Of a DNA stretch of 64,000 nucleotides, positions 1 to 64,000 are shown one piece after another (within the stretch, counting starts at the first letter, position 1; each line of letters starts with the position of its first letter). Under the pieces are notes generated by a model. The model was not told the origin of the DNA. It saw only the letters and a program-made list of their open reading frames with translations, and made no database searches. The DNA comes from Actinacidiphila sp. DG2A-62 (lineage in GTDB: Bacteria; Actinomycetota; Actinomycetes; Streptomycetales; Streptomycetaceae): positions 558,001 through 622,000 of the forward strand of contig NZ_JAYMGI010000002.1 in the NCBI RefSeq assembly GCF_035825295.1, read 5' to 3'. Position numbers and translations under genes: made by a program.

Positions 1-836
1 AGCACGCCGATCGACAGGTCGGCGGGCACGGCGAGCCCGGCCCGCACGTACAGCGCGCGCAGCGCGGAGGCCATCTCGGTGGTCTCCACCAGGGCCGCGG
101 TGACGCCGTCGGCGCGCAGCCGGTCGAAGACCGAGGACGGGTCGTCGTCGGTGAGGGCCAGCGGCGTCTTGCGGTGCCGCCGCGCCGCGGCCAGGTAGCC
201 GGCGCGCCGGTCGGCCGTCGACTCGCTCTCCTCGCGGTAGCCGACCAGCGCCACCGTGCGGTGGCCGAGCGCCCACATCCGGTCGTAGAGCGCGGCGGTG
301 GCCGCGGCGTAGTCCGCGCCGACGTAGCTCACCGGTCCCGCCGAGGACTCGCGGCGGCCGATGAAGACGAACGGGAACCGCTCGTCGACCAGCCGGTCCA
401 GTTCGGCGCGGTCGGTGTGGCGGCCGAGCAGGATGCAGCCGTCGGCGATGCCGAGCCGGTTGGAGCCCTGCTCGTAGACCTTGCGCCGGCCCTGCCGGCG
501 GCCGGGGCTGGTGAACAGCAGCAGGTCGAAGCCCTGCGCCTCGGACTCCTCCTCGATGCCGCCGAGGAAGGGCCCGTAGAAGTCCGCCGAGCCGGAGGGG
601 AACACCGACTCGTAGGTGAACACCCCGAGGATCTGGTTGGACTTGCCGCGCAGCCGCCGTCCCATGATGTCCACGGTGTAGCCGGTCTGCCGCAGCGCCT
701 CCTCGACGCGCTTGCGGGTCTGCGGGGCGACGCGCACCCCGTCGGAGCCGTTGAGCACCAGCGAGACCATCGCCTGCGAGACTCCGGCGAGCCGAGCCAC
801 CTCGGCCTGGGTAACCCGTCTGCGGCGTTCCGTCAC
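1..836 (-). CDS. LacI-family transcriptional regulator (3' end beyond window)
   Basis: DNA-binding repressor of the LacI/GalR family, probably controlling sugar uptake or degradation. The N-terminus has a typical helix-turn-helix (QAEVARLAGVSQAMVSLVLN) and hinge, followed by a periplasmic-binding-protein-like effector domain (GVFTYESVF, GCILLGRH). The C-terminal part is cut by the left window edge. A GTG at 836 is preferred: a TACGAT -10 box on this strand (844-849) lies 7 nt before it, which fits a leaderless transcript. An ATG three codons upstream (845) overlaps that box. It is divergent from the polysaccharide lyase gene at 1067, its most likely target. The effector is unknown. Confidence 0.9.
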   Translation of the reverse strand, partial: MTERRRRVTQAEVARLAGVSQAMVSLVLNGSDGVRVAPQTRKRVEEALRQTGYTVDIMGRRLRGKSNQILGVFTYESVFPSGSADFYGPFLGGIEEESEAQGFDLLLFTSPGRRQGRRKVYEQGSNRLGIADGCILLGRHTDRAELDRLVDERFPFVFIGRRESSAGPVSYVGADYAAATAALYDRMWALGHRTVALVGYREESESTADRRAGYLAAARRHRKTPLALTDDDPSSVFDRLRADGVTAALVETTEMASALRALYVRAGLAVPADLSIGV

Positions 837-843
837 GTGCTGC

Positions 844-849
844 ATCGTA
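844..849 (-). promoter_or_regulatory. -10 box of a probably leaderless lacI promoter
   Basis: TACGAT reads toward the LacI gene and ends 7 nt before the GTG at 836, so transcription should begin at or next to the start codon. No convincing -35 box is visible. Inferred from spacing only. Confidence 0.4.
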
Positions 850-920
850 GCGCCACCGCCCTTTCCCGCGACCGGCTCCGCGTCGCCCGGCGGTCGACCG
901 GGCGTGACCGGACCCCACGA

Positions 921-932
921 TAATACGTATTA
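921..932. promoter_or_regulatory. 12-bp perfect palindrome, candidate LacI-family operator
   Basis: TAATACGTATTA is a perfect palindrome in an otherwise GC-rich divergent intergenic region (837-1066), between the LacI gene and the family 8 lyase gene. A CG-centred AT-rich palindrome is typical of LacI-family operators. The left half (TAATAC) could also serve as a -10 element. Assignment to the adjacent regulator is inference. Confidence 0.5.
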
Positions 933-1066
933 GCTATTGACGCGAGGCGGCACGGAGAGCAACGATCCCTGACGCCGCCGGGCGGCCCGCGAGCGCCGCC
1001 GCCCGGCCGGGCGGCCGCGCGCCGCCCGGCGGCTCCCGTCGTCCTCCCCGACCCTGAGGGGCTTCC

Positions 1067-3460
1067 ATGTCCGACGCACACCCGTCCCGTGGCGTCTCCC
1101 GCCGCTCCGCCCTGCTGGCCGGCGCCGCGCTGGCCCCCGCGTGGCTCCTCGGCTCGGCCCTGGGCGCACCGGCCCGCGCCGAGGCGGCCTCCGCCGCGCA
1201 CTTCGCACAGATCCGCGGCCAGTGGCTCGCCACCCTGATCGGCGACTACGACGCCTCGGACCCGGTGATCTCCGGCTACGTGCGGGCGATGGCCGACACC
1301 GCCCAGGGCCTGTGGTCGACGATGAACACCTCCGCCTCGCGCACCTACCTGTGGGCGGACCTGGACAGCGACACCGTCTCGGCGGTGCAGCGCGACGTGA
1401 TCGGGCGGCTGCGCCAACTCGCCCTGGCCTACGCCTCGCCCGGCTCGCCGCTGGCCGGGAACCCGACGCTGCTGGCCGATCTGAGGTCCGCGCTGGACTG
1501 GTTCCTGTCGCACAAGTACGGCGTCGGCGCGAGCTACGACAACTGGTGGGACTTCCAGATCGGCATACCGCTGGCGCTCAACGACACCTGCCTGGCGCTG
1601 CACCCGCACCTGACGTCGGCCGAGATCTCCACCGCGACGGCCGCCATCGCCCGGTACGCGCCCGACCCCACCCGGGTCGGCGGCGGCCCCGCCACCGGCG
1701 CCAACCTCAACTGGGCCTGCTCGATCGCGACCGTGCGCGGCGCGCTGAGCGAGGACGCGAGCGTGATCGACGCCGCCATGGCCGCGATCGCGAAGCTCTT
1801 CCCGTACAGCACCTCCGGCGACGGCTTCTACCCCGACGGCGGCTTCGTCCAGCACGCGGTCTACGCCTACAACGGCTCCTACGGGGTCTCGCTGCTGCAG
1901 TACCTCACCTATCTGCTGGTCGCCCTCAAGGACACCCCGTGGGCGGCGACCGCGGACCAGGTGCAGCGCGTGTACACCTGGGTCGAGGCCAACTACCGGC
2001 CGTGGATCTACCGCGGCGCGTTCATGGACATGGTGCGCGGACGGGCGCTGTCCCGCTTCTACGAGACCGACCACCGCATCGGCCGGCTCACCACCGCCAC
2101 CCTGCTGCAACTGGCCGGCGTCTTCCCTGCGGACCAGGCGCACACCGTCCGCGCCCAGGCCAAGGGATGGATCACCGCCGACACCAACCTGGACTTCTTC
2201 GCCTACGACCCGGTGCCGCTGGAGCAGGTGCGGCTGTCCTCGGTGGCGCTCGGCCGCGCGGTGGTCCAGGACCCGGGCGTCCCGGCGGCGGCGGAGTCCG
2301 CCACGTCGGTGGTCGCCGCCTCGATGGCCCGAGTGGTGCACCGGCGGCCGGGGTTCGCCTTCGGCATCGCCATGGACTCCACCCGCATCAAGCCGTACGA
2401 GTCCGCCAACAAGGAGAACCTGCAGGGCTGGTACACCGGCGAGGGCGCCACCTACCTCTACCTGCCCACCCAGCCGGGCCACTGGACGAACGCCTACTGG
2501 CCGACCGCGGACAAGTACCGGGTGCCCGGCGTCACCCTCGACACCAAGACCCTCGCGCTGGGCGCCAACCGCGGCTCCACCAACACCTGGGCCGGCGGCG
2601 CGCTGCTGGACGGGAACGTGGCCGCCGGCATGGGGCTGTCGTTCGCCGTGCAGACGCTCACCGGCCGCAAGTCGTGGTTCTGCGTCGAGGACGCGATCAT
2701 CTGCCTGGGCGCGGGCATCAGCAGCACCGACGGCCACACCGTCGAGTCGGTCATCGAGAACCGCAACATCGGTCCGAACGGACGGACCAACGTACGCGTC
2801 GACGGCTCGGTGGTGCTCGCCACGCCCAGCGGCACCCCGACGGTCTTCCAGCCGCGGTGGATCACCATCGACACCATCGGCGGCTACGTCTTCCCGGCCG
2901 GCGGCCACGTGACGATGGTGCGCGAGGACCGCACCGGCAGGTGGACGGACATGGACCACCGCGGTGTGTACGACGACACGGCCTCCTACACCCGACGCTT
3001 CGTCACCCTGTGGGTCGACCACGGCGTGAGCCCCTCGGGAGGCGGCTACCGCTGGATCCAGCTTCCGACGGCGACCGAGGAGCAGACCGCCGCCTTCGCG
3101 GCGTCCAACGACGTCACGGTCGCCGCCAACACCCCGCAGGTGCAGGCCGTGCGGCGGTCCGGCTCCGGGGTGGCGATGGCCAACGTGTGGCAGGCCGGCG
3201 CGCCCAAGGCGGCGGGCATCCAGGTCGACAGGACCGCGTCGGTGGTGACCCGGCGGGCCGGCGGCCAGGTCGGCGTGGCGGTGAGCGATCCGACCCAGAG
3301 CCTCACCGGCTCGGTGACGGTCACCGTGGACGGCCCGGTGACCGGAGTGGTCTCCCTCGACCCGGGCGTGACCGTCCTGGCCACCTCGCCGAACCTGCGG
3401 CTGCGGGTCGAGGTGGGCGGCGCGGCGGGCAGGTCCTTCGTGGCACGATTCACCGCGTGA
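1067..3460 (+). CDS. Secreted polysaccharide lyase family 8 (hyaluronate/chondroitin/xanthan lyase type)
   Basis: Exported lyase that would cleave uronic-acid-containing polysaccharides by beta-elimination. The 797-residue product begins with a twin-arginine signal (SRRSALLAG) and an Ala-rich cleavage region near residue 40. The alpha/alpha-toroid domain carries the expected catalytic set: N213 in GANLNWA, H263 in GGFVQHAVYAYNG, Y272 in the same block, and Arg residues in RGRALSR (about 324-330). The 50- and 9-residue spacings match PL8 hyaluronate lyases. A beta-sandwich region follows. A weak GAGGGG precedes the ATG. Substrate cannot be fixed from sequence. The divergent LacI gene is the likely regulator. 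Confidence 0.9.
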   Translation: MSDAHPSRGVSRRSALLAGAALAPAWLLGSALGAPARAEAASAAHFAQIRGQWLATLIGDYDASDPVISGYVRAMADTAQGLWSTMNTSASRTYLWADLDSDTVSAVQRDVIGRLRQLALAYASPGSPLAGNPTLLADLRSALDWFLSHKYGVGASYDNWWDFQIGIPLALNDTCLALHPHLTSAEISTATAAIARYAPDPTRVGGGPATGANLNWACSIATVRGALSEDASVIDAAMAAIAKLFPYSTSGDGFYPDGGFVQHAVYAYNGSYGVSLLQYLTYLLVALKDTPWAATADQVQRVYTWVEANYRPWIYRGAFMDMVRGRALSRFYETDHRIGRLTTATLLQLAGVFPADQAHTVRAQAKGWITADTNLDFFAYDPVPLEQVRLSSVALGRAVVQDPGVPAAAESATSVVAASMARVVHRRPGFAFGIAMDSTRIKPYESANKENLQGWYTGEGATYLYLPTQPGHWTNAYWPTADKYRVPGVTLDTKTLALGANRGSTNTWAGGALLDGNVAAGMGLSFAVQTLTGRKSWFCVEDAIICLGAGISSTDGHTVESVIENRNIGPNGRTNVRVDGSVVLATPSGTPTVFQPRWITIDTIGGYVFPAGGHVTMVREDRTGRWTDMDHRGVYDDTASYTRRFVTLWVDHGVSPSGGGYRWIQLPTATEEQTAAFAASNDVTVAANTPQVQAVRRSGSGVAMANVWQAGAPKAAGIQVDRTASVVTRRAGGQVGVAVSDPTQSLTGSVTVTVDGPVTGVVSLDPGVTVLATSPNLRLRVEVGGAAGRSFVARFTA

Positions 3461-3482
3461 GCGGAACCGAGGAGGTCGCACG

Positions 3483-3818
3483 ATGAAGGACGAGCACGAG
3501 TTCTTCCCGGCGGACGCCCTGCCGTGGCGGCCGGGCCCGCAGCCCGGCACCGCGGAGAAGGTCCTGAGCCGGGACCCGGCCGACCCCGACGTGCTGACCC
3601 GCCTGGTCCGCTGGGACCCCGGCTTCGCCACCGACGCCGGCGTGATCCGCCACGAGTGGGCCGAGGAGGTCTACCTGCTCGAAGGCGACCACCACGACCT
3701 CACCCTCGACACGACCTTCCGGGCCGGCTCCTTCGCGGCCCGCCCGCCGGCCATGCCCCACGGCCCCTACCGCACGGACAACGGCTGCGTGATGCTGGAG
3801 ATCCGCTACCGGGCGTGA
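3483..3818 (+). CDS. Cupin-domain protein
   Basis: Small 111-residue single-cupin protein of unknown function, resembling ChrR-like cupins. The first cupin block is visible as IRHEWAEEVYLLEGDHHD (metal-binding His and Glu), the second as MPHGPYRTDNG. It starts 22 nt after the lyase stop with a strong GAGGAGG, so it is probably co-transcribed with the lyase. No signal peptide, so it acts in the cytoplasm. It may bind a metal and a small acid or sugar, but no reaction can be assigned. Confidence 0.8.
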   Translation: MKDEHEFFPADALPWRPGPQPGTAEKVLSRDPADPDVLTRLVRWDPGFATDAGVIRHEWAEEVYLLEGDHHDLTLDTTFRAGSFAARPPAMPHGPYRTDNGCVMLEIRYRA

Positions 3819-3936
3819 CACCGCCCGTCACGAGGTCAGTTCACATCAGTGCGCACGTCCACCAGGACGGACGGCAGCGGACTCAATACCCGGGCCCTCA
3901 TGTCGATCGCCACGACGAGCAACGCCCCGGACGCCG

Positions 3937-3987
3937 GTTCGCGAACGGCGCTCTGGTCGCGAACGGCGTTCGGGGGGACGTTAGGAT
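3937..3987 (+). promoter_or_regulatory. Repeated TCGCGAACGGCG sites and leaderless promoter of a TetR gene
   Basis: The 12-mer TCGCGAACGGCG occurs at 3939-3950 and 3957-3968, 18 bp apart. The first copy overlaps the perfect palindrome GTTCGCGAAC (3937-3946). A TAGGAT -10 box (3982-3987) ends 6 nt before the GTG start, predicting a leaderless transcript. The repeats suit autorepression by the TetR protein; this is inference. Confidence 0.45.
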
Positions 3988-3993
3988 GGGGCG

Positions 3994-4800
3994 GTGAATC
4001 CGAGAGAGCGGCGTGCCGCGCGGCACCGGAACCAGGAGGGCGAGGCCGGCTCGGGGACGCGTCGTCGTCGCGCGCCGATCACCGTCGAGCAGGTGGTCGA
4101 CACCGCCCTCGGCATCGTCGCCGCCGAGGGCTTCGACGCGCTGACGATGCGCCGGGTCGCCGCCGCGCTCGACACCGGGCCCGCCTCGCTCTACGCCCAT
4201 GTGGTCAACAAGGCCGACCTCGACGAGCTGCTCATCGGGCGGCTGTGCGCCGGCCTCGTCCTGCCCGAGCCCGACCCCGCGACCTGGCGCGACCAGATCC
4301 GCGACGTCTGCGCGGCGATGCGCGACGAGTACCTGCGCTACCCGGGCATCTCCCGGGCCGCGCTCGCCATGGCCCCCACCGACCTGGAGACGCTGCGGGT
4401 CAGCGAGGGGATGCTGGCGATCCTGCTGGCCGGCGGCGTCGCCCCGCAGACCGCCGCGTGGGCCATCGACGCCCTCGTGCTCTACGTCGCCGCGTACTGC
4501 CTGGAAACCTCGATCGTCCGGCAGCGGGCGCAGGACGACGACGCGGTCTGGGTGCTCGACCGCGACGAGATGACCCGCCGGCTGGCCGCCCTGCCCGCCG
4601 GGGCCTTCCCGCACACCACCCGTCACGCCGCCGAACTCACCGCGGGCGACGGCCACGACCGCTTCGACTTCGCCCTCGCCCTGATGGTCGACGGCCTGGC
4701 CGGCCGCCCGGCGCGGCCCGCGGGCCGGGCCGCGCCCGGGGGGCACGGCCGCGCGTCCTCCCCCGCCGGCGGGACCGGGGAAGGGCGCACGGCCGGCTGA
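3994..4800 (+). CDS. TetR-family regulator
   Basis: 268-residue TetR/AcrR repressor. The N-terminal DNA-binding domain (about residues 28-75) contains the HTH block MRRVAAALDTGPASLYAHV. The C-terminal part resembles the TetR_C ligand-binding domain (IDALVLYVAAYCLETS). The GTG start is supported by the leaderless-type -10 box just upstream; a basic N-terminal extension of about 25 residues precedes the HTH. It converges on the beta-propeller gene; its target and ligand are unknown. Confidence 0.85.
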   Translation: MNPRERRAARHRNQEGEAGSGTRRRRAPITVEQVVDTALGIVAAEGFDALTMRRVAAALDTGPASLYAHVVNKADLDELLIGRLCAGLVLPEPDPATWRDQIRDVCAAMRDEYLRYPGISRAALAMAPTDLETLRVSEGMLAILLAGGVAPQTAAWAIDALVLYVAAYCLETSIVRQRAQDDDAVWVLDRDEMTRRLAALPAGAFPHTTRHAAELTAGDGHDRFDFALALMVDGLAGRPARPAGRAAPGGHGRASSPAGGTGEGRTAG

Positions 4801-4815
4801 GCCGGCGGGCGGGGG

Positions 4816-6042
4816 TCAGCCCGCGACGATGCCCTCGCCGCCGACCGCGTCCGGGACGGTCACGGTGCCGACCGGGGTCAGCGAGCCGTCCTCGCCGAGG
4901 CGGAAGGCGTCCACCGAGCCGGTGGCGCCGGTCTGCGCGTAGAGGAACCGGCCGTCGGAGGAGACGGCCGTGTCGACCGTGCCGCCGCCCGTCCCGGTCT
5001 CGCCCAGCGCGGTGAGCCCGCCCGCCGCGTCCGCCCGGTAGCCGGACAGGGTGCCGCTGCCGGCGTTCGAGGCGTAGAGGTGGTCGCCGGCCCGGACGAT
5101 CCAGCAGGTGGCGGCCTGCCCGGTGGCCGCCTGCCCGACCGGGGTCAGCCGGCCGTCCGGCCGTACGGCGAAGGTCGCCACCGCGTTCGGGCCCGCCTCG
5201 GTGACCTGGAGACGGCCCGCCGCGTCGAAGACGAAGCCGAACGGCACGGCGCCGGGTGTCGCGGTGACGACCGGGCGGGCCGAGGGACCGCCGAACGCGT
5301 CCAGCGGGAAGACGTCGATGGTGTCGGCCGCGGCCTTCGTGGTGACGACGAGCTTGGACCCGTCCGGGGTGAAGGAGATCTGGCCCGGCGTGTGGGTGAA
5401 CTGCGGCGCGGCGTCGGGGTCGAGGCCGAGCCCGCGGCGCCAGGACGGGACGCGCACGAGGCGGTCGCCGGCCCGTGCGAAGCCCTGGATCGAGCCGCCG
5501 TCCAGCGCGTTGGCGACGTAGACCAGGCCGCCACGCACGGCGATGCTCACCGGGAAGCTGCCGCCGGAGCCGATGACCTGCAGTTGGGTGAGCCGCTCGC
5601 CGCGCACGGCGAAGACGGTGACGGTGTCGCTGCCCGCGTTGACCGCGTAGAGCAGGTGGTCGTGCCGGTCGTAGGCGAGCGAGCCCTGGGAGGCGAGGTG
5701 GTCGACGACCGAGCCGTCGAGGACGCCGCCCCGGCCGCCGGTCGGATAGACGCCGCGCTGGACGAGACTGCCGTCGGGGGCGCGGTGGTACGCCACCACC
5801 GTGTTGCCGCCGGGGGCGTCGCTCTGGACGAACACGGCGGTACTCGCGGCGCGCACGGACGCGGAGGCGGCTGCCGCGGGGGACGCGGGGGCCGCCGATG
5901 CCACGGGCGCGCCGGCCAGCAGGGCGGCGCCGCCCGCGGTGGCGAGCGCCGCGCCGGTGGCGAGGGCGGCACGGGCGCGGCGCCCGGGGCGGTGCGTGGG
6001 CCGGTGCGTGGACCGGTGCGCGGCGGCGGAGGTCGAAGTCAT
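4816..6042 (-). CDS. Secreted lactonase-like beta-propeller protein
   Basis: 408-residue exported protein of the YncE / 6-phosphogluconolactonase-like (PF10282-type) seven-bladed propeller group. After a basic stretch (RPGRRARAALATG) and Ala-rich signal peptide, repeated blades each contain DxxxxLYAxNAGSxTVTVF-like strands (for example LLYAVNAGSDTVTVFAV and HLYASNAGSGTLSGY). The ATG at 6042 is chosen because AAGGAG lies 8 nt upstream; a longer frame to 6186 lacks a site and a signal peptide. Family members bind or hydrolyse lactones or serve as surface scaffolds, so the substrate is undetermined. Confidence 0.8.
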   Translation of the reverse strand: MTSTSAAAHRSTHRPTHRPGRRARAALATGAALATAGGAALLAGAPVASAAPASPAAAASASVRAASTAVFVQSDAPGGNTVVAYHRAPDGSLVQRGVYPTGGRGGVLDGSVVDHLASQGSLAYDRHDHLLYAVNAGSDTVTVFAVRGERLTQLQVIGSGGSFPVSIAVRGGLVYVANALDGGSIQGFARAGDRLVRVPSWRRGLGLDPDAAPQFTHTPGQISFTPDGSKLVVTTKAAADTIDVFPLDAFGGPSARPVVTATPGAVPFGFVFDAAGRLQVTEAGPNAVATFAVRPDGRLTPVGQAATGQAATCWIVRAGDHLYASNAGSGTLSGYRADAAGGLTALGETGTGGGTVDTAVSSDGRFLYAQTGATGSVDAFRLGEDGSLTPVGTVTVPDAVGGEGIVAG

Positions 6043-6106
6043 GACGAAGGCTCCTTGTGCGGAAGGCGAAACGTCGCGGGGCTGTCCCGGCGCATGCCTC
6101 ATCCGC

Positions 6107-6139
6107 CGCCAACTCCCTCTACTTCTTGGTGAGTTGGCG
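6107..6139. promoter_or_regulatory. 9-bp perfect inverted repeat upstream of the propeller gene
   Basis: CGCCAACTC (6107-6115) and GAGTTGGCG (6131-6139) form perfect arms around a 15-nt less GC-rich spacer, about 65-97 nt upstream of the propeller start. It could be a dimeric repressor operator or a leader hairpin. No adjacent regulator is clearly paired with it. Confidence 0.4.
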
Positions 6140-6203
6140 ACCGCGGGCGGCTTCCGGAACGCTCTCGACGCTAGCCCGCGGGGCATCCCGGCGCCGGGAC
6201 GAA

Positions 6204-6240
6204 CCAGGGCGATCCGCCCTGGCGTCCCGGGACCGTAAGA
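6204..6240 (-). terminator. Strong hairpin, terminator of the FAD oxidoreductase gene
   Basis: CCAGGGCG-ATC-CGCCCTGG (6214-6232) is a perfect 8-bp stem, extended by CCGGGACG/CGTCCCGG outer arms with a two-base bulge. It begins about 43 nt past the stop of the leftward FAD gene. As is usual in streptomycetes there is no U-tract. Confidence 0.6.
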
Positions 6241-6282
6241 AGTGCCGTGCGGGCCGCCTCCGCGGCCGGGCGGGCGCGCGGG

Positions 6283-7680
6283 TCAGCCGCGGCGGGCCGC
6301 CGGCACGGGCAGCAGGGGGCCGCCGCGCAGCAGCACCCGGGCCGCGAGATCGGGGCGCAGCAGGCTGCGCGGCGCCGCGACCAATCCGGTGACGTGCACG
6401 AACGCCTCGGACAGCGCCGGATCGGACACGGCCGCGGCGTGCAGCCGGGCGAGGTAGGCGTTGGTGAAGCGGACGCGCGGGGAGCGGTGGCCCTGCACGC
6501 CGGGGAACACCAGGTCGGAGAAGGTGGTGATCTCCCACGGGTCGTCGACCGCCGCGGCCGCGGCCTTGAAGTAGCCGCGCCAGTCCGGCTTCCGGTCGCC
6601 GGCCAGCGTCTGCGCGAGCGCGCGGGCCTGGAGCGCGGCCGAGGTCATGCCCTGCCCGTAGAGCGGGTTGAACGCGCAGAACGCGTCGCCGAGCACCAGC
6701 AGGCCCTGGGGGAAGTCGCCGAGCAGCTCGTAGCGGTGCCGGAGGTTGGAGGGGTAACGGAAGGCGACCGGTTCGCCGAGCGGCTCGCCCGCCCGTACCG
6801 CGTCGCCGATGTCGGGGAAGTCGAGGGTGCCGGCGAACTCCTCGAACTCCTTGGGGTCGGTGGGCGGCCGGTCGCCGAGCAGGCCGGCCAGGGTCACCAG
6901 GTGCCGCCCGCCCTCGACGGACACCACCGCGCCGGCCCGCGGGCTGTCGGGGGTCCAGCCGTTCAGCACCAGCCGGTCCCCGCCGAGGAAGCCCTCCGGT
7001 AAGCGGTAGGGGCGGGTGGCGTAGGCGACGTCGACGGTCATCCGCTCCACCGGGGGCGGCGCGTAACCGAGTTCGCGCAGCCACCGGGGCGTACGGGAGC
7101 CGCGTCCGGTCGTGTCCACCACGAGGTCGGCGGTGAGGACGCCCGAGTCGTCCGCGGCGCCGCCTGCCGGCTCCCCGGCCCTTTCCGCCGCGCCGCGCGC
7201 CGGAGCGGTCCGCACGCCCTTCACCCTGCGGCCGTCGGCGGAGGCCACCAGCCCCTCCACGTCCGTGCCGTCGGCGAACGTCACCCCGCGCAGCTGCCGC
7301 ACCCGCTCCCTGACCAGGCCCTCCAGCAGCTCGCGGCCGCAGAACAGCAGCGGCTGGCCGATGTGCCTGCGGCTGAGCCGGTGGCCGTTGACCATCCAGC
7401 GCACATTGCCCAGCAGGTCGCCGTCGTGCGCGCCCGCGTCGAGGAGCTGTGCCCGCAGCCCCGGCAGCAGCTCGTCCAGGACCTCGATGCCGCGGGCCAG
7501 CAGGGCGTGGGTGTGATGGCTCTGCGGAACGCCCCTGCGGTGCGCGGGCTCCCGCGGCAGCTCGTCCCGCTCCACCACGGTCACCGAGCCGTACGACCTG
7601 CTCAGCACCGCGGCGGTGAGCAGTCCCGCCATGCTCGCGCCCAGCACCACGGCACGCTGCTGCTGTCCCCCACCGGCCAT
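6283..7680 (-). CDS. FAD-dependent oxidoreductase (aromatic monooxygenase/halogenase-like fold)
   Basis: 465-residue flavoprotein of the p-hydroxybenzoate hydroxylase superfamily. The dinucleotide-binding motif lies at the N-terminus (VVLGASMAGLLTAAVLSR), an acidic strand end follows (VTVVERDELP), and the second FAD motif is VLGDAFCAFNPLYGQGM near residue 335. A short cytoplasmic protein without signal peptide. Such enzymes hydroxylate, epoxidise or reduce lipophilic substrates. The gene stands alone between a terminator and a 228-bp gap, so the substrate is unknown. Confidence 0.8.
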   Translation of the reverse strand: MAGGGQQQRAVVLGASMAGLLTAAVLSRSYGSVTVVERDELPREPAHRRGVPQSHHTHALLARGIEVLDELLPGLRAQLLDAGAHDGDLLGNVRWMVNGHRLSRRHIGQPLLFCGRELLEGLVRERVRQLRGVTFADGTDVEGLVASADGRRVKGVRTAPARGAAERAGEPAGGAADDSGVLTADLVVDTTGRGSRTPRWLRELGYAPPPVERMTVDVAYATRPYRLPEGFLGGDRLVLNGWTPDSPRAGAVVSVEGGRHLVTLAGLLGDRPPTDPKEFEEFAGTLDFPDIGDAVRAGEPLGEPVAFRYPSNLRHRYELLGDFPQGLLVLGDAFCAFNPLYGQGMTSAALQARALAQTLAGDRKPDWRGYFKAAAAAVDDPWEITTFSDLVFPGVQGHRSPRVRFTNAYLARLHAAAVSDPALSEAFVHVTGLVAAPRSLLRPDLAARVLLRGGPLLPVPAARRG

Positions 7681-7908
7681 CGCCGACCTCCACCCGGGCA
7701 GGCCCCTCCCACCGTCCGCTCAGAATCGGGCACGCTGCGTCACGGCGACCACTTCCAGCTTGCCCTGTGGTCGGGGCGCCCGGGGCGCCCGGGTGGCCGA
7801 GTGGTCCGGATCGTCGCGGCGTGCCCGGGGCCGACGCGGCGCCCGGACACGGGCCCGCCGCGCGGAACGAACCGCCGAACCGCGTCGCCGGGCCGGGCCG
7901 CCGGCGGC

Positions 7909-8469
7909 TCAACTCCGCGGAGCCGAGCGGGACATCCGGATCGACGAGGCGAGGAAGAAGATCCCGCCGAGCACGGCGTACCCGGCGAGGGCGGTGAGCT
8001 TCGGGTCGTCCTGCGCGGCGGTGCGGAAGAAGGACGCGCCGGCCAGGACGGAGATGCCGCCGCTGAGGATCATCGGCCACTGGCCGCCCATCGACCGGCG
8101 GGCGACGCCCACCAGCAGCTGGACCAGTCCGGAGACGACCGCCCACGCACCCCAGACGCGCAGGACGTCGGCGACCCCCGAGGCACTGGCGATCGCGACG
8201 CCGACGGCCGCCAGCGCGCTGATCGCCATGTTGACATAGAGCCCCTTGACCGGCCCGGTCGTGGACGCCGACCGCGCGTCCACCACGGCCGCGCCGACGT
8301 CGAAGGCCGGGTAGACGAACAGCAGCAGCTTGGCGCCGGCCGTCAGGTCCGAGCCGGACACCAGCAGGAGCACCGCCCAGGCGGCGGCGAAGACGAAGCG
8401 GATCAGGTACAGCCGGCGCAGCGCGGGAGCGGGGGCGGCGTGCTCGGTGGTGCCGACGGCGGATGCCAT
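7909..8469 (-). CDS. Small multi-pass membrane protein (HdeD/DUF308-like)
   Basis: 186-residue integral membrane protein with about six hydrophobic helices (FVFAAAWAVLLLVSG, LLLFVYPAFDVGAAVV, MAISALAAVGVAIA, WAVVSGLVQLLVGV, MILSGGISVLAGASF, AGYAVLGGIFFLASS). The pattern resembles HdeD/DUF308 acid-stress membrane proteins, but function is not proven. The ATG at 8469 has GGAG upstream; the frame extends to 8544 without a better start. It is divergent from a TetR gene whose candidate operators lie between them, so the regulator probably represses it. Confidence 0.7.
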   Translation of the reverse strand: MASAVGTTEHAAPAPALRRLYLIRFVFAAAWAVLLLVSGSDLTAGAKLLLFVYPAFDVGAAVVDARSASTTGPVKGLYVNMAISALAAVGVAIASASGVADVLRVWGAWAVVSGLVQLLVGVARRSMGGQWPMILSGGISVLAGASFFRTAAQDDPKLTALAGYAVLGGIFFLASSIRMSRSAPRS

Positions 8470-8504
8470 GGGTTCTCCAGGGGTACGGGACAGAGGAGCG
8501 AGGT

Positions 8505-8605
8505 AGAACGCTCTTTCTTCTTCCGTAGCCTGGCACACTTCCACCGCGAGAACAAGAGCGATCGTTCTCCCTCCAGGAAAGAGAGATCGTTCTGCCTGCT
8601 ACGGT
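8505..8605. promoter_or_regulatory. Paired 14-bp operators and promoter between membrane and TetR genes
   Basis: AGAGCGATCGTTCT (8555-8568) and AGAGAGATCGTTCT (8580-8593) are near-identical, near-palindromic sites 25 bp apart. A diverged copy begins AGAACGCTCT at 8505. A TACGGT -10 box (8600-8605) ends 7 nt before the ATG at 8613, so the regulator transcript is probably leaderless. The sites fit autorepression and control of the divergent membrane gene. Confidence 0.55.
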
Positions 8606-8612
8606 GGACGGC

Positions 8613-9338
8613 ATGACACAGACGGCACCCGGCACCGGCAGGAGGGTCTCCGAGGCCCGCGAGCGGCTGCTGAGGACCGCCGCGCGGCTCTTCTACGCCG
8701 AGGGCATCCACACCGTGGGCGTGGACCGCCTGGTCGCCGAGGCCAAGGTCACCAACGCCACCTTCTACCGGCACTTCCGCAGCAAGGACGACCTGGCGGT
8801 GGCGTACATCGGCGGCGTCGACCAGGCGGTCCGCGGCCAGATCGGCTCGCTGATGGCGACCGACCTGCCGGCCGACGGCATCCTGCGCGGCATCGGCGCG
8901 TCCCTGGCCGAGCAGATCGCCTCGCCCGGCTACCGCGGCTGCGCCTTCCTCAACGCCGCGGCGGAGTACCCCTCCCCCGAGGCGCCGGTCCACCGGGCGG
9001 TCGTGCACCACCGCGAGTGGTTCCTGCAGACGATCACCGGGCTGTTCGCCGAGGTGTCGGACGCCCCCGCCGAACCCGCCTGGCACTTCGTGATGCTCCG
9101 CGACGGTGCGATGAGCGCCGGCCACCTCGGCGACCCGGCGCCGGCCGGCGAGACGCTGACGCGCGGCATCGACGGACTGCTGCGCGTGCACTGCGGCCGC
9201 GGCGCGCACGCGCCCGCCGCCGGGTCCGCGCGGGCCCCGGCGGCGGATGCCGATGCTCCCGCAAAGCACCCGGCGGCGGACGCCGATGCCCCCGAGCCCC
9301 CGGCGGCGGGCATCGACTGCGCGCCGTCCGGGGCGTGA
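8613..9338 (+). CDS. TetR-family regulator
   Basis: 241-residue TetR repressor. The DNA-binding domain near the N-terminus shows AARLFYAEGIHTVGVDRLV followed by VTNATFYRHFRSKDDL. The C-terminal half (CAFLNAAAEYPSPEAPVHR) is like regulators that control efflux or reductase genes. The ATG at 8613 is chosen over the GTG at 8604 from the leaderless promoter spacing. A disordered Ala/Pro/Asp-rich tail of about 45 residues (AAGSARAPAADADAP repeats) ends the protein. Divergent from the membrane protein gene it probably controls. Confidence 0.87.
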   Translation: MTQTAPGTGRRVSEARERLLRTAARLFYAEGIHTVGVDRLVAEAKVTNATFYRHFRSKDDLAVAYIGGVDQAVRGQIGSLMATDLPADGILRGIGASLAEQIASPGYRGCAFLNAAAEYPSPEAPVHRAVVHHREWFLQTITGLFAEVSDAPAEPAWHFVMLRDGAMSAGHLGDPAPAGETLTRGIDGLLRVHCGRGAHAPAAGSARAPAADADAPAKHPAADADAPEPPAAGIDCAPSGA

Positions 9339-9428
9339 CGCGCCCACGGCTCCCCTTGGTACCGTCGACGCTCCGGGCGGTCCCCCGGCCGCCCGTGGCC
9401 GGCAGCCGACGAACCAGAAGGTGACCAG

Positions 9429-9827
9429 GTGCGCTCATTCCGCGAGGCCGTAGAAGCAGGCGACATCGACGCCGCGACGGACCTGCTGGCCGACGACGTG
9501 GTCTTCACCAGCCCGGTCGCCTTCCGCCCCTACGAGGGCAAACCCCTCACCGCGGCGATTCTGCGCGCGGTGCTCCGGGTCCTCGCGGGCTTCCGCTACG
9601 AGCGCCAGATCGGCGACCCCGACGGCCGCGACCAGGCGCTGGTGTTCACCGCGACCGTCGACGGCAAGCAGATCCAGGGCTGCGACTTCCTCCACCTCGA
9701 CGAGGACGGCAGGATCGACCAGTTCACGGTGATGGTGCGCCCGCTGTCCGCCGCGCAGGCGCTCTCCGCCGCCATGGCCGCCCAGTTCGACCGCATCCAG
9801 CAGGAGGCCGCCGCCGAGCAGCGGTGA
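9429..9827 (+). CDS. NTF2-like (SnoaL-type) protein
   Basis: 132-residue alpha+beta-barrel protein of the nuclear transport factor 2/SnoaL superfamily. Typical features are the N-terminal helix with acidic patch (FREAVEAGDIDAATDLLADDVVFTSP), a glycine turn (YEGKPLTAAILRAV) and the C-terminal sheet (CDFLHLDEDGRIDQFTVMVRPL). The GTG start follows an AGAAGGTGACC ribosome site. No catalytic residue set can be assigned; members may be small-molecule isomerases or binding proteins. It may share a transcript with the TetR gene 90 nt upstream. Confidence 0.75.
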   Translation: MRSFREAVEAGDIDAATDLLADDVVFTSPVAFRPYEGKPLTAAILRAVLRVLAGFRYERQIGDPDGRDQALVFTATVDGKQIQGCDFLHLDEDGRIDQFTVMVRPLSAAQALSAAMAAQFDRIQQEAAAEQR

Positions 9828-9866
9828 CGGCGCCGCCGCCCGGGCCTGTGGCGGGTGGCCGCCGCG

Positions 9867-11516
9867 TCAGCGCGCCGCGCCGTACGTCCTCTCGAACGCG
9901 GCGAACGCCGCCTCCTGCCGCCACTCCACCGCGGCCTTCGCGCTGCGGTCCAGCAGCCGGCGGCACGCGGGGGTCAACGGGCCAGCGCTGCCGGGGAGTT
10001 GTCCACGGCAGGCGACCTGCGGGCGGTAGCCCTGGACGGTGGGGTTGCCCTGCCACAGGGAGGCGCCGGGAAGGAAGGCGTACTGGAGCGAGGCGCGGGC
10101 CAGGTCCTTCATGTCCTCGTACGACAAGTGGTAGGTCCGGGCGGCGTACGCGTACTCGTGGGTGATGTCGATCCGCGAGATGCCCTGGTCGTCGGTGGCC
10201 AGCACGACGGGCACGTGGTACGCCCGGTAGGTGGCGAAGGGGTGCTCGTCGCCCTTGACCCCGAGGATCTGCGCGTTGCTGGTGAACGGCACCTCGACCG
10301 CCACCTGGCGGGCGGCCATCGTGCGGGCGGTGTCCTGCCAGTGGTCCTCGTGCAGCAGGTCCACGCCGTGGCCGACACGCTCGGCGCCGGCGACGTCGAC
10401 CGCCTCCCGGATGTGGAAGGCGAGGTCGGCCGGCTTCACCAGGCCCGGCCGCAACTCGCCCGCGTGCAGGGTGACATGGGCCCGCGGGTAGACCCCGCGC
10501 AGATAGCGCAGCATGCGCATCTGGAGGCTGTAGTCGCGCAGCGCGACCTCGCCGTCCTCGGGCTGCACGAGATTGACCGCCACGAACCGGTGGTCGACCT
10601 CGGCCAGCCGCACGCCGACCTCCATCTGCGCGAAGACCCGCTCGGGCGCGGTGCCGCGGGAGACCTGGGAGATCCAGCGGACCGCCAGGCCGCAGCCGGG
10701 GCGTGCCCGGTCGGTGCCGCAGCGGCCGGCCGTGCGGAACTCCGCGTCGGCGTCGTCGGCCTCCTTGCGGGCCTGCTCGACCACCGCGTCCAGCTTGCCG
10801 CCGGCCGTCAGCCGCGCGTGGGTGGCGGCGGGGTCGCCGTCCCAACCGACCTGCGCGGCCAGCTTCTTGGCCCCGTCCGAGGCGGGGGTGACCATCGTCT
10901 CCAGGTAGAACTGGTGCTGCGCGGCGGCCTCGTCGGCCACCTCGGCGAGCATCGCGCCGCGGTGCTTCCAGGTGACCTCGCCGAACTTGCCGAAGGCGTC
11001 GAAGAAGTGGTCGTGGCCGTTGCCGTCCGGCGGGAAGTCCTGCATGGACCAGGCGCGCAGGATCGCGTCGTGGAAGGCGCGGTCGGTCGTGGCGTCGGCG
11101 GCCGGGCGGGTGCCGGGCCCGCAGGGCGGCTCGACCGCGGTCATCGTCGCGGTCTGGATGCACAGCCCGTCGGCGGCGGCCTGCCGGATCAGGTACTCGG
11201 TGGAGACCGCGCCGGACAGGTGGTTGTGCAGGTCCCCGCCCTTGGGCATGCGCAGGAAGAAGTCGCGCAGCAGGCGCGGGTCGTCCCGTACGGAGTCCAG
11301 GTACGCGTCGGTGCCCGCTTCGGCGGCGGTCGGCCGGAGGGCGGCCGTCGAACCGGGTGCGGCGGCCGGGGCGGCGGCGCGGGCCGAGGCGGTCGCGGTC
11401 GCCGGCCGCGCCTGGGCCGGCGCCGGGACGGCCAGCGAGCAGAGCGCGGCGAGCGCTCCGAGGCCGACGCCGGCCCGCAGCGCGCGGCGCCCGTGGGAGA
11501 AACCATGGATGATCAT
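9867..11516 (-). CDS. Secreted adenosine deaminase-family enzyme
   Basis: 549-residue exported metal-dependent deaminase of the adenosine/AMP deaminase superfamily, larger than cytosolic Add and resembling secreted ADA (ADGF-like) proteins. After a signal peptide (LRAGVGLGALAALCSLAVPAPAQA), the zinc motif MPKGGDLHNHLSGAV appears near residue 95. It is followed by VTLHAGELRPG (catalytic Glu), RVGHGVDLLHED and VLATDDQGIS (metal and catalytic Asp). An N-terminal insertion with Cys residues (CIQT, EPPCGPG) is present. ATG 11516 is chosen because it gives a proper signal peptide; no clear ribosome site is seen. It would convert extracellular adenosine to inosine, aiding nucleoside salvage. Confidence 0.85.
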   Translation of the reverse strand: MIIHGFSHGRRALRAGVGLGALAALCSLAVPAPAQARPATATASARAAAPAAAPGSTAALRPTAAEAGTDAYLDSVRDDPRLLRDFFLRMPKGGDLHNHLSGAVSTEYLIRQAAADGLCIQTATMTAVEPPCGPGTRPAADATTDRAFHDAILRAWSMQDFPPDGNGHDHFFDAFGKFGEVTWKHRGAMLAEVADEAAAQHQFYLETMVTPASDGAKKLAAQVGWDGDPAATHARLTAGGKLDAVVEQARKEADDADAEFRTAGRCGTDRARPGCGLAVRWISQVSRGTAPERVFAQMEVGVRLAEVDHRFVAVNLVQPEDGEVALRDYSLQMRMLRYLRGVYPRAHVTLHAGELRPGLVKPADLAFHIREAVDVAGAERVGHGVDLLHEDHWQDTARTMAARQVAVEVPFTSNAQILGVKGDEHPFATYRAYHVPVVLATDDQGISRIDITHEYAYAARTYHLSYEDMKDLARASLQYAFLPGASLWQGNPTVQGYRPQVACRGQLPGSAGPLTPACRRLLDRSAKAAVEWRQEAAFAAFERTYGAAR

Positions 11517-11698
11517 GCGGCCATGGTGTCCGGCCGGCCGGCCCCGCGCCCGCGACCCGCGTGACACCCGCCCCCACTGTCACCCGACCGGCCCCCTCGC
11601 GACACCGCGCGGCCGGCTCCAACCGCCGCCCGTCGACCGGGCGTTGCGGGGGCGCCGTGTCATCTCCTCCCGCCGCGCCCGGTGTTCGCCTGCGGGGT

Positions 11699-13081
11699 TC
11701 AGTCAGCCGCGCGGCCGGCGGCGGTGTCGCCGAGGTCCCCGGCCGCGGCCGGTCCGTCAGGAGCGCCCACGGCCTCCCCCGCCCGCGCGGTCCACAGCGC
11801 GCGGGTGCCCAGGCCCGCGATGTCCAGGGCGAGTTCCGCGTACATCGCGTCCGCCCAGGAGAACCACGGCCGGGTGAACCGCCGCGGGTCGTCCTTGTGG
11901 AAGGACTCGTGCATCGCGCCGGTGCCCGCGTCGGTGTCCACCAGTGTGGTCAGCGCGCGGAGCTTCTCCTCGTGCGTATCGGCGGTCAGGCCCTGCACGG
12001 CGAGGGCGATCGGCCAGATGTGGTCCTCGGGGGTGTGCGGGCTGCCCACCCCCTCGGCGGCGGCGCCGCGGTACCACGTCGGGTTGGCCGGGGAGAGCAC
12101 GAACCGCCGCGTCGCCGCGTACAGCGGGTCGTCCGGGGAGACGCCGGCGACCAGCGGCAGCGACAGCAGGCTCGGCATGTTCGCGTCGTCCATCAGCAGC
12201 GCGTGGCCGAGCCCGTCCACCTCGTAGGCGTAGACGTCGCCGAGGCCGGGGCGGCTGACGATGCCGTGCCGGCGCACCCCTTCGCGCAGTTCGGCCGCGA
12301 GGGCGCCCGCGTCGTCGGCGAGCGCGGTGTCGGTCAGGAAGCGGGCGAGGTCGGCGACGCCGTCCAGGGCGGCCGCGGCGCACAGGTTCGCCGGCACGTT
12401 GTACCCGTAGGCGCAGGCGTCGTCGCTCGGCCGGAAGCCGCTCCAGGTCATGCCGGTGCGGGCGACCGGCGTGCCCCGGCCGTCGTTCGGCAGCGTGTCG
12501 CTCGGCGGCCCCGAGGCGCGGACGAAGCGGTAGCGCGAGGCGGTGGCGTGGTCCTGCTCGGTGCGCCATACGGCGACGGCGGCCCGGGCGGTGCGGGCGG
12601 CCCCGGCCAGGTGGTCGGTGCGCCCGGTGGCCAGCCAGAAGCGGTGGGCCAGCAGCAGCGGGAAGGCGAGCGAGTCGACCTCGTACTTCCGCTCCCACAC
12701 CCACGGGTCGTCGCACAGGTCGTCCGGGTCGTGCGCCCGGCCGGAGGGGCCCGCGTTGAAGGCGTTGGCGTACGGGTCGCGGGCGATCTGCGCGTACTGG
12801 CGGCCCAGCACGGCGGCCACCAGGTCCCCCAGCGCCGGGTCGTCGCGGGTGAGCGCGAGGTAGGGCATCAGCTGCGTGGTCGAGTCGCGCAGCCACATCG
12901 CGGGGATGTCGCCGGTCACCACGAACGCGGTGCCGTCGGGCATCGCCCTGATGGTGCGGGCGAGGGTGTCGTCCAGGCAGCGCACCAGGGTCCGGCCGAA
13001 GCGCGGGTCGCCGAGCGCGTCCAGGCGGCGCACCGCCTCCCGGACGACCGGGTGGTCCCTGACGGTGGTGGGGAACGGCAT
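11699..13081 (-). CDS. Glycoside hydrolase family 125 (exo-alpha-1,6-mannosidase)
   Basis: 460-residue metal-independent alpha-mannosidase of GH125, an (alpha/alpha)6 barrel that removes terminal alpha-1,6-linked mannose. Diagnostic blocks are VTGDIPAMWLRDSTTQLMPY, DPYANAFN, WERKYEVDSLAFPLLL, TGMTWSGFRPSDDACAYGYN and WSGF. No signal peptide, so it acts on imported oligosaccharides. The ATG at 13081 has AGAAAGG in position. The frame extends to an ATG at 13189 that overlaps the lacI stop (ATGA), but this would add only 36 repetitive Pro/Thr/Arg residues. Last gene of the leftward mannoside operon. Confidence 0.9.
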   Translation of the reverse strand: MPFPTTVRDHPVVREAVRRLDALGDPRFGRTLVRCLDDTLARTIRAMPDGTAFVVTGDIPAMWLRDSTTQLMPYLALTRDDPALGDLVAAVLGRQYAQIARDPYANAFNAGPSGRAHDPDDLCDDPWVWERKYEVDSLAFPLLLAHRFWLATGRTDHLAGAARTARAAVAVWRTEQDHATASRYRFVRASGPPSDTLPNDGRGTPVARTGMTWSGFRPSDDACAYGYNVPANLCAAAALDGVADLARFLTDTALADDAGALAAELREGVRRHGIVSRPGLGDVYAYEVDGLGHALLMDDANMPSLLSLPLVAGVSPDDPLYAATRRFVLSPANPTWYRGAAAEGVGSPHTPEDHIWPIALAVQGLTADTHEEKLRALTTLVDTDAGTGAMHESFHKDDPRRFTRPWFSWADAMYAELALDIAGLGTRALWTARAGEAVGAPDGPAAAGDLGDTAAGRAAD

Positions 13082-13185
13082 CGTCGGCCTTTCTGCCGGT
13101 GGCCGGGAGGCCGTGGTGCGGGGCGGTTCCGTCGTGCGCGGGGGCTCCGCGGTGCGCGCGGACCGCGCCGTGGTCGCGGGGTCCG

Positions 13186-14199
13186 TCATGCGCCGGGGAG
13201 CGGGCCGTGGCGGACGACGCGGGTGGGGACGGTGACGCGGCGCGAGGCGCGCGGCTCGGCGTCCCGCTGGTCGAGCCGGTCGATCAGCAGCCGGGCGGCC
13301 TGCCGCCCTATCTCGTCGGCGTCGTAGGAGACCAGGGTCAGCGGCAGGCCGAGGACGTCGGACAGGTCGAAGTCGTCGAAGCCGGCCAGCGGCACACTCG
13401 TGCCCGCCTTGTACATCGCCCGGATCGCGCCCTGGCTGATGCGGTTGTTGGTGCAGAACAGCGCGGTCGGCCCGGCCGGCCCGGCCAGCAGGTCCGCGGT
13501 CGCCAGCTCCGCGGTCGCGGCGTCGACCAGGCCCTGGCGGATGAGCGCGTGGTCCGGCTCGACGCCGGCCTCCTCGTGCGCCGCCCAGAAGCCGCGCAGG
13601 CGTTCCGCCCCGGTGTACAGCGCGGGCGGGTTGCCGAGGAAGGCGATCCGGGTGTGCCCCTCGGCCAGCAGGCACGCGGTGGCCTCGCGGGCCCCGTGGA
13701 AGTCCTCGACCAGCACGCAGTCGGTGTCGAGGCCGGCCGGCGGCCGGGCGGCCAGCACGACCGGCACCCGGCGCATGGCCTCGGCCAGGTGCTGCTGGCG
13801 GCTGCCGGCCGGCACCACGATCAGCCCTTCGACCTGGTGGTCGACCAGGCCGTCGACCAGGCCCGGCTCGCGGTCGGCCTGTTCGGCGGAGTTGCTGAGC
13901 ACGACCCTGAAGCCGTATTCGGTGGCGACGTCCTGGACGCCCAGTGCCAGGCGCGAGTAGAAGGGGTTGGCGAGGTTGGTGACGACCAGGCCGATCATGC
14001 CGCTGCCGCCGAGGCGCAGGCTGCGCGCGGTCTCGTTGCGGCGGTAGCCGAGCCGGTCGACGGCGGCGAAGACGCGCGCGCGGGTCGCCTCGGACACCCC
14101 GGGGTCGTTCTTCAGCACCCGCGACACGGTCATGGCGCTGACCTGCGCGAGTTTCCCGACGTCCTGCATGGTCGGCCCGCCGCCGCGGCGTACGGTCAT
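13186..14199 (-). CDS. LacI-family regulator of the mannoside locus
   Basis: 337-residue LacI/GalR repressor. HTH: MQDVGKLAQVSAMTVSRVLK; hinge: RNETARSLRLGGSGMIGLVV; the rest is a sugar-binding effector domain (NPFYSRLALGVQDVA, GFDDFDLSDVLGLPLT). ATG 14199 has GGAGGGAG upstream. It lies inside the operon isomerase-kinase-lacI-GH125, which faces the transporter operon, and probably binds the two TCGTTAAC sites between the operons. The inducer is likely mannose, mannose-6-phosphate or a manno-oligosaccharide (inference). Confidence 0.9.
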   Translation of the reverse strand: MTVRRGGGPTMQDVGKLAQVSAMTVSRVLKNDPGVSEATRARVFAAVDRLGYRRNETARSLRLGGSGMIGLVVTNLANPFYSRLALGVQDVATEYGFRVVLSNSAEQADREPGLVDGLVDHQVEGLIVVPAGSRQQHLAEAMRRVPVVLAARPPAGLDTDCVLVEDFHGAREATACLLAEGHTRIAFLGNPPALYTGAERLRGFWAAHEEAGVEPDHALIRQGLVDAATAELATADLLAGPAGPTALFCTNNRISQGAIRAMYKAGTSVPLAGFDDFDLSDVLGLPLTLVSYDADEIGRQAARLLIDRLDQRDAEPRASRRVTVPTRVVRHGPLPGA

Positions 14200-14254
14200 G
14201 CCCCTGCTCCCTCCTGTGCCGGCCGGCGGCGTCCCGGCCGTCCCCGCGCGCCGC

Positions 14255-15400
14255 TCATGCCGCTCCGGGTGCGTCCCGCACCCACTGGGCGGCTCCGATC
14301 AGCGGCGCGTGGTCGGGCCGCCGGGCGGGCAGGACGGCCGCCGCGGGTCCGCCGGCCGCCGCGAGTCCGCCGGCCAGCGCGGGTGCGACCAGGTCCCAGG
14401 AGCGGGCCATGGAGCCGCCGACGACCACCGCGCCGGCCCCGAAGCGGCCGGCCCACGGGGCCAGCGCCCGGCCGAGCGCGTCGAAAGCGTAGCGGAAGAC
14501 CTCCGCGGCGACGGCGTCCCCCCGCGCGGCCCGCGCCGCGATCTCGCGCACGTCCGGTGCGGCGCGCTCGCCGGCCCGGTCGTCCGCCAGGTCGTCCGCC
14601 CCGTCGGCTCCCCCGCCGCGGGCCCGCTCGCCCGCCAGGTCGTCCTCCCGGCTGCCGGCGGCAGCCGCGAGGCGGGCGTAGTGCGCGCGCATCGCCCGGC
14701 GCGAGACGGTGTCCTCCAGCGGCCGGCCGGCCACCGTCAGCCGGTGCGCATGGCCCTCGGGCGGCACGTCGGGGCCGTCGTGCACCGGCCGGCCGCGCAG
14801 GAACGAGGAGCCCACGCCGGTGCCCAGCGTCAGGCAGAGCACCCGCTCGTGCCCGGCGGCGGCGCCGGCGCGGTACTCGCCGAGGGCGAAGGCGTCGGCG
14901 TCGTTGAGGAAGCACATCCGCTCGGCGCGGCCGGCCAGCCGCCGTAGCAGCCCCGCGCCGACGTCGACGCCGGACAGCGACTCGAACTTGCCGACGCCGC
15001 TGAACCGGCCGATCCCGGCGGCGTAGTCGAAGGGTCCCGGCATGGCCACGCCCCAGCGCGGCAGGTGGCCCGCGGGAAGTCCCGCGGCGGCCTCGGCGAT
15101 GGCGTCGAGGATGCCGTCGGCGCCGGCGTGCGAGCCCAGCTCCCTGCGGGTCACCGAGGCCGGCACCGGCAGGCCGTCCGCGGGGTCGACGAGCGCGGCG
15201 GTGACGTGTGTGCCGCCGACGTCGAGCACCGGCACGAGCGCGGCGGTGCGGCCCGCGGCGGCAGCGGCGCCGCCGCCCGCTCCCTCGGAGACGCCCGCGC
15301 CGGCCGTCCGGCCCGCGGCCCCGGGCGCCGGCGAGGTGTCCGGACCCGTGCCGCCGGCGGCGCCCAGGACGCCGCCCGCGCCCGCGAACCTCCCGCTCAC
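14255..15400 (-). CDS. ROK-family sugar kinase, probably mannose/fructose-directed
   Basis: 381-residue ROK protein with the phosphate-binding motif VPVLDVGGTHVTAAL and a catalytic region CFLNDADAFALGEY (ND motif), then LCLTLGTGVGSSFL. The usual ROK zinc signature CxCGxxGCxE is absent: the corresponding stretch reads PEGHAHRLTVAGRPLED. About 50 Gly/Ala-rich residues precede the core. The GTG start overlaps the isomerase stop (GTGA), so translation is coupled. Position beside a mannose-6-phosphate isomerase and two alpha-mannosidases suggests it phosphorylates intracellular mannose; the substrate is inferred. Confidence 0.82.
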   Translation of the reverse strand: MSGRFAGAGGVLGAAGGTGPDTSPAPGAAGRTAGAGVSEGAGGGAAAAAGRTAALVPVLDVGGTHVTAALVDPADGLPVPASVTRRELGSHAGADGILDAIAEAAAGLPAGHLPRWGVAMPGPFDYAAGIGRFSGVGKFESLSGVDVGAGLLRRLAGRAERMCFLNDADAFALGEYRAGAAAGHERVLCLTLGTGVGSSFLRGRPVHDGPDVPPEGHAHRLTVAGRPLEDTVSRRAMRAHYARLAAAAGSREDDLAGERARGGGADGADDLADDRAGERAAPDVREIAARAARGDAVAAEVFRYAFDALGRALAPWAGRFGAGAVVVGGSMARSWDLVAPALAGGLAAAGGPAAAVLPARRPDHAPLIGAAQWVRDAPGAA

Positions 15401-17125
15401 GCCTCCACCACCAGTGCCTTCACGATCCGCACCTCGTCCGGGCCGGTCGCGCGGACGCGGTACGGACCGACCGCCGCGGGCACCGTGATCGTCTCGGCGA
15501 AGGCCAGGTCGTGGCTGCGGCCGTCCGCGGTCTCGATGACCGCGCCCCGGCCGGCGGCGACGTTCAGGATGTGGAAGCGGCCCTCGGTGTCGTCGTTGGC
15601 CGCCGCGTCCGGCGCCACCACCAGGCGGTGCACCGCGTAGAACATCTCCGGCAGCGCGCCGACGACCTCCTCGCGCCAGCCGTCGCCGGAGCGCAGCGTG
15701 CGCGGCTGCTGGACCAGGTCCTTCAGCACGTCCTCGCCGCGCCGCGCGGTGTCGAGGTTGGCGAAGCCGTGCTCGTAGGGCAGCGGGCGGGACGCGCCGG
15801 ACGCGTCCTTGCGGAGCCAGTCGTAGAAGCGCAGCGAGTACAGGTACGGCGTCGCGCTCACCTCCAGCACCAGGTTGCCGGCCCCGAGGCGTGCGGGGTG
15901 CCCGCGGGGATCATGAACAACTGTCCCACCTCGGCGGGGTGGCTCTGTACGTGCTCCTCGACCGGCAGCGGGACGCCGTCCGCGACGGCGGCCTCGACCT
16001 GGCGGCGCATGACCTCGGGGTCGGCGTGCTCGGTGAGGCCGAGCAGCACCCGCGAGCCGGCTTCGCGGCGGTGACGTAGTACGTCTCGTGCTGGGTGTAC
16101 GGCCAGCCGAACACCTCGCGCATGTACCGCTCGCGGGGGTGGCAGTGCAGGGAGAGGTTGCCGCCGCCCATGGTGTCGAGGTAGTCGAAGCGGATCGGGA
16201 AGGAGGTGCCGAACCTGCGGTGCACCCCCGCGCCGAGCATGTCCTCGGGATGCCGCACGCACAGCAGCTGGAACGGCACCTCGACCTGCGGCCCCTCCCG
16301 CTCGCCGACCAGCACCCCGGCCTCGGGGGCGATCAGCTCGTAGCCGAGCGCGGTGTTGCCGGCCTGCGGGGTGAAGCCCAGTTCACTGGCCGCCCACTGA
16401 CCGCCCCACGGGGTGGAGTTGAAGTAGGGGCGGGTGCGCACCGGGCCGCGGGCCAGGTCGGCGAGGGTGGCCTGCAGCGCCGCGCCGTCCAGCGAGGCGG
16501 GGGCGGCGGGGTCGGCCAGGTCGATCCACCGCGCGATCCGCCCGGCGATCGCGTCGCGGTGCCGGTCCAGCACCGGCCAGTCGGTGTAGAACAGCCGCAC
16601 CAGGTCGCCCGGGGTGTCGTCGCCGGCGGGCCGGCCGAGGTTCACGCCCACCGGCGACTCGCCGTGCGCGACGGCCGCCTCGGCGTACCGCTTGGGCAGG
16701 TCCGCGTACCAGAGCAGGTCCGGCTCGCACAGCGCCGCGCCCGGCCCGAACACCACCAGCACGCCGTCGCCCGCGGGCCGCCGCGGCCGCGGCACGGCGT
16801 CGAACAGGTCCGCGGCCCCCGCCGTCGAGAGCGGGGTGAAGAACGGATCGCCGGGCGGGACCGGCTCGGCCTGTATCCGATCGGCGGCCGAGGGCGCGTA
16901 GTGGCCGCGCACGTCCAGCAGGCCGCCCTCCCGCCCGGCGTCGCGCAGGGCGGCGACCAGGCCCTCGGCCGCCGTGGCCCAGTCGGCCGCGGCGGGACCG
17001 TCCACGGCCAGGACGAGCGGGCCGGGCGGCAGCGCGGCGACCGCGGCCGGCCAGCCGGCCGTCACCTGGCCGCCGACCGGGCGGTAGCTGGGGTGGGGGT
17101 CGTACGCACGAGACGCGGGCTGCAC
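15397..17125 (-). pseudogene. Class I mannose-6-phosphate isomerase-like gene with two frameshifts
   Basis: Would interconvert mannose-6-phosphate and fructose-6-phosphate. The N-terminal part (17125 to about 16058) reads through PYFNSTPWGGQWAASELGF and the cupin motifs LSLHCHPRERYM and WPYTQHETYYVTAAKP. The reading then moves frame at about 16057 (GLTEHADPEVMRRQVEA, FMIPAGTPHASG) and again at about 15884 (NLVLEVSATPYLYSLRFYDWL to the stop). Each break is repaired by one added G/C in a short G/C run, and all three pieces together give a complete family member of about 575 residues. GTG start with GAGGAG. First gene of the leftward operon. Consensus error is likely; true inactivation is possible. 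Confidence 0.8.
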
Positions 17126-17151
17126 ATCTGCTCCTCACTGGGCTTCCTCCG

Positions 17152-17170
17152 TGTTCGTTAACGATAACAG
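17152..17170. promoter_or_regulatory. LacI-type operator O1 of the mannoside locus
   Basis: TCGTTAACGA (17155-17164) is a perfect palindrome with partial flanking symmetry (TGTTA/AACA). It lies 30 nt upstream of the isomerase start, where it would block the leftward promoter. The same TCGTTAAC core recurs at 17309. Likely bound by the LacI protein encoded at 13186-14199. Confidence 0.65.
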
Positions 17171-17306
17171 CGGGTGGCTGACGAGGTCCATCCCCTCCCG
17201 GAGAAGCGACTGTCATCACAGCAAGGCATCTGACCTGCATTTTTACCGAAGCAATGACGAGAATCGGACGCTAATCGGTCACCAACCCTTGCTACCGCTG
17301 GAATGG

Positions 17307-17318
17307 TGTCGTTAACCT
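17307..17318. promoter_or_regulatory. LacI-type operator O2 of the mannoside locus
   Basis: TCGTTAACCT at 17309-17318 matches eight bases of O1 and lies about 105 nt before the binding-protein start, on the transporter side of the divergent region. The two sites are 154 bp apart, which could allow repression of both arms, possibly by looping. Confidence 0.5.
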
Positions 17319-17421
17319 CCACGCAACGCCCACTCGGCGATTCCGGGCGCTTCACTGGGTACACGTGTGCCCTGGTGTCTAGATCCGGCCATCTCCTGGC
17401 CCGATTCGGTGAAGGTGATCC

Positions 17422-18735
17422 ATGTCAGCAACGGGCAGGAACCGTCCGGCGGGCGTGCCGCTCGGCCGGCGCCGCTTTTTCGCCGGGATGGCCGCGGGAG
17501 CGGCCGTCCTCGCGGTGGAGGGCTGCGCCCGCGGAAGCAGCACGTCCGCCCAGCCGGGCACCACCAGCCTCTCCAACGACAACGCCACCTGGGACGACGG
17601 CTACCGCTCCGCGGGACGCGAGCTGAAGAAGATCACCGGCTACGCGCTGCGGCCGCTGTCGAACCCGTCGGTGACCTCGTACCAGCAGGTGGTCCAGATG
17701 ACCCTGCAGACCTCGAAGGCCACCGACCTGGTCAAGTGGGCGTCGGGCTACCAGCTCAAGCGGCTGGCCCGGGCCGGCGGGCTGACCGACCTCAGCGGCG
17801 TGTGGCGGGAGTACGCGGCCAAGGGCTGGGTGCGCGAGGCGTCCCGGGACGCGGTGTCGTACCGGCAGAAGGTCTACGGCGTCCCGCTGTACGAGTCCTA
17901 CTACGTGCTCTTCTACAGCAAGCCGGTGTTCGCCAAGCTGGGCCTGACCGCGCCGCGCAGCTGGGACGAGCTGCTGCACTGCGCCGAGGTCCTCAAGCGC
18001 AACCGGATCACGCCGTTCCTGGCCAGCCAGGTCGGCGGATGGCCGGCCATCGAGTGGTTCCAGGAGCTGGTCACCAAGGTCGACCCGGTCTTCTACCGGA
18101 AGCTGGTGGCCGGCCAGGCCTCGTACACCGACGCCCCGGCGCGCCAGGCGATGGACATCTGGCAGGACTTCATGCGCAAGGGCTGGATGACCGCGCCCGA
18201 CTTCGACCAGGCCCGCGGGCCCGGGGCGCTGAAGTCCGGCACGGTCGGGATGTTCCTGCACGGCACCTGGCAGGCGCAGGGCATCGCCGCCGCGGGGATG
18301 AAGGCGGGCGTCGACTACGACGCCTTCATCCTGCCGACGGTGCGGCCGTCCACGCCCAAGAGCGTGATCGCCGAGTCCGGGGTGTTCGTGGTGCCCAGCC
18401 GCGCCTCCTCGCACACCGCCGCCATGGCGAACGCCCGGGCGTGGCTGGACCCGTCGGTGCAGCGGGTGTGGAGCGACTTCCTGCAGGACAGCTCCGCCAA
18501 CCCGACGGTGCCCTCGGGCAATCCGGTGGTGGCCCGGCTGCAGCGCGACATCGCGAGCGAGCACCGGACCCCGCTGATCCGCTACTGGGAGGCCAGCCCG
18601 CCGAGCCTCATCCAGGGCAACACCGACGACCTGGGCGGGTTCATGGCCGGGCAGACCTCGCCGGCCACCACGCTGCGCCGGATGCAGGACCGGGCGCGGG
18701 ACGAATGGGCGGCCTGGAGGCGGGACGAGGCATGA
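17422..18735 (+). CDS. ABC transporter sugar-binding lipoprotein
   Basis: 437-residue family 1 extracellular solute-binding protein for carbohydrate uptake. A Tat-like GRRRFFAGM motif precedes a lipobox ending at C35 (LAVEGC), so it is anchored outside the membrane. Later blocks fit the family: VYGVPLYESYYVLFYSKPVFAKLG, RSWDELLHCAEVLKRN, GTVGMFLHGTWQAQ. GAAGGTG precedes the ATG. Its stop overlaps the first permease start (ATGA). Context with GH76, GH38 and GH125 points to manno-oligosaccharides or N-glycan fragments as ligand. Confidence 0.9.
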   Translation: MSATGRNRPAGVPLGRRRFFAGMAAGAAVLAVEGCARGSSTSAQPGTTSLSNDNATWDDGYRSAGRELKKITGYALRPLSNPSVTSYQQVVQMTLQTSKATDLVKWASGYQLKRLARAGGLTDLSGVWREYAAKGWVREASRDAVSYRQKVYGVPLYESYYVLFYSKPVFAKLGLTAPRSWDELLHCAEVLKRNRITPFLASQVGGWPAIEWFQELVTKVDPVFYRKLVAGQASYTDAPARQAMDIWQDFMRKGWMTAPDFDQARGPGALKSGTVGMFLHGTWQAQGIAAAGMKAGVDYDAFILPTVRPSTPKSVIAESGVFVVPSRASSHTAAMANARAWLDPSVQRVWSDFLQDSSANPTVPSGNPVVARLQRDIASEHRTPLIRYWEASPPSLIQGNTDDLGGFMAGQTSPATTLRRMQDRARDEWAAWRRDEA

Positions 18736-19739
18736 GCACCCCGATGACCGAGACGACCGACACGACACCGCGCGCTGCCGGCGGCGCGGGCAGAGCCGGC
18801 CGGTGGGCCGGGCGCCATCCCGGCAGACGGCCGCACTCCCCCGGCGGCGCGCCGCCCACGCCGGTCGCGCACACCTGGCGCGGCAGGCGCGAGCGGCTGG
18901 CCGCGGGGACGTTCATGGCGCCGGCGGTACTGCTGGTCGCCGCGTTCCTGCTGGCGCCGTTCGTCTGGACGGTCTACCGCAGCTTCTTCAGCGACACCCG
19001 GACCTCGCCGTTCAGCTGGTTCGACAACTACACGAGGTTCGCCTCCGACCCGGCGCTGACCCGCTCGGTCCAGAACACGCTGCTGTGGGTCGCCGGCACG
19101 GTGGTGCTGCCGTTCGTGCTGGGGCTGGCCATCGCCGTCATGACCAACGCGACCCGCTGGTCGCGGGCCGCCCGGCTGTGCGTGGTGCTGCCGTACGCGC
19201 TGTCCGGCTCGGCGGTCGCGGTGGTGTGGAACTTCATGCTCACCAGCGACGGCGCGGTCAACCAGGTGCTCAAGGCCGTGCACCTGGGCTCGCTGGCCCA
19301 CGGCTGGCTGCTGACCTGGCCGGGCAACACGCTGGTGATGATCCTCGCCAACGCCTGGCAGGCGACCGGGGTCGCGGTCATCCTCTTCCTGGTCGGGCTG
19401 CAGTCGATCCCGCCGGAGACGCTGGAGGCCGGCGCGCTGGACGGCGCGGGCAGCTGGCAGCAGTTCCGGCACATCGTGCTGCCGCAGCTGCGGCCGGTGT
19501 CGATCATCGTGATCGGCATGAGCCTGGTCAACGGCCTCAAGTCGTTCGACCTGATCTGGGTGCTCACCCAGGGCGGCCCCGGGCGGGCCACCGAGACCCT
19601 CGCGGTCTCCATGTACAACGAGACCTTCCTGGAGCTGCGGCCCGGCGCGGGGGCGGCGATCGCGGTCGTCCTCACCGTGATCGTGCTGGCCGCCTCCTGG
19701 CTCTACCTGCGCCGCCAACTGGACGTGAAGGGCGAATGA
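18732..19739 (+). CDS. ABC transporter permease (sugar, MalF-like)
   Basis: 335-residue inner-membrane subunit with about six transmembrane segments after a 55-residue Arg/Pro-rich cytoplasmic tail. The EAA loop that docks the ATPase is EAGALDGAGSWQQFRHIVLPQL-like (about residues 230-250) and the C-terminal signature is VWNFMLTSDGAVN plus LTQGGPGRATETLAVSMY. It is ATGA-coupled to the binding-protein gene and to the second permease. No ATP-binding gene is present in the locus; a shared MsiK-type ATPase elsewhere is expected for streptomycetes. Confidence 0.9.
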   Translation: MSTPMTETTDTTPRAAGGAGRAGRWAGRHPGRRPHSPGGAPPTPVAHTWRGRRERLAAGTFMAPAVLLVAAFLLAPFVWTVYRSFFSDTRTSPFSWFDNYTRFASDPALTRSVQNTLLWVAGTVVLPFVLGLAIAVMTNATRWSRAARLCVVLPYALSGSAVAVVWNFMLTSDGAVNQVLKAVHLGSLAHGWLLTWPGNTLVMILANAWQATGVAVILFLVGLQSIPPETLEAGALDGAGSWQQFRHIVLPQLRPVSIIVIGMSLVNGLKSFDLIWVLTQGGPGRATETLAVSMYNETFLELRPGAGAAIAVVLTVIVLAASWLYLRRQLDVKGE

Positions 19740-20557
19740 CCATGTCTTTCGGCAGAGTTCTGCGGGGCGGCACCGTGGTGGTGCTCGCCGTGCTGTGGCT
19801 GGTCCCGACCTGGCTCCTGGTGGTCAACGCGCTGGTGCCGGCCGACCAGTACACCGGCGGCCCGCACTGGCTGCCCAGCCACTTCGGGCTGTTCGGCAAC
19901 ATGTCGCAGGCCTGGCACAAGGCCAACCTCGGGCCCGCCTTCGGCAACAGCCTGCTGTACGCCACCGTCAGCGCGCTGGCCGCGGTGGTCATCGCGACCT
20001 TCGCGGCGTTCGCCACCGTCGTCATGCCGGTCAAGCGGCGGGTGCTGTGGTTCTGGGCGATCTACTCCGGCACGCTGCTGCCGCTCCAGGTCTTCATCCG
20101 GCCGCTGTTCCTGTCCTACGCCCGCTCGTCGCTGTACGACACCCAGATCGGGCTGGTGCTGATCTACACGGCCATCGCGGTCCCGTTCGCCTTCTTCGTG
20201 ATGCGCAACTACTCGCTGACGCTGCCGCGCGAGGTGGTGGAGGCGGCGCGGATGGACGGGGCGTCGTGGTGGCGGGTGTTCTGGCAGATCCACGTGCCGC
20301 TGACCCGCTCGGCCATGGTCGCGGTGTTCGTGTTCCAGTTCGTGGCCGTGTGGAACGACCTGATGTTCGGCATCACGCTGACCACCAGCCGCAACATCCG
20401 GCCGATCATGGCCGCGCTCGCCGACCTGCAGGGCAACTACTCCAACGTCGGGCCGCCGGTGGTGCTGGCCGGCGCGCTGCTGGTCTCGCTGCCGACCCTC
20501 GTGCTGTTCTTCTCCGCCCAGCGCTTCTTCGTCAGCAGCCTCAGAATCCACCGCTGA
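19736..20557 (+). CDS. ABC transporter permease (sugar, MalG-like)
   Basis: 273-residue partner permease with six membrane segments, starting with an N-terminal anchor (GGTVVVLAVLWLVPTWLLVV). The EAA motif reads EVVEAARMDGASWWRVFWQI and the C-terminus ends FFSAQRFFVSSLRIHR. The first ATG overlaps the preceding stop (ATGA) and is followed two codons later by another ATG. Together with the first permease it would form the channel of the manno-oligosaccharide importer. Confidence 0.9.
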   Translation: MTMSFGRVLRGGTVVVLAVLWLVPTWLLVVNALVPADQYTGGPHWLPSHFGLFGNMSQAWHKANLGPAFGNSLLYATVSALAAVVIATFAAFATVVMPVKRRVLWFWAIYSGTLLPLQVFIRPLFLSYARSSLYDTQIGLVLIYTAIAVPFAFFVMRNYSLTLPREVVEAARMDGASWWRVFWQIHVPLTRSAMVAVFVFQFVAVWNDLMFGITLTTSRNIRPIMAALADLQGNYSNVGPPVVLAGALLVSLPTLVLFFSAQRFFVSSLRIHR

Positions 20558-20625
20558 CCGCTGACCGCCGATCGCTCACCGCTGACCGCTCACCGCTCAC
20601 CGCCGATCACTCACCACCGACCGCC
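20553..20625 (+). repeat. Degenerate tandem array of ACCGCTG/ACCGCTC units
   Basis: Directly after the second permease gene, about nine units of 7-9 bp (ACCGCTG, ACCGCCGATC, TCACCGCTC) run in tandem up to GH76's leader. A second short array of CGCTTCCACCGCCC-like units follows at about 20690-20740. No hairpin or gene is evident. Probably slippage-generated sequence in a non-coding spacer of 198 bp. Confidence 0.55.
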
Positions 20626-20755
20626 GGCCGCCTGCTCCTGGCTGCCGACCCTTCGACCGGGGCGCCGCTGTCCGCCGCGCGCTCGCGCCGCTTCGACCGC
20701 CCCGCCGCTTCCACCGCCCCGCCGCTTCCGCCGCTTCCGCCGTGAAGGGAACACC

Positions 20756-21979
20756 ATGCCGCGATCCCTGCTCCGCCCCGCCCTCGTCACCGCCGTCTGC
20801 GCGGGGCTGCTCTGGAGCGCCGTCCCCGCCCACGCCCGGCCGGCCCCGCCGGACGGCGGCGCCGCCGTCACCTCGGCCCAGTGGACCGCCCGCGCCTCCG
20901 ACGCCTACCGCGCCCTCCAGGCGAACCTCTACCAGGGCCCGGACGAGCACGGTCTGTACCTGGAGCGCACCCCCCGCCAGGCCGGCGACCAGGACCACTC
21001 CTACCTGTGGCCGATGCGCGAGGCCGCCGCCGCGGCCGTCGACATGGAGCGGCTGCCGCGATCGGGCCCCGCCTACCGCCGCGACGCGGCCGAGCGCTTC
21101 GCCACCGTCCAGCTGTACGCGACCTCCGGCGACCGGCCCGGCTACGCCTCGTACCTGCCGGCTCCGCTGGGATCGGGCGGCGACGTCTACTACGACGACA
21201 ACGCGGTGGTCGCCCTCAGCCAGCTCGACCAGTACGAGGCCACCGGCGACCGTGCGTACCTCACCCGCGCCGAGCAGACGATCCCGGTCGTCAGCCGCGC
21301 CTGGGACGCCGACGCCGCCAAGGCGTGCCCCGGCGGCATGGACTGGTTCGACTCGCCGGCCAACTCCATCCGCGCCACCAACGTGACCGCCCTGTCCGCG
21401 CAGTTGGCCGCCCGCCTCTACGAGCACACCCACCGCGAGGCGTACCTGGACGCGGCGGAGCAGTGGTACGGGTGGGTGTACTCGTGCATGCGGCAGGCGC
21501 CGGGCCTGTACGGCAACGACCGCGCCGACGACGGCGGCACCGACCCGACGCTGTGGAGCTACAACTCCGGCTCGATGATCGGCGCGGCGCTGGCGCTGTA
21601 CCGCGGCACCGGCGACGCCGGGTACCTGGCCAAGGCGGTGGAGGACGCCGACGGCTCGCTGGCGTACTGGACGCAGGGCAGCCGTCTGCACGACCAGCCG
21701 GCGATCTTCAACTCCTTCTACTTCAAGGACCTGCTCGCCCTGGACGCGGTCCGCCCGAACCCCGCGTACCTGAGCGCCATGAGCGCCTACGCCGACAGCG
21801 AGTACGCCGGCAACCGGGACGCGACCACCGGCCTGTTCCGCTTCCAGCCCTCCGGCGGCGGCGACTACGACCCGGCCGCCCCGGCCGAGACCCTGGAGCA
21901 GTCGGCGATGGTGCAGATCTTCGCCACTCTCGCCGGCGCCACCGCCGCCCCGCACGGCGGCCACCGCGCCTCCTCCTGA
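20756..21979 (+). CDS. Secreted glycoside hydrolase family 76 (endo-alpha-1,6-mannanase type)
   Basis: 407-residue exported (alpha/alpha)6-barrel enzyme. A signal peptide (LVTAVCAGLLWSAVPAHARP) is followed by the GH76 core. Paired catalytic aspartates D147-D148 lie in DVYYDDNAVVALSQLDQY, and the later blocks SIRATNVTALSAQLAARLYE and LWSYNSGSMIGAALALYRGTGD are characteristic. It would cleave alpha-1,6-mannan backbones, such as fungal cell-wall mannan, outside the cell. AAGGGA precedes the ATG. It follows the transporter genes by 198 bp and probably belongs to the same regulon. Confidence 0.85.
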   Translation: MPRSLLRPALVTAVCAGLLWSAVPAHARPAPPDGGAAVTSAQWTARASDAYRALQANLYQGPDEHGLYLERTPRQAGDQDHSYLWPMREAAAAAVDMERLPRSGPAYRRDAAERFATVQLYATSGDRPGYASYLPAPLGSGGDVYYDDNAVVALSQLDQYEATGDRAYLTRAEQTIPVVSRAWDADAAKACPGGMDWFDSPANSIRATNVTALSAQLAARLYEHTHREAYLDAAEQWYGWVYSCMRQAPGLYGNDRADDGGTDPTLWSYNSGSMIGAALALYRGTGDAGYLAKAVEDADGSLAYWTQGSRLHDQPAIFNSFYFKDLLALDAVRPNPAYLSAMSAYADSEYAGNRDATTGLFRFQPSGGGDYDPAAPAETLEQSAMVQIFATLAGATAAPHGGHRASS

Positions 21980-22099
21980 CCGCGCCTCCTCCTGGCCGAG
22001 GCGCCGCACGCCGGCGCCGCGCCCGCTCCGACCCGGCGGCATGCGCCGCCCCCCGACACGAAGCCCGACCACCCCCGACACGAAGGACGTCCACGCACC

Positions 22100-25000
22100 A
22101 TGCCCAAGCCACCGCTCACCCGGTCCTCCTGGTGGGACTCCGACATCGCGCGCGACATCCTGCGCGACCGCGTGGCCGTCGCCGCGGGCTTCGGCGACGC
22201 GCAGGTGCTGCTGTCGGGCGAGCCGCTGCTGCGCCACGACGGCCGCGGCGGGCTGCTGCAGTCCGTCCGGGTGCGCCTGCGCCGCGACGGCGCCGTCCGC
22301 ACCCGGCCGCGGCTGACCCGGGCCTCGGTGACCACGGCGGGCGGCGTGCCGGTGCCGTGCGAGGTCGCCGCCGGCCCGGGTGACGACCTGCGGGTGCTGG
22401 TGCCGGAGGTCGACGCGCCGACGCCGCTGCTGATCGCGCTGCCGGAACTGGGCGAGGACGCGCGGTTCGCATTCGAGGCGCGCCCGCAGCGGCACTGGAC
22501 GCTGCACCTGGTGCAGCACTCCCACCTGGACATCGGCTACACCGACCCGCAGGGCCGGGTGATGGCCGAGCACCGCGCGTACCTGGACTCGCTGCTCGAA
22601 CTGTGCGACGACACCGACGGCCGGCCGGAGGAGGCCCGGTTCCGCTGGGCCGTCGAGGGCTTCCACTCCTTCGAGGACTGGCGGGACCACCGGCCGCGCC
22701 GCCGGGTCGAGGCGTTCCTCGACCGGGTGCGCGAGGGCCGGATCGAGCTCACCGCGATGCCGTTCAACCTGCACACCGAGACCTGCTCCACCGACGAGCT
22801 GCACGAACTGCTGCGCCCGGTCACGCGGTTGCGCGACCGGCACGGCATCGACATCCGCACCGCCATGCAGACCGACGTGCCCGGCCAGGTCGTCGGCCTG
22901 CCCGGGGTGCTGGCCGGCAACGGCATCCGTTATCTGTCGGTGGCGCACAACTGGGCCGGGCGCGCCGTGCCGCACCACGTCGGCGGCGAGCACCTGCCGC
23001 GGCTGTTCCGCTGGCGGGCGCCCGGCGGCGAGAGCGTCCTGGTGTGGCGCACCGACACCCCGCACGGCCTGGCCTACATGGAGGGGTCGGTGCTCGGCTT
23101 CGACGCCTCCTACGAACACGTCGACGACCTGCTGCCGGCGTACCTGAGCGCCCTCGCGTCGTTCCCGTATCCGCACGAGGGCCGCGGCATCCCCGGCTTC
23201 CCGATCCTGGACCGGGCCTCGGGCGCCGACCCGTACCCGTGGGACGTGCTGCACCTGCGGGTGCTGGGGAAGTTCGCGGACAACGGGCCGCCGCGGCGGA
23301 TCATCTCCGACACGGTGAGCCGCTGGAACGAGCAGTGGGCGTTCCCCCGGCTGCGGGCCTCGCGCAACCAGGACTTCTTCGAGGACGCCGAGCGGCGCGT
23401 CGGCGACCGGCTGGAGACGTACACCGGGGACTGGAGCGACTGGTGGGTCGACGGGGTGGGCGCCGGCGCGGTGCCGCAGGCGGCGGTGCGCCGCGGCCAG
23501 GCCGCGCTCGCCGGGGCGCAGACGGTGGCCGGCTACGCCCGGCTGCTCGGGGTGCCGGGCGCCGGGAGCGTCGCCGAGGCCGCGCCCGCGGTCTACCGTG
23601 CGGCCTCGCTGTTCAACGAGCACACCTGGGGCGCCGGCGACCCCTGGACGCACGGCGAGCACGGCCACGGCTCCGGCGAGACGCAGTGGCACTGGAAATA
23701 CGCCCAGGCGCTGCGCGCCCACGACGACGGCCAGGCGCTGCTGGACTCCGCGTCCGCGCTGCTCGGCGAGGCGCTCGCGCCGCGAACCGGCGCGCTGGCC
23801 TCGTACTACGTGGTGAACACGTGCAGTTGGGCGCGCACCGAGACGGCGCGGCTGTTCCTGCCGGAGAGCACCGCGGCCCTGGACGCCCCGGTCCGGGTGG
23901 TCGACGCGCGCACCGGCGCGGTCCTGCCCGCCGCGCCGGAGGAGCAGCGCAACGACCGCCACCGGGCGGCCGGGCGCTTCCTGAACGTGGCCGTCGCCGA
24001 CCTGCCGGCCTGCGGCGCGGTGCGCCTGGACGTCGTGCCCGCGGACGCCGCCGACCCCGCGGCGCCGGCGCGGGACGCCGTGCGCGACACCGTGCCCGCC
24101 GACCCGACGGTGCTGGAGAACGAGCACCTGCGCGTCACCGTCGACCTGCGGCACGCGTGCATCGGCTCGATCCTGGACAAGCACACCGGGCGCGAACTGG
24201 TCAGGCAGGACGCGGCGGTCGGCTTCAACGGCTATCTGTACGACGAGTACGCGACGGCCGGCGGCTTCAACCACCAGTCCAGCAAGACCGTCGCCGACGA
24301 CTCGATGCACCTGCTCGCCTCGCGCCGCACCGCGCCGCCCGCGGCGCTGGTCGACCGCCGCACCGACGCCACCGGCCAGACGCTGGTCTACGAGTGCGCA
24401 CCGGCCGGGGCCCGCAGGCTGCGGGTGACCGTGCGGCTGCCGCACGGCGCGGCGCGGATCGACCTGGAGAACCGTCTGGACAAGGACGCGACGCTGACGA
24501 AGGAGAGCGCGTTCTTCGCGTTCCCGTTCGCGCTGGAGGACCCGCGGGTCCGGATGGAGGCCACCGGCGGCGTCACCGGCACGGGCCTGGCGACGGTCCC
24601 CGGGTCGGCACGGCACATGCGGGCGGTCCGCCGCTGGGTGAGCCTGGCCGAGGGGGCGCAGCACGCCGCGCTGGCCACGGTGGACGCGCCCCTGGTCCAG
24701 GTCGGCGGCATCGCGATCCCGTACGTGCCCTATCCGCCGTCGATGCCGCGCGAGGAGCCGGCGACCGTCTTCTCCTGGGTGCACAACAACATCTGGGACA
24801 CCAACTTCCCCGCGCAGCAGGGCTTCGACCACGTCTTCCGTTACAGCGTCGGCTTCGCCCGCGCCGAGCCGTCCGGGGGCGGCGCGGAGGGGGCCGGGCC
24901 CGCCGCCGGCGGCGCCGAGGGCTCGGACGCGGCGTTCGGGGAGCGGCTGGGCGCGCGCACCGCGGCCGTGGCGAGCCACCCGCCGGTGCCGGTGCGCGCC

Positions 25001-25348
25001 CGGGCGCGGGCGGTCGCCGAGCCCCCGGCGGAGCTGGGGTTCCTGACCCTGGACGACCCGCGGGTCCGGCTGGTGGGTCTGACGGCGCCCGGCGACGGCA
25101 CGGTCGTGGTCCGCCTCCAGTCGCTGACCGAGGCGGCGGTCGTCTGCCGTGTGGCCACGCCGTTCCCGCTCGCCGGGGCCGCCGCCACCACCTACCTCGG
25201 CCTCGCCCCCGTCGAACTGGTCGCGGACCCGGACGGCGCGGTGCCGGTCGAGGTCCCGCCGCTGGGGACGGCGGCCGTCGCCCTGCGCCCCGCGCCTGGC
25301 CGAGGCGGCCGGCGCGGGCCCGGTGTCAGCGTTCGTACGTGCCGGTGA
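22100..25348 (+). CDS. Glycoside hydrolase family 38 alpha-mannosidase
   Basis: 1082-residue zinc-dependent alpha-mannosidase. The zinc motif is QHSHLDIGYTD (H142, D144), and the nucleophile is the Asp in AMQTDVPGQV (about D259). GDWSDWWVDG closes the catalytic domain, followed by a mid helical domain and a long C-terminal beta domain (LENEHLRVTVDLRHACIGSI, RKD-like FFAFPFALEDP). No signal peptide, so it should trim imported oligosaccharides. The N-terminal 120 residues form an extra beta domain. The 3' end overlaps the convergent PEBP gene by 23 bp. Last gene of the rightward mannoside operon. Confidence 0.9.
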   Translation: MPKPPLTRSSWWDSDIARDILRDRVAVAAGFGDAQVLLSGEPLLRHDGRGGLLQSVRVRLRRDGAVRTRPRLTRASVTTAGGVPVPCEVAAGPGDDLRVLVPEVDAPTPLLIALPELGEDARFAFEARPQRHWTLHLVQHSHLDIGYTDPQGRVMAEHRAYLDSLLELCDDTDGRPEEARFRWAVEGFHSFEDWRDHRPRRRVEAFLDRVREGRIELTAMPFNLHTETCSTDELHELLRPVTRLRDRHGIDIRTAMQTDVPGQVVGLPGVLAGNGIRYLSVAHNWAGRAVPHHVGGEHLPRLFRWRAPGGESVLVWRTDTPHGLAYMEGSVLGFDASYEHVDDLLPAYLSALASFPYPHEGRGIPGFPILDRASGADPYPWDVLHLRVLGKFADNGPPRRIISDTVSRWNEQWAFPRLRASRNQDFFEDAERRVGDRLETYTGDWSDWWVDGVGAGAVPQAAVRRGQAALAGAQTVAGYARLLGVPGAGSVAEAAPAVYRAASLFNEHTWGAGDPWTHGEHGHGSGETQWHWKYAQALRAHDDGQALLDSASALLGEALAPRTGALASYYVVNTCSWARTETARLFLPESTAALDAPVRVVDARTGAVLPAAPEEQRNDRHRAAGRFLNVAVADLPACGAVRLDVVPADAADPAAPARDAVRDTVPADPTVLENEHLRVTVDLRHACIGSILDKHTGRELVRQDAAVGFNGYLYDEYATAGGFNHQSSKTVADDSMHLLASRRTAPPAALVDRRTDATGQTLVYECAPAGARRLRVTVRLPHGAARIDLENRLDKDATLTKESAFFAFPFALEDPRVRMEATGGVTGTGLATVPGSARHMRAVRRWVSLAEGAQHAALATVDAPLVQVGGIAIPYVPYPPSMPREEPATVFSWVHNNIWDTNFPAQQGFDHVFRYSVGFARAEPSGGGAEGAGPAAGGAEGSDAAFGERLGARTAAVASHPPVPVRARARAVAEPPAELGFLTLDDPRVRLVGLTAPGDGTVVVRLQSLTEAAVVCRVATPFPLAGAAATTYLGLAPVELVADPDGAVPVEVPPLGTAAVALRPAPGRGGRRGPGVSVRTCR

Positions 25349-25898
25349 GCCGGCCGCGGGCCAGGACCGGGCCGGTGACGGCGGCCAGGAGGGCGCGCGG
25401 GCGGGGCCAGTCCGGCGGGGCGGCGCCGGGCGCGCCCGCCACCGGGGCGGCGAGCGCGAACAGCTGGAAGACGTAGGCGTGCGGACCGTGGCCCTTGATC
25501 GGCGCGGGGCCGTGGTAGCCGCGTCCGATCGTGGAGCGCAGCAGCCGGACCCCGGCACCTGGGCGGTGTGCGTCGAGGGCGCCGGGGTCGAGGTGCCGCA
25601 GCGCCGGGTCGAGGAGGGCGACGCAGTGCGCGACCGGCCGGGGCAGCGGGACGTCGATGTCCTCGACGACGAGGAGGAGTTCGGCGGCGCCCGGCGGCGG
25701 CGCGGTCCAGGCCAGGTGCGGGGAGGTGTCGGAGCCGCCGGCGGCCCTGGCCGCGTGCTGCCGGGGCAGGGCCGCGCCGTCGGCGAAGTCCCGGCTGTCG
25801 AGCGTCAGCGTCTGCGGCCCGCTCAGGCCGGGGAGGTTCCAGGCCATGCGGGCCTCGCCCGCCCTGCGGTTCGTCAGGAGCCGTCCGATCAGGGTCAT
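25326..25898 (-). CDS. YbhB/YbcL family PEBP-like protein
   Basis: 190-residue phosphatidylethanolamine-binding-protein fold (Raf kinase inhibitor-like). The conserved ligand pocket is visible as SPHLAWTAPPPGAAELLLVVEDIDVP with His in PVAHCVALLDP, then GYHGPAPIKGHGPHAYVFQLFAL. ATG 25898 overlaps the MFS stop (ATGA), so it is coupled to the transporter gene. Bacterial homologues have no firm reaction; a role in ligand binding is inferred only from the fold. Confidence 0.87.
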   Translation of the reverse strand: MTLIGRLLTNRRAGEARMAWNLPGLSGPQTLTLDSRDFADGAALPRQHAARAAGGSDTSPHLAWTAPPPGAAELLLVVEDIDVPLPRPVAHCVALLDPALRHLDPGALDAHRPGAGVRLLRSTIGRGYHGPAPIKGHGPHAYVFQLFALAAPVAGAPGAAPPDWPRPRALLAAVTGPVLARGRLTGTYER

Positions 25899-27763
25899 CG
25901 GGCGGCTCCCGTGCCGCGCGCCGGTCCGGCCGTGGCCGGTTCTTCCGCTTCTTCCACGGGGGCTCCTTCCGCGGTGGTGGTCCGGGCGCCGCGCAGCAGG
26001 GACGCGATCGCGGCGAGCAGGGCGAGGGTGGCGCCGAAGGCGAACACCACGACGAGCCCGGAGTGGAACGGCCCGGAGATCAGGTGGGGGAAGAACTCGC
26101 GTCCGGTCAAGGCCTGTTGCTGCGCCGGGGTCAGACGGGCCAGGGCGCCGCTCGGCTGGAGCAGATGCCGGACCGGGTTGACGCCGAGCTGCGCGGCGAA
26201 CAGCGAGGAGACCGGGGGCAGGCCGCCGACGTGCGCGGCGACGTGGGCGGGCACGCCCTGCTGCCGCAGCCCCGCGGTGAGGGTGTGCGGCAGGCTGCCG
26301 GCCAGCCCGCTGATCATGAGCGAGAAGAACACGCCGATGGACACGGCGGTGCCGGAGTTCTGGAAGGTGGCGCGCATGCCGGAGGCGACGCCGCGCAGGT
26401 GCGCGGGCACGCTGCCCATGATGGCGGAGGAGTTGGGCGACGCGAACATGCCGCTGGCGACCCCGTTGAGCGCGATCAGCAGCGCGAAGGCCCAGTAGCT
26501 GAAGTCGATCGGCAGCAGCATCAGGCCCAGGAAGCTCGCGCCGAACAGCAGCGCGCCGCCGGTGGCAAGGCCCCGGGAGCCGAGCCGGTCGGACAGGTAG
26601 CCGGAGACCGGGCCCGCGGCGAGGAAGCCCGCGGTCAGCGGCAGCATGAAGATGCCCGCCCACAGCGGCGTGTCGGCGTAGTCGTAGCCGTGCAGCGGCA
26701 GCCAGATGCCCTGCAGCCAGATGATCAGCACGAACTGCATGCCGCCGCGGCCGATCGAGATGGCCAGGCCCGCGAGGTTGCCGAAGGTGAAGGCGCGGTT
26801 CCGGAACAGGCTGAGCTGGATCATCGGCGCGGCGGCGCGCTTCTCGACGGCGACGAACACCGCGAGCAGCACCAGGCCGCCGGCGGTCAGCGCGTCCACC
26901 AGCGGGTTGGTCCAGCCCATGGTGTGGCCGCCGTAGGGCTGGAGGCCGAAGGTGACCGCGATCAGCACCGCGCTCAGGCCCACGGCGAAGGTGACGTTGC
27001 CCCACCAGTCGATCCGGCCGCCGCCGCGCCGTCCGGTCTCGCGCAGGGTGCGGTAGGCCCACACCGTGAAGAAGACGCCGACCGGCACATTGACCCAGAA
27101 CACCGACCGCCAGTCCCAGGCGGACAGCAGGCCGCCGGCGACCAGTCCGATGAACATCCCGCCGAGCCCCGCGACCTGGTTGACGCCGAGCGCGAAGCCG
27201 CGCTGCTCCTTGGGGAAGGCGTCGGTGAGGATGGCGGCGGAGTTCGCCGTCAGCATCGACCCGCCGACCGCCTGCACCACGCGCCAGCCGATCAGCCAGG
27301 TCGCGCCGCGGCCGCCGTCGAAGGGGTCGAACGACAGCAGCACGGAGGCGAAGGTGAAGACCGCGAAGCCGTAGTTGTAGATCCTGACCCGCCCGTACAT
27401 GTCGCCGAGCCGGCCCACCGTGACCACCAGGACGGCCTGGACCAGCCGGTACCCCATGATCATCCACAGCAGGTACGCGATGTTGCCCGGCGCGAGCGGG
27501 TCCAGGTGCACGCCGCGGAAGATCGCCGGCAGGGCGATCAGCACGATCGAGCCGTCGAGGGCGGACATGAAGACGGCGGCGGTGGTGTTGGTGAGCGCGG
27601 TCCACTTGTAGCGGTCGCCGGGGGCGGGGCCCTCGCCCGGGGGCCGGTCGCCGGAGCGGGGCTCCGGGGCGGGCTGCCGGTCGCCGGGGCCGGGAGCCCG
27701 GTCGGGGGGTCGGTCGCCGGGCGCGTCGCGCGGGGCGCGCGGCTGCGGGGAGGGGTCGGTCAT
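25895..27763 (-). CDS. MFS drug exporter, DHA2 (14-helix) type
   Basis: 622-residue proton-driven efflux protein of the EmrB/QacA group. A 50-residue Pro/Asp/Gly-rich cytoplasmic tail precedes the first helix (TNTTAAVFMSALDGSIVLIALP). Motif A is GRLGDMYGRVRIYNYGF and motif C-like GLGGMFIGLVAGGLL. An extracytoplasmic loop rich in Gln (LTPAQQQALTGREF) lies before the last helix. GAGGAAG precedes the ATG. Located between a MarR gene and a coupled PEBP gene; the MarR protein probably represses it. Substrate unknown. Confidence 0.9.
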   Translation of the reverse strand: MTDPSPQPRAPRDAPGDRPPDRAPGPGDRQPAPEPRSGDRPPGEGPAPGDRYKWTALTNTTAAVFMSALDGSIVLIALPAIFRGVHLDPLAPGNIAYLLWMIMGYRLVQAVLVVTVGRLGDMYGRVRIYNYGFAVFTFASVLLSFDPFDGGRGATWLIGWRVVQAVGGSMLTANSAAILTDAFPKEQRGFALGVNQVAGLGGMFIGLVAGGLLSAWDWRSVFWVNVPVGVFFTVWAYRTLRETGRRGGGRIDWWGNVTFAVGLSAVLIAVTFGLQPYGGHTMGWTNPLVDALTAGGLVLLAVFVAVEKRAAAPMIQLSLFRNRAFTFGNLAGLAISIGRGGMQFVLIIWLQGIWLPLHGYDYADTPLWAGIFMLPLTAGFLAAGPVSGYLSDRLGSRGLATGGALLFGASFLGLMLLPIDFSYWAFALLIALNGVASGMFASPNSSAIMGSVPAHLRGVASGMRATFQNSGTAVSIGVFFSLMISGLAGSLPHTLTAGLRQQGVPAHVAAHVGGLPPVSSLFAAQLGVNPVRHLLQPSGALARLTPAQQQALTGREFFPHLISGPFHSGLVVVFAFGATLALLAAIASLLRGARTTTAEGAPVEEAEEPATAGPARGTGAAR

Positions 27764-27791
27764 CGGGTGCTTCCTCGGGGTCGCGTCGGCG

Positions 27792-28229
27792 TCAGACGGT
27801 CCGGGCCAGCCGTTCCAGCAGCGCCGCCGCGGCGGCGAGCCGTGCCAGCTCGTCCTGGGTGAACCGGCCGCCGCGCAGGGCCGCCGCGACCAGGTCGACG
27901 CGCGCGTTGCGCTTGTCGCGCAGCGCCTGCCGGCCCTCGTCGGTCAGCGACAGCACCGCGCGCCTGCCGTCGTGCGGGTCCGGGCGGCGCTCGACCAGAC
28001 CGCGCTCCCGCAGCGCGCCGAGCGTGGCCCCCATCGCCTGCGGGGAGATCTGCGCCTCCCGGGCCAGCGCCGAGGACGTGGTGGGCCCGGAGCGGCCCAG
28101 CCTCGACAGCGCCCCCCGCTCGGGCATGGTCAGCCCGCCGGTCGGCACCTGCCGCACCCGTCGCACCAGCCCGCCGAGAGCGGCCAGCAGCGCGGCCGCG
28201 ACGTCCTCGGGGTCCGGGTCACCGTTCAT
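27792..28229 (-). CDS. MarR-family regulator
   Basis: 145-residue winged-helix MarR protein. The recognition part reads SALAREAQISPQAMGATLGALRERGLVERRPDPHDGRRAVLSLTDEG, with the wing's Asp-Arg motif intact. ATG 28229 begins directly beside a palindromic AT-rich site, so autorepression is likely. It precedes the MFS and PEBP genes by 28 bp on the same strand and probably forms an operon with them, as in drug-responsive marR-efflux units. Confidence 0.88.
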   Translation of the reverse strand: MNGDPDPEDVAAALLAALGGLVRRVRQVPTGGLTMPERGALSRLGRSGPTTSSALAREAQISPQAMGATLGALRERGLVERRPDPHDGRRAVLSLTDEGRQALRDKRNARVDLVAAALRGGRFTQDELARLAAAAALLERLARTV

Positions 28230-28230
28230 A

Positions 28231-28262
28231 TACTAAGGTTAGCTTATCAAGTTGCCTTAGTA
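28231..28262. promoter_or_regulatory. MarR-type operator: 8-bp inverted repeat
   Basis: TACTAAGG (28231-28238) and CCTTAGTA (28255-28262) are perfect arms around a 16-nt AT-rich core. The left part (AAGGTTAG) also resembles half of an actinobacterial iron box. It abuts the marR start codon, so bound protein would occlude the promoter. The palindrome favours MarR; iron control is a weaker alternative. Confidence 0.55.
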
Positions 28263-28490
28263 CATCCCGTCCAGGTCCGCCGCGCCCACCTCCTCGGCGG
28301 CCGGGGCGAACCACACGGCGAGGGGGCCCGCGCGGGTGGAGCGGACCGCGCGGGTGGAGCGGCTCCTTGACGGGACGTCACCCGCGACCTAAGGTCCGAC
28401 TGCCGTACAGCTGTCACATACCTGATGTGCATCCATAAGTGTGAACCGATGTCGCTCCGTCGTATCCGCTCACCACCGTCAGGACCCCCG

Positions 28491-29867
28491 ATGACCCCTC
28501 GGCCCCCCATGGCCCGGCGCCGCTCCCGCCCGGGCGCAGCCCCCGGACGGCGGACGCCCGGACGGCTCGTCCTCGCTCTCGGCCTCGCCACCGCCCTCGT
28601 ACTGCCGGTCGCCGGCACGGCCCAGGGGGCGGACGGCTCCCCCGGCGCCGCGACGTCCGGCATCCTCCGATCCGGCGCCGCCCGGTCCGACTCCCCCGGG
28701 CGCTCCACCGCCGCCGCGCACTGGACCGCGACCTGGACGGCCAGTCCCACCGCGGCGAACTCCTCCGGCCTGTCGCACAACGGGCTGACCGACCAGACGA
28801 TCCGCGACATCGTCCGCACGAGCGTCGGCGGCTCCGCCGTGCGGGTGCGGCTGAGCAACCGGTACGGCACCCGTCCGGTCACCTTCGACAAGGTGACCGT
28901 GGGCCTCGCCGACGGGTCGTCCGCGACCGGCGTCACGCCGGTCACCTTCGGCGGCGCGACCTCGGTGACCGTCCCGGTCGGCGCGGACGTGACCGGCGAC
29001 CCGACGGCGCTCACGGTGGGCAGCGGACAGGCGCTGGCGGTCAGCCTGTTCAGCTCGGCGGCCACCGGCCCGGCCACCTACCACAACGCCGCGCACACCA
29101 CCTCCTACCTCGCCACCGGCGACCACGCCGCCGACGGCGCGCCGGGCCTCGCCTTCGCCGGCACCACCACCTCCTGGCTCTTCGTGGACGGCGTGGACGT
29201 CCTGGCCGCACCGGGCGTCGGCACGATCGTGGCCCTCGGCGACTCCATCACCGACGGCACCGGCACCGCCCTGGACTCGAACACCCGCTGGACCGACGAC
29301 CTCTACGCCCGGATCGCCGCCGCCCCCGCGGGACACCTCGCGGCGGTGGCCAACGCCGGCATCGGCGGCAACGAGGTGACCGCCGACCGCCAGCCGCCGC
29401 TCTACGGGGTCAGCGCGCAGCACCGGCTCGACGCCGACGTGCTCCGGCAGCCGGGCGTGTCCCTGGCGCTGGTCTTCGAGGGGATCAACGACCTGACGGC
29501 CGGCGACGTCCCCGCCGACCAGGTGATCGCCGGGCTGCGCGACATCGTCGACCGCGTCCACGCGGCCGGCCTGAAAGCCGTCGGCTTCACCATCACGCCC
29601 TGCGGCGGCTACTCCGTCTGCGGCTCCGGCCCGCTGGCCCAGCGCGCCCTGGTCAACACCTGGATCCGCACCTCCGGCGTCTACGACTCGGTGGTCGACG
29701 CCGACGCCGTGGTCCGCGACCCCGCCGACCCCGACCGCCTGCTCGCCGCCTACGACAGCGGCGACCACCTGCACCCGAACGCCGCCGCCTACCGGCAGTT
29801 GGCCACCGCCATCGACCTCGACACCCTCGCCCGACTCGCCGCCCACGGCCGGACCCCGCACGCCTGA
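28491..29867 (+). CDS. Secreted SGNH/GDSL hydrolase
   Basis: 458-residue exported esterase. After a signal peptide (RLVLALGLATALVLPVAGTAQG) comes an N-terminal beta domain (about residues 60-220), then the SGNH core: block I VALGDSITDGTG (nucleophile Ser), block II VANAGIGGNEV, block III FEGINDLTAGD and block V SGDHLHPNAAAYR (catalytic Asp-His). Such proteins deacetylate polysaccharides or cleave lipid esters. The ATG at 28491 has AGGA 7 nt upstream; in-frame ATGs at 28425, 28449 and 28509 are alternatives. The inverted repeat CACAT/ATGTG at 28415-28429 lies in the leader. Confidence 0.83.
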   Translation: MTPRPPMARRRSRPGAAPGRRTPGRLVLALGLATALVLPVAGTAQGADGSPGAATSGILRSGAARSDSPGRSTAAAHWTATWTASPTAANSSGLSHNGLTDQTIRDIVRTSVGGSAVRVRLSNRYGTRPVTFDKVTVGLADGSSATGVTPVTFGGATSVTVPVGADVTGDPTALTVGSGQALAVSLFSSAATGPATYHNAAHTTSYLATGDHAADGAPGLAFAGTTTSWLFVDGVDVLAAPGVGTIVALGDSITDGTGTALDSNTRWTDDLYARIAAAPAGHLAAVANAGIGGNEVTADRQPPLYGVSAQHRLDADVLRQPGVSLALVFEGINDLTAGDVPADQVIAGLRDIVDRVHAAGLKAVGFTITPCGGYSVCGSGPLAQRALVNTWIRTSGVYDSVVDADAVVRDPADPDRLLAAYDSGDHLHPNAAAYRQLATAIDLDTLARLAAHGRTPHA

Positions 29868-29997
29868 ACCCGGCCCGGCGGCCAGGACGCCGCCGACCAC
29901 CCGAGCGGCGCGCGGCCGGACCCGCGCCGAAGACGAGGCGGCACTCACCCCGCACGGTCCTCACGCGGGCGCCGCACACGGGGACGATCCGCCCGGC

Positions 29998-31155
29998 TCA
30001 CACCGCGGCGAGGTGCTCGGCGAAGAATCCGGCCAGCCGGTCGACGGCGGCGTCGACGTACTGCGGCCGGTCGTAGAGGTCGACGTGGCGGGCGCCCTCG
30101 ATCCAGTGGAGCTCCTTCGGACCGGTGGCGCGCCGGTGGGCCTCGACCGCCATCCACGCGGTGACGGCGCGCTCGCCGACGATCTGGAGAAGGGGGCGGG
30201 GACCGATCAGCGGGACGGCGTGGAACGCGTCGTGCAGGGTCATCCGGTCCACGCTCTCCCACGCGAAGGTCCGCGCGGAGCGCTCGTGCCGGCCGCGCGG
30301 GGTGCGGTAGTACTCGAACCCGTCGACACCGTGCTGGCCGGCGAGCGCGCGGGCCTGCTCGACGGTGTCGGGGAACACGGGCATGGCGCCCGGGTCCTCG
30401 CCGCGCGCGACCGCGTCGCGGGCCGCCGCGGCGGCCTCCAGCAGGCCCCGGAAGACCGCCGGGTCCTGGGCGCCGTCGGCCCCGAACCGGAACTGCCGCG
30501 CGGGCTCGGCGGTGGACACCGCGGCCACCGCCCGCACCCGGAGGTCACCGCCGGCGGCGGACAGCGCGTAGCCGCCGGAGGCGCAGATGCCCAGCAGCCC
30601 GATCCGGCCGGCGTCGACCGCGTCGAGGGTCCCGAGGTACGAGACGGCGGCCTTGAAGTCCTCCACCCGCTGGGCCGGGTCCTCCAGGCCGCGCGGCGAC
30701 CCGCCGGACTCGCCCTGGTAGGCGGCGTCGAACGCGAGCGCGGCGAAGCCGCGTGCGGCCATCCGCCGCGCGTACGTGCCGGCGGTCTGCTCCTTCACGC
30801 CCGCGCCGGGGTGCCCGACCACGACGGCCGGCAGCGGACCGGCTCCGGGACGGTCCGGGAGGTACAGGTGGCCGGCGATCGGAATCCCGGCGCTCGCGAA
30901 GCGGACGGCGACGGGCGGGGCGCCCGCGTCCGCGCCGCCGGGAGCCGCTGCCCGCCCCTCCCCGCGGGCGGTTCGGGCAGCGGGCTCAGCGGCGGCCCGG
31001 ACCACGGGCTCAGCGATCGGCCGGGCAGCGGGCCGGCCCGGGGGCTGGACAGTGGGCTGGACCAGGGGCTGGACCAGGGGCTGGAGCTGGACCCGAGGCG
31101 TGACAGTGGCTTCGGGGGTGGCTTCGGAGGTGGCTTCGGAGGTGGGCCGGGACAT
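29998..31155 (-). CDS. Alpha/beta hydrolase (dienelactone hydrolase/YcjY-like)
   Basis: 385-residue cytoplasmic hydrolase. The core begins VRFASAGIPIAGHLYLPDRPG, with oxyanion-region VVVGHPGAGVKEQ, nucleophile Ser in LLGICASGGYALS, and the catalytic His in GARHVDLYDRP. Residues 1-85 form an unusual linker of repeats (SEATSEATPEAT, then LVQPLVQPTVQP), encoded by 12-bp tandem repeats. ATG 31155 follows GAGGAGAACC. It is divergent from an MmyB-type regulator, a common pairing in streptomycetes for stress-responsive hydrolase or reductase genes. Substrate unknown. Confidence 0.82.
   Translation of the reverse strand: MSRPTSEATSEATPEATVTPRVQLQPLVQPLVQPTVQPPGRPAARPIAEPVVRAAAEPAARTARGEGRAAAPGGADAGAPPVAVRFASAGIPIAGHLYLPDRPGAGPLPAVVVGHPGAGVKEQTAGTYARRMAARGFAALAFDAAYQGESGGSPRGLEDPAQRVEDFKAAVSYLGTLDAVDAGRIGLLGICASGGYALSAAGGDLRVRAVAAVSTAEPARQFRFGADGAQDPAVFRGLLEAAAAARDAVARGEDPGAMPVFPDTVEQARALAGQHGVDGFEYYRTPRGRHERSARTFAWESVDRMTLHDAFHAVPLIGPRPLLQIVGERAVTAWMAVEAHRRATGPKELHWIEGARHVDLYDRPQYVDAAVDRLAGFFAEHLAAV
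31041..31143 (-). repeat. 12-bp tandem repeats coding the N-terminus of the hydrolase
   Basis: Four copies of a GGGGCTGGACCA-type unit (31041-31088) and three copies of GGCTTCGGAGGT (31108-31143) lie in frame within the hydrolase gene. They encode four-residue repeats (LVQP and SEAT). Being multiples of three, copy changes keep the frame, so length variation among strains is expected. Confidence 0.7.
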
Positions 31156-31472
31156 ACGTGGTTCTCCTCGCGTTCGTGGAGCGGTGTGCGGGTGGTGGAG
31201 CTTCGTGGAGGGGTGGGCGTCCGTGACGCGGTGTTCGTCGAGCGGCGCCCGGTGGAACGGCGTGCGTGCGCGGAGCGGCACCGTGACGCGTTCGCGGAGC
31301 CGTGCTGTGACGCGTCCGCGCCACGGGCGGGGCCCGCGGCCCGGGCGCCGCCGGACACACCTCCACGGTCCGCCGGGCCGCGCCGCCACGGGAGAGCCGG
31401 GTTCCTGCCCGGGAAAGAACCTGCCCCCCTTGCGCACGCGGCGGCCGGCGCGCAGCGGCGACACTGGGAGCC
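31156..31472. other. 317-bp divergent intergenic region, hydrolase/MmyB regulator
   Basis: No credible gene. It holds degenerate direct repeats built on GTGACGCG (about 31222, 31284, 31308) and the inverted repeat GGTTC/GAACC (31400-31404 and 31417-31421), a plausible site for the regulator. A GACACT -10-like box (31460-31465) ends 7 nt before the regulator ATG, so that transcript may be leaderless. Confidence 0.4.
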
Positions 31473-32366
31473 ATGACCCCGGAATCCGACCCCCGCGCGC
31501 TCGGCGCCTTCCTCAAGGCCCGCCGGGCCCAGCTGACACCACGGGAGTGCGGCCTGCCCGAACCGGACTCCGGCGCGGCCCGCAGGGTCGCGGGGCTGCG
31601 CCGTGAGGAGGTCGCCCTGCTGGCCGCGATCAGCGTGGACTACTACACCCGGCTGGAGCAGGGCCGGGTCCGCGCCTCCGCGCCGGTGCTCGGCACCCTG
31701 GCCTGCGCCCTGCGCCTGGACGAGGACCAGCAGCGCTACCTCTACGAACTCGCCGGCCGATCCGACGCCCGGCCGCGCCGCCGCCGGCCCGCCCAGCGCG
31801 TGCGCCCGGCCATGCGGCGCCTGCTCGACCAGCTCACCGAGACCCCGGCGCTCGTCCTCGGCAGCCGGCTGGACGTCCTGGCCTGGAACCCGGCTGCCGC
31901 GGCCCTCTTCACGGACTTCGGCGCGCTCGCCGCTCCGGCGCGCAACTACCTGCGGCTGATGTTCACGCACCCGGAGGTCCGACAGCTGCACCGGGAGTGG
32001 GCCCACGACGCGCGGGACGCCGTCGCCGCGCTGCGCATGGCCGCCGCGGCGGACCCCGACGACCCGGACCTGGCCCGGCTGGTCGGCGAACTGTCCGTCC
32101 AGGACCCCGACTTCCGCGCCTGGTGGGCCCAGCACCGGGTGAACAGCGCGACCTACGGCACCAAGCGCTACCGCCACCGCCTGGTCGGGGACCTCACCCT
32201 CGACTGCGACACCTGGTCGAGCCCCGACGGCTCGGGGCAGCGCCTGATGGTCCTGACCGCCGAGCCGGGCACCCCCTCGCACGACGCCCTGCGCATCCTC
32301 GCCTCCTGGGTCGCGCGGGACCCGGCAGGGCGCCCCACGCGGCGCTCCGCGCAGGAGGCCGGCTGA
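31473..32366 (+). CDS. XRE-family regulator with MmyB-like ligand-binding domain
   Basis: 297-residue regulator. An N-terminal lambda-repressor-like HTH (VAGLRREEVALLAAISVDYYTRLEQGRV, about residues 35-65) is joined to the MmyB PAS-like domain with its hallmark LDVLAWNPAAAALFTDF and RNYLRLMFTHPEVRQL. The C-terminal DxDTWSSPDGSGQRLMVLTAEPGTP-type tail is also typical. These proteins bind fatty-acid-like ligands and usually control the divergent neighbouring gene, here the alpha/beta hydrolase. Confidence 0.9.
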   Translation: MTPESDPRALGAFLKARRAQLTPRECGLPEPDSGAARRVAGLRREEVALLAAISVDYYTRLEQGRVRASAPVLGTLACALRLDEDQQRYLYELAGRSDARPRRRRPAQRVRPAMRRLLDQLTETPALVLGSRLDVLAWNPAAAALFTDFGALAAPARNYLRLMFTHPEVRQLHREWAHDARDAVAALRMAAAADPDDPDLARLVGELSVQDPDFRAWWAQHRVNSATYGTKRYRHRLVGDLTLDCDTWSSPDGSGQRLMVLTAEPGTPSHDALRILASWVARDPAGRPTRRSAQEAG

Positions 32367-32573
32367 CCCCGCCGGGCCCCGCCGCGGGACAGCGCTCTCC
32401 CGCACCCGCCGGTCGCTGTCCGCGTACGGGCGATCCGTCGCCGGTCACAGTTCGGCGAGCGCTCCTGACCTGGTCAGACACTCGATCTCTGTTCGTCATC
32501 CGGCGTCTGCCTGGCCGCGCGGGCGGAGGGTTAGCTTCGTTGCGTTTGCGACAACCACCCCGGAAGGACCCTC

Positions 32574-34562
32574 ATGTGCACTCCTGGTGACACGCCGTCA
32601 CACGATCGCACCGGGCAGAGCAGGCGCGGATTCCTGCGCAACGCGGCGCTGGCCGGTGCGGGCGCGGCGGCGGTCGGGGTCGGCGCGACCGCCCTCGGCG
32701 CGACGCCCGCGGCCGCCGAGTCCGCCGCCTCCACCGCCTCCACCGCGTCCGCCGCGTCCGCCGCCGCCCGCAGCGGCGGGACCGGCTCCTGGAAGCCCGA
32801 CGCCACGTCCCTCCAGTTCACCCTGGCCGTCATGCCCGACACCCAGTTCCTGTACTGGGGCAGCCAGGACAGCATCGAGCGGACGCCGCAGGAGGAGTCG
32901 TTCCGCTACATCATCGACAACAGCGGTACGCCCGACAACAACATCGTCTTCATGGTGCACCTCGGCGATCTGACCGAGGACGCGGACCCGTCGTCGTTCG
33001 CGGAGGTCGACAAGGCGTTCGCGCTGCTGGATCGGCACGGCGCCGGGTACAGCGTGCTGGCCGGCAACCACGACGTGAGCGGCGACGACAGCCGCGGCGA
33101 CACGCCGTACCTGCGGACGATGGGCCCGCAGCGGTTCCGCCGCTCCAAGACCTTCGCCGGCGCGGACAAGACGGGCTACAACACCGCGCACATCTTCGAG
33201 GCGGCCGGCCGCTCCTGGCTGGTGCTGGCCCTGGACTGGCGGACCACCGACCAGGGCTTCGCCTGGGCCAACGAGGTCATCAAGGCCCACCCCAGGATGC
33301 CGGTGATCCTCACCTCGCACGACATCGTCGGCTCCCCGTACGATGACAACGTTTTCCCGTACCAGTCGGGCAACCCGGAGAACAACGCGGTGCTCTCCGG
33401 CTACGGGCAGACGGTCTGGGACAAGCTGATCAACGACAACGACCAGATCTTCCTGACCCTCAACGGCCACTACTGGCCGCCCGGGCGCACCACCGCGAAG
33501 AACGCCGCCGGCAACGACGTGCACATGCACATCACCAACTACCAGAACCGCTACTTCGGCGGCGGCGGCATGATCCGGCTCTACCACTTCGACCTGGTCC
33601 GCAACACGATCGACGTCGAGACGATCAACCCGTGGATCCTCGCGCAGGACCCGGAGAGCCGAACCCTGCTGGCCGCCGAGCACGCCCGGATCACCGGCCC
33701 GGTCGACAACTTCTCCGTCGCGATCGACTTCGACCAGCGCTTCTCCGGCTTCGTGCCGATCCCGGTGCGGCCGTCGCGGCCGGCGAGCAAGGAGCTGGTC
33801 AAGGGCACGCTGGCGTACTGGCGCTTCGACGGCCAGGGCGCGCCGGGCACGGCGCTGACCTCGGGCCAGACCGTCCGCGACCTGTCGGGCCGGGGCAACG
33901 ACCTGACGGTGGTGACCGTGCCGGGCACCGCCGCCGACGCGCTCACCTGGTCCGCCGACCACCACCCCGACCAGCCGGGGCACGCGAGCCTGAAGTTCGT
34001 CGGCGGCCGCAACCCCGTGCACGGCGCGTACCTGACCACGGGGGCGCAGGCGCCGCTGAACGCCGAGACGTTCAGGTCCGGCTACACCATCGAGACGTTC
34101 GTCTCCATGCCGCTGGACTGGGACGCGGGGAACAACGGCTGGGCGTCGATCCTCAGCCGCCGCGGGTCGGCCGGGGCGGCGGGCAAGCACGGCAAGAACA
34201 CCGACCAGGGCGAGCCGCTGGTCCAGCTCGCAATCTCCAACAACGGCCGCGAGCCGCAGTTCAACCACTACCCGCTCAACGACACCTACCCGACGACCAA
34301 CTGGGGCCACGGCCTGGTCGAGTTGAGGTGGTGGCACCTGGCGGTGGTCAACGACGGCCGGTTCACCAAGCTGTACGTCGAGGGCGCGCCGGTCGCCGAC
34401 AACCCGCACCGGCTCTCGCTCGGCCTGACCTCGCTCGGGCTGCCCTGGCTGGTCGGCGGCCACGAGTACGCGGGCGCGGTGGACATCGTCTTCCACGGCA
34501 ACATCGGCGACATCCGGATCGTCGGCCGGCCGCTGTCGCAGCGGGAGTTCCTGACCGCGTAG
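32574..34562 (+). CDS. Tat-exported metallophosphoesterase with C-terminal LamG-like domain
   Basis: 662-residue exported enzyme. The Tat signal is QSRRGFLRNAALAG. The calcineurin-like domain (about residues 80-390) shows the metal ligands in VMPDTQFLYWG, HLGDLTED, LAGNHDVSG, LTSHDIVG and LNGHYWPPG. The C-terminal part (about 410-660) is a concanavalin/LamG-like sandwich (LAYWRFDGQG, GYTIETFVSMPLDW, WWHLAVVNDGRFTKLYVEG), probably binding polysaccharide. Likely a secreted phosphatase or phosphodiesterase acting on cell-wall or extracellular polymers. A GGAAGGA site precedes the ATG. A terminator follows. Confidence 0.88.
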   Translation: MCTPGDTPSHDRTGQSRRGFLRNAALAGAGAAAVGVGATALGATPAAAESAASTASTASAASAAARSGGTGSWKPDATSLQFTLAVMPDTQFLYWGSQDSIERTPQEESFRYIIDNSGTPDNNIVFMVHLGDLTEDADPSSFAEVDKAFALLDRHGAGYSVLAGNHDVSGDDSRGDTPYLRTMGPQRFRRSKTFAGADKTGYNTAHIFEAAGRSWLVLALDWRTTDQGFAWANEVIKAHPRMPVILTSHDIVGSPYDDNVFPYQSGNPENNAVLSGYGQTVWDKLINDNDQIFLTLNGHYWPPGRTTAKNAAGNDVHMHITNYQNRYFGGGGMIRLYHFDLVRNTIDVETINPWILAQDPESRTLLAAEHARITGPVDNFSVAIDFDQRFSGFVPIPVRPSRPASKELVKGTLAYWRFDGQGAPGTALTSGQTVRDLSGRGNDLTVVTVPGTAADALTWSADHHPDQPGHASLKFVGGRNPVHGAYLTTGAQAPLNAETFRSGYTIETFVSMPLDWDAGNNGWASILSRRGSAGAAGKHGKNTDQGEPLVQLAISNNGREPQFNHYPLNDTYPTTNWGHGLVELRWWHLAVVNDGRFTKLYVEGAPVADNPHRLSLGLTSLGLPWLVGGHEYAGAVDIVFHGNIGDIRIVGRPLSQREFLTA

Positions 34563-34589
34563 CACCGGCGGCGCGCCCCCGCCCGACCC

Positions 34590-34619
34590 GTCCGGCCCCG
34601 GCCTTTGCCGGGGCCGGAC
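34590..34619 (+). terminator. Rho-independent-type hairpin after the metallophosphoesterase gene
   Basis: GTCCGGCCCCGGC and GCCGGGGCCGGAC form a perfect 13-bp stem around a CTTT loop, 28 nt after the stop codon. There is no U-tract, which is normal for streptomycete terminators. Confidence 0.8.
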
Positions 34620-34681
34620 CGCGTCTCGGGCGGAGCGCGGTGACCGGACTGCGTCGAACGGGTCACTGTTCCTGCGGCCTG

Positions 34682-34711
34682 TTGACTGGGCGTCACACCT
34701 TGCGTGAGTAT
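34682..34711 (+). promoter_or_regulatory. Promoter of the cysteine-rich peptide gene
   Basis: TTGACT (34682-34687) and GAGTAT (34706-34711) are separated by 18 bp and resemble a housekeeping sigma promoter. The stretch to 34760 is unusually AT-rich for this genome. Predicted transcription start is near 34718, leaving a leader of about 60 nt before the GTG at 34778. Confidence 0.45.
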
Positions 34712-34777
34712 GAAGCCATATGCTCAACTATGTCCCGTTTCACCAATGTTTCGTCCCCGCCGTAGGAGGAATTTTCC

Positions 34778-35044
34778 GTGCTGGACAGCAGTACCGGCCT
34801 CATCGTCAAGCAGCGCAAGGACGCCGGGGCGGCCGATCGGCCGCCCCTGACCGGGAGTTCCTCGCAAGGGGCGTCGCAGCCGCCGCTGGTGGTGTCCCCG
34901 GTCCGGGTGTGCCCGAGTTGCGCGTGCTGCGTGGAGGGCCTGTGCCGGCCCGGGCCGTCGAGCGGCTGCCCCGACGCCGTCGACAGCCGGTGGCCCTACC
35001 CCTGCCCGTGCACCAGCAACACCATGGACGCACCGCTGCCCTGA
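34778..35044 (+). CDS. Cysteine-rich 88-residue peptide, possible precursor peptide
   Basis: Not recognised. The GTG start has an excellent AGGAGGA (34764-34770) 7 nt upstream and a promoter of its own, so expression is credible. The first 40 residues are polar with two Lys/Arg clusters (IVKQRKDAGAADR) and Ser/Gln/Pro. The C-terminal half holds eight cysteines in clusters CPSCACC, GLC, SGC and YPCPC, with many prolines and a tail TSNTMDAPLP. No signal peptide or membrane helix. The leader-plus-Cys-core look suggests a modified-peptide precursor or metal-binding peptide. It is followed after 31 bp by a PPOX-fold gene on the same strand. Confidence 0.65.
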   Translation: MLDSSTGLIVKQRKDAGAADRPPLTGSSSQGASQPPLVVSPVRVCPSCACCVEGLCRPGPSSGCPDAVDSRWPYPCPCTSNTMDAPLP

Positions 35045-35075
35045 CCGGCGGGGCGCGGACGGAAGGAGTACGGCG

Positions 35076-35633
35076 ATGCCGACGAAGGAACCCGCACGCG
35101 AGCCGAGGACCGAACTCGACGCCCGCTACAGCTCCGCGGTCATCCCGCTGCCCGGCGCCGCGGACGCCACCGCGACCCCGTGGGAGCAGGCGCGGCGGCA
35201 GTTGGAGACCGCCGAGGTCTTCTGGGTCTCCACGGTGCGCCCGGACGGCCGGCTGCACGTCACTCCGGTGCTCGCCGCCTGGCTCGACGGCGTCCTCTAC
35301 TTCTCCAGCGGCCCCGGCGAGCAAAAGGCCCGCAACCTGGCGGCCGACGCCCACTGCGCCCTGACCACCGGGGGCAACTTCCTGGCCGAGAGCCTGGACC
35401 TGGTGATCGAGGGCGAGGCCGAGCAGGTCCGCGACCCGGCCCTGCTGGCGGACGTGGCCGCGGCGTACACCGCCAAGTACGGCGCCCACATCACCTCCCC
35501 CGAGGGCGCGTTCCACGGCATCGACGACGCCATGCGCACCGGCGTGTCCACCGTCTACGCGGTCGCTCCCACCACCTCCTACGGCTTCGGCCGCGGCTCC
35601 GGCGCGTTCACCCACACCCGCTGGACCTTCTGA
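35076..35633 (+). CDS. Pyridoxamine 5'-phosphate oxidase-fold flavin/F420-type protein
   Basis: 185-residue split-barrel protein of the PPOX superfamily. The strands EVFWVSTVRPDGRLHVTPV and WLDGVLYFSSGPGEQKARNL are the usual cofactor-binding core, followed by CALTTGG and LVIEGEAEQVRDPALL. It ends with TSYGFGRGSGAFTHTRWTF, as in related actinobacterial pyridoxamine-oxidase-like proteins. GGAAGGAG precedes the ATG. Probably co-transcribed with the cysteine-rich peptide gene. The cofactor (FMN, F420 or heme) and substrate cannot be told from sequence alone. Confidence 0.87.
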   Translation: MPTKEPAREPRTELDARYSSAVIPLPGAADATATPWEQARRQLETAEVFWVSTVRPDGRLHVTPVLAAWLDGVLYFSSGPGEQKARNLAADAHCALTTGGNFLAESLDLVIEGEAEQVRDPALLADVAAAYTAKYGAHITSPEGAFHGIDDAMRTGVSTVYAVAPTTSYGFGRGSGAFTHTRWTF

Positions 35634-35637
35634 CCCC

Positions 35638-35671
35638 CGGCGGCGCCCACCCCACCCGGTGGGCGCCGCCG
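35638..35671. terminator. Bidirectional hairpin between PPOX and GNAT genes
   Basis: A perfect 14-bp stem (arms CGGCGGCGCCCACC and GGTGGGCGCCGCCG) around a 6-nt CCACCC loop starts 5 nt after the PPOX stop. The convergent acetyltransferase gene ends 90 bp to the right, so the hairpin may serve both. Confidence 0.8.
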
Positions 35672-35761
35672 CGTCGGGACCGCCGTGCCGACCGGGCCCC
35701 GTCTCCGGCTCCGGGCCCCGCGTCCGGGTCCGCCCCGGCCCTGATCCCGCTCCCCCGCGCC

Positions 35762-36298
35762 CTACCAGGCCGGCTTCCAGTCCTTGGCGAGCAGCCCGAG
35801 CAGCACCTCGTCGAGGAACGCGCCCATCACCCAGGCCGACTCGTGCAGCACGCCCTCGCGGACGAAGCCGTTGCGCTCGGCGGCGCGCAGCATCGCCGCG
35901 TTGTCCGCGAGGGTCTCGATCTGCAGGCGGTGCAGGCCGCGCACGACGAATCCGTAATGGCACAGCGCCGCCACCACGTCGGTGCCGTAGCCCTTGCCGC
36001 GCGCGGCGGGGAGCAGGCCGAGGCCGACGTGGGCGGCGCGGTGGTGGGTGTCGATGCCCCACAGCGCGGCGGTGCCGACGAGCGTGCCGCCCGCCAGCTC
36101 GACCACGGAGAACAGCACGCGCGAGGGGTCCTTGTCGTCCAGCGCGAGCCGCGGGTCGTCCGCGCCCGGCCCGACCGGCCGCCACGGCGCGCTCTCGGCT
36201 CGCGCGGAGTTCTCCACGTCGTCGTACAGCTCGGTCCGCAGGACCGGCACATCGTCCTCGTGGCGGGCCCTGAGCCCGATCTTGCCGCCTCGTAGCAT
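35762..36298 (-). CDS. GNAT-family N-acetyltransferase (RimJ/RimL-like)
   Basis: 178-residue acetyl-CoA-dependent acetyltransferase. The start GGKIGLRARHEDDVPVL is typical of RimJ/RimL members. The acetyl-CoA loop is VGLGLLPAARGKGYGTDVVAALCHYGF (motif A, Q/RxxGxG/A as ARGKGYG), and motif B is HRLQIETLADNAAMLRAAERNGFVREGVLHE. AGGAAG precedes the ATG. Substrate may be a protein N-terminus, an amino acid or a drug. Confidence 0.88.
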   Translation of the reverse strand: MLRGGKIGLRARHEDDVPVLRTELYDDVENSARAESAPWRPVGPGADDPRLALDDKDPSRVLFSVVELAGGTLVGTAALWGIDTHHRAAHVGLGLLPAARGKGYGTDVVAALCHYGFVVRGLHRLQIETLADNAAMLRAAERNGFVREGVLHESAWVMGAFLDEVLLGLLAKDWKPAW

Positions 36299-36385
36299 GC
36301 CTGCTTCCTACCCGGCCGCGACGACCGGCCGCAAGCCGATATCACCGCTGTGACCTGCGCCTCCGCGATCCCCGAAACAAATACT

Positions 36386-36433
36386 TGGCTAGCCACCTAA
36401 TCGGTGCTACGTTTTATGTGTCCAGCCACATAA
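36386..36433. promoter_or_regulatory. Two palindromic sites before the quinone-reductase operon
   Basis: TGGCTAGCCA (36386-36395) is a perfect 10-bp palindrome. TTATGTG-TCCAGC-CACATAA (36414-36433) is a perfect 7-bp inverted repeat with 6-nt spacer, 37 nt before the ATG at 36471. The last gene of the operon encodes a MarR protein, the likely ligand of one or both sites. The region is AT-rich and includes a likely promoter. Confidence 0.55.
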
Positions 36434-36470
36434 CGGGCCGCGGGATCGGGCCCCGAAGGAGAGACCAGCC

Positions 36471-37385
36471 ATGAAGGCCATTGTTTTCGACACGTTCGGC
36501 GGCACCGAGGTCCTGCACGAGGCGGAGACCGACCTGCCCGAGCCCGGCCCCGGCCAGGTGCGGGTGCGGGTCCGCGCGGTCGGCGTCAACCCGGTGGACG
36601 GCAAGATCCGCTCCGGGATCATGGAGGCGATCTTCCCCACCACGCTGCCGGCCGTCCCCGGCGGCGAGATCGCCGGCGTGGTGGACGCGCTCGGCGAGGG
36701 CGTCGAGCGGCTGTCGGTGGGCGACGAGGTGCTCGGCTGGTCCGACACCGGCGCCTACGCCCAGTACGCGCTCGCCGACGCCTCGGTCCTGGCCGCCAAG
36801 CCGGCCGGCCTGGACTGGACGCACGCCGCCGCGCTGCCGGTGGCGAGCGACGGCGCCGAGCGGGTGCTCGACCTGCTCGGCGTGAAGGCCGGCGAGACGC
36901 TGCTGATCCACGGCGCGTCCGGCGCGCTGGGCACCGTGGCGGTCCAGCTCGCGGTGGCCCGCGGCGCCCGCGTCATCGGCACCGCCGGCCCGGCCAACCA
37001 GGAGTACGTCACCTCCCTCGGCGCCACCGCGCTGGTCTACGGCGAGGGCCTGGTGGAGCGGGTCCGCGCGGTCGCCCCCGACGGCGTGGACGCCGTGTTC
37101 GACGCCGCGGGCAAGGGCGCGCTGGAGGACTCCATCACCCTGCGCGGCGGCACCGACCGGGTCGTCACCACCGCCGACTTCCGCGCCCGCGACCTCGGCG
37201 TCGTCTTCGCCGAGGGCCCGCAGCGCCGCTCGGCCGCGCGGCTGGCCGAACTCGCCGAGCAGGCCGCCGCGGGCACGCTGACGCTCACGGTCGGCGCGAC
37301 CTACCCGCTCGCCGAGGCGGCGAAGGCGCAGCAGGTCAGCGACGCGGGGCACGGCCGCGGAAAGCTCGTCCTGACCGTCGACTGA
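36471..37385 (+). CDS. NADP-dependent oxidoreductase, quinone-reductase (MDR) type
   Basis: 304-residue zinc-independent medium-chain dehydrogenase. The GroES-like N-terminus reads MKAIVFDTFGGTEVLHEAE, followed by VNPVDGKIRSG and VPGGEIAGVVDALGEGV. The Rossmann motif is LLIHGASGALGTVAVQLAVARGARVIGTA. No structural or catalytic zinc cysteines are seen. Likely reduces quinones or alpha,beta-unsaturated carbonyls. First gene of a unit with an ene-reductase and a MarR regulator, suggesting electrophile or redox stress. Confidence 0.9.
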   Translation: MKAIVFDTFGGTEVLHEAETDLPEPGPGQVRVRVRAVGVNPVDGKIRSGIMEAIFPTTLPAVPGGEIAGVVDALGEGVERLSVGDEVLGWSDTGAYAQYALADASVLAAKPAGLDWTHAAALPVASDGAERVLDLLGVKAGETLLIHGASGALGTVAVQLAVARGARVIGTAGPANQEYVTSLGATALVYGEGLVERVRAVAPDGVDAVFDAAGKGALEDSITLRGGTDRVVTTADFRARDLGVVFAEGPQRRSAARLAELAEQAAAGTLTLTVGATYPLAEAAKAQQVSDAGHGRGKLVLTVD

Positions 37386-37396
37386 CCCGCCGGACA

Positions 37397-37420
37397 GGGC
37401 CCCGGAACCGTCCGGGGCCC
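37397..37420 (+). terminator. Hairpin between the quinone reductase and ene-reductase genes
   Basis: GGGCCCCGGA and TCCGGGGCCC form a perfect 10-bp stem with an ACCG loop, 12 nt past the stop. It may attenuate rather than end transcription, since the next gene lies only 76 bp after the stop. Confidence 0.6.
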
Positions 37421-37461
37421 CCGGCGGACCTCCCGCAACCCCTTCCACCCGAGGAGACATC

Positions 37462-38631
37462 ATGTCCACCACGGACACCACTGACGCCACGCACACCACT
37501 GACACCGACACCGGCGCCGCTGCGGGCGCCGGCGCCCCCGGCACACCCGGCACCGCCGCCCCCGGCGAGCTCGACGCCCTGTGGCAGCCCGCCCGCGCCG
37601 GCGACCTCCGGCTGCCGCACCGGCTGGCCATGGCGCCGATGACCCGCGACCGGTCCACTCCCGAGGGCGTGCCGACCGCGCTGAACGCCGAGTATTACGC
37701 CCAGCGCGCCTCGACCGCGCTCATCGTCACCGAGGGCACCCAGCCGTCCGCCGACGGGCAGGGCTACCTGCTCACGCCGGGCATCCACACGCCCGAGCAG
37801 GTGGCCGGCTGGCGCAAGGTCACCGACGCGGTGCACGCCGCAGGCGGCCGGATCGTCATCCAGCTGATGCACACCGGGCGGATCGCGCACCCCGGCAACA
37901 CCCCGCACGGCCGGCAGCCGGTGGCGCCCTCGGCGGTCCGCCCGGCCGGCGTGATGTTCACCGCCTCCGGGCCGCAGGAGATGCCCGAGCCGCGCGCGCT
38001 GTCCACCGACGAGGTCGCGGCGACCGTCGAGGACTTCCGCCGGGCCGCCGCATACGCCGTCGAGGCGGGCGCGGACGGCGTGGAGATCCACGGCGCCAAC
38101 GGCTACCTGGTCCACCAGTTCCTGTCCGGCAACGCCAACCGCCGCACCGACCGCTACGGCGGCTCCGTGGCCCACCGCATCCGCTTCGCCGTGGAGGTCG
38201 CCGCCGCGGTCGCCGACGAGATCGGCGCCGGGCGCACCGGCATCCGGCTGTCCCCCGGCAACCCGTACAACGACATCCGCGAGGACGACGTCCACGACAC
38301 CTACCCCGCGCTGGTGCGCGCGCTCGCCCCGCTGGACCTGGCCTACCTGCACCTGATCCACGCCGGCGACGAGCAGCTCCTGGGCACGCTGCGGTCGCTG
38401 TGGCCCGGCACGCTGGTCCTCAACCGGCCCGGCGCCGACCTGGCCGCCCGCGCCCGGGACATCGCCGAGGGCCGTGCCGATGTCGTCACCGTCGGCACGA
38501 TGGCGTTGGCCAACCCCGACCTGGTGGACCGGATACGCTCCGGAGCGCCGCTGAACACCCCCGACCCGGCCACCTTCTACACCGGCGGCGCGAGCGGCTA
38601 CACCGACTACCCGGTCCGCCGGCGCCCGTGA
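37462..38631 (+). CDS. Old yellow enzyme-type ene-reductase (NADH:flavin oxidoreductase)
   Basis: 389-residue FMN-dependent TIM-barrel alkene reductase. After a 35-residue Thr/Ala/Gly-rich lead comes LWQPARAGDLRLPHRLAMAPMTR. Substrate/FMN motifs are IVIQLMHTGRIAHP and EIHGANGYLVHQFLSGNANRR with DRYGGSVAHRIRF, and the C-terminal loop ends NPDLVDRIRSGAPLN. It reduces activated C=C bonds with NAD(P)H. Preceded by GAGGAG; followed after 29 bp by a MarR gene. Confidence 0.92.
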   Translation: MSTTDTTDATHTTDTDTGAAAGAGAPGTPGTAAPGELDALWQPARAGDLRLPHRLAMAPMTRDRSTPEGVPTALNAEYYAQRASTALIVTEGTQPSADGQGYLLTPGIHTPEQVAGWRKVTDAVHAAGGRIVIQLMHTGRIAHPGNTPHGRQPVAPSAVRPAGVMFTASGPQEMPEPRALSTDEVAATVEDFRRAAAYAVEAGADGVEIHGANGYLVHQFLSGNANRRTDRYGGSVAHRIRFAVEVAAAVADEIGAGRTGIRLSPGNPYNDIREDDVHDTYPALVRALAPLDLAYLHLIHAGDEQLLGTLRSLWPGTLVLNRPGADLAARARDIAEGRADVVTVGTMALANPDLVDRIRSGAPLNTPDPATFYTGGASGYTDYPVRRRP

Positions 38632-38660
38632 CCCGGCCCGCACCGCCCGAAGGAGCAGCG

Positions 38661-39167
38661 ATGACCGACCCCGCGACCGGCCCGTCCGGTCCCCCGAGCA
38701 CGGCGCACGAGGGACGCCTGAGCTACGCCATCTTCCAGCTGGCCCGCGCCCATCGCGGCCACGCGGCCGGCATGCTGCGCGGCATGGACCTGCACCCGGG
38801 GCAGGAGCTGCTGCTGATGCAGCTGTTCGACCGCGACGGCCAGACCCAGTCCGAGCTGCTGGAGTCGGTGGGCCTGGACCACTCGACGGTCTCCAAGTCG
38901 CTGCGCCGCATGCAGGAGGCCGGGCTGCTCACCCGGGAGCCGGCCGCGCACGACCGGCGGGTCATGGTCGTCCGCCTCACCGACAAGGGCCGCGCCATGG
39001 AGGACCCCATCGCGCGGATGTGGCGGAGCCTGGAGGAGGTGAGCGTACGGGACCTGACGGACGAGCAGGTCGAGGCGTTCACCGCGACCGCGTACGTGAT
39101 CGAGCGGTCGGTCAGGGACCGCGGCCGTGGCGGGGCGGCGGCCGAGCAGGACCCGCCGGGCGCGTAG
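38661..39167 (+). CDS. MarR-family regulator
   Basis: 168-residue MarR protein with HTH and wing TQSELLESVGLDHSTVSKSLRRMQEAGLLTREPAAHDRRVMVVRLTDKG. AAGGAG lies 5 nt before the ATG. It is the third gene of the quinone-reductase/ene-reductase unit and likely binds the inverted repeats at 36386-36433, giving feedback control in response to electrophiles. No Cys-based sensor is obvious in the DNA-binding domain. Confidence 0.88.
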   Translation: MTDPATGPSGPPSTAHEGRLSYAIFQLARAHRGHAAGMLRGMDLHPGQELLLMQLFDRDGQTQSELLESVGLDHSTVSKSLRRMQEAGLLTREPAAHDRRVMVVRLTDKGRAMEDPIARMWRSLEEVSVRDLTDEQVEAFTATAYVIERSVRDRGRGGAAAEQDPPGA

Positions 39168-39186
39168 CCTCCCGCCAGGGGTTGCG

Positions 39187-39210
39187 GCGGGGCGGCGCGC
39201 GGCGCCCCGC
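39187..39210. terminator. Hairpin between convergent MarR and asnB genes
   Basis: GCGGGGCG and CGCCCCGC form a perfect 8-bp stem around an 8-nt loop, 19 nt after the MarR stop and 34 nt from the asnB stop. It could terminate both. Confidence 0.55.
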
Positions 39211-39243
39211 ACCGGGCCCGGCGCCGCCGGTGAAGCCGGTCGG

Positions 39244-41085
39244 TCAGGCGAGTTTGAGGGTCGGCCGGTACATGTCGATCCACAGCGCGAGGTCGAGCGC
39301 GCGCTCCAGGCCGCGGCGGGAGGCCTGGGTGGTCTGCGGCGTGTCGTCCCGCACCGCCTCCGCCAGGCGCCGGTGGCTGACGATGCCGAAGACCGGGTGC
39401 GAGGGCTGGGCCAGCACCTCCTGGACGTTGCGGCGCAGCGCGGCCGCGTAGGCCGGGTCCTGGGTGGAGGGGTACGGGCTCTTGACCCGGTCGTAGACCG
39501 AGCGCGGCAGCACGTCGGCGGTCGCCTCGCGCAGCAGGCTCTTCTCGCGGCCGTCGAAGGACTTCAGCGCCCAGGGGGCGTTGTAGACGTACTCCACCAG
39601 TCGGTGGTCGCAGAACGGCACCCGGACCTCCAGGCCGACGGCCATGCTGGCGCGGTCCTTGCGGTCCAGCAGCACCCGGACGAAGCGGGTCAGGTGCAGG
39701 TGGCTGATGGTGCGCATGCGCGACTCCAGGTCGCTCTCCCCCGGCAGCGGGGCGACCTGCGCGGCGGCGGTGGCGTAGCAGTCGCGGACGTAGCCGGCCA
39801 GGTCCAGGCCGCGGGCGGTGTCCTCGGCGAGGATGCCGCCGTCGTCGCCGAAGTGCTTGGCGAAGTTGGTCAGCCAGGGGAAGGTGGTGCCCTTGCGCGC
39901 CTCGGGGTCGAAGAACTGCAGATAGCCGCCGAACACCTCATCGGCGGACTCGCCGGACAGCGCGACGGTGGAGTGCCGGCGGATCTCCCGGAAGAGCAGG
40001 TAGAGCGAGGCGTCCATGTCGCCGAAACCGGCCGGCAGGTCCCTGGCCCTGATCACCGCGGAGCGGATCGCGGGGTCGGCGAGCTGGTCGGAGTCCAGCA
40101 CGATGTCCTGGTGCTCGGTGCCCGCCACGCGGGCCACGTCGTGCACGAAAGGGGTGTCGGGAGTGGTCCGCAGCTCGTCGGCGACGAAGTTCTCCGCCTG
40201 GCCGACGAAGTCCACGGCGAAGCTGCGGACGCGCTCGCCGGTCTCGGCGAGCTGCCGGGCGGCGATCGCGGTCATCGCGGAGGAGTCGAGGCCACCGGAG
40301 AGCAGGGTGCAGCGCGGGACGTCGGCGACGAGCTGGCGGCGCACGATGTCGTCGAGCAGGTCGCGCACATGGGCGATGGTCGCGTCCCGGCCGTCGGTGT
40401 GCGGGCGGGTCTCCAGGGTCCAGTAGGCGCGGGTGCGCGCTCCGGCGCGGCTGACGGTGACGACGGTGCCGGGCACGACCTCGTGCATGCCGTCCCAGAA
40501 CCCGTGCCCGGGCGTCTTGACCATGACCAGCAGCTCGCGCAGCCCGTCGAGGGTGACCGTGCGGGACGCGAGCGGGTTGGCGAGGATCGCCTTGGGCTCG
40601 GAGCCGAACAGCACGCCGTCCGCGGTCGGGTAGTAGTAGAAGGGCTTGATGCCCATGCGGTCGCGGATCATCACCAGCTCGCGGGTGCGCTCGTCCCAGA
40701 TCGCGAAGGCGTACATCCCGTTGAGCCGGGCGGCGACGCCGTCGCCCCACTCCAGGTAGCCGTGCAGCACCACCTCGGTGTCGGAGTCGGTGGTGAAGCG
40801 GTGCCCGCGGCCGGCCAGCTCGGCGCGCAGCTCGGTGTAGTTGTAGGCCTCGCCGGAGTAGACCATGGCCACTGTGCCGTCCGGCGTCCGGACGCTCATC
40901 GGCTGCCGGCCGCCGGGCAGGTCGATCACCGCGAGCCTGCGGTGGCCCAGCGCGGCCGGTCCGCTGATCCAGGTGCCGCTGTCGTCGGGGCCGCGGCACG
41001 ACATCGTCTCCGTCATCGCGTCCACGACCGGCCGCTGGGTGGAGAGGTCGCGCTGGTACGAGACCCATCCGGTGATTCCGCACAT
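39244..41085 (-). CDS. asnB: Glutamine-hydrolysing asparagine synthetase
   Basis: 613-residue enzyme making asparagine from aspartate, glutamine and ATP. Residue C2 (MCGITGWVSY) is the N-terminal nucleophile of the glutaminase domain, with RGPDDSG and GEAYNYTEL as further substrate motifs. The synthetase domain carries the pyrophosphate loop LSGGLDSSAM (about 263-269), SGESADEVFGGY and RMR-type ERDRASMAVGLEVRVPFCDHRLVEY-like block. GGAG precedes the ATG. It stands alone, divergent from vanR, with no VanR-type site on its own side. Confidence 0.92.
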   Translation of the reverse strand: MCGITGWVSYQRDLSTQRPVVDAMTETMSCRGPDDSGTWISGPAALGHRRLAVIDLPGGRQPMSVRTPDGTVAMVYSGEAYNYTELRAELAGRGHRFTTDSDTEVVLHGYLEWGDGVAARLNGMYAFAIWDERTRELVMIRDRMGIKPFYYYPTADGVLFGSEPKAILANPLASRTVTLDGLRELLVMVKTPGHGFWDGMHEVVPGTVVTVSRAGARTRAYWTLETRPHTDGRDATIAHVRDLLDDIVRRQLVADVPRCTLLSGGLDSSAMTAIAARQLAETGERVRSFAVDFVGQAENFVADELRTTPDTPFVHDVARVAGTEHQDIVLDSDQLADPAIRSAVIRARDLPAGFGDMDASLYLLFREIRRHSTVALSGESADEVFGGYLQFFDPEARKGTTFPWLTNFAKHFGDDGGILAEDTARGLDLAGYVRDCYATAAAQVAPLPGESDLESRMRTISHLHLTRFVRVLLDRKDRASMAVGLEVRVPFCDHRLVEYVYNAPWALKSFDGREKSLLREATADVLPRSVYDRVKSPYPSTQDPAYAAALRRNVQEVLAQPSHPVFGIVSHRRLAEAVRDDTPQTTQASRRGLERALDLALWIDMYRPTLKLA

Positions 41086-41636
41086 CGGGCATCTCCGCTC
41101 ATCCCGGCGACGGCCGGGACGCGCTCGGCGTCCCGCGTGCCGTCGTCCTCCGACCTTCTCGGCGCCCCCGTAACGCGCTCGTCACACACATCCATGTGCA
41201 TAGAGCACCTAATTGGAGAGTCGGCCGCGCCCGGGACGCACGTCAACACAAGGGGCGCGAGGGATGGATGCAATGGGCAACTTTCGGTCAGCAGCCGGGT
41301 GACGTGGACGAACGGACCCCCGCGCGCCACCGCGGTGACGTGCCGTCGACCCTCGGGCCACGCCTTTGCCGAGTCATGGCCGATCCCTGCCCGGACCGTG
41401 GGCCGCCGCCGCCCGCACCCCCTTCGTATACGACCTTTTCGGCGTCCCCCGGCGCCCATCCGGCGCTCTCCGCCGTGCACGGCCCGGCCGCCGGCCGCCG
41501 CGGACGGTGCGAACCGGCCGCGGTCCGCCCCGGGGAACGGCCGATTCCGACCCATCGCGCCGGAGCGTGAGCGCCGCGGCACACGCGGTGACGCGCGATA
41601 CGCCGGCGATACGGACCGGCTCGTAGCATCGGGTGC
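41086..41636. other. 551-bp divergent intergenic region asnB/vanR
   Basis: No credible gene; the frame at 41196-41570 lacks family features and a ribosome site. Near asnB the region is AT-richer and contains the palindrome CACAT-CC-ATGTG (41187-41198), probably in the asnB promoter. The last 40 bp before vanR hold the VanR-type repeats, described separately. The rest is GC-rich with no clear structure. Confidence 0.5.
41597..41629 (+). promoter_or_regulatory. Candidate VanR site and leaderless vanR promoter
   Basis: Direct repeats GATACGCCGGC (41597-41607) and GATACGGACCG (41608-41618) are 11 bp apart, as expected for an OmpR-type regulator on one face of DNA. A TAGCAT -10 box (41624-41629) ends 7 nt before the vanR ATG. 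The repeats resemble the conserved elements before vanH and vanK, suggesting autoregulation. Confidence 0.6.
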
Positions 41637-42329
41637 ATGCGTGTGCTGATCGTCGAGGACGAGCCTTATCTGGCGGAAGCCGTACGGGACGGGCTGCGGC
41701 TGGAGGCGATCGCGGCCGACATCGCGGGGGACGGGGACACCGCCCTGGAGCTGCTGGCCGTCAACACCTATGACATCGCCGTCCTCGACCGGGACGTGCC
41801 CGGCCCGTCGGGCGACGAGATCGCCCGGTGGATCGTCGCCTCCGGCAGCGGCATGCCCATCCTGATGCTCACCGCGGCCGACCGGCTGGACGACAAGGCC
41901 TCCGGGTTCGGGCTCGGCGCCGACGACTACCTGACGAAGCCGTTCGACCTGCGGGAGCTGGTGCTGCGGCTGCGGGCGCTGGAGCGCAGGCGTGCGCACA
42001 GCCGGCCGCCGGTGCGGGAGATCGCGGGGCTGCGGCTCGACCCGTTCCGCCGCGAGGTCTACCGGGACGGGCGCTACGTCGCGCTCACCCGCAAGCAGTT
42101 CGCGGTGCTCGACCTCCTGGTGGCGGCCGAGGGCGGCGTCGTCAGCGCCGAGGAGCTGCTGGAACGCGCCTGGGACGAGAACGCCGACCCGTTCACCAAC
42201 GCCGTGCGGATCACCGTCTCGGCGCTGCGCAAGCGCCTGGGCGAGCCCTGGATCATCGCCACCGTGCCCGGCGTCGGCTACCGCATCGACACCGGGCCGG
42301 CCGCCGGGCCCGGCGCCGAGGAGGGGTGA
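41637..42329 (+). CDS. vanR: VanR-type response regulator
   Basis: 230-residue OmpR/PhoB-family activator of vancomycin-resistance genes. The receiver domain has the acidic pair E7-D8, phospho-acceptor D51 (DIAVLDRDVPG), T (LMLTAAD) and K (DDYLTKPF). The winged-helix effector domain covers about residues 128-222 (LDPFRREVYRDGRYVALTRKQFAVLDLL, IATVPGVGYRID). The ATG fits a leaderless transcript. It is 7 bp from vanS and 1.2 kb from vanX, so assignment to the van system is firm by context and motif. Confidence 0.92.
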   Translation: MRVLIVEDEPYLAEAVRDGLRLEAIAADIAGDGDTALELLAVNTYDIAVLDRDVPGPSGDEIARWIVASGSGMPILMLTAADRLDDKASGFGLGADDYLTKPFDLRELVLRLRALERRRAHSRPPVREIAGLRLDPFRREVYRDGRYVALTRKQFAVLDLLVAAEGGVVSAEELLERAWDENADPFTNAVRITVSALRKRLGEPWIIATVPGVGYRIDTGPAAGPGAEEG

Positions 42330-42336
42330 CGCGGCC

Positions 42337-43419
42337 GTGGACAGGCAGCCGGGCCTGAGCGTCCGCCTCAAACTCACCCTCAGCTACGCGGGCTTCCTCG
42401 TGTTCGCCGGCTTCGTGCTGCTCGCCGTCATGTGGATCTCGCTGCTCTACCGCGTCCACCCGGGGCTGATCGTCGTCGTGGAGAGCCACCGGGCCCTGCT
42501 GCGCCAGTTCGGCCCGACCACGCTCTTCGTGATGGTGTTCCTGCTGCTGTTCGGGCTGATCGGCGGCTGGTTCCTGGCCGGCCGGATGCTGGCCCCGCTC
42601 ACCCACATCACGGACGCCACCCGCCGGGCCGCCGAGGGGTCGCTCTCGCACCGCATCCGGCTGCCGGGCCCCACCGACGAGTTCCGCGAACTCGCCGACG
42701 CCTTCGACACGATGCTCGCGCGCCTGGAGGCGCACGACGCCGAGCAGCAGCGGTTCGCCGCCAACGCCTCGCACGAGCTGCGCACCCCGCTGGCGATCTC
42801 GCAGACCCTCCTCGACGTGGCCCGCCGCGACCCGGGCCACGACCACGGCGAGCTGATCGAGCGCCTGCACACCGTCAACGCGCGGGCGATCGACCTCACC
42901 GAGGCGCTCCTGGTGCTCAGCCGCGCCGACCGCGGGTCCTTCCGCCGGGAGCCGGTCGACCTGTCCCTGCTGGCGGAGGAGGCCGCCGAGACGCTGCTGC
43001 CGTTCGCCGAGAAGCGCGGCGTCGCGATCGAGGTGTCCGGACGGGCCGCGCCGGTGCTCGGGTCGCAGCCGCTGCTGCTGCAGTTGGCGACGAACCTCGT
43101 GCACAACGCCGTCGTGCACAACCTGCCGGGCCGCGGCACCGTGTGGGTGGCCACCGACGTGCGCGACGCGGGCGCGGTGCTGACCGTGGAGAACACCGGC
43201 GAGCGGATCGACCCGGGGCTGGCGGCGACGCTCACCGAGCCGTTCCGCCGCGGCACCGACCGCGTCCGCACCGACCACGCGGGCGTCGGCCTGGGCCTGG
43301 CCATCGCCCAGACCATCGCCCACGCGCACGGCGGGACGATCGCCCTCGACCCCCGCCCGGCCGGCGGGCTGCGCGTCGTCGTCACCCTACCCGCGGACCC
43401 CGACCCCGCGCGCCCCTGA
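42337..43419 (+). CDS. vanS: VanS-type sensor histidine kinase
   Basis: 360-residue membrane kinase that senses glycopeptide and sets VanR phosphorylation. Two membrane helices (about residues 16-37 and 62-82) enclose a short external loop of about 25 residues (YRVHPGLIVVVESHRALLRQ), then HAMP (to about 138). The phospho-acceptor is H146 in NASHELRTPLA, and ATPase boxes are NLVHNAVVHN and GVGLGLAIAQTIAHAHGG. The small loop is typical of Streptomyces VanS. GTG start after GAGGAGGGG, 7 bp from vanR, so it is in the same operon. Confidence 0.92.
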   Translation: MDRQPGLSVRLKLTLSYAGFLVFAGFVLLAVMWISLLYRVHPGLIVVVESHRALLRQFGPTTLFVMVFLLLFGLIGGWFLAGRMLAPLTHITDATRRAAEGSLSHRIRLPGPTDEFRELADAFDTMLARLEAHDAEQQRFAANASHELRTPLAISQTLLDVARRDPGHDHGELIERLHTVNARAIDLTEALLVLSRADRGSFRREPVDLSLLAEEAAETLLPFAEKRGVAIEVSGRAAPVLGSQPLLLQLATNLVHNAVVHNLPGRGTVWVATDVRDAGAVLTVENTGERIDPGLAATLTEPFRRGTDRVRTDHAGVGLGLAIAQTIAHAHGGTIALDPRPAGGLRVVVTLPADPDPARP

Positions 43420-43430
43420 CCCCGCCCCCC

Positions 43431-43475
43431 GAGCCGGCCGCCCTCGAGCCGGCCGTCCTTGAGCCGGCCGGCGCC
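43431..43475. repeat. Three 15-bp tandem repeats between vanS and vanX
   Basis: GAGCCGGCCG recurs at 43431, 43446 and 43461 with 5-nt variable ends, giving a 15-bp period. It lies 12 nt after the vanS stop in a 99-bp convergent gap. CGGCCGGCTC-type self-complementarity could help fold a terminator for vanRS and vanHAX, but this is uncertain. Confidence 0.6.
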
Positions 43476-43518
43476 CGCCCGACCGGCGGCGCCGCGCACC
43501 CTCCGGCTCCGTACGCCG

Positions 43519-44127
43519 TCACACGATGGGGAAGTCGAAGTACGTGTCCGGGTACGGCTCGTCCCGCAGCGTGTAGTGCCACCACTCGCTGGCGTACGGG
43601 CTGAAGCCGCTGGCCTCCATCACCGCCCGCAGGTGCTCGCGGTTGCGTTCCTCGGCCCGGGTGATGCCGTGGGCGCCGTGGTGGGAGACGGGGTCCATCA
43701 GGTCGTGGTCGCCGCCCATGGCCGCGAGTTCGCCGCCGGACAGGTGGTAGAGGGTCAGATCGACGGTGCTGCCGCGGCTGTGCCCGGACTTGGCGGCCAC
43801 GTAGCCGTGGTCGAACATCCCGGCGCGGTCGATGTTCGGGTAGTGCCGGAGCTTGGTCCGGCCGTCCTCCGGCAGCCGGGACCAGCGCAGGAAGCAGTCC
43901 ACCGCGCGCTGCGGGCGGTAGGCGTCCCACAGCAGCAGGCCGAAGCCGCGCGCGGCGGCCTCCTCCCGCGCTCGTTCCAGGGCCGCGCACAGCGCCCGCG
44001 TGCCGACGACCCGGTTGGCCAGGTAGCCGTCCACCGGCTTCCCGGTGAAGTTGTCCCAGGTGGCGTACTTGGCGTCCCACCGCACCCCGGGCAGACACGC
44101 GTCGATGAAGACGAAGTCCTCGTTCAC
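43519..44127 (-). CDS. vanX: D-Ala-D-Ala dipeptidase VanX
   Basis: 202-residue zinc dipeptidase that destroys D-Ala-D-Ala so that only D-Ala-D-Lac enters the wall. Zinc ligands H116, D123 (SGHSRGSTVD) and H184, base E181 (SEWWHY) and R71 (WDAYRP) occur at the same numbers as in enterococcal VanX. The GTG start overlaps the vanA stop (GTGA), so the last gene of vanHAX is translationally coupled. Cytoplasmic. No missing catalytic residues. Confidence 0.95.
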   Translation of the reverse strand: MNEDFVFIDACLPGVRWDAKYATWDNFTGKPVDGYLANRVVGTRALCAALERAREEAAARGFGLLLWDAYRPQRAVDCFLRWSRLPEDGRTKLRHYPNIDRAGMFDHGYVAAKSGHSRGSTVDLTLYHLSGGELAAMGGDHDLMDPVSHHGAHGITRAEERNREHLRAVMEASGFSPYASEWWHYTLRDEPYPDTYFDFPIV

Positions 44128-45197
44128 CGCGCCGCCCCGTCCCGCGGGCCGGGGGCCTGCGCCCGGCGCAGCGCCTGCCGCAGCATCCGGTCGACCAGGG
44201 CGGACATCGGCAGCCCGGCCGCCGCCATCATCCGCGGGTAGCGGCTGTAGGAGGTCATCCCCGGCAGGGTGTTGACCTCGTTGAGGACCACCCGGCCGTC
44301 GGGGGTGAGGAACATGTCCACCCGTGCCAGCCCCCGGCACCCCAGCGCGCGGTACACCGCCTTGGCCGTCTCCTGGACGAGTTCGCGCGCGCGGTCGGGG
44401 ATGTCCGCGGGCACGATCGGCGTGGAGTTCTCCGAACCGCTCTCCGGCGCGCTCTCCTGGTGGATCCTGAAGAAGCCGTGGGACAGCGCGATGTGGTCCA
44501 CCTCGCCGACGAACAGCTCCGGCTCGTCGCCGAGGACCGCGCAGCCGACCTCGCTGCCGGCCACGGCCCGCTCGATCAGCACCTTGGTGTCGTACCGCCG
44601 CGCGGCCTCCAGCGCGGCCGGCAGCTCCTCCTCCCGGTCGACCTTGGTGACGCCGAACGACGAGCCCGAGCGGGCCGGCTTCACGAAGACGGGGTACGTC
44701 AGCCGGTCGGCCTCGACCTTCCCGCCGTCGGACACGGTCCAGAACTCCGGCGTGGCGATGCCGGCGCTCCGCGCGACGGTGTAGGCGAGGGACTTGTCCA
44801 TGCACAGCGCGGAACTCTGGACGTCGCAGCCGACGTAGGGGATGCCGGACAGCTCCAGCAGCCCCTGCACCGCGCCGTCCTCGCCGAGCCTGCCGTGCAG
44901 CACGGGCAGCACCACGTCGAGCGGGACCGTCCCGTACCGCCCCTGTTCGAAGACCAGGAGTCCGCGCACCCCGCGGTCCGGCGACAGCACGGCCGGGCGG
45001 CCGTTGCCGTCCTCCCAGCCGGGGTCGGGTCCGTCGCAGAGCTTCCAGACGCCGTCCCGGGTGATGCCGACGTAGAACGGCTCGTACGCCCCCGTGTCCA
45101 GGCTCGCGGCGATCTCCCGTGCCGACTTGACGGAGACGGGGTGCTCCTCGGAGCACCCTCCGAAGAGGATGCCGACCTTGGGCCTGTCCATGCTCAT
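44124..45197 (-). CDS. vanA: D-alanine-D-lactate ligase VanA
   Basis: 357-residue ATP-grasp ligase. N-terminal ILFGGCSEEHPVSVKSA, central lid CMDKSLAYTVARSAGI, KPARSGSSFGVTKV and C-terminal NEVNTLPGMTSYSRYP are family motifs. The lactate-specific loop has FFRIHQE with the His that defines D-Ala-D-Lac ligases (VanA/VanB type) instead of the Tyr/Phe of Ddl. ATG overlaps the vanH stop (ATGA) and the TGA overlaps vanX's start. It would produce the depsipeptide that glycopeptides cannot bind. Confidence 0.94.
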   Translation of the reverse strand: MSMDRPKVGILFGGCSEEHPVSVKSAREIAASLDTGAYEPFYVGITRDGVWKLCDGPDPGWEDGNGRPAVLSPDRGVRGLLVFEQGRYGTVPLDVVLPVLHGRLGEDGAVQGLLELSGIPYVGCDVQSSALCMDKSLAYTVARSAGIATPEFWTVSDGGKVEADRLTYPVFVKPARSGSSFGVTKVDREEELPAALEAARRYDTKVLIERAVAGSEVGCAVLGDEPELFVGEVDHIALSHGFFRIHQESAPESGSENSTPIVPADIPDRARELVQETAKAVYRALGCRGLARVDMFLTPDGRVVLNEVNTLPGMTSYSRYPRMMAAAGLPMSALVDRMLRQALRRAQAPGPRDGAAR

Positions 45198-46183
45198 GTC
45201 GCTCGTGTCCTGCTTTCGTGGTCGCTTCGGTGGTGGAGGCAGTTGGCGAGGGAGTTCTCGACCATGTCGCGCAGCGCGCGGTCGGTGTAGTAGGCGGTGT
45301 GCGGGGTGATCAGCACGTTCGGCAGCTTCTGCAGGCGCAGCAGCGGTTCGCCGGCGGCGGGTCCGGCTCTGCGGTCGGCGTAGAAGACGCCTTCCTCGCC
45401 CTCGACCACGTCCAGCGCCGCGCCGCCCAGCCGGCCGCTCTCCAGCGCGGCGATGAGGGCGTCGGTGTCGACGAGCGGGCCGCGACCGGTGTTGACGAGG
45501 TACGCGCCCGGCTTCATCAATGCGATCCGCCGCCGGTCCAGCAGGTGGCGGGTCTCCGCGGTGAGCGGGGTGTGCAGCGTCACGATGTCGCTCAGCCGCA
45601 GCAGTTCGTCCAGCGGCACGTGCTCGGCGGCGATCCTGGGACGCCGGTCGTGGGCGAGGAGCCGGCAGCCGAAGCCGCGCAGCCGGTCCGCGACCGCCGC
45701 GCCGATCCGGCCGGTCCCGACGATCCCGACGGTCAGGTCGCGCAGTTCCCTGCCGCGGGCCTCGGGCAGCCGGTAGTCGTGGTCGTCCACCCGGCGGACC
45801 GTGGACTGCGCGTTGCGGACCGACATCAGCATGAGCATGAGCGTGTGGTCGGCCACGCTGTCGGGCGAATAGGAGACGTTCTCCACCGCGATGCCGATGC
45901 GCTCGGCGTAGGCGACGTCGATGTGGTCGCGGCCGACGCTCCTGGTGGAGACGTACTCCACTCCGGCTTGTCTGAGTGCGCGCAGGACGGCGGCGGTGAG
46001 GCGCGCCTGGTGGCCGACGCTCACGCACCGGCTGCCGGCCGCCAGAGCGGCCGTGGCCTCGGAGGGCGCGGTGTGCGTGACGGTCACCGCGACGCCGGAC
46101 TCCGCGGCCGCCCGCCGGAACAGCGCGGCCTCGTCCGGCCCGCACCCGTAGGCGGTGATGCGCGGTGGTTCGCTGGGGGACAT
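45194..46183 (-). CDS. vanH: D-lactate dehydrogenase VanH
   Basis: 329-residue D-2-hydroxyacid dehydrogenase reducing pyruvate to D-lactate for VanA. NAD-binding motif VGIVGTGRIGAAVADRL; catalytic residues in VNTGRGPLVDTD (Arg), DVVEGEEGVFY (Glu) and LITPHTAYYTDRA (His). ATG 46183 is chosen over an in-frame TTG at 46195 because the upstream regulatory element is then exactly 32 nt away, as before vanK. No ribosome site is visible, consistent with a leaderless mRNA. First gene of vanHAX. Confidence 0.93.
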   Translation of the reverse strand: MSPSEPPRITAYGCGPDEAALFRRAAAESGVAVTVTHTAPSEATAALAAGSRCVSVGHQARLTAAVLRALRQAGVEYVSTRSVGRDHIDVAYAERIGIAVENVSYSPDSVADHTLMLMLMSVRNAQSTVRRVDDHDYRLPEARGRELRDLTVGIVGTGRIGAAVADRLRGFGCRLLAHDRRPRIAAEHVPLDELLRLSDIVTLHTPLTAETRHLLDRRRIALMKPGAYLVNTGRGPLVDTDALIAALESGRLGGAALDVVEGEEGVFYADRRAGPAAGEPLLRLQKLPNVLITPHTAYYTDRALRDMVENSLANCLHHRSDHESRTRAT

Positions 46184-46193
46184 GCGCCCAGTC

Positions 46194-46246
46194 AATGCCG
46201 TGTGCTGTTGCGGTCGCGTATGCGGATTCCGATATGCCGCCCATAC
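46194..46246 (-). promoter_or_regulatory. VanR-type element and promoter of vanHAX
   Basis: A 31-bp element (46216-46246) matches the vanK element at 26 of 31 positions. Reading toward vanH, half-sites GTATGGGCGGC, ATATCGGAATC and CGCATACGCGA occur every 11 bp. A GGCATT -10-like hexamer (46194-46199) ends 10 nt before the ATG. This is the expected layout for an OmpR-family activator beside a weak -35 region. Confidence 0.7.
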
Positions 46247-46266
46247 ATTACTCGCGGGTAATATAT
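46243..46266. promoter_or_regulatory. 24-bp near-perfect palindrome between vanH and murF-like gene
   Basis: Arms ATACATTAC (46243-46251) and GTAATATAT (46258-46266) are complementary at 8 of 9 positions around a TCGCGG centre. Its left end overlaps the VanR element and its right end contains TAATAT, a possible -10 box for the murF-like gene. It may bind a second, unidentified dimeric regulator. Confidence 0.5.
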
Positions 46267-46317
46267 GGTCCTCCTATCGAATTCCGCTTATCCGCCGGAA
46301 ACAGGGCGCCGTTTTGA

Positions 46318-47696
46318 ATGGCGGACGTGACCTCCAACGAATCGACGTCCGTCCGCATCGCCCTTTCCCTCCGCGAGATCGCCGCGATCACCGGCGGGAG
46401 GGTCGAGGGCGACAGTTCCGTGACGGTGACCGGGCCGGCCGTGCTCGACGGCAGGAAGGCCGAACCCGGCGGGCTCTTCGTGGCCTTCGCCGGTGAGCGC
46501 ACCGACGGTCACGACCACGCGGCCCAGGCCGGCCGGCCGGCGCGGTGGCGGTGCTCGGCTCGCGCCCCACCGCGCTGCCCACCGTGGTCGTCACCGACAC
46601 CAGGGCCGCGCTCCAGGCGCTCGCCGCCCATGTGGTGGCGCGGCTGCGCGGCGGCCTGACCGTCGCCGCGCTGACCGGCTCCTCGGGCAAGACCGGCACC
46701 AAGGACCTGCTGGCCGCGGTGCTGGCCGGCGCCGCGCCGACGGTCGCCACCGCCGGCTCCTTCAACAACGAGCTGGGCGTGCCGCTGACCATGCTGCGCG
46801 CGAGCCCGGCCACCCGGTTCCTGGTGCTGGAGATGGGCGCGCGGCACGTCGGCGACATCGCCCGGCTCACCGGACTGGTCGCGCCGGACATCGCCGTCGT
46901 CCTCAACGTCGGCCGGGCGCACATCGGCGAGTTCGGCTCGCGCGAGGCCATCGCCCGGGCCAAGGGCGAGCTGGTGCGGGGGCTCGCGCCCGGCGGCACC
47001 GCGGTGCTGTGCGCGGACGACCCGCGGGTGGCGGCGATGCGGTCGCTCACACACGGCCCGGTGCTGACCTTCGGCCGCTCGCCCGAGGCCGACGTACGGG
47101 TGCTCGGGCTGGAGCAGGACCGGCTCGGCCGGCCGTCGTTCGCCCTGCGCGCGGCCGGCGCCACCGCCCATGTCGCGCTGCCGCTGGTGGGGGCCCACCA
47201 GGCGGTCAACGCGGCGGCCGCCGCGGCGGCGGCCCTGGCGGCCGGTGTGCCGCTGGACGCGGCCGCGGCGGCGCTGTCCACCGCCACGCTGTCCGGACGG
47301 CGGCTGGAGGTGCGCGACCTCGCCTGCGGCGCGACGCTGCTCGACGACTCCTACAACGCCAACCCCGACTCCACCCGCGCCGCGCTGGACGCGCTGGCCG
47401 CGGTCGAGGGCGGGCGGCGCATCGCCGTCCTCGGCGCGATGCTCGAACTGGGCGACACCGGCGAGGCCGAGCACCGCGCCGCCGGCGCGTACGCCGCCGC
47501 CCGCGCCGACGTGGTGGCCGCGGTCGGCGAGGGCGCGCGGGCGGTCGCGGACGGCGCGGCAGGACGCGGGCTGTTCCTCGCCGACAACGGCGCGGCCGCG
47601 GCGTGGCTGCGCGGCGAGGTCGCGGCCGGCGACGTGGTGCTCGTCAAGGCGTCGCGCGGCGCCCGCCTGGACGAGGTCGCCGCGGCGCTCGCGTAG
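46318..47696 (+). pseudogene. murF: MurF-like ligase (murF2) with a single frameshift
   Basis: UDP-MurNAc-tripeptide:dipeptide ligase family, expected here to attach D-Ala-D-Lac. Reading begins [26 protein letters not shown] with the N-terminal substrate fold ([20 protein letters not shown]), then shifts by one base at about 46530-46540. The second frame carries the ATP loop [51 protein letters not shown] and [19 protein letters not shown]. The break sits in a GGCCGGCCGGCCGG tract and one added G restores a complete protein of about 459 residues. It is divergent from vanH, as a specialised second MurF. Confidence 0.8.
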
Positions 47697-47810
47697 GGCG
47701 TGCGTGCGGCTGCGGGGCCGAGCCGGCCCGGGCGGGCCTACGCGGACCCGCGCCGGGCCGGTCGCGGGGGTTCGACGCGGGGAGGACCGCCGCGCGCCCG
47801 CCGCTCCAGC

Positions 47811-47870
47811 AGGCGCGGCGGCTCAGCAGGCGCCGCCGGCAGGCGCGGCGGCTCAGCGGGCGCCGCGGCT
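47811..47870. repeat. Two 30-bp tandem repeats between murF-like and vanK genes
   Basis: Units at 47811-47840 and 47841-47870 share AGGCGCGGCGGCTCAGC and differ at a few positions. The second unit includes the first base of the vanK stop codon. A third partial copy begins CGGCGGCTCAGC-like further left. No gene is seen in the 173-bp gap. Confidence 0.55.
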
Positions 47871-49105
47871 CAGCGGCTGCGGCGGCCCGCCTTCGCGCGG
47901 TGCCGCATGTAGAGGTCGAACGCCTGGTAGACCCGCGGCCGCAGCGGCAGGTCCCACTCGCCCGCGTACCGCACGGCCCGGCCGCCGGTGCCGACCTTGA
48001 ACTGGATCAGCCCGACGTGCGGATCGTCCGCGTCGAGGGTGGGCGTGATCCCGCGCAGGTCGTAGACGTCGCAGCCGGCCGCGAGCGCGTCGCGGATCAT
48101 CGCCCACTGGCACGCGTTGGAACCGCGCACCTCGCGCTTGTGCGTGGAGGAGGCGCCGTACGTGTACCAGGCGTGGGCGCCGACCCGCACCAGGACGGTG
48201 GCGGCGACCGGGTCGCCCTGGTGGCGGGCGAGGTACAGCCTGATCCGCGCGGGGTCCTCGGCGCTCATCGCCGCGAACATCGTCTCGAAGTACCGCAGCG
48301 GCCGGGGCGTGAAGCGGTCGCGCGCGGCGGTGTGGAGGTAGAGGTCGTGGAACTCCTTCAGCTCCGCGCCGCTCGGGACCGCGCCGCCCCCGGCGACCGT
48401 GACCTCGACGCCGGCCTTCGCCGCCTTCTTGACGTTGCGTCGCCACAGCTGGTTCATGCCGCCGAGCACCTCGTCCTCGGTCCGGCCGGCCAGCGGCAGT
48501 TCGTACGTGAACTGCGGCTGGCCGGCGCCGAATCCGTCCTCCGGGCTCTGCGGCAGCCAGCCCGCCGCCGCGAGGTGGGCGGCCACCCGGGCGCCGGCCG
48601 GGTCGCCGGCGCCACCGGGCAGGTCGGTGAGCCGCTCGACCGCGGGGTCGGCGATGCCCTCCTTGACCTGGGCGGCGCTCCAGACGTGCGTGCGCACCGG
48701 CGGTCCGAGCCGGATCGCGAACGCGCCGTGCGCCTTGAGGCGGGCCGCCAGCGGGCCGAGCCACGCGCCGAGGTCGCCGGCCCAGTCGATGGCCGGGCCC
48801 TGCGGCAGGTAGGCGAGCGTGAAGCGCTCCAGCCGGGGCACCGGCCGGTGCAGCACCAGCCCCGCGCCCACCAGCCGGCCGCCGTCGTACCAGCCGAGGG
48901 ACTCGCTGCGCCACTCGGTCTTGACCCGCCCCCACCCGGGCGTCTGCAGGAAGCTCACCGAGCGCCGCGCCCGTACGAACGCCAGGTGCTCGGCGGCGCT
49001 GATCGGCTCCACCCTCAGCCCCGCGCCTCCGCCGGGCTCCCCGGCCCTCCCCGTCCCAGGTCCCGCACCCACGCGCACTCCACCGCCGACCTCGCCGTTG
49101 ACCAT
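47870..49105 (-). CDS. vanK: FemX-type aminoacyltransferase VanK
   Basis: 411-residue Fem-family (GNAT-like) transferase that uses aminoacyl-tRNA to add the bridge residue (glycine in S. coelicolor VanK) to D-Lac-ended stem peptides. Characteristic blocks are SFLQTPGWGRVKTEWRSE, AYLPQGPAIDW, MNQLWRRNVKKAAKAGVEV, WYTYGASSTHKREVRGSNACQWAMI and CDVYDLRGITPTL. ATG 49105 is supported by the element exactly 32 nt upstream. It ends with a basic tail. Homologous housekeeping FemX may exist elsewhere; the VanR-type site is the reason for the vanK name. Confidence 0.88.
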   Translation of the reverse strand: MVNGEVGGGVRVGAGPGTGRAGEPGGGAGLRVEPISAAEHLAFVRARRSVSFLQTPGWGRVKTEWRSESLGWYDGGRLVGAGLVLHRPVPRLERFTLAYLPQGPAIDWAGDLGAWLGPLAARLKAHGAFAIRLGPPVRTHVWSAAQVKEGIADPAVERLTDLPGGAGDPAGARVAAHLAAAGWLPQSPEDGFGAGQPQFTYELPLAGRTEDEVLGGMNQLWRRNVKKAAKAGVEVTVAGGGAVPSGAELKEFHDLYLHTAARDRFTPRPLRYFETMFAAMSAEDPARIRLYLARHQGDPVAATVLVRVGAHAWYTYGASSTHKREVRGSNACQWAMIRDALAAGCDVYDLRGITPTLDADDPHVGLIQFKVGTGGRAVRYAGEWDLPLRPRVYQAFDLYMRHRAKAGRRSR

Positions 49106-49168
49106 GCCCCGAGTGAAGACAGCCCGGCGTTGCCGCCGCGTATGCGGTTTTCCATACGCCGCCGATAC
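49106..49168 (-). promoter_or_regulatory. VanR-type element and leaderless promoter of vanK
   Basis: The 31-bp element (49138-49168) has the half-sites GTATCGGCGGC, GTATGGAAAAC and CGCATACGCGG at 11-bp steps reading toward vanK. A TGTCTT -10-like hexamer ends 10 nt before the start codon, exactly as in vanH. The 32 nt between element and start are otherwise only weakly similar, so conservation marks function of the element and its distance. Confidence 0.7.
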
Positions 49169-49224
49169 GCGCTGCCGGCACGCGTCGCCGGCGCCCGCGG
49201 CCGGCGCCCGCGGCCCGGGGTGTG

Positions 49225-50844
49225 TCAGTGGCCCCGCGGACGCTCCTGGGTCGGCGTCGGCAGCGTGATCGTGAACTCGTCCTCCACGGGCGGGTCCTGC
49301 TCCTGCCCGAGCATTCCCGTCGCCGCGAAACAGCGGACTCGCACCGCCCCGGGGCTCACATCCAGCCGCAGGAAGCTCTTGAAGAACGGCGGGTCGTACG
49401 TCGCCGAGGCGGGCGAGAGCAGGCCGGTCAGCGTCTTGCGGACGGGCAGTCGGACCCGGCCGCGCCGCTGCGGCCGCGGCGGCACGCCGAGCACGCTCGC
49501 GACGAAGCGGGCGCGCCGTCCCGGCGTGCCGGCGGAACCTGACGGGCCGACGGCTCCGGGGCTGCGGACCGGCGTCGTGCCGAGGCGCCGCGCCACCACC
49601 GCGGACGCCTCGTCGGGGTGCAGGTCGAACAGCTTGCGCAGCCGCAGCCTGCGCCCGTACAGGCGGCTGTAGAACGCCAGCGAGTCGCCGCGCAGCGGGT
49701 AGCAGCGGAAGTTCTCCTCGGTGACGCCGCCGATGTCGACCCGCGGAATGGTGTGCGTGGCGTGCATGAACGCGCCGCCCCCGCCGGACACCACGTACTC
49801 GATCCGCCGTCCGGCCACGTCGACCGGGTAGTGCTGGTAGTTGTGGATGTCGCCGCCGATCGCCGCGACGTAGTGGTGCGCCGGATCGGTGACGATCTCG
49901 TCGACGGTGCCGCCGCCCTCGATCGCGCACGGGTGGTGCTCGCCGTCCACGTAGATCGGCGAGCCGGTGACGAGAATCTTGGGCCGGTCCCCCGCCGAGA
50001 CGCGTCGCAGCCAGTCCCCCTGCTCGCGGTCGATGTCGCCGAGCAGACCGGTGTCGATGCCGACGATCCGCAGCGGTCCCGCGTCGATCGCCCAGTACGG
50101 GCCGGGCTGGGACGCCTGCTGGGACGGCGCGCCGCGCAGCAGCCGCTCCTCGTCGAGCCGCGCGTCGTCCGGGGTCTGCGGGCTCGCCCACAGCAGCGTC
50201 CGCCACCAGGCGGCCGTCAGCGGGCGGGGCCGCGGCGCGGGCGGAAGCGCGGGCGCGCGGCAGAAGACCCGCATGAAGCCGGTGAGCCCGTCGTACCAGT
50301 CGTGGTTGCCCGGTATCGCGTAGATCGGGGCGGCGTAGTCGCGGTACGGGCGGAAGAACTTCGGGCCGTACTCGTTGGCGTTGCCGACCGGGTAGAGGAC
50401 GTCGCTGCACACCACGGCGAAGCGGGTGCCAGCGCCGGCTTCGAGCAGGCCGGGTATCACCGCGTACTGCGGGCCGTCGCCCTCGCCGGTGTCGCCGATC
50501 AGCAGGAAGGAGAAGGTGTCCGGGTCGTCGCGGGCGATCACCAGGTCGTCGGCGGGGTCCGCGCCCGATCTGCTGTCCGCGGCGGCAGCGGGGTCGGAAC
50601 CGGCGGCGGCGCCGGTGTCCGTGCCGCCGCGCCGGGCGGCCTCGGCCGCGACCCAGCGGGAGCGGTCCCGCCCGGTGGGGTCGCCGAACAGCGAGGCCAG
50701 CGGCCCGTTGCGCGCCTTCCAGAGCGTCCCGGGGTTCAGCCAGGACAGCTTCTCCACCCGGGCGGGCATCAACTCCCGGTAGGTGCCGGGTTCTTGGTCC
50801 TGCCAGCCGGCGCCGGACAGGGACTCACGCGAGGAGGCGGCCAT
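49225..50844 (-). CDS. Calcineurin-like metallophosphoesterase
   Basis: 539-residue two-metal phosphoesterase. Ligand motifs are FLLIGDTGEGDGP, VVCSDVLYPVG, IPGNHDWYDG, ITGSP-type LVTGSPIYVDG and GGDIHNYQHYP. An extra C-terminal domain of about 170 residues (TYDPPFFKSFLRLDVSPGAVRVRCFA) may form a beta-sandwich. No signal peptide; probably cytoplasmic or surface-associated in an unknown way. A TACGCT -10 box (50851-50856) ends 6 nt before the ATG, so the transcript may be leaderless. It lies upstream of vanK on the same strand but has no VanR-type site. Confidence 0.83.
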   Translation of the reverse strand: MAASSRESLSGAGWQDQEPGTYRELMPARVEKLSWLNPGTLWKARNGPLASLFGDPTGRDRSRWVAAEAARRGGTDTGAAAGSDPAAAADSRSGADPADDLVIARDDPDTFSFLLIGDTGEGDGPQYAVIPGLLEAGAGTRFAVVCSDVLYPVGNANEYGPKFFRPYRDYAAPIYAIPGNHDWYDGLTGFMRVFCRAPALPPAPRPRPLTAAWWRTLLWASPQTPDDARLDEERLLRGAPSQQASQPGPYWAIDAGPLRIVGIDTGLLGDIDREQGDWLRRVSAGDRPKILVTGSPIYVDGEHHPCAIEGGGTVDEIVTDPAHHYVAAIGGDIHNYQHYPVDVAGRRIEYVVSGGGGAFMHATHTIPRVDIGGVTEENFRCYPLRGDSLAFYSRLYGRRLRLRKLFDLHPDEASAVVARRLGTTPVRSPGAVGPSGSAGTPGRRARFVASVLGVPPRPQRRGRVRLPVRKTLTGLLSPASATYDPPFFKSFLRLDVSPGAVRVRCFAATGMLGQEQDPPVEDEFTITLPTPTQERPRGH

Positions 50845-51274
50845 CGGCGCAGCGTAACAAGCGTGCCGTCCCTCCGTGCCGGCAGCGGGCGTTCGGCGTC
50901 TCGGCTCGCGGCCGGGGCCGGCCGCCGTCATGCGGCCCGCGGGCGGGGGGCGGTGTCCGCATGCTGAGCCGACGCCGTGTTTAGTTTATGTTTCACCTAT
51001 CGAGCCCGGAGGCGGGGACCGTCCCCTCCGGGGCGCGAGCCGGAGCGGGAAAGGGCGAATTGAGCCGTTTCCCAAGCCCGTTTCCGTTCCTGCGAATTCA
51101 TCTCGCCGGAACACCGCGGAAACAACGAAATGCCTGGTTACGGACGCGTAGCCGAAATCCGCTGATCTTCCTTCCCCCGGGATACTTTCGCGTCCTAAAG
51201 TCTCCTCCGCGTCGCCTTCCCCCCACGTTCAGGCCTTTCGCGCACCCTGCAGAACGAGGACAGGAAAGCCGCAC
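50845..51274. other. 430-bp divergent region, metallophosphoesterase/amidase
   Basis: No gene seen. An unusually AT-rich stretch (GTGTTTAGTTTATGTTTC, about 50980-50997) likely holds a promoter. A bulged hairpin with GGGGAC/GTCCCC arms lies at about 51012-51031. Farther right the DNA is moderately AT-rich (about 51110-51240) with the amidase leader and an AGGACAGGAAAG ribosome site before 51275. Confidence 0.5.
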
Positions 51275-53242
51275 ATGCCAGTACGCCGTACCCCCGCCTC
51301 CTCCGCTTCCTCCGTCTCCCCCGCCGTTCCGGACTCCGACGCCGCTGTCGCCCCAACAGACTCCCCCTCGCGCGGGCTGAGCCGCCGCGCGATGCTCGGC
51401 GGCGCGGCCGCCGTGACCGGAGCCGCCGCGGTGTCGGCCGCCGCCGTCGCCCCCGCCGTCGCCGACTCGCCCGCGGCGAGCGGCGCTTCGGCCGCCGCGG
51501 CGTTCGCCGACGCCCTGCCCGCCGCGGCGTCGCTGCCCAAGCGCCGCCGGCTCGTGGACTACGAAGTGATGGAGCTGGCCGCGCTGTTGCGGGCCGGCGT
51601 CGTCACCGCCGTCCAGGTCACCCGGGCGTACCTGGACCGCATCGACCGCTTCAACGGGCCGTTCGAGACCTACGGCGACAACGGCCTCTACAACGCGTTC
51701 GTCCGGATCGACCGGGAGGGCGCGCTCGCCCAAGCGGCCGCCGCCGACGCGGCGTTCGCCCGCGCCCGGCACACCCGTGCGCCGCTCCCGCCGTTGCTGG
51801 GCATCCCGTTCGGCATCAAGGACTCCGTGGCCGTCAAGGGCCTGGAGGCCAAGGACGGCAGCCACGCCTTCGACGGCAACGCCGCGCTGCGGGACGCCAC
51901 CGTCGTCCAGCGGCTGCGCGAGGCCGGCGCGGTGATCCTCGGCCACACCATCGCCTCGGCCTTCTCCGGCTCGATCACCGGCACCTTCGCCGGCAACGCC
52001 TGGAACAAGGCGTACGTGCCCGGAGGTTCGAGCCAGGGCTCCGGCGTGGCGCCGGTCGCCCGGCTCGCCGCGGCCTGCATCGGCGAGGAGACCGGCGGCT
52101 CCATCATGATGCCGTCGGCCGCCAACGGCGCCAGCGGCATCAAGCCCTCGCTCGGCACCTGCCCGGTCGGCGGCCTCATGCCGCTGTCCCCCGGGTACGA
52201 CGTCCTCGGCCCGCTCGCCCGCTCCGTGCGCGACGCCTCCCTCATCCTGTCGGTGATCCTCGGCCCGGACCCGGCCGACGACCCGCTGAGCCTGTCGGCG
52301 CCCGACCCGTTCCCCGCCATGCCGCTCACCGCCCGCAAGGGCCGCAAGCCGCTGGCCGGGATCACCATCGGCGTCCCGCAGACCGACTGGATGCGCACGA
52401 GCGCCGGCATCCGCACGGGAGTCTCCCCGCAGGACGTCTACGACGCCGACCACCTCGCCGCGTTCAAGCGGCTGAAGCAGCAACTCGTCTCGCTGGGCGC
52501 GACGGTGAAGGACTTCGCCGGCCTGGACGTCACCGTCCCGGCCAACGACCCCTATTTCGCCAGCACCGACGTGCTCGCCACCGTCGACGGCTCCCCGGTA
52601 TCACCGTCCTCCGCGGTGCTCAGCCCCAACCGCTACGAGATCGGCTACTGGGACGCGGTCAAGGACTTCGCCGCCACCCGGCCCGCCGACCAGGCGGCCG
52701 CCCTGCTCGCGCAGTACGGCCGCCGCGCGCCCGGCGAGACCGCCGCCTCCTTCGAGTCCGCCACCCGGTTCGGCGGCGCGGTCCCCGCCTCGGTCCGGGT
52801 CGAGGGCGAGCACCGCCGCCGCACCCTGCAGGCCAACTACCAGGCGGCCCTGGACGCGGCGGGCGTGGACTTCATGCTGGTGATGTCGCTCGGCGCGCAG
52901 ATCGGCCTGCGCACCGGCGGCGGCTTCCCGGTCTACCGGGCCTACTACCAGCTGCCCAACGCGCTGACCTGGCCGATGGTCTCCTTCCCCGTCGGCTACG
53001 ACAGCACCGTCGGCCTGCCCATCGCCGCGCAGTTCTGGGGGCCGCGGTTCAGCGAGCCGCAGATCGTCCAGGCGGCGATCGACTACCAGGACCGCTTCCC
53101 CGAATACCACACCGCGGCCCCGCCCGACCCCGACGTCGCGACTGCCACCCCCAAGCTCGCGCCGCACCGCCTGGTCGTCGAACCGGCCGCACCGCCGGAG
53201 CTGTCGAACGACCCGCTGATCGCCGAGGAGGCGCTGCGATGA
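51275..53242 (+). CDS. Tat-exported amidase (amidase signature family)
   Basis: 655-residue exported amide hydrolase. A long N-terminal region ends in the Tat signal GLSRRAMLGGAAAVTGAAA. The Ser-cisSer-Lys triad is complete: Lys in LLGIPFGIKDSVAVKG, cis-Ser in VPGGSSQGSGVAP and nucleophile Ser in GEETGGSIMMPSAANG. The C-terminal part carries LTWPMVSFPVGYDSTVGLPIAAQFWG. Such enzymes cleave peptide amides, nitrile-derived amides or side-chain amides. It is ATGA-coupled to a small protein gene. Confidence 0.9.
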   Translation: MPVRRTPASSASSVSPAVPDSDAAVAPTDSPSRGLSRRAMLGGAAAVTGAAAVSAAAVAPAVADSPAASGASAAAAFADALPAAASLPKRRRLVDYEVMELAALLRAGVVTAVQVTRAYLDRIDRFNGPFETYGDNGLYNAFVRIDREGALAQAAAADAAFARARHTRAPLPPLLGIPFGIKDSVAVKGLEAKDGSHAFDGNAALRDATVVQRLREAGAVILGHTIASAFSGSITGTFAGNAWNKAYVPGGSSQGSGVAPVARLAAACIGEETGGSIMMPSAANGASGIKPSLGTCPVGGLMPLSPGYDVLGPLARSVRDASLILSVILGPDPADDPLSLSAPDPFPAMPLTARKGRKPLAGITIGVPQTDWMRTSAGIRTGVSPQDVYDADHLAAFKRLKQQLVSLGATVKDFAGLDVTVPANDPYFASTDVLATVDGSPVSPSSAVLSPNRYEIGYWDAVKDFAATRPADQAAALLAQYGRRAPGETAASFESATRFGGAVPASVRVEGEHRRRTLQANYQAALDAAGVDFMLVMSLGAQIGLRTGGGFPVYRAYYQLPNALTWPMVSFPVGYDSTVGLPIAAQFWGPRFSEPQIVQAAIDYQDRFPEYHTAAPPDPDVATATPKLAPHRLVVEPAAPPELSNDPLIAEEALR

Positions 53243-53436
53243 CCTTCCTCACCGTCGGCTGGGGCCCGGTGATCAACGCCGGACTGCCCCCGCAGCACCC
53301 CGGGGACGGCTCGACGCCGATCGCCACGGTGGGCTGGCTGCCCAAGCTCGGCACGGCCTTCTACCCCTACCCGCACGACGATCCGGACGCGGCCGGCGCC
53401 GCACGGCCCTCGTCCCGACCGGCCGAGTCCGCGTGA
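53239..53436 (+). CDS. Small protein coupled to the amidase gene
   Basis: Not recognised. 65 residues, starting at an ATG that overlaps the amidase TGA, with GAGGAGG upstream inside the amidase gene. It begins MTFLTVGWGPVINAGLPPQ, continues with ATVGWLPKLGTAFYPYPHDD and ends in a disordered Ser/Pro/Ala tail. No signal peptide or clear helix. The coupling suggests a partner or stabiliser of the amidase, but its product may equally be of no enzymatic role. Confidence 0.6.
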   Translation: MTFLTVGWGPVINAGLPPQHPGDGSTPIATVGWLPKLGTAFYPYPHDDPDAAGAARPSSRPAESA

Positions 53437-53446
53437 GGTGCGACCA

Positions 53447-56116
53447 GTGAACCCGCTCATATCCAGACGCCGGCCGCGGCGCCCGCTCACCGTGCTGGCC
53501 ACGGCGCTCCTGGCCCTCGGCGCCACGGCGCTCTCGGCCGCCCTTCCGGCCGCCGCCGACACCCCCGGCGCGAGCCCGTCCGTCGTCGACTCCGGCGATG
53601 GCTGGCAGGTCAGCCGGGCCGCGGGCGGCTACGTCGTCTCCCTGCGGCTGGCGGCCCCCCTCCCGGTGAAGGACGACGTCCCCGTGCTGACCGCGGGCGG
53701 CGCCGACCTCGGACCCGCAGCCGAGTCGCCGGACGGCCGCACCCTTACCGTGACCACCACCGACCCCGCGGTCGCCACGACGAAGGGCGTCGCCTGGCGG
53801 TGGTCGAGCGGCGGTGACGGCACGGCGTCCGGCCCGGCCGCCGTGCCGCCCGCCGGCCCGCTGCTGGGCGCCCAGCGGGAGGCCCGGAAGAACCGGCCCG
53901 GCGGACCGCCCGACAGCACCGCGGGGGACCCGACGACCGTCGGAAGGGGCCGATACACCATCGCCGACTACAACTTCGGCACGCAGTCGATCCCGCTGGC
54001 CGACATCGGCGGCATACGCGGCGAACTCGAAGGCCGCGTCTACCTGCCGACCGGTCACGGCGCCCACCCGCTGGTGATCTTCCTGCACGGCCGGCACAGC
54101 GCCTGCTACAACACCACCACCTTCAAGGGCGCGAGCGGCTGGCCCTGTCCGGCCGGCACCGCGCCGATCCTGAGCTACGCGGGCTACGACGGCGCCGGCG
54201 AGGCGCTGGCGGCCGACGGCTTCACCGTCGTGTCGATCTCCGCCAACGCGATCAACGCCAACGACAACCAGCTCTCCCCGGACGACGGGGCGGGCACCCG
54301 CGGCCGGTTGGTGCTCGACACCCTCACCATGCTCAAGGCCGCCGACCGGGGACAGCCCGTCAGCTACCACGACGCCGCCACCGACAGGAACGTGACGCTC
54401 GGCCAGGCGCTGGAGGCCGGACGCGCCACCTACCCGGGCGGCACCCTCACCCCGGAGCGGCTCGTCGGCTCCATGGACTTCGACAGCATCGGGCTGATGG
54501 GCCACTCCCGCGGCGGCGAGGGCGTCGTCACCGCCGGCACCCTCAACGAGTCCCTGGCGCACCCCTGGAACATCAAGTCGGTGTTCGCCCTCGCGCCCAT
54601 CGACTTCACCCGCGCCACCCTGCCCGACGTCATCACCACCACGCTGCTGCCGTACTGCGACGGCGACGTCTCCGACCAGCAGGGCCAGCACTTCTACGCC
54701 GACTCCCGCGACGGCGCCTTCGACGACGACGTCGCGCGCTCGGACCTGTGGGTGATGGGCACCGACCACGACTTCTACAACTCGTCCTGGACACCGCCGT
54801 ATCCCGGCGCCTCGGACGACTGGTCGAAGGCGGACGACCCGGTCTGCGGCACCAGCGCGGCCGCGCTGGCGTCCGGGCAGAACATCCGGCTCACCGCGGC
54901 GCAGGAGTACCAGGTGGGCTCGGCGTACATCGCCGGGTTCTTCGAAGCGACGCTCGGCGGGCAGACCCGGTTCCAGGGCATGTTCGACGGCTCCGGCCAG
55001 GAGCCCCCGTCCGTCGCGGACTTCGCCGACGTCCGCACCGTCGCCCAGCAGCCCGCGTCGCTGCGCGAGGACCTGGACACCTTCCAGCAGGCCTCGCCGC
55101 TCACCAGCGCGACCGGCGACGTGACGGCCACGGTGTGCGCCAGCAAGTACGGGCGGACGCTGCCCCAAGCGCTGCCGTTCTGCACGGTCCCCGGCAGCAC
55201 GCTGACCAACCAGCAGGTCCCGTACTGGACTCCCGCCAACTACGCCCCGAACGTCCCGCTCAACCCGATGACCCATCTGACCTGGACCGGCGCCGACGGA
55301 TCGGTCACCGTGACCGTTCCGCACGGTGAGCGCGACGTCTCGCGCTACGCCGAGATGAGCGTCGGGATGTCCCCCGACGAGACGGTCGCCACCGGCACCG
55401 ACATCACACTGAGCGTGACCGACGCCGCGGGGCGCACCTGGAGCGACCTGGTCTCCCGGCTCAACCCCTGGGGAGTGCGGCGGATGCCGGCCGGCCCGTC
55501 CACCAGCCTCGGCAAGATCGTCCTCCAGCAGGTGCACGTGCCCACCTCGGCGCTGCGCGCGGCGCACCTGGACCTGGCGAGGATCGCCTCGGTGGCCTTC
55601 ACCCCGGCGATCGGCGCCGACGGCACGGCCGCCGGCGGGGCGTACCTGTCCGACCTGTCCTTCGACACCCCGGGCCTGGGCCGGCCGGACGCGCACCCGC
55701 GGACGGCCGTCGGGGTCGCCTCGGCGACCGTCGAGGAGGGCGACGGGCCGGGCACCGCCCATGTGGCGGTCCACCTGTCCCGCCCGAGCGGCACCCCGGT
55801 CACCGCCTACCTGACCGCGATCGGCTCGACCACGGGCAAGGTCGGCCTGGCCATGCGGCAGGTCGTCTTCCCGCCGGGCACGCTCTGCCGGGCCGTCCCG
55901 ATCCCGCTCACCGGCGACACCCTCCCCGGCACCGCCGCGACCACCTCGTACAAGATCGCCGTCTCCGACTCGACCGGCGGTGTGCTCGGAGCCGACGACT
56001 TCGGCACCGTGACCGTCCGCGAGGACGACGGCGTGACCGCGCCGGGGACGCCGGCGCCGCCGGTCGGCCACCAGGGCGACGTCTGCGCGCCCTACCGGCA
56101 CGGGGGACACGGCTGA
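53447..56116 (+). CDS. Large secreted alpha/beta hydrolase
   Basis: 889-residue exported protein. After an Arg-rich start and signal peptide (VLATALLALGATALSAALPAAA), the hydrolase core has HPLVIFLHGRHSACYN and the nucleophile elbow IGLMGHSRGGEGVV (about residue 350), with Asp in VMGTDHDFYN region. C-terminal beta domains follow (TEVSVGMSPDETVATGTDITLSV, then a Calx-beta-like VEEGDGPGTAHVAVHLSRPSG). The GTG at 53447 has GAGG at suitable distance; a GTG at 53438 is an alternative. It follows the small coupled protein by 10 bp and may share the operon. Substrate unknown, perhaps a polymer ester. Confidence 0.8.
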   Translation: MNPLISRRRPRRPLTVLATALLALGATALSAALPAAADTPGASPSVVDSGDGWQVSRAAGGYVVSLRLAAPLPVKDDVPVLTAGGADLGPAAESPDGRTLTVTTTDPAVATTKGVAWRWSSGGDGTASGPAAVPPAGPLLGAQREARKNRPGGPPDSTAGDPTTVGRGRYTIADYNFGTQSIPLADIGGIRGELEGRVYLPTGHGAHPLVIFLHGRHSACYNTTTFKGASGWPCPAGTAPILSYAGYDGAGEALAADGFTVVSISANAINANDNQLSPDDGAGTRGRLVLDTLTMLKAADRGQPVSYHDAATDRNVTLGQALEAGRATYPGGTLTPERLVGSMDFDSIGLMGHSRGGEGVVTAGTLNESLAHPWNIKSVFALAPIDFTRATLPDVITTTLLPYCDGDVSDQQGQHFYADSRDGAFDDDVARSDLWVMGTDHDFYNSSWTPPYPGASDDWSKADDPVCGTSAAALASGQNIRLTAAQEYQVGSAYIAGFFEATLGGQTRFQGMFDGSGQEPPSVADFADVRTVAQQPASLREDLDTFQQASPLTSATGDVTATVCASKYGRTLPQALPFCTVPGSTLTNQQVPYWTPANYAPNVPLNPMTHLTWTGADGSVTVTVPHGERDVSRYAEMSVGMSPDETVATGTDITLSVTDAAGRTWSDLVSRLNPWGVRRMPAGPSTSLGKIVLQQVHVPTSALRAAHLDLARIASVAFTPAIGADGTAAGGAYLSDLSFDTPGLGRPDAHPRTAVGVASATVEEGDGPGTAHVAVHLSRPSGTPVTAYLTAIGSTTGKVGLAMRQVVFPPGTLCRAVPIPLTGDTLPGTAATTSYKIAVSDSTGGVLGADDFGTVTVREDDGVTAPGTPAPPVGHQGDVCAPYRHGGHG

Positions 56117-56348
56117 CCGGACCCCCCGCGTGACGGCGTCCGCCGTGGAGGGCACACCGCGAGGTGGCCGTCCGCGGCGGACGCGCGTGCGGGCCGCCGG
56201 GCCCGGGGCCGCACGCGGCGCCGGCAGGCCGGGGTCGGCCAGGCCGGCCGCGACCGCCGACGCGGCCCTCCCCTGCGGCTTACTCGGTGGTTGCCCACTG
56301 CGCCGCGATCCGTACCGGCCGCGCCCGGCACGCGGTTAAGGTGCGGGC

Positions 56349-56876
56349 ATGCCAACCGGTGACCGTGCGGGCGAGCCGACGCTGCTGGACCCCAAGAACC
56401 CCGTCGTCGCGGGGTTCGCCTACCTGTTCGGCCTGGTGCTGCTGGTCGGCGGCGCCGGCGCGGCCGTGTTCTGTGTGGTCTCGGCGTTCACGCAGGACAT
56501 GGAGTCCACCGGCGACTGGATCCTCCTCGCGGCCACGTTCCTGGCCACCCTGCTCGTCGCCGTCATGGGGTACCGCGTCTTCACCTCCTACCGCGCCGAC
56601 CGCGCGCAGACCATCGCGCTGGCCGACCACGGCGTGGACGCCGAGGCCCTCGTGCTCTCCGCCGTGCTGCTGCCCGGCCGCGACACCGACGACGTGCTGG
56701 ACATCCATGTGCGGGTCACCGGCAGCGGGTTCGAGGACTTCGAAGCGGCGCAGAAGCTGACCGGCGACGGGTTCGAGGGCATCGTGGAGGGCGCGGTGCT
56801 GCCGGCCCGGGTCAACCCGTCGAACCTCGTCTTCTCCCTGAAGCGCCTGCGCACACCGCGCGCCGCGCGTCCCTGA
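56349..56876 (+). CDS. Small two-helix membrane protein
   Basis: 175-residue protein with two membrane segments (VVAGFAYLFGLVLLVGGAGAAVFCVV and DWILLAATFLATLLVAVMGYRVF), then a cytoplasmic beta-rich domain (EALVLSAVLLPGRDTDDVLDIHVRVTGSG, AVLPARVNPSNLVFSL) similar to SHOCT-free DUF3592-type folds. A TAAGGT -10 box (56336-56341) ends 7 nt before the ATG, fitting a leaderless transcript. No enzyme motif is seen; function unknown. Confidence 0.65.
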   Translation: MPTGDRAGEPTLLDPKNPVVAGFAYLFGLVLLVGGAGAAVFCVVSAFTQDMESTGDWILLAATFLATLLVAVMGYRVFTSYRADRAQTIALADHGVDAEALVLSAVLLPGRDTDDVLDIHVRVTGSGFEDFEAAQKLTGDGFEGIVEGAVLPARVNPSNLVFSLKRLRTPRAARP

Positions 56877-56961
56877 GCCCTCGCCCGTCCCCGGCGCCCC
56901 TTCGCCGCGTCGCCTCCTCGTTCCACAATGGAGTCGTCCCCCCACGACGAAGGGCACCACC

Positions 56962-58275
56962 GTGAGTGACGAAGACTCCGCCCGTTCCCCCGGCGCTCCC
57001 ACCCCTCCCCGGCCGGCGCGGCCGGCGGGGTCGGCGCAGCCCGCGCGGCCGGCGCCGTCCCCGCATCCGTCCCGGCGGCGCCTGCTCGGCGCCGCGACCG
57101 GGGTCGCGCTCCTCGGCGTCGCGGGGTCGTCGCGGGCCGGCGCGGCCACCGTCCGTGACGACCGCGCGCAGGCCCCGGACGGCGCCGCGGGCCGCACCTC
57201 GCCCGGGCCCGCGCCGCACGCCTCCGCCGTCGAGGAGCAACCGCGGCCGCTGTACACGGGCACCTACACCTCCTCGGGCGGGCCGGGCATCGCCGTCATG
57301 ACGTACGACCCCGGCTCCGGCTCGGTCAGCCCGTCCGGGACGCTGCCCTCGGTGGCCGATCCGTCGTTCCTCGCCGCCCGCGGCGACGGCCTGCTCTACG
57401 CGGTGGACGAGAACGAGGACCGGGTCACGGCGGTCGCGGTCGGCGGCGGCGCGCCGCGCGTGCTGAACAGCAGCGCCGCCGGGGGCTCCGGACCGTGCCA
57501 CCTGGCGGTGCACCGGGCCGGCGGACATCTGCTGACCGCGAACTACGGCTCGGGCAGCGTGGCCGTGCACCGGCTGGCCGCCGACGGGTCGCTCGGCGAG
57601 CGGACCGACCTCGTCCAGCACACGGGGTCCGGCCCCGACCCCGACCGGCAGAGCGGTCCGCACACCCACATGGTGCTGAACGACCCGGGGGGCGCGTTCG
57701 TCCTCGCCGTCGACCTGGGCACCGACACCGTGTACACCTACCGGCTCGACACCGGCTCGGGCCGGCTGACCGGCGTCTCGACCGCGAAGGCGCCGGCCGG
57801 CGCAGGTCCGCGGCACGCCGCGTTCCACCCCTCGGGGCGGTTCCTGTACGTGGCGAACGAGCTGGGCGACTCGCTGACCGTGTGCGGTTACGACCCGGAC
57901 ACCGGGACGGTGACGCCGGGGGACTCGCTGCCCACGGTCCCGGCCGGCAGCGGCGGCGCCGAGCGCAACTACCCCGCGGAGGTCGCCGTCTGCGCGGACG
58001 GCGCCTTCGTCTACGTGTCCAACCGGGGCCACGACAGCATCGCCCGCTTCCGGGTCGCCGACGGCGGCGCGCGGCTGGAGCTCCTCGACGCCGTCCCGTC
58101 CGGCGGCGCCTACCCGCGGCACATCGCCCTCGCGCCGGGCGACGCGTGGCTGTTCGCGGCGAACCAGAACTCCGGGACGGTCGCGGTGTTCGCCCGCGAC
58201 GGGGCGACGGGCGCGCTGACGCCGGCGGGCGATCCGCTCGCGGTCACCGCGCCGGTGTGCGTCCTGCCGCAGTAG
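56962..58275 (+). CDS. Tat-exported lactonase-family beta-propeller
   Basis: 437-residue 6-phosphogluconolactonase-like protein (PF10282 type). A Pro-rich lead and Tat motif SRRRLLGAATGVAL precede the propeller. Repeated YTG(T)YTS-type first blade (PLYTGTYTSSGGPGIAVMTY) and blade motifs HLLTANYGSGSVAVH, FLYVANELGDSLTV and FVYVSNRGHDSIARF are diagnostic, with conserved HTHMVLNDPGG. It may hydrolyse sugar lactones outside the cell. Its 3' end overlaps the convergent AraC gene by 32 bp. A second such protein is encoded at 4816-6042. Confidence 0.88.
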   Translation: MSDEDSARSPGAPTPPRPARPAGSAQPARPAPSPHPSRRRLLGAATGVALLGVAGSSRAGAATVRDDRAQAPDGAAGRTSPGPAPHASAVEEQPRPLYTGTYTSSGGPGIAVMTYDPGSGSVSPSGTLPSVADPSFLAARGDGLLYAVDENEDRVTAVAVGGGAPRVLNSSAAGGSGPCHLAVHRAGGHLLTANYGSGSVAVHRLAADGSLGERTDLVQHTGSGPDPDRQSGPHTHMVLNDPGGAFVLAVDLGTDTVYTYRLDTGSGRLTGVSTAKAPAGAGPRHAAFHPSGRFLYVANELGDSLTVCGYDPDTGTVTPGDSLPTVPAGSGGAERNYPAEVAVCADGAFVYVSNRGHDSIARFRVADGGARLELLDAVPSGGAYPRHIALAPGDAWLFAANQNSGTVAVFARDGATGALTPAGDPLAVTAPVCVLPQ

Positions 58276-59188
58276 CCGCGCCCAGCGGGCCGGCCGCGCC
58301 CTGGGCGCCGAGGGCGCCCGGAGCCCCGGCCGCGCTCTGCCAGGCGCCGGGGCGCGCGCCGGTCGCGTTGCGGAAGAACACCGAGAAGTTGGACGCGTCG
58401 GGGAAGCCGAGGGCGGCGGCGCAGCCGGCCGCGGTGAGGCGGTCGTGCGCGAGCAGGCGCTTGGCCTCCAGGACGATCCGTTCGACGAGGTACGCCTTCG
58501 CGGTGCGGCCGGTGGCCCGTTGGACCGCCCGGGAGAGCGTACGCGGCGCGTATCCCAGGGCCCGCGCGTAGTGGCCCGCGTCGTGGTGCTGCCTGAAGTC
58601 GGCCTCGACCGCGGCCCGGAAGAGCCGGAACAGCGCGGACGCCGGGTCGGCGGACGGCACGTCGCCGTGCGGCGGCCGGAGCCGGGCGAGCAGCGCGGAC
58701 AGCAGGATGCCGGGCAGTTCCGCCGGCGGCCCGGCCGCGCGGGCGCCCGGCCCGGTCACCGGCGGCACTTCGAGCAGGAGGTGGTTCCGCGCGGCGTCGA
58801 CGAACGGCCAGTCCGCGTCGGGGACGCTCCACCGCGCGGCCGGGTCGGGGAACGCGACGACCTCCCGGGTGCCCGGCGTGACCGGCGCGGTCGGCACGAA
58901 GAGCACGAGGTGTCCCGCGACCCCGGCGACGTCGTCCCACCGGTGCACCGCGCCGGGCGCGACCCACACCGCGGACCGCGCGCCGAGCCGGTGCCGGCGG
59001 AAGTCCACCGTGACCGACCCGCGGCCGCCGTCGACGAGGGCGAGCACATAGAAGTCGGCGCGCTGCGTGCCGCCGTCGTTCAGCTCGCGCAGCCGGTTGA
59101 AGGTCATCGTCTCCACGAGGGCGCCGCCGTGCCCCACCGGTGCGTAGGTCATCTGCCGGATCGCGTCCACCTGTCCATTTTCCACCAT
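58244..59188 (-). CDS. AraC-family regulator
   Basis: 314-residue regulator with a cupin-like N-terminal sensor domain (RLGARSAVWVAPGAVHRWDDV) and a C-terminal double HTH of about 100 residues (ALGYAPRTLSRAVQRATGRTAKAYLVERIVLEAKRLL, then AAALGFPDASNFSVFFRNATGARPGAWQ). ATG 59188 is preferred; the frame extends to 59293 into the divergent hydrolase's leader. It is divergent from the alpha/beta hydrolase at 59283, its likely target. Confidence 0.87.
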   Translation of the reverse strand: MVENGQVDAIRQMTYAPVGHGGALVETMTFNRLRELNDGGTQRADFYVLALVDGGRGSVTVDFRRHRLGARSAVWVAPGAVHRWDDVAGVAGHLVLFVPTAPVTPGTREVVAFPDPAARWSVPDADWPFVDAARNHLLLEVPPVTGPGARAAGPPAELPGILLSALLARLRPPHGDVPSADPASALFRLFRAAVEADFRQHHDAGHYARALGYAPRTLSRAVQRATGRTAKAYLVERIVLEAKRLLAHDRLTAAGCAAALGFPDASNFSVFFRNATGARPGAWQSAAGAPGALGAQGAAGPLGAATAAGRTPAR

Positions 59189-59282
59189 GGGCCGACCGGT
59201 CCCGCCGATGCCCCGCGGCCGCTGCGGCAGTGCAATGGGACGTGCGGCGTCCCGCCGCAGACCACCGAGCGAAGGACGAGCG

Positions 59283-60542
59283 ATGCACCCCACCCGACAG
59301 CCGCTGCTGCCCGTTTACGACCACCGCCCGGGGACCGGTCCCACCCTGGTGCTCCTGCACTACTGGGGCGGTTCGGCCCGCACCTGGGACCTGGTCGCCG
59401 ACCGGCTCGCCGGGCGCGACGTCCTCGCCGTCGACTTCCGCGGGTGGGGCCGCTCGCGCGGCCTGCCCGGGCCGTACACGCTGCGCGCGCTCGCGGACGA
59501 CACGTCGGCCCTGATCGACCGGGCCGGCGTCGGCGACCACGTCCTGGTCGGGCACTCGATGGGCGGCAAGGTCGCGCAACTGGTCGCGGCGGACCGGCCC
59601 GCGGACCTGCGCGGGATCGTCCTCGTCGCCCCCGGTCCCGCCCGGCCCGCCCCGCACGTCACCGCCGCGTACCGGGAGCGGCTCTCGCACGCCTACGACT
59701 CCGCGCAGTCGGTCGCCGCCGCGCGCGACCAGGTCCTCACCGCCACCGACCTGCCGGAGACGGTCAGGGCGCGGATCGTCGAGGACTCGCGCTCCTGCGC
59801 CGACGCGGCCCGCGTCGCATGGCCGCTGCACGGCATCGCGGAGGACATCACCGCGCGCACCCGTGCGATCGACGTGCCCGCCCTCGTCGTCGCCGGCGAG
59901 CACGACCGGGTCGAGCCGGTCGACGTGCTCCGCTCCCACCTGCTGCCGCACCTCGGCGACGCGCGGCTGACCGTGCTGCCCGGGACCGGCCACCTGATCC
60001 CCCTGGAGGCGCCGGCCGCCCTCGCCGACGCGATCGCCGCCTTCCCCCGGCCGCCCCGACGCCCCCGGAGGTCCCAGCGGCCCCGGCCGTCCCGGCAGAG
60101 TGAACTCAGCAGCGTGCAGCGCATTATCATGACGGCCCGCGGCGCATCCGTATCGCCCGCGACGGCGTCTCCACAGGTGTACGTCGGAGAAAGGAGCCAG
60201 GGAATGGGCGGGTCGTTCGGGGTGCTGTGGGCCGTGGTCGGGGTCGCCGCCGTCGCCGTGGTGGTGAGCATGGCGCGGCATCGGCGGCACCTGGAGGCCG
60301 CGCGCGCCAGCGGGGTGACGGCCCAGGCGCGGTGCGTGCGGGTGAAGGTGGTGCGGCAGCCCGAAGGGTTCGAGGTCATGGGCACGACCCGCTACCAGAC
60401 CTACGAGTTCACCGCGCCCGACGGCCGTCTGGTCCGGTTCGAGGAGATCGGGCGCCCCGAGACGGCCGAGGGCGACGTGGTGACCGTCTACTACGACCCG
60501 GCGCGGCCCGAACGGGCCACCGTCTTCGGGCCCCGCCGGTGA
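59283..60542 (+). CDS. Alpha/beta hydrolase read through into a DUF3592-like domain (probable frameshift)
   Basis: The first 260 residues are a typical alpha/beta hydrolase: LVLLHYWGGSARTWDLVADRL, nucleophile in VLVGHSMGGKVAQL, Asp in VVAGEHDRVEP and His in LPGTGHLIPLEAP. As read, the frame does not stop but passes through an Arg/Pro-rich stretch and joins the DUF3592-like sequence downstream. One extra C in the CCCCC run at 60044-60048 would give the tail PPAAPTPPEV...PAE and a stop at 60101-60103. The fusion is therefore probably an error or mutation. ATG after GAAGGACG; divergent from the AraC gene. Confidence 0.75.
   Translation: MHPTRQPLLPVYDHRPGTGPTLVLLHYWGGSARTWDLVADRLAGRDVLAVDFRGWGRSRGLPGPYTLRALADDTSALIDRAGVGDHVLVGHSMGGKVAQLVAADRPADLRGIVLVAPGPARPAPHVTAAYRERLSHAYDSAQSVAAARDQVLTATDLPETVRARIVEDSRSCADAARVAWPLHGIAEDITARTRAIDVPALVVAGEHDRVEPVDVLRSHLLPHLGDARLTVLPGTGHLIPLEAPAALADAIAAFPRPPRRPRRSQRPRPSRQSELSSVQRIIMTARGASVSPATASPQVYVGERSQGMGGSFGVLWAVVGVAAVAVVVSMARHRRHLEAARASGVTAQARCVRVKVVRQPEGFEVMGTTRYQTYEFTAPDGRLVRFEEIGRPETAEGDVVTVYYDPARPERATVFGPRR
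60204..60542 (+). CDS. DUF3592-like small membrane protein
   Basis: 112 residues from an ATG with a strong AAAGGAG 8 nt upstream, so independent translation is likely even though the upstream frame is open. One N-terminal helix (FGVLWAVVGVAAVAVVVSM) is followed by a beta domain ending GDVVTVYYDPARPERATVFGPRR, the DUF3592 signature. Probably a membrane-anchored protein with its beta domain outside or inside the cell; function unknown. Confidence 0.75.
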   Translation: MGGSFGVLWAVVGVAAVAVVVSMARHRRHLEAARASGVTAQARCVRVKVVRQPEGFEVMGTTRYQTYEFTAPDGRLVRFEEIGRPETAEGDVVTVYYDPARPERATVFGPRR

Positions 60543-60554
60543 CCGCCGCTCCCG

Positions 60555-62255
60555 TCAGTACCGGCCGGCGGCCGGGGCGGGCCCGGCGTCCTGCGCGGGG
60601 CAGGCGCCCGAGCGTGGGGTGCCGTGGCCCAGCAGGAACCGGGTGACGGCGTCCCCGACGCAGCCTCGGGAGGTGTCGACGCCGTGGCCGGCGGCGTCCA
60701 CCGTGACCATGCCCGCGCGGTGCCCGAAGGCCGCCCGGGTCCGCTCGGCGCCGGAGGCGGCCGTCGAGGGGTCCGCGGTGTTCTGCACCAGCAGGATGTT
60801 CGCCGGACCGTGCGGGTTCAGGTCCGGGGCGCGGTCGGGCGCGGGGGTGGACCAGAAGGCGCAGGGCCAGACGTTGCGCGGTGATCCGGCCGTCAGCGGA
60901 TAGCGCTCGGCGCTGCGGGAGACGTCCGCGCGGTAGCCCGCGAGGGAGCGGGGCCAGGCGACGTCGTTGCACACCACGGCGTCCTGCGCGGCGACGAAGT
61001 TGTCCGTCATCTCCGCGGCCCACGGCAGGGAGGAGCCGGTTCCGGCCGGTAGCGACCGGGCGTGGGCGCCCGCCAGCAGCCGGGCCAGGACGGGCCAGTA
61101 GGCGGTCTGCTCCAGCAGGACCTCCTGGGCCTCCAGCAGCAGGTTGCCGGTGAGCGCCGGGCCGTCCGGCAGCGGCAGCGGGTCCGTGTCGAGCGCGCCG
61201 GCGGTGGCGAGCACGAAGCGGCGCACGGCCTCGGGCGTGGCGCCGAGGTGGTAGTCGGCGTCCTGGTCCGCGGCCCACCGCGCGAAGGGGGTGAACGCGG
61301 ACTCCACCGCCTCCCCCTTGTGCCGGATCGCGTCGCGCACTCCGCCGGGTGGCACCACGCTGTTGAGCAGCACGCGTCCGGACGTCGTCGGGAAGAGCGA
61401 GGTGTAGACGGCGCCGACGTAACTGCCGTACGAGACGCCGGTGTAGGAGAGGGTGCGCAGCCCGAGGGCCTGGCGGACGCGGTCGATGTCCCGCGCGATG
61501 TTCACCGTGCTGACGTACGGCAGTTCCGGCCCGGCGTCGGCGGCGCAGTCGTGCGCGACCCGCCGGGCCCAGGCGACCGTCCCGGAGATGTCGCCATCGG
61601 CCGCCGGGTAGGGGATGCCGGTGACCTCGGTGCGGTCGGCCGGGGCGATGCCGCAGTCCAGCGGGCTGCTGGCGCCGATGCCGCGGTAGTCCAGCCCGTA
61701 GAGGTCGAAGCGGGCGGTCACGGCGGCGGGCAGCGCCCGCTCCTCCTGCGAGGGCAGGTCGAGGCCGCCGAAGCCCGGGCCGCCCTGACCGATCATCAGG
61801 GCGAGCGGGTGGGCCGCGCCCGAGCGGATCCGGGAGATCTCCAGCCGGATCTGCCGGCCGTGCGGGCGGCGGTAGTCCAGCGGGACCGCGAGCTGTGCGC
61901 ACTGCTGGCGCGGGTCCCGCTCCACCGGCGCGGGACCCGGCTCCTGCTGCGGGCACGCCCCCCACACCGGCGGGGCGCCCGCACCCGGCCGGTGCGACGA
62001 GTCGTTCACCGTCCAGGGCTGCCGCGGTCCCTCCGAACCGCTCCGCCCGCCCGGGCCGGCCGCCGCGGCCGGCCCGGCGGCACCCGTCAGGACGCACAGT
62101 TGCACCAGCGCCGTCACGGCGGCCGTGCCGGCCACGGCGAGCACCCGCGCCGGGCGCGACCTCGCCCGCGGCGGCCACGCCGAGAGCCGGCGCCGGGGCG
62201 GCCGCGCGGGCGCCGGCGAGGTGACGGAACGACTGACCGAAGCGGCGGATTCCAC
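60555..62255 (-). CDS. Exported alpha/beta hydrolase, tripeptidyl-aminopeptidase (TAP)-like
   Basis: 566-residue exported serine hydrolase. After a signal-type segment (VLAVAGTAAVTALVQLCVLTG) comes the core: oxyanion MIGQGGPGFGG, nucleophile TGVSYGSYVGAVY, Asp in LLVQNTADPSTAASG and His in VDAAGHGVDTSRGC. This layout, with the C-terminal TAP-like domain, is that of Streptomyces SlpD/SlpE and tripeptidyl aminopeptidases, which remove peptides from protein N-termini. Conserved cysteines (ACPQQEP, QQCAQL, RGCVGD) suggest disulphides. GTG 62255 follows GGAGG; a longer frame reaches 62327. Confidence 0.87.
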   Translation of the reverse strand: MESAASVSRSVTSPAPARPPRRRLSAWPPRARSRPARVLAVAGTAAVTALVQLCVLTGAAGPAAAAGPGGRSGSEGPRQPWTVNDSSHRPGAGAPPVWGACPQQEPGPAPVERDPRQQCAQLAVPLDYRRPHGRQIRLEISRIRSGAAHPLALMIGQGGPGFGGLDLPSQEERALPAAVTARFDLYGLDYRGIGASSPLDCGIAPADRTEVTGIPYPAADGDISGTVAWARRVAHDCAADAGPELPYVSTVNIARDIDRVRQALGLRTLSYTGVSYGSYVGAVYTSLFPTTSGRVLLNSVVPPGGVRDAIRHKGEAVESAFTPFARWAADQDADYHLGATPEAVRRFVLATAGALDTDPLPLPDGPALTGNLLLEAQEVLLEQTAYWPVLARLLAGAHARSLPAGTGSSLPWAAEMTDNFVAAQDAVVCNDVAWPRSLAGYRADVSRSAERYPLTAGSPRNVWPCAFWSTPAPDRAPDLNPHGPANILLVQNTADPSTAASGAERTRAAFGHRAGMVTVDAAGHGVDTSRGCVGDAVTRFLLGHGTPRSGACPAQDAGPAPAAGRY

Positions 62256-62320
62256 GATGGGAGGACCTCCATGATCGCCTGTGGGAACCGCCCCATCGTC
62301 CTCGCCGCACCTCGCCCCGC

Positions 62321-62342
62321 GGCTCAACCCAGGGGTTGAGCC
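62321..62342. other. 22-bp inverted repeat between GH2 and TAP-like genes
   Basis: GGCTCAACCC and GGGTTGAGCC are perfect 10-bp arms around AG. It lies 52 nt after the GH2 stop and about 66 nt before the hydrolase start. It could terminate the GH2 transcript or act as an operator for the hydrolase gene. No U-tract. Confidence 0.45.
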
Positions 62343-62393
62343 GGGGTGGAACTCCCGGCCGGCTCCGGCGGCGCGGGCACGGACGGCGCCGCC

Positions 62394-64000
<1,607 letters not shown>

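Follow-up and report, generated by a model that had tools for sequence, protein, structure and literature searches.

The locus considered here raises the question of what is encoded by a short, cysteine-rich open reading frame (ORF) at positions 34778–35044 (forward strand) of the 64,000-nucleotide stretch of Actinacidiphila sp. DG2A-62 DNA that was analysed (the window). A preliminary description, made from the letters of the DNA, had suggested a new type of modified or metal-binding peptide with a PPOX-fold partner. Most of what that description said of the gene itself proved accurate. The ORF encodes 88 amino acids (MLDSSTGLIVKQRKDAGAADRPPLTGSSSQGASQPPLVVSPVRVCPSCACCVEGLCRPGPSSGCPDAVDSRWPYPCPCTSNTMDAPLP) between a GTG start and a TGA stop, all eight cysteines lie in the C-terminal half and include the motifs CPSCACC and YPCPC, and a near-perfect ribosome-binding site, AGGAGG at 34764–34769 (forward strand), is located 8 nt 5' of the GTG, a placement found for only 6 of the 1514 plus-strand ATG or GTG codons in the window. 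Because an in-frame TAG lies just 5' of the GTG, separated from it by four non-start codons, GTG 34778 is the most upstream start possible. The third-position G+C content (GC3) of the ORF is 0.93 in frame, compared with 0.64 and 0.67 in the two other frames. Given how often Cys occurs in the window's predicted genes, eight Cys in 34 residues has a binomial probability of 7e-11; that density is reached by 2 of the 388 stop-to-stop frames of at least 50 codons in the window, the mini-protein included, so that density alone is little proof, and it is conservation that provides the proof. The ORF at 34778–35044 is a genuine gene.

That conservation was established by searching 394 family genomes, 35 of them of the same genus, with single sequences and with profiles, which gave seven clear carriers: the window genome and G007, G019, G020, G021, and G022 within the genus (6 of 35 genomes, counting the window genome), and one Streptomyces genome, G311. 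A search for homologues with conserved Cys spacing and gene order had been proposed at the outset; six homologues were found with every Cys kept, and no neighbour is fixed across their loci. The eight Cys together with G59, P60, G63, P65, and P77 are invariant in all seven proteins, and the homologues keep the pattern C-x2-C-x-CC-x4-C-x2-GP-x2-GCP...CPC. In the window copy this corresponds to an eight-Cys domain from C45 to C78 (34910–35011, forward strand; Cx2CxCCx4Cx2GPx2GCPx11CPC), which is marked out by the invariant columns, by dN/dS, and by a Cys order common to the phage/ICE domain described below. Among the five same-genus homologues (ten pairs), dN is 0.00–0.12 and dS is 0.16–1.12 over the 37-codon Cys region, and the corresponding values for the window and G311 copies are 0.21 and 0.59; strong purifying selection acts on the Cys half. 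At the DNA level the window and G311 copies resemble each other only in 34906–35044 (77% identity over 139 bases), a segment that begins shortly ahead of the first Cys codon and runs to the stop. The N-terminal 44 residues (34778–34909, forward strand) are indeed polar, as first described, but both the alignment and the DNA similarity show them to be unconserved, which is unlike a leader: the N-terminal halves of the window protein, the G311 protein, and the other five cannot be aligned, and their lengths differ by sub-group.

The five same-genus homologues have a GTG-started version of 58–61 amino acids, and the DNA around those five starts is conserved; G022 differs in length by one base immediately 5' of its GTG. 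A block of about 20 bp around GGTATCCAGTCCACTGTGG, which directly precedes and spans the GTG, is conserved in L004, L005, L006, L052, and L053, and this block is mostly kept even in the different locus of G022. By eye there is no good Shine–Dalgarno sequence at these starts, and therefore those copies may be leaderless or have an operator there. The surroundings of the gene are of several kinds. The homologues of G007, G019, G020, and G021 occupy one shared region with an adjoining 2'-5' RNA ligase-type gene (assigned with Pfam for the G021 copy and by eye for the others), and in three of the four a PHB-depolymerase-like gene, recognized by eye, flanks the opposite side (small called ORFs intervene in G007; G019 is the one without it). 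The G022 region has in common with these four the peptide and, about 9.6 kb from it, a single gene, and may be a rearranged version of the shared region. The G311 copy is among unrelated genes, including a P450 fragment about 6 kb away, and the locus of the window copy differs again from the shared region, from that of G022, and from that of G311. No mobile-element gene was recognized adjoining the window copy.

The mini-protein is rare among the genomes searched. One of the family searches gave matches at E ≤ 0.001 in 16 genomes, with the Cys pattern present in five (G000, G007, G020, G022, and G311) and absent in eleven. The profile search at E ≤ 0.01 matched 15 genomes, comprising the seven clear carriers (E ≤ 1e-18), G018 with a phage-type protein, and seven without the pattern; a second profile match in G022 also lacks it. 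Two further sets that overlap, 392 genomes from G311's genus and 394 from the class, each gave eight genomes at E ≤ 0.01, one of them already known; neither yielded a new member, and the other matches that were fetched all lack the Cys pattern. The peptide profile had no match in viral contigs, and plasmid and phage records yielded no match either. A search of genome contigs gave two loci, apparently the G311 and G020 copies already known. The original statement that it belongs to no known family held in each library searched: Pfam and NCBIfam (no family at E up to 1), PHROGs (no match at E up to 10), and PADLOC (no match at E up to 0.1). Among PDB sequences there were only two matches, both at chance level (E 0.44 and 4.8). 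Word searches of the literature found no title on such a protein, within the limits of searches by word, which cannot show that nothing is in print. The protein is thus real, rare, and conserved, with no named family in the searched libraries, and it represents one more conserved, uncharacterised family, with eight Cys, among the many unknown small proteins encoded by Streptomyces relatives.

A lead to its nature came from the phage-type protein of G018, which the peptide profile matched with a per-genome E-value of 0.008 (no longer significant when 394 genomes are searched) and which is the sole one of nine weak matches with all eight Cys in the same order. It has 234 amino acids, and its N-terminus reads CPHCGCCTEDLCQRGRNRIVQCAG...GCPC. 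Relatives of its first 81 residues are found in six of the 35 genus genomes at E ≤ 0.01 (with one weak partial match), and the window genome has two phage-type copies, C2:3922001-3922243 (229 amino acids) and C2:3767696-3767923 (135 amino acids). Gene product 63 of phage TurkishDelight, a ‘hypothetical protein’, is a relative known only as a tblastn match over 90% of the protein, and one Streptomyces plasmid record has a relative whose coordinates are the same place as the G023 copy. Relatives are also present in ten IMG/VR contigs, two of them in short versions of 99 and 118 amino acids with starts set by our own choice. A combined profile matched 17 of 277 family genomes at E ≤ 0.01, 14 with the pattern and three (G014, G054, and G100) without. 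Two of the proteins stand alone, one of 87 amino acids in G078 beside DUF2637 and DUF6907 genes and one of 74 amino acids in G196 near DUF6879 and DUF5753 genes, and both regions look ICE-like as read from the neighbour genes. With Pfam, RNase_T was assigned upstream of the phage-type gene in G023; in G012 the gene has RecT upstream and RusA downstream, and RusA follows it in G128 as well. Its other neighbours were assigned by eye. The phage-type family as a whole (L063-L067, L069-L077, L115, and L117) consists mostly of proteins of about 230 amino acids near exonuclease, RecT, and RusA genes. No family was found for four members in Pfam and two in NCBIfam, and PHROGs gave one weak match (E 0.06) for a phage-type protein.

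The phage/ICE module, defined here by 20 sequences, and the mini-protein share one Cys scaffold. The ~230-residue Streptomyces phage and prophage-type proteins have the same order of eight Cys, with an identical Cx2CxCCx4C start and a CPC end, and all eight Cys and the Pro of CPC are invariant in 14 of 14 aligned rows (Cx2CxCCx4C ... C ... CPC). In those proteins the Cys domain is N-terminal and is followed by winged-helix-like and OB-like parts, whereas the mini-protein stands alone; they have GRxxxxxC where it has GPxxGCP, and the spacing is x9/x14 in most phage copies versus x7/x11 in the mini-protein. The proteins of the ICE-like islands (G078 and G196) and of the viral contigs resemble the mini-protein in being small and stand-alone with the same Cys order, but they are on apparent mobile elements beside DUF2637/DUF6879-type genes, of a kind that was not recognized next to the window copy. 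An hhalign comparison of the seven peptides with 14 phage-type domains gave a score of 31.5 (Prob 90), which was reached by 0 of 200 fully column-shuffled controls, 0 of 200 controls in which the Cys were moved, and 2 of 200 in which the Cys were fixed. With an HMM built from the 20 mobile-element domains and free of the peptides, and with the composition correction off, the seven peptides rank 1 to 7 of the 1907 ORFs of the window and the six homologue regions, with E-values of 2.3e-5 to 0.014 for 200,000 ORFs (6.7e-5 for the window protein). The HMMER composition correction penalises Cys-rich sequences, and with it on the E-values for 200,000 ORFs are 2.2–3.1 for G311, 21 for the window, 69 for G019, and 250 for G022, with an unrelated ORF appearing at 6.4. 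Among 1000 shuffles that kept the Cys fixed, the real score was equalled or exceeded without the correction by 16 for the window, 4 for G311, 46 for G019, and 113 for G022, and with the correction by 24, 9, 88, and 167, respectively; the corrected counts for plain shuffles were 1, 0 (of 999), 2, and 6 of 1000 in the same order. Because Cys-fixed shuffles can reach the real score, it is chiefly the order and spacing of the Cys that speak for common descent of the mini-protein and the phage module, which in our judgement is likely.

Based on these comparisons, we put forward with moderate confidence the reading that the window gene encodes a cytoplasmic, metal-folded eight-Cys mini-protein that is a stand-alone member, or a close look-alike, of the phage/ICE module. 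Specifically, the C-terminal ~35 residues would form an eight-Cys domain that folds around metal in two four-Cys sites, zinc being the most likely occupant. The same module would serve as the N-terminal domain of a ~230-residue Streptomyces phage protein encoded in or near recombination genes, and ICE-like islands and some viral contigs would carry it as small stand-alone proteins (about 74–118 amino acids). By analogy, the mini-protein may act as a small nucleic-acid- or protein-binding accessory and not as a secreted modified peptide. A cytoplasmic location is suggested by the peptides themselves, in which no signal-peptide-like stretch was seen by eye, and by the presence of the related domain in phage-type proteins whose genes stand among those for recombination. 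Eight conserved Cys in the reducing cytoplasm would then most simply be metal ligands; hence metal binding, like the choice of zinc, is what we infer. Of the two halves of the original suggestion, a new Cys-rich protein stands, borne out by six homologues, whereas a precursor does not fit a leader-like half that is unconserved, a core that is constrained, and a Cys order that recurs in phage-type proteins. The Cys scaffold links the mini-protein to a phage and conjugative-island domain that is nameless in the searched libraries.

Structure models bear on this proposal mainly through the phage-type protein. AlphaFold2 gave the mini-protein a mean pLDDT of 47 and no confident fold; a pLDDT this low is seen both with mini-domains organised by metal and with disordered peptides. 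The phage-type protein was modelled with a mean pLDDT of 78, with only 53–67 for its Cys domain. Its model suggests a MarR-like winged helix at about residues 75–138 (Z at most 7.6) and a cold-shock/OB-like barrel at about residues 138–217 (Z at most 6.9; best Foldseek E 0.025), Z values that by the tool's own note are in the range of common arrangements. The Foldseek and VIA-align matches lie mostly in residues 74–217, and they barely cover the Cys domain, below the level that shows a fold. A nucleic-acid-binding role of the phage-type protein is, on these models, only a lead. A bolder extension of our proposal, which we regard as unlikely, is that a zinc-binding module moved by Streptomyces phages and conjugative islands for recombination or transfer may have been taken over as a chromosomal eight-Cys modulator (a decoy, partner, or regulator) of these elements' nucleic-acid machinery; the window gene would then be one host copy, in a genome with two phage-type copies besides.

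The alternative that survives best is that the scaffold is convergent, so that the mini-protein would be a true metal-binding or metallothionein-like protein with no common origin with the phage/ICE module. It draws on the same statistics, in that Cys-fixed shuffles reach the real score in 0.4–11% of cases uncorrected and 0.9–17% corrected (2 of 200 with hhalign), and on the GPxxGCP motif, which is absent from the phage domain, similarity beyond the Cys being modest. It has to contend with the exact Cx2CxCCx4C start and CPC end in all 14 aligned rows, with the failure of every one of the 200 Cys-moved controls, and with the top seven places among 1907 ORFs in the uncorrected search. Bacterial metallothioneins are, like the mini-protein as proposed here, small, cytoplasmic, and Cys-rich, but it has no Pfam or NCBIfam match at E up to 1, and the Cys patterns of BmtA/SmtA and MymT differ from its own; a metallothionein of a known family is excluded only at the level of the models. 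Convergence is in our judgement a possible if rather doubtful explanation, and common descent is what we infer in its place.

The second alternative turns on the downstream gene. As described from the outset, the mini-protein gene ends 31 bp before the ATG (35076) of a split-barrel gene at 35076–35633 (forward strand), which has a ribosome-binding site AAGGAG at 35063–35068 (forward strand) and encodes a PPOX-class protein of 185 amino acids. The protein is a member of PF01243 (E 5.8e-18; score 65.8 against a cut-off of 28.1). Its best NCBIfam match is TIGR03618, the Rv1155-type F420-dependent PPOX-class family, yet the score of 59.6 bits is below that model's cut-off of 79.05 bits. The two genes are flanked by G+C-rich stems found by an inverted-repeat search: a perfect 13-bp repeat with a 4-nt loop at 34590–34619, a candidate terminator-like stem after the preceding LamG-domain gene, and a perfect 14-bp repeat with a 6-nt loop at 35638–35671, a terminator-like stem after the PPOX gene. 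A scan for T-run terminators found a T-run in neither, and no inverted repeat of at least 9 nt is present in the 31-bp gap. The flanking stems and the stem-free gap make a single bicistronic transcript of the mini-protein and PPOX genes plausible. A promoter of its own, which the preliminary description had assigned to the mini-protein gene, was not recovered, as a sigma-70 consensus scan of 34540–35800 gave 0 sites; Streptomyces promoters are often missed by that consensus, and by eye TTGACT is present, with the next TATGAA 21 nt away.

On this arrangement could be built a RiPP precursor, with a leader and a modified Cys-rich core, the PPOX protein as or with the modifying flavin/F420 enzyme, and export of the product. 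Actinobacterial RiPP precursors, which include lanthipeptides, FxLD, and thioamitides, are similar to the mini-protein in size and in their Cys-rich C-terminus, and the small size, polar N-terminal half, Cys/Pro-rich C-terminal half, lack of a known family, and plausible co-transcription with a redox-type gene all agree with such a precursor, as do an asparagine-synthase-domain gene (39244–41085) and an ATP-grasp ligase gene (44124–45197) in the window and the P450 fragment about 6 kb from the G311 copy. The asparagine-synthase and ATP-grasp domains are also used by some RiPP pathways, and lasso cyclases have an asparagine-synthase domain. However, a conserved leader and an enzyme that travels with the precursor are expected, and neither was seen in the loci read. 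The alignment of the window protein, the G311 protein, and the other five contains no conserved leader or recognition region, since the leader-like half varies in length by sub-group and the core is the constrained part. No YcaO, LanM/LanB, radical SAM, or similar enzyme was found with Pfam among the 18 neighbour genes in the window (27795–49012), in agreement with the earlier remark that no canonical RiPP enzyme is nearby, or among nine genes near G311; the neighbour genes of the other five homologues were read by eye, except one, and no conserved modifying enzyme emerged. The asparagine synthase resembles an ordinary AsnB in that its glutaminase domain is complete, the ATP-grasp ligase appears to belong to a van-type cluster, and the Cys order recurs inside ~230-residue phage-type proteins.

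The PPOX partnership itself was rejected looking both ways, from six peptide regions and from eight PPOX loci: among the loci examined the pairing exists only in this genome. In tblastn searches the window PPOX protein found no convincing counterpart in the six homologue regions of ~20 kb (best E 0.034). PPOX relatives at E ≤ 1e-10 occur in 21 of the 35 genus genomes, the window genome included, and seven genus genomes besides that of the window have one at 63–70% identity. Eight PPOX loci of 9–10 kb, six of these close ones (G001, G002, G004, G005, G013, and G024) and the more distant G014 and G022, have no small Cys-rich gene before the PPOX gene and lack the Cys pattern; in the seventh close one (G016) the start of the PPOX gene is 125 bp from the end of its contig, which leaves the preceding DNA unreadable. 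In G022, which has the peptide together with a distant PPOX, the two are on separate contigs. The PPOX gene is probably an accidental, co-transcribed neighbour, and nothing found points to a new PPOX-dependent RiPP pathway, which removes a false lead; we consider a RiPP precursor improbable. The PPOX gene is one that is often relocated, and six of the seven loci at 63–70% identity have mostly different neighbours, two of them with an L31-like ribosomal protein gene adjoining, by eye.

Far less probable still is a Cys-responsive leader peptide, that is, an attenuator-type upstream ORF controlling the gene that follows. Such leaders are known in actinobacteria, and polycysteine short ORFs have been described as attenuator-type leaders in mycobacteria; the ORF here is short and Cys-rich, with the next gene 31 bp on. 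An attenuator would be expected to have a fixed downstream target gene, which is absent: the homologues have no common downstream gene, and a conserved position before a regulated (sulfur) gene is not seen. In addition, Gly, Pro, and Cys are all conserved under strong dN/dS constraint, the window copy has a good Shine–Dalgarno sequence and is not leaderless, PPOX is not a gene of cysteine metabolism, and Rfam gave no match in the region at E up to 0.5. Finally, a chance ORF without a product, for which its absence from every annotated family could be cited, can practically be dismissed in view of the GC3 of 0.93, the good Shine–Dalgarno sequence, the purifying selection, and the homologues in unrelated flanks.

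It should be noted that the surroundings of the two genes have features of their own. Upstream, the gene for a secreted LamG-domain protein (32400–34562) has counterparts in nine genus mates with 82–89% protein identity, and in some of them the similarity continues 5' of the gene for as much as ~170 bp; behind it, different genes are called among the nine, and its 3' side looks like a recombination-prone boundary. Insertion of the peptide and PPOX genes as a cassette was considered and set aside, as no empty site could be defined with different genes behind the LamG gene in the nine genomes. Downstream, response regulator, sensor kinase, VanX-type D-Ala-D-Ala dipeptidase, D-Ala-D-Ala-type ligase, VanH-type 2-hydroxyacid dehydrogenase, Mur ligase, and FemAB genes lie together at 41637–49012 (Pfam), and, judged from this predicted gene content, they look like an actinomycete vanHAX-type cluster for glycopeptide resistance.
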